A stretch of DNA of 21,159 nucleotides, taken from IMG/VR virus record IMGVR_UViG_3300045738_000776, positions 1 to 21,159 of that record; one strand, given 5' to 3'. Positions 1 through 21,159 of the stretch are shown piece after piece (positions within the stretch are counted from its first letter, which is position 1; every line of letters begins with the position of its first letter). The notes beneath the pieces were generated by a model. That model saw only the letters and a list, made by a program, of their open reading frames with translations. It made no database searches and was not told where the DNA came from. Source of the stretch: a virus. Position numbers and translations under genes: made by a program.

Positions 1-2838
1 ATCTACTAAAGCAAATGGACTAGAACTTAATGGAATGTTTTGAAATGGTGAATTTAAAAAGTGATGTTGATATACTTTTCTCTGTTTATCAACTCCAATA
101 GTATGACCTTCTTCATGATATAAAGTAATAGGATGACTTGCTGCTGCCTCTGTTTGATCACTTGGAATCTGAATTGAACCTTGTCTCCATTTCGATTCAA
201 ACGCATCTACACTAACTTCACCTGTATTTGGATCTATAATACCAACAGACCTAAACGGACTTATATCTAATGACATATGTGAAAACGGTGGATTGAAATA
301 AAAATTAGTTGATGGAGATTTACCAAACGCTGTATAAAATTTACTATCTTCCATATCTGTATAATCCATATTTACACTTGTACGAAATCGACTGTGAATT
401 GCTCCTTGAATATCTCCACTTACAATATGAATTGAACCGCCTTTCCAAGGCTGAGTAGCTCCCGTTTCATCAAATAAATCAGTACCTACTGTTATCGGTG
501 TAAATGGTGAAGTTAAAAAATGATGTTGATATACTTCTCTCGTTTTAGTGGCTTCAGGAAATGTCATATCTCCCCAAGGTGTCGCTGGAGTAAAAGCAGT
601 TCCAAAAAGAGAAGATTGTGGCGTATCTGTATTAATAGGTGAATTACCTGCCCAAATTAAATCTGTATCTTCATAAACATCTTGTATTAAACTTCTATAA
701 TATTCTATAACTGGTGGAAGTGTAATTATATCTATATATCTATGGTCATCAGCATCATACCAACCCAAATTTCCAAATAGTGGTGATCCAAGTCCAAGTT
801 GAGTATCAAATGTATAATCAGTTGAAATATTATGTGTTATTTGTGTTCCTTCAAATAATGGAATTCCACTTGTTTCACCAGGTGGTAAAGTATTTCCTTC
901 TAACTGTGGAACTTGATATGTTCCATCAGCTGCTCTATAAATCGAACTTCTTGGTGTTATTGGAACTAAACTGCCATAATAAGAAACACCACCACCAAGT
1001 ACAGCGGCTGCACTAACATCACTTGGAATATGAATTGAACCACCTTTCCATCCGAATGCAGTTTCAAATATAGGTGATCCATCTCCATTTTGTTCTTCCG
1101 TTTCATATTCATATAAAAATGGAGTTTGATTTAACGATAAATGAGTAAATGGTGGATTGAAATAAAAATTAGTTGATGGAGATTTACCAAACGCTGTATA
1201 AAATTTGGAATTTTCCAGCTCAAGTGTATGAAAAATATCAGTTGAATGTGCTATTCCATAATCACCCCAATTTCCAGTATTGGGTTGAAATTGACTTGTA
1301 TAACCTATTAATGGAAGAGTTAAATAATCACTTCCATGTGCATTTGCCACCTCTGGAGTATCATCAAATAATACTGTCGTAAATTCTTCGGGTCCTGTTG
1401 ATGTATGTTGTGGTATTACATAAGGTAAACCAGTTCCAAATTCAAATGGATTAAAATTTGGTGATGTCAGTCCAATTTTACCAAGTCCTGCACTACCACG
1501 AGTAAATGTTTTAAATGTAGGATGTGATTGGTGCGGATGATCTGTAATATACATATCACCACGATCAAACCCACTATCAATATCAGTTTGTAAATCTTCT
1601 GCAGAAAACTGACTTGTATAATTTGCTAATGGTGTAGTGAAAAAATCACTTCCATGTGCATTTTCTGCTATAGGTGTATCATCGAATGATTCTATCGTAA
1701 ATTCAGTGGGTCCACTTGAATCGTGTTGTGGTATTACATATGGAATATCATCTTCAAAAGTCCAAGGATCAAAGTTAGGTGAAGTTAAATCTATTCTACC
1801 AAGTCCTGCACTACCTTGTGTAAATGTTTTAAATGTAGGATGTGACTGATGTGGATGATCTATAATATACATATCACCACGATTAAATCCACTATCAATG
1901 TCAGTTTGTAAATCTTCTGCAGAAAACTGACTTAAATAATTTTCAAGTGGAACTGTCATAAAATCACTTCCATGTGCATTTTCTGCTATAGGTGTATTAT
2001 CGAATACTTGTGCTGATATAGGTGAAGTTGTGGGACCAGTTGTAGTTACTTCTGGAATAGCATAAGGAATATCTGATAAAAATACATCTTCTCCAAAATA
2101 AGGTGAATCGAATGTTATTCTTCCAAGTCCTGCACTACCACGAGTGAATATACTATATTCTGGGGTAGATGGTTCATCAATATTAGCAATATACATATCA
2201 CCACGACTAAATCCTGATATATGAAATTCTGTTCCGTAACTTGAATGTAGTTGTTCTGAATCCGTGTATTGTGAACTTATAATTCCATCTACACTATTAA
2301 ATTGGCTACCCAAAAGAACATCATATCGAGAATAGTCAATTGTAAATGATGGAGATAATCCAACCGCTGGTATTGTATGTCTTAATGTATCTAAACTTAA
2401 TATAGGTATATCACTTCCTTCCGATGTGGGTGCTAATAATGAATCAATCACCATATTCTTAGTAAACCCTAATGGTAAAGTATTAGGACCCCAAGTTCCT
2501 TGTATTCCACTAAAATAATCAGTTGTAGGAACATCGTTTTCTATTCCTAATGAAACACCATTAGACATTGGATATGCATAACCTTCTTCTGTTATACCAA
2601 TAAACTGTGAATTATCTTTACTAATAAAAAATTTAGTAAATCCTTGAGCATTTACATTAGAAAAGAAATCTACAGCGGAAGTTATTTGACCAAAAGCAGA
2701 TTCCATTTGTTCTGTTTGTGAAGAAACATTTTCAGCAGGATTATGTCTACCACTTAATGCAGAAGTACTTGAACCAACCTTTGCATAGTTAGTCCATTTA
2801 AAATTACTTAAATCTTGTGTTAATTCTACTAATCCCAT
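1..2838 (-). CDS. Large repeat-built virion protein, 3' end beyond the window
   Basis: Reading the minus strand from the ATG at 2838-2836, the frame is open for 946 codons to base 1 with no stop, so the C-terminus lies outside the window. The start is supported by AGGATAGG about seven bases upstream and by its position 19 bases after the tape measure stop. Residues 1-205 are a non-repetitive N-terminal region. Residues about 207-518 are three tandem repeats of 106-108 residues, each with an SGFxRGDMYI segment, a GSAGLG turn and an HGSD segment. Residues 540 onward reuse shorter modules: KFYTAFGKSPSTNFYFNPPF twice, a GGSIHI-like segment three times, and VYQHHFL twice. No signal peptide, membrane segment or catalytic motif is visible. 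I do not recognise the family. Its place just after the tape measure suggests a baseplate or tail-tip structural protein, which is inference. The many aromatic and Gly/Ser/Thr residues fit a beta-rich virion protein. Confidence 0.88.
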   Translation of the reverse strand, partial: MGLVELTQDLSNFKWTNYAKVGSSTSALSGRHNPAENVSSQTEQMESAFGQITSAVDFFSNVNAQGFTKFFISKDNSQFIGITEEGYAYPMSNGVSLGIENDVPTTDYFSGIQGTWGPNTLPLGFTKNMVIDSLLAPTSEGSDIPILSLDTLRHTIPAVGLSPSFTIDYSRYDVLLGSQFNSVDGIISSQYTDSEQLHSSYGTEFHISGFSRGDMYIANIDEPSTPEYSIFTRGSAGLGRITFDSPYFGEDVFLSDIPYAIPEVTTTGPTTSPISAQVFDNTPIAENAHGSDFMTVPLENYLSQFSAEDLQTDIDSGFNRGDMYIIDHPHQSHPTFKTFTQGSAGLGRIDLTSPNFDPWTFEDDIPYVIPQHDSSGPTEFTIESFDDTPIAENAHGSDFFTTPLANYTSQFSAEDLQTDIDSGFDRGDMYITDHPHQSHPTFKTFTRGSAGLGKIGLTSPNFNPFEFGTGLPYVIPQHTSTGPEEFTTVLFDDTPEVANAHGSDYLTLPLIGYTSQFQPNTGNWGDYGIAHSTDIFHTLELENSKFYTAFGKSPSTNFYFNPPFTHLSLNQTPFLYEYETEEQNGDGSPIFETAFGWKGGSIHIPSDVSAAAVLGGGVSYYGSLVPITPRSSIYRAADGTYQVPQLEGNTLPPGETSGIPLFEGTQITHNISTDYTFDTQLGLGSPLFGNLGWYDADDHRYIDIITLPPVIEYYRSLIQDVYEDTDLIWAGNSPINTDTPQSSLFGTAFTPATPWGDMTFPEATKTREVYQHHFLTSPFTPITVGTDLFDETGATQPWKGGSIHIVSGDIQGAIHSRFRTSVNMDYTDMEDSKFYTAFGKSPSTNFYFNPPFSHMSLDISPFRSVGIIDPNTGEVSVDAFESKWRQGSIQIPSDQTEAAASHPITLYHEEGHTIGVDKQRKVYQHHFLNSPFQNIPLSSSPFALVD
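287..342 (-). repeat. 56-bp exact direct repeat, copy 2 in gene order
   Basis: These 56 bases are identical to 1151-1206 and encode the KFYTAFGKSPSTNFYFNPPF module near residue 840 of the left-edge protein. Exact DNA identity between copies 864 bases apart (288 codons) suggests recent duplication or gene conversion, since synonymous positions have not drifted. Confidence 0.9.
1151..1206 (-). repeat. 56-bp exact direct repeat, copy 1 in gene order
   Basis: Identical to 287-342. It encodes the same KFYTAFGKSPSTNFYFNPPF module at about residues 545-563 of the left-edge protein. Confidence 0.9.
1285..2217 (-). repeat. Three tandem 106-108-codon repeats within the left-edge gene
   Basis: The codons for RGDMYI recur at 2205-2191, 1881-1867 and 1563-1549 (minus strand), giving periods of 324 and 318 bases, both whole codons. 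Copies two and three are nearly identical over long stretches (DHPHQSHPTFKTFT, GSAGLG, PYVIPQH). The first copy is clearly diverged. The pattern indicates unit duplication with frame maintained. Confidence 0.9.
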
Positions 2839-2857
2839 TATCCTATCCTAAACTCCT

Positions 2858-5800
2858 TTATTGTTGACTCAATTTGGTAATTGCTCCTCGTAATACTGTT
2901 CTCATTTCTATAATTTCATCTACCACCGAATCCAATTTTTTATTTGTCTTTGTCATATCCATATTTATAACTGGTGCTTCTACATTAACTCTTTCTCTTT
3001 CTACAACACCAATCAGTCTACCAACATTTGTAATTGTTCCTTGTATTGCTCCACCAACAGTATTTATTACTCCCACTGCTAATGATCCCATTGTTGCTTT
3101 ACTAACTCTATTTGCTGAATCTGCAAGACTGTTAAAAGCAAGTGCTAATTGAAATGTTGGACCAACAAGTTTATTAACATCCCGCATTCCTTTTGATAAA
3201 TCTTTCATTGCAATTGCTGCCATCTTTAATCCAGGAGCCATAGCGGCAAATCTTTCAAATTTCCTTACTGGATCTCCACCAAAAAATTTACCAATTCCAG
3301 AAGCAATACCACCCAGTAAACTACCTCCACCAAATAAAAGTAATGCCCCCCCAATTGCTGCTATTCCAGCTGCTGTACCTAATAATGCACCACCACCAAT
3401 TGCGCCAAGTCTTTCAAAGGACGGAGTAAAAGTTTCCAAGTTAGGAGTTATCGCTGCCATTGCCGCGGACATAATCATTAAAGCTATAGCAAACGGAACC
3501 ATTGCAACAGATATCAATGTTAATGCAATTGCTCCAAGAAAAATAAAAGGAATCATCAGTCCCAAAGCACTAAAAGCCAATCCAAGACTTATAATAGCTA
3601 AAACACCTTTGGAAACTTGTTCAAAATCAATTCCAGTAAATAATTTTATTGCAGGTACAAATACCATAAGTGCCAAAGACAATCCTAATAATGCTAATGC
3701 ACCAAGACCAATAGCCGCGGGTATAGGTGGGATACCCATAATTCCTACAGCTATAGCAAATCCTGCTAATGCAATTCCACCCTTCAGAACTTGTTCAAAA
3801 TCAATTCCTGTAAAAAATGTTAATGCATATGCAAATATTCCAAGTGTTATACCCAACAACCCAAGAACAAGAGCACCTTTAGCAACTGTCCCTGTACCCA
3901 TTGCTGTTAATCCACTTGCTAATCCTATCAGTCCCATTCCAGCGGCCCCTCCACCAAAAGCCATAAATAATAAAAATGGTATACCCAATAATGCTGGAAT
4001 TGCCGCTATTCCAAACAAACCAAGATTCAAAGATCCTATAGCAACTGTCCCTGTACCCATTGCTGTTAATCCAGCAGCAAGACCCATAAGACCTCCTCCG
4101 CCAGTAGGAGCATCAAGAGCATTTTTAGCAATTGTTGTTGTAACAAATGAAGCTGCCAATACCCCCAGCTGGATCACTGATTTTGCTACCCAAGCAAGTA
4201 TTCCTAATTTATTTAATGCCCATACTCCAACCAATGCCACAGCAATTTCTTTATTTTCAGCTAATTTCTGAACCATTCCTCCGATAAATCCTGCAATTGC
4301 AATTACAAGCTCTTTTACCTTTTTAAAATTTGGATCCCACCATTCCTTAATGCCTTTAACTATTGTAAAAACTCCATCAGCAAGACCCTCTACTAAAGGA
4401 AAAACTACATCTCGAATCGTTTGTAATATACCCTTACTCATTTCAAAACCAGAACTTAAGTCCATAGAAATACCAAACATTTCGAGTAATTTTTTAACCA
4501 TCGGTGCTACAAATTTAGAATATGCAGTTCTAAAAACACCAACAATTGCACCCCATGTTTTTTGCATAGATTCACTAGCAGCTTGAGCATCTTCCATCTC
4601 TTTTGTTTGAGCTGGACCCATCCTATTAAGTTTTTCTTGAGCAGATACCATACCAGCTAAATCAGTAACACTTAAACCAAATGCTGCAGCTAATTTCTTT
4701 CTCTGTAAAAAATTCATTCTATTGAATTGAGCTTCACTACCAACCTGTTTTATGATCTCTTTCTGCATTCCAACAAAATCACCTGCCATTGCTAATTGTC
4801 GAGCTCTATCTGTATTGATTTGTCTACCTAACATCATGGAAGCTTCCATTGTAGCTGCAACAGAACTTTCAAAATCTAATAATGATTCTGCAGCACCACT
4901 AATAGTAGACATACTCATTCCTAATTTCTTTGCAAATCCGGCTACTTGTATAATATTCTTTCCACCCATTCTCATATGAGTTGCAAAAAAGTCTGTATCA
5001 CTCGCTACTTCTTCCATAACCTTTCCAACTGGAATACCAAGTTCTTGAAGTGATTCCATCTCTGCGCCCATATTAGCCAATAAAACATCCTTAGTTGAAC
5101 TGGAGGTAGCTTCCATTAATTCTGCAATAGATGCTGCTGAACTTGCTGCAATCCCATAATTTCTTTCTAAGTCCGTTACTATTTGAACAGATTTTATTGT
5201 TTCTCTATTTACAACACCCCACTCCTCTACAAGTGAAGATGCTCTCGCTGACGTGTCTTCTAAACTTTCACCATACATAAAACCACCAGCGGCTGCTTCA
5301 CGAGTTGCCATTCCTAAATTTACAGCATGTCCAAACCCCACTCCAAGTTCTTTTTGCATTTGTACTGCACCCTTTACTACTCCAACAAAAGCTTTAGCTA
5401 TTGAAGCAATTACTAGTACTATACCACTCAAGAATCCTATCCCAAGAATTTTTGCTAGCATTTTTCCACCCGATTTGAAATGTTTACCCATTTTCTTTAT
5501 CCACCCTTTACCCGCTTTATCTCCGCCCTCATCTCCAATATCTTCTCCCTTAACCAGACTATCCTCTGCTTTTTCTGTAACCTCTTTAGTTTTATCTACC
5601 GCTCCTGATTTTCCATCTTCATATCCTTCAGTGTATTGTTTTCCCATATCATATCCTGCTGGATAACCTTCTTTCTTTTCTAACTCTTTTTGCTTATCGC
5701 CAGCCTCTTTAGATTTATCATCTGATTCTGTTTGTTCACCTTCTTTTGGTGTTTCAGCATCTTTAGATTTATTCCCAATAAACCCGGTAATGTTACCTCC

Positions 5801-6670
5801 CCATTCCTTCATTTTTGTCACAAAACCCTTCGACATCTTTTCTCCCAACTTATCAATACCTATAAAATCTGCAAGAAGGCCTCCCATAGGCAGTTTTCTA
5901 ACTATTTCATCAAGTTTCTCAAAGGGTTTTGCCAATTGTTTTGTTACTGCCACAGTTTTTTTATGAATTAAGAGATTTTTATCATTCTCTGCTTGTGCTG
6001 CCTGAAGGTTTTTTACAGTAGCTTTATATCGATTCAATTCATTTGCATCGGCGGCCTTAGACGCTAAATTCTTCGCATTGGCTATTTGTTTTGTAAGATT
6101 AAAACTTTGAAATTCTTCAGTTCCTATATTCGCATGTTGTTCGTATATACTTTCCATAATCGGAAGAGAATTCACCAAACTCATATGCTTTTTCTTATCG
6201 AAAGCACTCATATTTTTCATATCTTTTGCCAATACAAGTGACATGGACATCCAAGTCCCACCCAAAGCATTAACTTCTGCAAGTCCTTTTCCTCTTTCTT
6301 TTAACGAATCAACAATTGACTTACCGAGATCAGCTGTCCGTTTTATTGCAGCTTCATGCTCTTCTTCTTTCTTTATCGCTTCATCAATCCTTGCTAATTC
6401 TTCATTATCAGTTTTCTCTTTTTCAGCTGTATCTTTCTTGGCTTGAGCTTCTTTCTTTTTAGTTCTGGATTCTTCTCGCGCTCGTTGTTTCTCCCAGCGT
6501 TTAACTTCACCGTCATGGTCCTTTTTCCTCCGAGCTGATGCTGCACTTTCCCTTGCATACTTCTTCTTATCCATTTTATCGGCATTTGCATCTAACCAAA
6601 GCTGACGTTTCTCTTCTTTTTTAGCTTCCTGTGCAGCAAAATCTGCTTGCTTTTTTGTTATATAAGCCAT
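2858..6670 (-). CDS. Tail tape measure protein
   Basis: The protein has 1270 residues and the architecture of a tape measure. Residues 1-110 are a K/E/A-rich helical segment. Residues about 290-385 are charged and low in complexity. A hydrophobic segment near 410-432 could be a membrane helix. Residues about 457-690 are an alanine-rich helical core, and 790-1075 are strongly hydrophobic with internal repeats (LTAMGTGTVA near 866 and 919; TGIDFEQV near 955 and 1013). Residues 1238-1270 form a short C-terminal coiled coil. Tape measures set tail length, occupy the tube lumen, and can insert into the host membrane during ejection. At roughly 0.15 nm per residue, a value from known tape measures, the upper estimate is about 190 nm. 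The start ATG at 6670 has only a weak AGAG site. Function is inferred from size, composition and neighbours (tube, sheath, gp26-like protein) rather than from a recognised domain. Confidence 0.85.
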   Translation of the reverse strand: MAYITKKQADFAAQEAKKEEKRQLWLDANADKMDKKKYARESAASARRKKDHDGEVKRWEKQRAREESRTKKKEAQAKKDTAEKEKTDNEELARIDEAIKKEEEHEAAIKRTADLGKSIVDSLKERGKGLAEVNALGGTWMSMSLVLAKDMKNMSAFDKKKHMSLVNSLPIMESIYEQHANIGTEEFQSFNLTKQIANAKNLASKAADANELNRYKATVKNLQAAQAENDKNLLIHKKTVAVTKQLAKPFEKLDEIVRKLPMGGLLADFIGIDKLGEKMSKGFVTKMKEWGGNITGFIGNKSKDAETPKEGEQTESDDKSKEAGDKQKELEKKEGYPAGYDMGKQYTEGYEDGKSGAVDKTKEVTEKAEDSLVKGEDIGDEGGDKAGKGWIKKMGKHFKSGGKMLAKILGIGFLSGIVLVIASIAKAFVGVVKGAVQMQKELGVGFGHAVNLGMATREAAAGGFMYGESLEDTSARASSLVEEWGVVNRETIKSVQIVTDLERNYGIAASSAASIAELMEATSSSTKDVLLANMGAEMESLQELGIPVGKVMEEVASDTDFFATHMRMGGKNIIQVAGFAKKLGMSMSTISGAAESLLDFESSVAATMEASMMLGRQINTDRARQLAMAGDFVGMQKEIIKQVGSEAQFNRMNFLQRKKLAAAFGLSVTDLAGMVSAQEKLNRMGPAQTKEMEDAQAASESMQKTWGAIVGVFRTAYSKFVAPMVKKLLEMFGISMDLSSGFEMSKGILQTIRDVVFPLVEGLADGVFTIVKGIKEWWDPNFKKVKELVIAIAGFIGGMVQKLAENKEIAVALVGVWALNKLGILAWVAKSVIQLGVLAASFVTTTIAKNALDAPTGGGGLMGLAAGLTAMGTGTVAIGSLNLGLFGIAAIPALLGIPFLLFMAFGGGAAGMGLIGLASGLTAMGTGTVAKGALVLGLLGITLGIFAYALTFFTGIDFEQVLKGGIALAGFAIAVGIMGIPPIPAAIGLGALALLGLSLALMVFVPAIKLFTGIDFEQVSKGVLAIISLGLAFSALGLMIPFIFLGAIALTLISVAMVPFAIALMIMSAAMAAITPNLETFTPSFERLGAIGGGALLGTAAGIAAIGGALLLFGGGSLLGGIASGIGKFFGGDPVRKFERFAAMAPGLKMAAIAMKDLSKGMRDVNKLVGPTFQLALAFNSLADSANRVSKATMGSLAVGVINTVGGAIQGTITNVGRLIGVVERERVNVEAPVINMDMTKTNKKLDSVVDEIIEMRTVLRGAITKLSQQ
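3882..4073 (-). repeat. Exact 33-bp repeat pair in the hydrophobic part of the tape measure gene
   Basis: Bases 3882-3914 and 4041-4073 are identical and encode GLTAMGTGTVA. A second pair, 3614-3634 and 3788-3808, matches over 21 bases and encodes part of TGIDFEQV. These mark internal duplication in the hydrophobic segment of the tape measure. Confidence 0.85.
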
Positions 6671-6785
6671 ATATTTAATTACTCTGTTTTAGATTATGTC
6701 TTACCATAATTATATTAACTCTTTTAGATTGTATTGCTGATTTTGAAATGAATAAATGATTCTTAAATAAGAATGATATTATAAT

Positions 6786-7019
6786 CTAATACCCATACTT
6801 TTTAAGAAGCTTTCTAAGTTCAGGATCGTTTTTTTTACTTTTTTGGATGTGGTCACGCATATCATCATAAATATCATCTGCATCTTTAGTAAGTTTTTGT
6901 AACACTGGATCAAATTTTAATACTTTAATAACTCTCTTGGCTTGTCCTTTTCCTATAGCAGAAAAAATTCCTCCAAAAAGTTTATCCAGTACTCCTTCCT
7001 TAATAATGTATCTTGGCAT
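6786..7019 (-). CDS. Small basic protein of 77 aa, function unknown
   Basis: The protein is short, soluble and lysine-rich: an N-terminal PRYIIKEGVLDKLFGGIF segment followed by predicted helices (about residues 20-75) ending in LLKKYGY. The ATG at 7019 follows GGAG by eight bases. It lies between the gp26-like gene and the tape measure gene and is read in the same direction. I do not recognise a named family. The position suggests a small tail-assembly factor or tape-measure partner, which is inference. A 115-base gap separates it from the tape measure start. That gap holds only a weak 6-bp AT hairpin (around 6760-6775) and no credible gene. Confidence 0.7.
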   Translation of the reverse strand: MPRYIIKEGVLDKLFGGIFSAIGKGQAKRVIKVLKFDPVLQKLTKDADDIYDDMRDHIQKSKKNDPELRKLLKKYGY

Positions 7020-7048
7020 TTATGATCTCCATATATTATAAATAAAAC

Positions 7049-7070
7049 TATCGAATAGACTCATTCGATA
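7049..7070 (-). terminator. Hairpin after the frameshift frame: terminator or 5' stem-loop
   Basis: TATCGAAT and ATTCGATA form a perfect 8-bp stem around a six-base loop. On the minus strand it is followed by GTTTTATTTAT, a T-rich tail, and it lies 17 bases after the stop at 7087, as expected for an intrinsic terminator. It also directly abuts an ATATTTAT motif (7071-7078) that may be a promoter, so it could instead be a stem at the 5' end of the mRNA for the 77-aa gene. Confidence 0.5.
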
Positions 7071-7086
7071 ATAAATATAAGATTGT

Positions 7087-7326
7087 TTACTTTTTGACGT
7101 GCGGGGGCCTCTGAATAGAAGAAGATTTTTTGGATGCTTTATCATGAGCAGCTTTCTCTTCTTTATATGATTTTTCTAGTTGTTTTATGTAAAAACGCCG
7201 AATGAATATCGGCATAGTATACACCTCTGAATGTGTAAAACCACCTTTACCATAAAAGCAAAGTTGATATATTTCAGTGTGTATTGTAGGTCTATCTTCT
7301 GGCTGTAGGCCAAAAAAACTGTACGG
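7087..7326 (-). CDS. Start-less overlapping frame, predicted C-terminal extension of the gp26-like protein made by +1 frameshift
   Basis: After a TGA at 7329-7327 this frame stays open for 79 codons to a TAA at 7089-7087. It has no ATG in its first 37 codons and overlaps the end of the gp26-like gene by 35 bases. The protein looks real: after the overlap come a GLQPEDRPTIHTEIY stretch, an FYGKGGFTHSEVYTMP segment, IRRFYIKQLEKS and a charged lysine-rich tail. From memory this resembles the C-terminal part of gp26/gp51-type tail proteins that are a single frame in other T4-like phages. Relative to the upstream gene it is in the +1 (equivalently -2) frame, and both frames cross a T7 run, so slippage would give a fusion of about 328 aa. 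An internal ATG at 7215 with AGAGG eight bases upstream could also yield a 42-aa product. A homopolymer sequencing error is the main alternative. Confidence 0.65.
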   Translation of the reverse strand, partial: PYSFFGLQPEDRPTIHTEIYQLCFYGKGGFTHSEVYTMPIFIRRFYIKQLEKSYKEEKAAHDKASKKSSSIQRPPHVKK

Positions 7327-8074
7327 TCATGGGGACCGTTATCTCCTCATCATAGTTACAAAACTCACACGTAAATATATAAGTCATATCTACATCAGGA
7401 GTTATATTCCCTAGATGTTCTCGAAAGGCCATTGAATCTCTTGATAAAAATTCATTTTCTACAAAACTATTAACTTTAGTTCTATCTGTATCACCTTCAA
7501 CGGACAAAAGTGCCTTTTTTAACCGTGTAGTAACTTCAGATTCTACTGATGATTTAGCTGAAATTTTCTTTAATGCTTTAAGTTCGTTATCAACCTCTCG
7601 TTCATCTCTTTGAGTAAGAAGTTTAAATGTGATTGTTCGTTTTGAAGATGGAAGTTTAAATTCAAATTCATTCAATCCATTTTTAAAAATTGAATGATCT
7701 ACTTTTCTATCTTTTAAAGTTGTTAAATCAATACTATCTTGATTTCTTTCACTGCAAGAAGGGCAATTTGTTTCAAATTCATAATTTTTTCCATATCCCA
7801 ATACTCTTGCAGATACCATTAATGCATTCTTATCTCCAATAAGAATATCATCTAAATTAATAGATTCGTCAACAACTAAAGATTCCAATAACTTATCAAT
7901 CACAATTCCTCTGCGAATAAGATTTGGGGATGTTAAAATATCTTCCTCTCTTGCTGTCATATATTTTATCTCAATCTCTCCTTTTGATAAAGACGATTCT
8001 TTTGAATATAATGCCCCTTTTGAAGGCAAACTTACAATCTCAGTTGGAAACTGAGCTTTTTGTTTATCAGGCAT
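7292..8074 (-). CDS. gp26/gp51-like tail or baseplate hub assembly protein with Zn ribbon
   Basis: The zero-frame product has 260 residues. Residues 1-30 are polar and include FPTEIVSLPSKG. The segment about 32-70 (EIEIKYMTAREEDILTSP) is the typical start of the T4 base-plate assembly family as I remember it. Cys104/Cys107 (CPSC) and Cys236/Cys239 (CEFC) make a four-cysteine zinc ribbon. The ATG at 8074 follows AAGGAG by eight bases. In T4, gp26 and gp51 are needed to build the baseplate hub. In many other phages, a protein in this location chaperones the tape measure and is extended by ribosomal frameshift. Here the last codons read F-F-W-P-T-A-R-R-stop across a run of seven T, and the +1 frame continues into a plausible C-terminal domain. 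The next gene leftward is the 77-aa protein and then the tape measure. Family assignment is from memory of sequence style. Confidence 0.72.
   Translation of the reverse strand: MPDKQKAQFPTEIVSLPSKGALYSKESSLSKGEIEIKYMTAREEDILTSPNLIRRGIVIDKLLESLVVDESINLDDILIGDKNALMVSARVLGYGKNYEFETNCPSCSERNQDSIDLTTLKDRKVDHSIFKNGLNEFEFKLPSSKRTITFKLLTQRDEREVDNELKALKKISAKSSVESEVTTRLKKALLSVEGDTDRTKVNSFVENEFLSRDSMAFREHLGNITPDVDMTYIFTCEFCNYDEEITVPMTVQFFWPTARR
7312..7318 (-). other. Predicted +1 frameshift site: T7 run ending TTT-TGG
   Basis: The minus strand reads CAG TTT TTT TGG CCT in the zero frame. A P-site Phe-tRNA on the second TTT can slip forward one base and still pair with TTT, with the single-codon, often slow, Trp TGG in the A-site. 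Decoding then resumes at GGC in the frame that is open to 7087. The zero-frame stop follows five codons after the TGG. The geometry suits +1 slippage better than -1, because the -1 frame does not give a family-like protein. Confidence 0.55.
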
Positions 8075-8142
8075 ATTTTGTCTCCTTATATTTTTATTGA
8101 ATAGTTTTTAATAATCTATACAATATAACCAATTATAAAACT

Positions 8143-8168
8143 AACTGGGGATATTTAAATCCCCAGTT
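8143..8168 (-). terminator. Intrinsic terminator after the 59-aa membrane protein
   Basis: AACTGGGGAT and ATCCCCAGTT form a perfect 10-bp stem with a six-base ATTTAA loop. On the minus strand it is followed by AGTTTTATAATT, a modest U tract. It lies 21 bases past the stop of the 59-aa gene and before the gp26-like start at 8074. Confidence 0.75.
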
Positions 8169-8189
8169 TAAATATTACTTACTGCGGAA

Positions 8190-8369
8190 TTATGATTTTC
8201 CAACAGCGTCACGAACTCCGTACAAACCAAATGCTGCGAGTAATGTCCAAACAACTTCAGGTACTGCTTCTATAAGACCTGCTGCTTGTGCTACTCCAAC
8301 AACACCAGCGACAATTGATGTCCATACTGTCTTTGATTTCCACCAAGCTTTATCTGCTATGATTGCCAT
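8190..8369 (-). CDS. 59-aa holin-like small membrane protein
   Basis: The ATG at 8369-8367 has AAGGAG nine bases upstream and leads to a 59-residue product ending at the TAA at 8190-8192. The sequence opens with a polar/aromatic stretch, AIIADKAWWKSKTVW. Two hydrophobic segments follow, about residues 16-33 (TSIVAGVVGVAQAAGLI) and 38-52 (EVVWTLLAAFGLYG), and it ends in RDAVGKS. The KSKTVW motif before a first helix recalls small phage holin-like proteins, but length and topology are the only support for that role. It sits directly after the tail tube gene and before a terminator, an unusual place for a lysis gene. It could instead be a small tail-associated or inner-membrane ejection factor. 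That it is a real gene is much surer than the function. Confidence 0.75.
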   Translation of the reverse strand: MAIIADKAWWKSKTVWTSIVAGVVGVAQAAGLIEAVPEVVWTLLAAFGLYGVRDAVGKS

Positions 8370-8402
8370 AATTGACTCCTTTTATTATTAATAACTTCTT
8401 AT

Positions 8403-8894
8403 TTAGAATTGTAGTATCGCGTAATCGTACCTTAATGTTAATGTTACATCTGCTGGATCAGTTGTATTTGACCAGTCTAAATCATTAAAGTTAGCATTTA
8501 CAATCCAAGTCCCCTTTAATGTCCATTCTTCTACTTTATCACCAACAGGTCCCAAAACATTAATGGTTACATCTTTCTTATAAAAATCCGAATATCCATC
8601 TCTACCAGTTACACTTTCATGAGATAACCGAACCCATTCCATTACTGCTTGTGCAGCAGAAGGAACAACTGGATCATATAAAGTAATTTCTAATTCTTCC
8701 CATGCACCTTTACCTTTAACATATCGTTTAACATTGATGTGATCAAGTTCAATAGTTTCAAAAGCTATTGAAGGTCTATTCGCTGTCTTAATAAGATAAG
8801 CGGGAATACCTTCAATGTACATGATATACCGATTTTTCGTTTTCGGTTCAAACGGTGTGAACATTATCTCTGAAGGATCTAACAAGTCTGGCAT
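8403..8894 (-). CDS. Tail tube protein, T4 gp19-like
   Basis: At 163 residues it has the same length as T4 gp19. It starts MPDLLDPSEIMFTPFEPKTK. The NRYIMYIEGIPAYLIK segment (about residues 22-37), the IELDHINVKRYVKGKGAWEE strand pair (about 48-67), the YDPVVPSAAQAVMEWVR segment and the final TLTLRYDYAILQF strand fit this tube family. The subunits form hexameric rings that stack into the inner tube through which DNA passes, around the tape measure. The ATG at 8894 has GGAG upstream. It is separated from the sheath gene by a strong terminator and has its own AT-rich upstream region, so it may be transcribed separately and more strongly than its neighbours, as expected for an abundant virion protein. 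Confidence 0.92.
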   Translation of the reverse strand: MPDLLDPSEIMFTPFEPKTKNRYIMYIEGIPAYLIKTANRPSIAFETIELDHINVKRYVKGKGAWEELEITLYDPVVPSAAQAVMEWVRLSHESVTGRDGYSDFYKKDVTINVLGPVGDKVEEWTLKGTWIVNANFNDLDWSNTTDPADVTLTLRYDYAILQF

Positions 8895-8926
8895 CTTTAA
8901 TCTCCAATTTTAATTTAAAATCTCGT

Positions 8927-9028
8927 ACTTCATATATAAATATCAAAGTTTCAAAAAATCATCAATTACTTTTTCTATTTCTCTTAGAAGTTTTTTAGAA
9001 GTTTTATTATCACTTCATATATAAATAT
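8927..9028. repeat. 17-bp direct repeat pair upstream of the tube gene
   Basis: ACTTCATATATAAATAT occurs at 8927-8943 and at 9012-9028, 85 bases apart, in the 198-base gap between the sheath and tube genes. Each copy includes ATATTTAT on the minus strand and TATAAATA on the plus strand. The rest of the gap is AT-rich without a gene apart from the terminator at 9041-9068. Duplicated promoter elements are the simplest reading. Confidence 0.7.
8936..8943 (-). promoter_or_regulatory. Putative promoter motif ATATTTAT upstream of the tube gene
   Basis: ATATTTAT lies 42 bases upstream of the tube start, within GATATTTATATATG. The same octamer lies 42-60 bases upstream of three other gene starts (7071-7078, 11891-11898, 15002-15009), with a fifth copy at 9021-9028. 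The pattern is suggestive of a phage promoter, but the region is AT-rich. Confidence 0.4.
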
Positions 9029-9040
9029 ATTAGATCAACA

Positions 9041-9068
9041 AAAAACCCCTCAAAAAAGAGGGGTTTTT
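9041..9068 (-). terminator. Strong intrinsic terminator after the tail sheath gene
   Basis: AAAAACCCCTC and GAGGGGTTTTT form an 11-bp perfect stem with an A6 loop (T6 on the minus strand). The minus-strand transcript leaves the hairpin into TTTTTTGTTG. It lies 24 bases beyond the sheath stop. The structure is nearly symmetrical and would also work on the plus strand. Confidence 0.92.
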
Positions 9069-9092
9069 CATTTATTAATCTAATGATTAAAC

Positions 9093-11831
9093 TTATTCAG
9101 GAAATGTTGCTCCTGTCGGTAATACCACGAAGTCTAATACAATAAATTCAGCTGTTCTTGTTGGTTGAATAAATATCTGTCCAACCAATTGATTTCTATC
9201 AATCACGTCAGGTGGGTTATTGGAATCATCCATAACTACCTTAAATGCTGATAGACCACTATTAGCTTGTACTGATTCTAAGAACGGATTCACAATGTTC
9301 AAGAAACGATTTCTTGTTGCTGATGTGTTCTGTTCAAATACTAAGTATCTACTTGCGGAAGCAATAAACTTCTTCAATCTAATTAACAGTCTACGTACAT
9401 TCACCCTATCAAGTGCTGATGGTCTTGCTTGAAGTGTCTTTTGTCCCCAAACAACCACACCTTGTGCTGGAAATGAAGCAATTGGATTAACTCTTTCTTC
9501 ATACAAGTCATCACGTTCTGCATGAGTCAATCTTGTTTCAGCTTCTAACACCGTTGTCAATCCACCACGATTCAAACCTGCTGGTGCGAACCATTCGTGT
9601 GCTACCTTATCCGTGTAAGCTATTACACCAGGTAAAACACAAGAAGGTGGAACCCAAACTGGAAGTGATGTAGCCCTATCAACAATTTTTACCCAAGGAT
9701 AATAAGTTGCTGTATAATTAGTATCCAACGTACTTACTGCACCTGTTGAAGTTGCTATCGAATCACCTTTTTTACTTGAATCCACAATATAAAAACAATC
9801 ACCACGTGCTTCACATTTAGCAATAGCGTGATTTGTTATTTTTGAATGTACTCCATGAATAATACCAGGTGTTACCATCATATTAATATCAAACTCATCT
9901 GGATTACTTACTGCATTAATTGCTCGTTGATAAGCAAGTGTTCCATTGGTACTTGCCGTTGAACAATCAAATCCCATTACGTTTGTATTTAATATATCAA
10001 TTCCTGTATTTTTAGAAACTGCTGGATTATCTCCATCAAATCCACCTTGAAATGGAACAACGAAATTACGTTGTTTTTTATGTGAATTAGATAAGGAAAG
10101 ATATGTAGATCCATTAGCGCCGTTATCCAAAAGAGTGTCATCATGTCCGTACATATCTTCTAAACTCATAGATACCTGTGATCCAACTCCAAATGCATTA
10201 ATTGGTGCTAAATATTGTCCAGCATCTGCATTTGCGTAATCATGTCCATAACTCACATTAGAATTATATTGATCTTGAGTATTTGTTTGTGCTGTTTTAA
10301 ATGCCCATACTGGAACTGCTACAAGATTACCAGGAATTGGATTACTAATTGCTGCATGTCCCATCGGGACTACGACCTTTGGCGAACTACCATCTTGAAT
10401 ATCACTATAATCAGAAACATAAATATGTTTTGATCTATTTGGCCAATCACCATTATAGGTTAATTTACCAGCTGAACTAATTGTTACATATCTATCACCA
10501 ATTACTCTTGCAAAGAAATTAGGACTCGTTGGATCAAAATTCAAATTAGACCATTCTTCTGCAGGATTATCCCTCGTTGCGAAATTATCATCAAATCCAG
10601 TTTGAAGTACTCGTAAACTAAATGAACCATAATCACTACCAGCAATTGAACCTGCTGGTTGAACCATAGAAATTTCAATTTTATACTTATCATTTACATC
10701 CGCACCATGCGAACGAGTATTAACTTTAAATAGACTATATCTACTTCCATTAATCAATTGTGATTGTATAGATGGTGTAGAAGCATTAGCATAATCTGTA
10801 GCCAAACTTAAACTACCACTTGACAATGAAGATGATACAGCTGCAGAGTTACTTAGGGTATAACCCTGGCTACTCTGTGCATGTTTAAAGTTCTTATACA
10901 AATATGCCGCTACAGTATTCTGTCCGGATTTTTGTATTTGAGCTTCTGGACTAAATACACTTTCAATATAATCTCCACTTCCTGTATCAAATGAAATTGC
11001 ATAAGTACGTGAAGTTAGGTTCTTTACTCCCCAATCACTACCACTTAAAATAAGTGTTGATGCACCCCAAGTACCTGTAATTGTACAACCACTCAAATCT
11101 GCTGTTCCAGCTGAACCACCACGAGATGGTGCTAATACTGCGAGTATTTTTGCATCAACATCAGCTAATCCAGAAGTAATACCAGGACCTATAGTTACAT
11201 TTGTAGCTGCTTCTGTTGCTGCTAAATTATATGTAGTTGCTACTGCTGTATCTGCAGATACTAATGCAACAGTCGGGCTAAAAGATCCTGAAAATCCAGT
11301 AACACTACCAGCAAGAATTGCTATAGCTTCAACTGTTTCTAATATATTTGTATTATTAGCTAAATAAAGTACTGCTGCATTGCCTGAAAACGCTACCCCA
11401 TCAGTTCCCACTCCACTCGTAAAAGTTATTACCTGTGGTGTTGCTCCATCACCGAAAGTAATTGAAATTGTTTCAGTATTCGATGGAACTGCTCCAACTG
11501 TTATTTCTAGAGAAGCTACTCTAGCTGCTGGATCCTGTGTAATATTTACAAAATCTGCTGTATAGCCACCAAGTCCAAGAATACGAACAATTGTTACTGT
11601 TCCGGCACTTCTTAAATATTGTTCTACTGCGTACGGTGTGTAATATCGAGTATCCGTAGATCCAAACACTTCTTCGAAATCAGCAAAATTTCTAACAATT
11701 GAAGGAACAAATGCAGGACCTTTTACAGTTGGTCCAATAATTGCTGCTCCTATTTCTGAAATTCCCTGAGGAAGAAATGAAAGGTCACGTTCTCTCGTAA
11801 ATACACCCGGGCTTACGATTCTTTCTGCCAT
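9093..11831 (-). CDS. Tail sheath protein, T4 gp18-like, with long insertion
   Basis: The protein has 912 residues against about 660 in T4 gp18. The N-terminus (VSPGVFTRERDLSF, then GAAIIGPTVKGPAFVP) is the typical sheath start. The C-terminal segment (about residues 730-912) is the conserved sheath core: LNRGGLTTVLEAE, WGQKTLQARPSALDRVNVRR, RYLVFEQN and the final FIVLDFVVLPTG strand. Residues about 100-450 are Ser/Thr/Gly/Ala-rich and look like extra beta domains that would face outward on the contracted or extended sheath, which is inference. Sheath subunits surround the tube and contract to drive it into the cell. The ATG at 11831 has AGGAG upstream in an AT-rich 106-base leader. The gene is closed by the strong terminator at 9041-9068. 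Confidence 0.95.
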   Translation of the reverse strand: MAERIVSPGVFTRERDLSFLPQGISEIGAAIIGPTVKGPAFVPSIVRNFADFEEVFGSTDTRYYTPYAVEQYLRSAGTVTIVRILGLGGYTADFVNITQDPAARVASLEITVGAVPSNTETISITFGDGATPQVITFTSGVGTDGVAFSGNAAVLYLANNTNILETVEAIAILAGSVTGFSGSFSPTVALVSADTAVATTYNLAATEAATNVTIGPGITSGLADVDAKILAVLAPSRGGSAGTADLSGCTITGTWGASTLILSGSDWGVKNLTSRTYAISFDTGSGDYIESVFSPEAQIQKSGQNTVAAYLYKNFKHAQSSQGYTLSNSAAVSSSLSSGSLSLATDYANASTPSIQSQLINGSRYSLFKVNTRSHGADVNDKYKIEISMVQPAGSIAGSDYGSFSLRVLQTGFDDNFATRDNPAEEWSNLNFDPTSPNFFARVIGDRYVTISSAGKLTYNGDWPNRSKHIYVSDYSDIQDGSSPKVVVPMGHAAISNPIPGNLVAVPVWAFKTAQTNTQDQYNSNVSYGHDYANADAGQYLAPINAFGVGSQVSMSLEDMYGHDDTLLDNGANGSTYLSLSNSHKKQRNFVVPFQGGFDGDNPAVSKNTGIDILNTNVMGFDCSTASTNGTLAYQRAINAVSNPDEFDINMMVTPGIIHGVHSKITNHAIAKCEARGDCFYIVDSSKKGDSIATSTGAVSTLDTNYTATYYPWVKIVDRATSLPVWVPPSCVLPGVIAYTDKVAHEWFAPAGLNRGGLTTVLEAETRLTHAERDDLYEERVNPIASFPAQGVVVWGQKTLQARPSALDRVNVRRLLIRLKKFIASASRYLVFEQNTSATRNRFLNIVNPFLESVQANSGLSAFKVVMDDSNNPPDVIDRNQLVGQIFIQPTRTAEFIVLDFVVLPTGATFPE

Positions 11832-11890
11832 TATTTTTCTCCTATTATATATTAAAGAATTATTTTAAATATGAAATTTATATATCATCT

Positions 11891-11898
11891 ATAAATAT
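11891..11898 (-). promoter_or_regulatory. Putative promoter motif ATATTTAT upstream of the sheath gene
   Basis: The octamer lies 60 bases upstream of the sheath ATG in the 106-base gap 11832-11937. A second AT-rich element, TATAAATT on the minus strand at 11882-11875, one mismatch from the T4 late core TATAAATA, lies 44 bases upstream of the same start. Either could be the late promoter of the sheath gene. Confidence 0.4.
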
Positions 11899-11937
11899 AT
11901 TCTAAATTTCTGAAACGATAATTTTTGACAGAATTTT

Positions 11938-12246
11938 TTAAGCTTTTTCGGGTTTTTCTGGTTTTTCTGTAGTTTCAGTAGGTGTAAATACCCCTGTAGT
12001 TGGATCAAGTGATCCTGGACCATATTTTTTATTTAATTCTTCAACTAACTTACGTTCTGTTTCTTGAACTTCACTATAGTCACTTTCTATTTTTGCTTCT
12101 GCATCATCTATAGCATCAAGTTGCTGTTGAACCAATAATCTTTGGACTCTTACTTGACCAAATTGAAGTTGTTTCTGTTGATATGAGTTTTGTAAATCTT
12201 TTAACGATTTTAACTCATCTTCACTAAATTTAGTTTCTTCAGCCAT
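11938..12246 (-). CDS. 102-aa coiled-coil protein with Pro/Glu/Lys tail, probably virion-associated
   Basis: Residues 1-75 are a charged helical segment with Leu/Ile heptads (LKSLKDLQNSYQQKQLQFGQ, then VQETERKLVEELNKKYG), which should form a coiled coil. A GPGSLDPTTGVFTP turn follows, then a TEKPEKPEKA tail. The short linker plus proline-rich tail is a layout I recall from small proteins in tail regions of marine T4-like phages, but I cannot name a function. The ATG at 12246 follows AAGGAG by about nine bases. It lies between the S74 chaperone and the sheath gene and probably shares a transcript with one of them. It could be a fibre-attachment or sheath-associated protein, which is inference only. 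Confidence 0.78.
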   Translation of the reverse strand: MAEETKFSEDELKSLKDLQNSYQQKQLQFGQVRVQRLLVQQQLDAIDDAEAKIESDYSEVQETERKLVEELNKKYGPGSLDPTTGVFTPTETTEKPEKPEKA

Positions 12247-12306
12247 AACTTATTTCTCCTTGTTGTTTAATATAACCGATATACTATATATATCAAATTA
12301 ATTGTG

Positions 12307-12708
12307 TTAATTCACTTTTTTCTTTATTTTTTCTACTTCTTCTTTTAATTCTTTAACTGATTCTATTAATAGTGGAATGATTCGTTTATAATCAACTCCT
12401 AAATAACCATTTTTTCTCTCTTGGACCACCTCTGGTAAAACTTTTTGAACTTCCTGTGCTATAACTCCAACATCGTGTCCTCTTTCTCGTGCCCAGCCAG
12501 GTGCTTTTTCATTCCAATCAAATTCTACACCACGAATACCATCTATTTTATCTAATGAACCTTTTATAACTTCTATATTATCTTTAAGTCTTATATCAGA
12601 TGTATAATATGCTACAACATCACCAGCAGCAACTACGTCTCCACTAGCAGAAACGTGTTTAAAAGAGGGACTACTTCCTGATACTACTACCTTTTTCCAA
12701 TTTGGCAT
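12307..12708 (-). CDS. Free-standing peptidase S74 intramolecular chaperone with fibre-type N-terminus
   Basis: Of 133 residues, about 36-133 are an S74 (endosialidase-type chaperone) domain: SDIRLKDNI with Ser37 and Lys42 in the spacing of the self-cleavage site, FDWNEKAP, GHDVGVIAQEVQKVLPEVV, DYKRIIPLLIESVKELKEEV, and a C-terminal coiled coil. In known phage fibres this domain sits at the C-terminus, drives trimer folding and then cuts itself off before the serine. Here almost nothing precedes it: residues 1-30 are a WKKVVVSGSS...SASG segment that matches the N-terminus of the 649-aa protein (WRKVIVSGSS...SASG). So the protein is an N-terminal anchor joined straight to a chaperone. It may act in trans on neighbouring fibre proteins, or be the collapsed remnant of a longer fibre. 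The ATG at 12708 has AGGAG upstream. Confidence 0.92.
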   Translation of the reverse strand: MPNWKKVVVSGSSPSFKHVSASGDVVAAGDVVAYYTSDIRLKDNIEVIKGSLDKIDGIRGVEFDWNEKAPGWARERGHDVGVIAQEVQKVLPEVVQERKNGYLGVDYKRIIPLLIESVKELKEEVEKIKKKVN

Positions 12709-12790
12709 TTAATTTATCTCCTAATCGCGGTTGGCTACTTCCTTTGAAGTCCACTTCCCATCATCTGCCAAAAAGATGGGCCAACATTAG
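12709..12790 (-). other. 82-base gap with a 21-codon open remnant
   Basis: One minus-strand frame reads a protein-like stretch, WPIFLADDGKWTSKEVANRD, then TAG, directly ahead of the ribosome site of the S74 gene. An in-frame TAA precedes it and no ATG begins it, and it is not in frame with the 66-aa gene. It may be a decayed fragment of a structural gene or a coincidence. The gap otherwise carries only the AGGAG of the next gene. Confidence 0.35.
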
Positions 12791-12991
12791 TTATTTTTCT
12801 AAATGTTCCTTGATTAACTTATATTCTTCTCTCAATTTTTTAGTTACTTGTAATACCTTTGGAACATCTTCTATTTTATGTCCTGCGTCTGCTACTATTT
12901 TTAATAAAAATTCTAATTCAGGGATAGTCAATGGATGAACATATGCTTTTCCCTCTACAATTTTAACACGGCCTTTAACATTAATCGCCAT
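12791..12991 (-). CDS. 66-aa small helical protein, function unknown
   Basis: A short N-terminal strand pair (INVKGRVKIVEGKAYVHPL) is followed by two or three charged amphipathic helices (IPELEFLLKIVADAG, VPKVLQVTKKLREEYKLIKE). The start at 12991 has AGAGG about eight bases upstream and lies 18 bases past the stop of the 649-aa fibre gene, so the two are probably co-transcribed. No known domain is recognised. Similar small helical proteins sit among phage fibre genes as assembly or attachment factors, but nothing here proves that. Confidence 0.7.
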   Translation of the reverse strand: MAINVKGRVKIVEGKAYVHPLTIPELEFLLKIVADAGHKIEDVPKVLQVTKKLREEYKLIKEHLEK

Positions 12992-13009
12992 TTTATAACC
13001 TCTTAATTA

Positions 13010-14959
13010 TTATGCATAAATCCAAATTTCACTATCATTTGTATCTACATAAATTGATCCGACTCCACTACCATAAGTAGGAGCACTTTGTGAATCACCA
13101 TCTCCAGTTCCCAATTCTACCGTTCCTACATATGCGTCTGGTACAATATCTGTAGCTGCTACTGCTAAATTATTATCAAGTACCCATCTACTTGTTCCAG
13201 TATCATATCCTAATGCAAATCCTGCTCCATCGGCTTGTTTACTTACTATAATACCACCATCTGTAGCTCCTGTTGAACCACTTGCAAATACTGCAAATTT
13301 ATCTTCAACAGCTAAATTAGTTGTAGAAATTATAGTTTGATCTCCATTTACAGTTAAATCACCACTAATTGTTAAATTTGATGATATTGTTGCTACTCCT
13401 GTAATATCAACACCCGTTGCAGTTACACTTAATCTTTCTGTATCATTAACCTTAGTATTTACTTCATTAGAAGTTGAAAAATCAACATATTCTTGACTTG
13501 CTGCTGAACCAACTTTAAGTGCTGTATTATATACAGAAGTTATAGCTGTTTGTCCTGGTGTTATTGCAACATCATTAGCATTAGCTGTAATACCATTACC
13601 ACCAATTACATTCAATACTCCACTTGTGGCAGTCGTTCCTGCTCCTGCCAATCCAGTTGCCACATTATCATTCACCATACTATCTTCAACTGAATTTGCT
13701 TGAATGGTTGCGGCTGCTGTAACATTACCACTTCCATCAAAGTTACCAGATGACCATACAACATCACCAGTCATAGCAATTGTTCTTGCTGATGCTAAAG
13801 CAGTTGCTGTAGATGCATTTCCTGTTACTTCACCTGTAAGTGGTCCTGCGAATGCGTCTGAAGTAACTGTTCCATCAAAGAAAGCATCTTTAAATTCTTT
13901 GGACGATGTTCCAAGGTCAATACCAGAACCGACAGTTGAATAAAGTGCAGAAGCATCTAAAGTTAATTCTGTAGTATTATTTATCTTAAAATCAATCTCA
14001 TTTGCCGTTCCAAAATCAATAGCTGTCTCAGAATCTTCACCGAGTATAAGGTCGGTGGCATAAATTGATGTAATAGTTGTTTGTGCTGCTGTTACCATCA
14101 TATCATCAGCGTTTGCAGTTATACCATTACCACCAATTACATTCAATACTCCACTTGTGGCAGTCGTTCCTGCTCCTGCCAATCCTGTGGCTACACCATC
14201 GGATAGATGAGCGTCGTCAACCGAATCAGCGGCCAACTCATCACTATTAACTGCGTTATCTGCTAAATGTTCATTATCTATAGAACCTGCCGCATAGTGT
14301 TCTGAATTAACTTCGTTATCACCAATCATTGCGTTAACAACTTCACCAGTACCGATAGATATTGTTACATTACCTGTGGCTCCACTTACATCTATACCAC
14401 TTCCTGCTACTGCTGTTGCTACATAATTTCCTGTTGTTTCAGTTCCAAGAATAACACCACCATCTTTTATTATTACAACACCACTCGATACTGAAAAGTT
14501 ATCTGAATTAAATGAAGCAACACCTTTGTTTGAAGTACTTGCTTCTTCACCTGTAATTGTAATTGTAGTACCACTTGCTGAAGTATCTATACCTTCTCCA
14601 CCAGCAATAGTTAAAGTTTCGCTATCTAAATCTATATCAATTGTACCACTATCAGTCGTGGCGTCAAAATCTTGTGCTGTAACTTGTGCGTCTACATAAG
14701 TTTTAACTGCTCCTTGTGTAGCAAGTAAAGTCGCACTAGAACCTAATGAACCGTTGTCTATACCTGTTACAGTTGCCCCTGTAGTTAATACTAAACTATC
14801 TATATTTCCAGTACCATCTATATATAAATCTTTCCATTCTAATGTAGATGAACCTAAATCAGATCCATTATCGGCTTTTGGAACAATTGCCCCACTTGCT
14901 GATATTTCGTTCAGTACCGCGGAACTCCCCGATACTATGACTTTTCTCCACTGTGCCAT
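13010..14959 (-). CDS. 649-aa fibre-like virion protein
   Basis: The protein is rich in Thr, Ser, Gly, Ala and Asp with no lysine-rich helices, as in beta-structured fibres. Residues 1-24 are an anchor-like WRKVIVSGSS...SASG segment shared with the S74 protein. Residues about 28-50 hold the PKADNGSDLG...EWKDLY module. Two copies of a GLAGAGTTATSGVLNVIGG block lie at about 259-280 and 436-457. A stretch near 465-511 is closely related to the fibre protein at the right edge. The C-terminal 80 residues (LGYDTGTSRW, SIYVDTNDSEIWIYA) resemble the terminal domains of fibres that normally precede a chaperone. It is followed by the 66-aa and S74 genes, which may serve its assembly. The ATG at 14959 has GGGAG upstream. 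The precise role (tail fibre, collar or whisker) cannot be decided here. Confidence 0.85.
   Translation of the reverse strand: MAQWRKVIVSGSSAVLNEISASGAIVPKADNGSDLGSSTLEWKDLYIDGTGNIDSLVLTTGATVTGIDNGSLGSSATLLATQGAVKTYVDAQVTAQDFDATTDSGTIDIDLDSETLTIAGGEGIDTSASGTTITITGEEASTSNKGVASFNSDNFSVSSGVVIIKDGGVILGTETTGNYVATAVAGSGIDVSGATGNVTISIGTGEVVNAMIGDNEVNSEHYAAGSIDNEHLADNAVNSDELAADSVDDAHLSDGVATGLAGAGTTATSGVLNVIGGNGITANADDMMVTAAQTTITSIYATDLILGEDSETAIDFGTANEIDFKINNTTELTLDASALYSTVGSGIDLGTSSKEFKDAFFDGTVTSDAFAGPLTGEVTGNASTATALASARTIAMTGDVVWSSGNFDGSGNVTAAATIQANSVEDSMVNDNVATGLAGAGTTATSGVLNVIGGNGITANANDVAITPGQTAITSVYNTALKVGSAASQEYVDFSTSNEVNTKVNDTERLSVTATGVDITGVATISSNLTISGDLTVNGDQTIISTTNLAVEDKFAVFASGSTGATDGGIIVSKQADGAGFALGYDTGTSRWVLDNNLAVAATDIVPDAYVGTVELGTGDGDSQSAPTYGSGVGSIYVDTNDSEIWIYA
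13426..13564 (-). repeat. 139-bp paralogous block shared with 20913-21051
   Basis: These bases align without gaps to 20913-21051 and differ at only a small share of positions. They encode the segment ITSVYN...ALKVG...EYVDFST of the 649-aa protein. The block shows that the two fibre genes share a recently duplicated or recombined module. Confidence 0.85.
13591..13654 (-). repeat. 64-bp exact repeat within the 649-aa gene, second copy in gene order
   Basis: Identical to 14122-14185. It encodes the repeated GLAGAGTTATSGVLNVIGG block. Confidence 0.9.
14122..14185 (-). repeat. 64-bp exact repeat within the 649-aa gene, first copy in gene order
   Basis: Identical to 13591-13654. Exact identity over synonymous sites, 531 bases (177 codons) apart, points to recent duplication or gene conversion. 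Confidence 0.9.
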
Positions 14960-14978
14960 TTTTATTCTCCCTTATTAA

Positions 14979-14996
14979 ATAAACTATGTAGTTTAT
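14979..14996 (-). promoter_or_regulatory. Inverted repeat ATAAACTA/TAGTTTAT in the leader of the 649-aa gene
   Basis: A perfect 8-bp inverted repeat with a 2-base centre lies 20 bases upstream of the start codon and just ahead of the GGGAG ribosome site. Five bases further upstream is the ATATTTAT motif. It could be a 5' stem-loop in the mRNA, although the two-base centre would cost the innermost pairs, or a site for a dimeric regulator. Confidence 0.45.
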
Positions 14997-15001
14997 CGTT
15001 A

Positions 15002-15009
15002 ATAAATAT
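15002..15009 (-). promoter_or_regulatory. Putative promoter motif ATATTTAT upstream of the 649-aa gene
   Basis: The octamer lies 43 bases upstream of the ATG at 14959, inside the 98-base gap 14960-15057, which contains no gene. The same octamer precedes the tube, sheath and 77-aa genes at 42-60 bases. Confidence 0.4.
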
Positions 15010-15057
15010 AAACATTATAAATTATTCCACTTTTCTTTTACTTAATTGTTAATTTTA

Positions 15058-16158
15058 TTATGATGGATCGTTAGTATATCCAACAAACCATTCATCTGAT
15101 CCTGAATAATAGATTCCACCCGCTGTTGCGGTAGGTGGAGCCCCTGTTACTGTCCCCAATACTACCATTTTATTATCAATTTTGAACATTAAAGCATCAC
15201 TATTATCATATACATCAAATCCACCACCCGTTGATTTCCAAATAAAATCTGAACCAGTTACACTTAATGCCCCACCACTTTCATTCCAAGTGGTACTTCC
15301 GTATGTAAATGCATCTGTTACAGCTAACGTATCTACGTTTGCTGTTCCATCTATATACAAATCTTTCCATTCTTGAGAACTTTTTCCTAAATCAAATGCG
15401 TCATCTGCATCTGGAATCAAACTTCCACTAAATTCTGCTCCTACTAATACTGTATCGGACGCCACGTTATCACCAATTTGAATATTTCCCGTCAATTTCA
15501 TATCAGACGCAGTAACATTACCTCTAATATCAAGTCCTGTTGCTAATGTAGTTCCAGTATATTGATATACCGTCATAAAAAGATATTGACTATCAGTTGG
15601 GTCCGTCGAGTTGGATGTAAATTGTATTACTCCTGTTTTATAATCAAAAGTATAATCATTAGCAGAAACTATATCATCACCACTTAATGAACCAGTCTGT
15701 AAACTATGACTGACTGCAGACGATTTATATAACGCTGCTAAATATCCAGGGGTTGAATCTTCAGTTGTAGAAGTTGCTAAACCAGATGTTGAATATTTTG
15801 GTGATATAAAACTTGTCTGTTGGTCTGAACTAATTAACTGTGCACCGATTCCATCATCGCTTCCCGTTGGATTCAAAAAGAACCAAACTTCATTATTAGT
15901 ATTTGATTTCGTTAATTTTTGTCTATACCAATACTTCATTACACCTGATCCAGAAACAGTATGAGTTGCACCAATATCTGCACTTGAACTATGAGGTAAT
16001 CCCGAAGATGGTATATACCCTGCTTGAGTATAAATCTCAGATGCTTGTAAATCAAGTACATTTGTAAATGATTCTTGAGATGCTCCAAGAGTTTCGTGAG
16101 TATATCGTCTTGACGCTAATAATCGACTGGATTTTTTTTCTTTATCTAAGGCTGCCAT
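15058..16158 (-). CDS. 366-aa fibre-like virion protein with DLG-EWKDLY module
   Basis: Residues 1-60 begin with a charged segment (ALDKEKKSSRLLASRRYTHE). Residues about 65-205 form a beta-rich domain with MKYWYRQKLTKS, NEVWFFLNPTGSDDG and YLFMTVYQYTG. Residues 249-272 are the IPDADDAFDLG...EWKDLYIDGT module shared with three other proteins here. The last 55 residues (GGFDVYDNSDALMFKIDNK, then TATAGGIYYSGSDEWFVGY) look like a fibre C-terminal domain. The ATG at 16158 lies nine bases after the stop of the 971-aa gene and has only a weak AGAG site, so translation is probably coupled to it. It is likely a tail or baseplate fibre component. No receptor or enzyme motif is visible. Confidence 0.85.
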   Translation of the reverse strand: MAALDKEKKSSRLLASRRYTHETLGASQESFTNVLDLQASEIYTQAGYIPSSGLPHSSSADIGATHTVSGSGVMKYWYRQKLTKSNTNNEVWFFLNPTGSDDGIGAQLISSDQQTSFISPKYSTSGLATSTTEDSTPGYLAALYKSSAVSHSLQTGSLSGDDIVSANDYTFDYKTGVIQFTSNSTDPTDSQYLFMTVYQYTGTTLATGLDIRGNVTASDMKLTGNIQIGDNVASDTVLVGAEFSGSLIPDADDAFDLGKSSQEWKDLYIDGTANVDTLAVTDAFTYGSTTWNESGGALSVTGSDFIWKSTGGGFDVYDNSDALMFKIDNKMVVLGTVTGAPPTATAGGIYYSGSDEWFVGYTNDPS

Positions 16159-16167
16159 TTCTTATCT

Positions 16168-19083
16168 CTAACTAAAAGTTAATGTGATATCATTTAATGG
16201 TGTTGGATCACCCTTATATCTAACTATCACGTAAAGTTCATTATCGTTACTATCTAAATACATTCCATCTGCATTTCTTATTGGTATTGTATAAGTATTA
16301 CTTGAAATACTACCACCACTATTCCCATACAAACTAATTGCTGTGGAAAATGGATTTTTAAAATTATCTGCTGCCATATCTGCTTCAATCAGGTTACTTG
16401 TGGTTTTTACTGGATCGTAAATTCTTGCAACACCCAAAGAACTATTATTACCACTATTTTTACCTGAACTCTCAAATAATATTGCACATGAAACACCATT
16501 TGTAGTTGCGTTCCAAGCTATCAATGTATTATTATTAAGATTAACAGTCATACTTGAATATGTACTACCATCTGTTTGGAATCTTCGTATGTAATATTTA
16601 TATGTTCCACTACCAAAACTTGAAGGATACCAATATCTATATGTTCCACCTGGGTCTACCAAAAATCCTGGTTTAACTTGTAAGTCATAATTACCTATTT
16701 GATTACTACCACCAGTTAATTGATATGAAGTAGTCCAAGCAGTTCCATTAAATGCTTGTACGTTATCTGCCAATGCTATTCTAAAATCTTCTCCTGTAAA
16801 TAATTCAGTTGTTCCTTGTAGTGTACCACCATCATATGATTGTGCTCTACCATATATTCCTAAACTACCACTAGCAGTTGTTTGGCTAAAATTCCCCGCC
16901 GTATGATATGAAATAGTTTGAGTATCTAATGTGGATTGTGAACTATTTCTGTTTCTTGCCTTTGTGGCAACAGTAAATGATGTATCAGTAAGAGTTGATG
17001 ATTGTTGTATACTATCAGCATTTCCACTGTCATAACTGACAGAGCCTGTCATTATTACAATATCATCATATCGTGGTACTCCACTATTTACTGCTGTAGT
17101 TCCATCACTCTGAAAAACTTTACCTGAAGTTTGTACCGTTCCACCATTTGTAGAAACCGTATCTCCACTTAAAGTAGCAGTACCAACACCAACTGAAGCC
17201 GCTGTCATATCAATTAAAGTAGTTGAAGCTGCATATGCTGGATTAAATAATCCTGTAATTTTCGTTGAAACTTCAAAGGTAGCATCTAATAAATAAGGAA
17301 CACCACTCAAACTTCTTGATGTGGCCGTTAATGCTCTATGAGTTGTACCAACATCTGCTAATGTATTAGTTCCTATTGCAGTATCCATAGTGGTTGTTGG
17401 TGCCCAAAATCTATTTTTTGTAGTTCCACTAATAGTTTGATACAAACCTGAACCGCTTGACATCCCTACTGTTAAATCATGAAATCTATAATATCCACTT
17501 GACGATACACTTGTAAAATCTGTTGCTGATGCTCCATATTTTCTTGATAAAGAACCAGTTAAAGCAGTTCCACCTACATCTACAAACTTACCATCTTGAT
17601 ATGCTGCAGGTATAACTGCAGGATTAGCAGATGCAATTTTTGCTAATGTCAATCCATTTGAAGTTCCAAAAGTACTTGTAGTATAATCTAAATATGATTG
17701 AGTAGTAAATGTATTTGATGCTGCAGTTGGTGCTGAAACACTTCCCGTATCACTAAATGATTGAGTAGCTACCACTCTAACATTAAAAGCTGTTTCCGCA
17801 CCACTTGTTAATCCACCTACTCCAAATAATTCAGTATCCGCGGAGGACCTAACAGTTGTCGAACCACCCGAATTAGAATCAAAATCTAAATAATGAGTTG
17901 CTCCATTTTGATAATAAACTGTTATACCACTAAAACAAGTTCCTCCTGTTTTCCACCAATCTTTAAAATTTAAATAATCTATTGTTGCATTACTTAATGA
18001 ACTATGTTCTTGAGGTAAATATCCATTTATTGTATCTGTACCACCCAAACTATTATCATTTGTATCAACACTTGCAAAAGTTTTTGTATTTGCAGTTGGA
18101 GATGCTGTATCTATTGAATGACTAATTATTCCTGCCATAAATCTTAAAATTTCACTTACATGAGTTGTGTTATCAAAGTTATTAAAATAACTCCCATCTA
18201 AACTATCTTGCCAATCATTAGAAGTCGGATAACCGTTTGTTATATTGTTAGCAGTTATAGTTGTTGTACCATTAGGTGCACTTGTTGCAGTAATAGAACC
18301 AGATATATTTATACTACCAGTCATTTCATGTACATTAGTAGACTGTAAAACTAATTTATTTTGTGCATTTGCTGTTCCATCTACTCTCATTTTAATGGCT
18401 GAACTGGCGTTATTTCCATCTGAATCTGCTACCATAGAAAGTATATTATCTTTTGTTTCTGTAGAACCAACTGGAACCCAATCAGTACCACTATAAACTT
18501 TCATTAAATTATCAGTTGTATTAAAATATGTCATTCCCTTTTCACTTGTACCTGATACTGTTGGATCAGACGATGCTGATGGTAACAACATCCCTGCTTT
18601 ACCATCCATCAATACAGTAAGAGAAGAACTTATGTGTAAACTTCCAGTTTGTCCAATCAATGCCCTCCCTACATATAAATCTTTCCATTGTTTTGCAGTA
18701 GTTCCTAAATCATATGTAATATCGGCATTTGGTGTAAGATTAGAAGTTAAATCTGCAGTTATACTAATAGAATCTGTATCTGCATCTCCAAGAGTTAAAT
18801 TGCCACCTATAAAAGTATCCCCTACAATATGAAGTTTAGAACCACTAATAACTGAACCACTAACATTAGCACTAGCAATGTTTCCCGCCAAATAAATATT
18901 GTTCCATGATGCAACACCACTACCCAAATCAAACGAAGAATTATCAGTTGGTAAAAATGAACCACTTAGATTTACCTTATTTACAGACTGGGTTACAGCA
19001 AAAAGTTGAGTGGTATTTTCTACCCCCATTCCTTTCGGATTATGTAAATCTACGCCTGTTAAACTACTATGTGTTTTTGCCAT
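16168..19083 (-). CDS. 971-aa fibre-like virion protein, candidate adhesin
   Basis: The N-terminus (KTHSSLTGVDLHNPKG) resembles the attachment segment of phage fibre proteins. Two DLG modules follow, at about residues 47-68 (LPTDNSSFDLG...WNNIYLAG) and 117-138 (LTPNADITYDLG...QWKDLYVG). Residues about 164-207 (GMLLPSASSDP...MTYFNTTDNLMKVYSG...W) are a fibre shaft/knob domain type. The remaining 760 residues are Ser/Thr/Gly-rich and diverse without obvious repeats, as expected for the variable receptor-binding part. A C-terminal domain ends in MYLDSNDNELYVIVRYKGD. The ATG at 19083 has AGGAG seven bases upstream. It is the largest fibre gene and lies between the small 75-aa gene and the 366-aa gene. 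Receptor binding is inferred from size and composition. Confidence 0.85.
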   Translation of the reverse strand: MAKTHSSLTGVDLHNPKGMGVENTTQLFAVTQSVNKVNLSGSFLPTDNSSFDLGSGVASWNNIYLAGNIASANVSGSVISGSKLHIVGDTFIGGNLTLGDADTDSISITADLTSNLTPNADITYDLGTTAKQWKDLYVGRALIGQTGSLHISSSLTVLMDGKAGMLLPSASSDPTVSGTSEKGMTYFNTTDNLMKVYSGTDWVPVGSTETKDNILSMVADSDGNNASSAIKMRVDGTANAQNKLVLQSTNVHEMTGSINISGSITATSAPNGTTTITANNITNGYPTSNDWQDSLDGSYFNNFDNTTHVSEILRFMAGIISHSIDTASPTANTKTFASVDTNDNSLGGTDTINGYLPQEHSSLSNATIDYLNFKDWWKTGGTCFSGITVYYQNGATHYLDFDSNSGGSTTVRSSADTELFGVGGLTSGAETAFNVRVVATQSFSDTGSVSAPTAASNTFTTQSYLDYTTSTFGTSNGLTLAKIASANPAVIPAAYQDGKFVDVGGTALTGSLSRKYGASATDFTSVSSSGYYRFHDLTVGMSSGSGLYQTISGTTKNRFWAPTTTMDTAIGTNTLADVGTTHRALTATSRSLSGVPYLLDATFEVSTKITGLFNPAYAASTTLIDMTAASVGVGTATLSGDTVSTNGGTVQTSGKVFQSDGTTAVNSGVPRYDDIVIMTGSVSYDSGNADSIQQSSTLTDTSFTVATKARNRNSSQSTLDTQTISYHTAGNFSQTTASGSLGIYGRAQSYDGGTLQGTTELFTGEDFRIALADNVQAFNGTAWTTSYQLTGGSNQIGNYDLQVKPGFLVDPGGTYRYWYPSSFGSGTYKYYIRRFQTDGSTYSSMTVNLNNNTLIAWNATTNGVSCAILFESSGKNSGNNSSLGVARIYDPVKTTSNLIEADMAADNFKNPFSTAISLYGNSGGSISSNTYTIPIRNADGMYLDSNDNELYVIVRYKGDPTPLNDITLTFS

Positions 19084-19093
19084 TCATATACTC

Positions 19094-19321
19094 CTAATCG
19101 GTTACTAATACCTCTCCTGTCTCATCAGTTATTGGTACAAAATTTAAAAATGTAGTACTTTGATTATCCACTACCATCTTTTCTAATAATGTAGGAATAG
19201 ACAATCCTTTTTCTTTAATTGCTCCATCAACTGAAAATGAACCAGTTACTTCTCCACCGCCACTTTTTATGGTAACTTTAGTATCAAATCTATTTAATCC
19301 AATATACTTAACGGTAGACAT
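19094..19321 (-). CDS. 75-aa small structural protein
   Basis: It opens with TVKYIGLNRFDTKVTIKSGG and continues through a Gly-rich turn and VTGSFSVDG to a helical middle (SIPTLLEKMVVDN). It is probably beta-rich. Its ATG overlaps the stop of the upstream 108-aa gene by one base (TAATG), so translation is very likely coupled. It lies directly before the 971-aa fibre gene. No family is recognised. A connector or adaptor role in fibre attachment is inference. Confidence 0.75.
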   Translation of the reverse strand: MSTVKYIGLNRFDTKVTIKSGGGEVTGSFSVDGAIKEKGLSIPTLLEKMVVDNQSTTFLNFVPITDETGEVLVTD

Positions 19322-19647
19322 TATGTAATCTCCAAAATACTTGCAAACGCTTCAATATCTCCGTCTGCTGATGCCTGTGTTTCTAATTTATCCCCCGCTC
19401 CCAAATTAATTGGTTTTTCAATTATTACAGTAGAATCTGCGGGAATTTCTACTGTCTTTAATATATATCTTCGTGTGGTAAAATTAGCACTTCCACTAAC
19501 ACTTAAATTTATAGTTGCAGAATTTGTACCATCAATATTACTTAAATAAATTGCATGTACAACTGCTGTAGTTCCACCTGGACAAGTATATAATGGTACG
19601 ATATCTGTACTTGAACCAGTTGCTGCATTTTTAAATGTATTAGCCAC
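19321..19647 (-). CDS. 108-aa beta-sandwich-like structural protein, GTG start
   Basis: The sequence alternates short hydrophobic strands (TTAVVHAIYLSN, ATINLSVSGS, RYILKTVEIPADSTVIIEKP, KLETQASADGDIEAFASILEI), a layout typical of small virion decoration or fibre-base proteins. The start is GTG at 19647-19645, supported by GGAGG seven bases upstream. That site overlaps the stop of the preceding 98-aa gene. Its own stop overlaps the ATG of the 75-aa gene. The role in the particle is not determined. Confidence 0.8.
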   Translation of the reverse strand: MANTFKNAATGSSTDIVPLYTCPGGTTAVVHAIYLSNIDGTNSATINLSVSGSANFTTRRYILKTVEIPADSTVIIEKPINLGAGDKLETQASADGDIEAFASILEIT

Positions 19648-19650
19648 TTA

Positions 19651-19947
19651 TTATCCTCCAAACACTATACTAAATACAACTGCGTTTGGATCTTCTGCGG
19701 TAATTCCACTTATAGCAGAACCATCACCTTTAAAATAAGATGCCGTAACAGCGGCTGTTAATTCTATTGAACCAGTTGTTTGTGAATCTGTTGTTAATAT
19801 TGTCTGAACGGAAGGAGAACCATCATTTTTTTCAAAATAAACTTTACCATCAACCGTATTCATAGCAAGTTCACCCAACTCCAAATCAGAAGCCGTGGGA
19901 ACTTTTTTAGCAACTGAACTACGTTTTAATTTTACAGTTTGTGCCAT
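19651..19947 (-). CDS. 98-aa fibre-head-type protein
   Basis: Residues 4-45 (VKLKRSSVAKKVPTASDLEL, then GELAMNTVDGKVYFEKNDG) are the N-terminal module found at the start of many phage tail fibre proteins. Here it forms almost the whole protein, followed by a 50-residue extension with SIELTAAVTASYFKGDGSAI. So it may be the separately encoded head of a fibre or a truncated fibre. The ATG at 19947 has AGAGGA eight bases upstream. The next gene begins three bases past its stop, so the small genes here form a tight operon. Confidence 0.85.
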   Translation of the reverse strand: MAQTVKLKRSSVAKKVPTASDLELGELAMNTVDGKVYFEKNDGSPSVQTILTTDSQTTGSIELTAAVTASYFKGDGSAISGITAEDPNAVVFSIVFGG

Positions 19948-19987
19948 ATGGCGTATCCTCTGATAATATCTATTATCACTATGTTAC

Positions 19988-20001
19988 GGGGTATATACCC
20001 C
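19988..20001. other. 14-bp perfect palindrome GGGGTATATACCCC
   Basis: The palindrome lies nine bases past the stop of the edge fibre gene and 40 bases before the start of the 98-aa gene. As RNA it could form only a short G/C stem, and no U tract follows on the minus strand, so it is not a good terminator. A binding site for a dimeric protein is possible. Confidence 0.4.
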
Positions 20002-20010
20002 AAAAATCTT

Positions 20011-21159
20011 TTAGAAACTTCCCCCATCAATTACTGAACTGATAGTTAAGTTTCCATTACTCGTATTATATCCAATCAAACCAGTAGTTACTACTTGTGT
20101 ATCTGCTGATGCCAAATATCCGAGTTGTGTATTACTATCATTTCTAAACGATATTAAACTTGCAGATACAGCTGCTACACTTGCTCCTGCACTTACATAA
20201 ACTGAACCCGTTACTTGTAAACTTGCCTGTGCATCAACTCTTGCTTGAAAATCTGCTACTCCTTGAACATCAAGTGTTCCATCTATATCTGTATTATCTA
20301 AATTTGCCGTGCCATTTACATCTATATCACCTTCTAAATCTGCATTTCCTTGCAACCACAAATCTTTATATCTTGTACCAGTTGCACCTAAATCATTTCC
20401 ATTATGTGCTGATGGTTGTAATGTACCTTTAGTTACAATTAATGTAGAACCACCTAAATCTATATAAGTATTAGTATCTACACCTTCTAATTTATCAAGT
20501 GATGTTAAATCAACATCATTAAAATCTACCGTTGTACCATTATCAGTAATATTTGCTGAAGATTCAATTCTACCATTACCTTGTGCGAGTACTACTCTAT
20601 TATCTGATAAATCTCCTGCGGCTGCTTGTACTGGATGTCTATAATGTGTTGAACCACTAATTCCTGAAGTCCAATAATCATTTGCTGCATTCCATAATAA
20701 TGATCCAGTATGTGCAGTTCCAACTCTATCAATAACTTGTATACCAGCGTTTGTTGAACCACTTACAGAATTTAATACAATAATATTGTCACCTATATCT
20801 AAGGTAGAGCTTGAAATAAATGTCGTTTCGCCATTTACAGTAAAATTACCTTCAATTGTTGCATTTGAAGATACTGTTAATGTTCCTGTAACATCTACAC
20901 CTGCTGAAGTTACACTTAATCTCTCTGTATTATTAACCTTAGTATTTACTTCATTATCAGTTGAAAAATCAACATATTCTTGACTTGCTGCTCTACCAAC
21001 TTTAAGAGAAGTATTATATACAGAGGTAATAACAGTTTGGGCTGGTGTTATACTTAATGTACTTCCATTACCACCACTAATACCAGTTCCTTGTGTTGCT
21101 AATCTTAAATTTTCTGACGAGTCATCTTCCAATCCAGTTCCTGCGAAATCACTAACATC
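20011..21159 (-). CDS. Fibre-like virion protein, 5' end beyond the window
   Basis: The frame is open to the right edge. The nine codons to the right of the TTG at 21132-21130 read DVSDFAGTG and continue the protein, so that TTG is not taken as the start. The visible 382 residues contain a segment (ITSVYN...LKVG...EYVDFST, then NNTERLSVTSAG) closely related to the 649-aa protein. A TVNGETTFISSSTLDIGDN stretch, the DLG module LQPSAHNGNDLG...YKDLWLQG, a run of short repeats (VNGTANLDNTDIDGTLDVQG), and a C-terminal LIGYNTSNGNLTISSVIDGG follow. It is probably a tail or baseplate fibre. After its stop there is a 63-base gap that includes the palindrome at 19988-20001. Confidence 0.87.
   Translation of the reverse strand, partial: DVSDFAGTGLEDDSSENLRLATQGTGISGGNGSTLSITPAQTVITSVYNTSLKVGRAASQEYVDFSTDNEVNTKVNNTERLSVTSAGVDVTGTLTVSSNATIEGNFTVNGETTFISSSTLDIGDNIIVLNSVSGSTNAGIQVIDRVGTAHTGSLLWNAANDYWTSGISGSTHYRHPVQAAAGDLSDNRVVLAQGNGRIESSANITDNGTTVDFNDVDLTSLDKLEGVDTNTYIDLGGSTLIVTKGTLQPSAHNGNDLGATGTRYKDLWLQGNADLEGDIDVNGTANLDNTDIDGTLDVQGVADFQARVDAQASLQVTGSVYVSAGASVAAVSASLISFRNDSNTQLGYLASADTQVVTTGLIGYNTSNGNLTISSVIDGGSF
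20913..21051 (-). repeat. 139-bp paralogous block shared with 13426-13564
   Basis: It aligns without gaps to 13426-13564 and differs at only a small share of positions. It lies in the edge fibre gene and encodes the same ITSVYN...LKVG...EYVDFST segment. Confidence 0.85.

What the first reader, a model, noticed from the sequence alone, without database searches (positions are those of the whole stretch)
7087..7330. Predicted programmed +1 frameshift in a gp26-like tail-assembly gene
The gp26-like gene ends F-F-W-P-T-A-R-R-stop across a run of seven T (7312-7318). The +1 frame opens just before that run, has no early start codon, and encodes 74 further residues that read like the missing C-terminal domain of the family. 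TTT-TTT-TGG allows perfect re-pairing of the P-site tRNA after a +1 slip in front of a Trp codon. Tail-assembly chaperones of many phages use frameshifting (lambda G/GT is -1, Mu is reported as -2), so +1 use in a T4-type Zn-ribbon protein would be unusual.
Basis: partly seen in the sequence, partly recalled or inferred. Interest (0 to 1): 0.78.

Follow-up and report, generated by a model that had tools for sequence, protein, structure and literature searches.

The report
+1 frameshift in T4-type tail chaperone
A virus of bacteria appears to make a short and a long form of a tail-building helper protein by having ribosomes slip forward one base at a run of seven T; the same arrangement is kept in over two hundred related sequences, whereas phage T4 uses two separate genes for this job.

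Summary
The 0-frame gene (7292-8074, minus strand, 260 aa) is a T4 gp26-type protein (PF12322) between tail tube and tape measure. It ends FFWPTARR-stop across the only T7 run on the coding strand. The +1 frame has no start codon before the slip and encodes 74 more residues. In 318 non-identical relatives the extension is in the +1 frame in 224, the -1 frame in 91, and 3 have an in-frame TGA. At 222 assigned +1 sites the codon before the slip is TTT (213) or CTT (9), never TTC, and the next is nearly always TGG or TAC. Sites with no long T run argue against transcriptional slippage as the general mechanism, and seven sites do not fit a -2 shift. By profile comparison the +1 extension matches the -1 extension of cyanophages, and that matches the C-terminus of T4 gp51. 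So this is most likely a tail assembly chaperone (short = gp26-like, long = gp51-like) made by programmed +1 frameshifting. Chaperone frameshifting is well known, and -1 in T4-like phages has been reported. The +1 branch, its spread, and the change of direction within one family appear new. No product has been measured.

The parts
7292..8074 (-). 0-frame gene: short chaperone form, gp26-like, 260 aa with stop TAG at 7292-7294
   Evidence: PF12322 35.9 bits (cut-off 24.5) and phrog_150 5e-13; confident fold, pLDDT 89.9, best viral match SP-15 baseplate hub subunit
7312..7318 (-). T7 run; codons TTT TTT then the first base of TGG; the inferred slip moves the P-site Phe tRNA from 7315-7313 to 7314-7312
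   Evidence: sequence; P-site TTT or CTT at 222 of 222 assigned sites, TTC at none; +1 re-pairing at 221 of 222
7310..7312 (-). A-site codon TGG, presumed slow to decode
   Evidence: TGG at 175 and TAC at 42 of 222 sites; slowness is inferred
7090..7311 (-). +1-frame extension, 74 codons, C-terminal domain of the long (gp51-like) form; stop at 7087-7089
   Evidence: 44 close pairs: differences at codon positions 1/2/3 of 230/134/649; three-helix model, pLDDT 87.5; profile links to -1 extensions and on to gp51
8403..8894 (-). tail tube gene (gp19-like), upstream neighbour
   Evidence: PF06841 32.7 bits
9093..11831 (-). tail sheath gene
   Evidence: PF04984 and PF17482
2858..6670 (-). putative tape measure gene, 1270 aa, downstream after one small ORF (6786-7019)
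   Evidence: weak match to a tape measure family, E 0.002, plus position and length; assignment inferred

Best explanation
The gene is a T4-type tail assembly chaperone that makes two proteins. Most ribosomes (inferred) read the 0 frame and stop, giving the 260-aa gp26-like form. A fraction pause with Phe-tRNA on the second UUU in the P site and the UGG codon in the A site. The P-site tRNA then slides one base forward onto the next UUU, and translation continues at GGC in the +1 frame, giving a 328-aa gp51-like form with an extra helical domain. By analogy with lambda G/GT, the shared domain would coat the tape measure protein and the extra domain would recruit tail tube subunits, so the ratio of the two forms matters for assembly. 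Shown: the two frames, conservation of the slip site, coding selection on the extension, and its homology. Inferred: that the product is made, in what amount, and what it binds.
For: 318 non-identical contexts: 224 with the extension in +1, 91 in -1. P-site codon TTT 213 or CTT 9, TTC 0, although TTC makes up 475 of 2,027 Phe codons in the gene bodies. +1 re-pairing at 221 of 222 sites. The +1 frame has the codon-position signature of a protein gene. No conserved start codon. Gene lies between tube and putative tape measure. Extension matches the cyanophage -1 extension at 96%, E 3e-9, and that matches gp51 at 98%, E 2e-12.
Against: No peptide, reporter or ribosome-profiling data. No clear stimulatory element. 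Direct similarity of the +1 extension to T4 gp51 is weak (10%, E 0.003), and HMM matches of the fused family to T4 gp26/gp51 are not significant. Chaperone binding partners were not tested. LIS04 (L087) does not re-pair at the assigned P site and would need to slip one codon earlier.
Confidence: 0.87

Rival explanations
1. Transcriptional slippage: RNA polymerase drops one U or adds two at the T7 run, so a share of the mRNAs is in frame for the extension.
For: Seven T at 203 of 222 sites; such runs can slip.
Against: 14 +1 sites have a longest T run of only 3 or 4, including TTT CTT TGG and TTC CTT TGG in at least four separate places of the tree. It is not excluded for the window itself.
Confidence: 0.05
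2. A -2 ribosomal slip, which reaches the same frame and adds one more Phe.
For: -2 re-pairing is possible at 215 of 222 sites, the window among them.
Against: Seven sites, including TTC TTT TGG, TTC CTT TGG, TTC TTT CGT and AAC TTT CTA, do not allow -2 re-pairing.
Confidence: 0.04
3. The downstream frame is a separate small gene with its own start, as it is annotated in several phages.
For: A start-like codon (ATG, GTG or TTG) lies in the +1 frame near the site in 123 of 222 relatives; short 'gp51' genes are annotated in cyanophages and rhizobial phages.
Against: 99 of 222 have no start-like codon there, and ATG occurs in only 53. The window has none before the internal Met of the extension. 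Conserved FFGL begins at the slip site itself.
Confidence: 0.04
4. A sequencing or assembly error in a homopolymer splits a normal single gene.
For: Homopolymers are error-prone; the two frames would join with one base changed.
Against: The same out-of-frame arrangement occurs in 224 non-identical relatives from many metagenomes and in isolates immuto, Mel-JY01, SP-15, LIS04 and GXN1, and the 0-frame stop is kept 3-7 codons downstream.
Confidence: 0.01

Closest known systems
T4 gp26 and gp51 (PF12322; named tail assembly chaperones of T4-like phages by Vladimirov et al. 2022, known here only through citing papers)
   Same: Same family; short form corresponds to gp26, long form to gp51, with a related C-terminal domain.
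   Different: T4 encodes the two forms as two full genes; here one gene with a +1 slip.
Cyanophage, rhizobial and Aeromonas 65.2 gp26 plus short 'gp51' (S-RIM8, phiM9, OLIVR6, 65.2)
   Same: Same family, extension starting at the same FF position, homologous extension.
   Different: Extension is in the -1 frame at T TTT TTC or T TTT TTG.
Lambda G/GT tail assembly chaperone (review PMC5009743)
   Same: Two overlapping frames before the tape measure gene; short and long forms made by frameshifting.
   Different: -1 slip; no sequence relation shown here.
Halovirus HF1-like and HSTV-2 chaperone genes (PMC7230728, PMC5009743)
   Same: Predicted +1 slip in a myovirus chaperone; the TTT CGC site resembles GXN1's TTT CGT.
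   Different: Archaeal host; sequence relation not tested.
RF2 (prfB) programmed +1 frameshift (own knowledge)
   Same: P-site CUU or UUU slides +1 onto UUU before a slow A-site codon.
   Different: A-site codon is Trp or Tyr, not a stop; no Shine-Dalgarno-like stimulator is evident in the window.

Membership tests
T4 gp26/gp51 chaperone family (PF12322) | Profile match above the curated cut-off | tested here: met
   35.9 bits against cut-off 24.5; phrog_150 5e-13
T4 gp26/gp51 chaperone family (PF12322) | Long form carries a gp51-type C-terminal domain | tested here: met
   Linked through the cyanophage -1 extension, 96% then 98%; the direct comparison is weak (10%, E 0.003); fused product reaches phrog_150 position 278 of 282 but gains only about one bit
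T4 gp26/gp51 chaperone family (PF12322) | Two separate full genes, as in T4 itself | tested here: not met
   One gene with an overlapping +1 frame; this feature is not shared by the wider family
Tail assembly chaperone of G/GT type | Overlapping frames with a conserved slip site, between tail tube and tape measure genes | tested here: met
   the tape measure assignment is partly by position
Tail assembly chaperone of G/GT type | Binds tape measure and tail tube, absent from the virion, two forms in a fixed ratio | not testable with these tools
   Needs biochemistry and proteomics
Programmed +1 ribosomal frameshift | Conserved P-site codon able to re-pair one base forward | tested here: met
   221 of 222 sites re-pair; TTC never in the P site
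Programmed +1 ribosomal frameshift | Slow A-site codon or stimulatory element | tested here: inconclusive
   A-site TGG 175 and TAC 42, speed not measured; no structure in the window (z 0.03) and a weak family mean; upstream SD-like signal weak and not corrected for relatedness
Programmed +1 ribosomal frameshift | Fused product observed | not testable with these tools
   No proteomics or reporter data available

The most novel reading that the evidence does not exclude
Within one homologous gene family the direction of frameshifting flipped during evolution at the same pair of Phe codons: +1 on TTT TTT TGG in one large group, -1 on T TTT TTC in cyanophages, rhizobial phages and a huge-phage group. 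T4 relatives do without slipping by keeping two genes. What selection preserves would then be the pair of products, not the mode of slipping.
Probability: 0.75. Interest if true: 0.62.

Novelty: new variant of a known kind. Interest (0 to 1): 0.55.

Why it matters
A 2016 review lists T4 as the exception among long-tailed phages whose tail chaperones are made by frameshifting (PMC5009743). A large, mostly uncultured branch of the same family uses a forward slip at a very simple, strongly conserved site. That gives hundreds of natural variants for working out what a bacterial +1 site needs, and a case of one gene family using +1, -1 or two genes for the same pair of proteins. It also offers an explanation for the short 'gp51' genes annotated in cyanophages (noted as about 20% of normal length in PMC3037559), and for short ORFs annotated next to this gene in SP-15, immuto and Mel-JY01: pieces of frameshift extensions.

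Tried and rejected
Downstream RNA structure as a stimulator: window z 0.03, family means -0.90 (+1) and -1.26 (-1), not convincing. Shine-Dalgarno-like stimulator: -4.18 against -3.59 kcal/mol for synonymous shuffles, p 0.007 but not corrected for relatedness, and none by eye in the window. Direct HMM match of the fused family to T4 gp26/gp51: not significant; single-sequence hhalign to gp51 gave low probability. A mixed alignment of separate domains (A6) misaligned the short rows and was not used. No solved structure resembles the 0-frame domain; the HK97 chaperone 2ob9 appears only at E 3.8. Structural matches of the extension are weak (best E 0.008). The Vladimirov et al. paper was not held, so what it says about +1 could not be checked.

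Full report
Observation. On the minus strand the ORF 8074-7292 encodes 260 aa ending MTVQFFWPTARR-stop. The last codons are CAG TTT TTT TGG CCT ACA GCC AGA AGA TAG. The T7 run (7312-7318) is the only T run of 7 or more on the coding strand of the whole window. The +1 frame opens a few codons upstream, has no start codon before the run, and continues for 74 codons past FF to a stop at 7087-7089. The sequence details in the finding are right.

What the gene is. The 0-frame product matches PF12322 (T4_baseplate, 35.9 bits, cut-off 24.5) and phrog_150. T4 gp26 and T4 gp51 both match the same two families. Order on the coding strand: tail sheath, gp19 tail tube, this gene, one small ORF, putative tape measure. 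The tape measure assignment rests on a weak profile match plus position and length. A similar order (sheath, tube or tail completion protein, this gene, tape measure) is annotated in the Flavobacterium immuto phage, LIS04 and SP-15. The AlphaFold model of the 0-frame domain is confident (pLDDT 89.9), and its best viral structural match is the SP-15 baseplate hub subunit, TM 0.81, E 2.6e-19. No solved structure matches.

Relatives. A first scan gave 80 viral contigs at 97-50% identity. Nearly all have TTT TTT TGG CC followed within a few codons by a 0-frame stop, and a long +1 frame starting FFGL. Profile and cyanophage scans raised this to 318 non-identical contexts: the extension is in the +1 frame in 224, the -1 frame in 91, and 3 belong to a group with an in-frame TGA. 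At 222 assigned +1 sites the P-site codon is TTT (213) or CTT (9). The A-site codon is TGG (175), TAC (42) or TAT (1), with CTA, CAC, CGT and AGT in four distant members. TTC never occurs in the P site, although it makes up 475 of 2,027 Phe codons in the same genes. The window's own gene has 13 TTT and no TTC, so that contrast comes from the family, not from the window. The 0-frame stop lies 3-7 codons after the P site. At the -1 sites the heptamer is T TTT TTC (86) or T TTT TTG (1), with four not fitting the search pattern.

The extension is coding. In 44 non-overlapping pairs of close relatives, differences fall at +1-frame codon positions 1, 2, 3 as 230, 134, 649, with 513 synonymous and 281 non-synonymous codon changes. 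The extension alone folds with pLDDT 87.5 into three helices. A start-like codon in the +1 frame near the site is absent in 99 of 222 relatives, and ATG is present in only 53, so independent initiation cannot be the general route.

Which kind of slip. A +1 slip of the P-site tRNA re-pairs at 221 of 222 sites; a -2 slip fails at seven. Fourteen sites have a longest T run of 3 or 4, which makes transcriptional slippage an unlikely general mechanism, though neither it nor -2 is excluded for the window by itself. CTT in the P site occurs in at least four separate places of the tree (L231, L209, L036, L082) and recalls the RF2 site CUU UGA (own knowledge). The Streptococcus phage GXN1 site TTT CGT matches the TTT CGn motif discussed for haloviruses (PMC7230728). 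No stimulatory structure or upstream element is clear.

Relation to T4. Profile comparison links the +1 extension to the cyanophage -1 extension (96%, E 3e-9), the cyanophage extension to the C-terminus of T4-like gp51 (98%, E 2e-12), and the +1 extension to a huge-phage -1 extension (98.5%, E 2e-15). The direct +1 to gp51 comparison is weak (10%, E 0.003). T4 gp26 covers phrog_150 to position 235 and gp51 to 280 of 282. The window's 0-frame product reaches 234 and its fused product 278, although this adds only about one bit. So the short form most likely corresponds to gp26 and the long form to gp51.

Evolution. A tree of 106 clusters at 65% identity, plus the window and T4, needs three changes of direction, and well-supported branches force at least two. 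The position of long branches, T4's above all, is unsure. One of the three changes rests on a single odd contig (L300).

What is known. Chaperone frameshifting is classical and was called widespread 'except T4' in a 2016 review, which also calls +1 very likely in halovirus HSTV-2 (PMC5009743). A 2022 paper by Vladimirov and others identified T4-like chaperone genes and, by its title, suggests a mechanism other than frameshifting; it was not held here. Citing papers say some T4-like phages carry a short gene and a longer fusion gene (PMC10274946), and that poly-T -1 signals occur in T4-like chaperone genes (PMC12846349). My searches turned up no paper reporting +1 in this family, but hits were mostly judged from titles and abstracts and the library lacks most subscription journals.

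Verdict. A real, conserved arrangement best explained as programmed +1 frameshifting in a T4-type tail assembly chaperone, on comparative evidence only. It is a new variant of a known kind: the family and the strategy are known; the +1 branch, its breadth, and the change of direction within one gene family appear new.

Noticed in passing
L016:3403-3405; same place in L017-L021, L024, L078: The 0-frame chaperone gene carries one in-frame TGA at a fixed place where relative L022 has Trp (NEYSWTLP against NEFS*TLP), suggesting TGA read as Trp; the slip site still uses TGG. The neighbouring 168-aa ORF has no TGA.
   Followed up: partly
L300, end of the chaperone gene: Slip region reads TTC TTC TGG, which cannot slip +1, and the extension lies in the -1 frame inside the +1 clade. 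Could be a change of direction or a one-base error.
   Followed up: partly
L086 (LR756511, 595 kb) and L176, L179, L185, L205: A huge-phage group keeps the extension in the -1 frame; where read (L086, L179), the site is T TTT TTC.
   Followed up: partly
L081, L082, L088, L090, L091, L092: In Mel-JY01, immuto, SP-15, S-RIM8, phiM9 and OLIVR6, short genes annotated next to this one (hypothetical or 'baseplate hub assembly catalyst') appear to be parts of the frameshift extension.
   Followed up: partly
window 12307-12708 (minus): A small ORF with SDIRLKDNIEVI...GVEFDWNE reads like a tail-fibre intramolecular chaperone domain (Peptidase_S74 type); from memory only, not tested.
   Followed up: no
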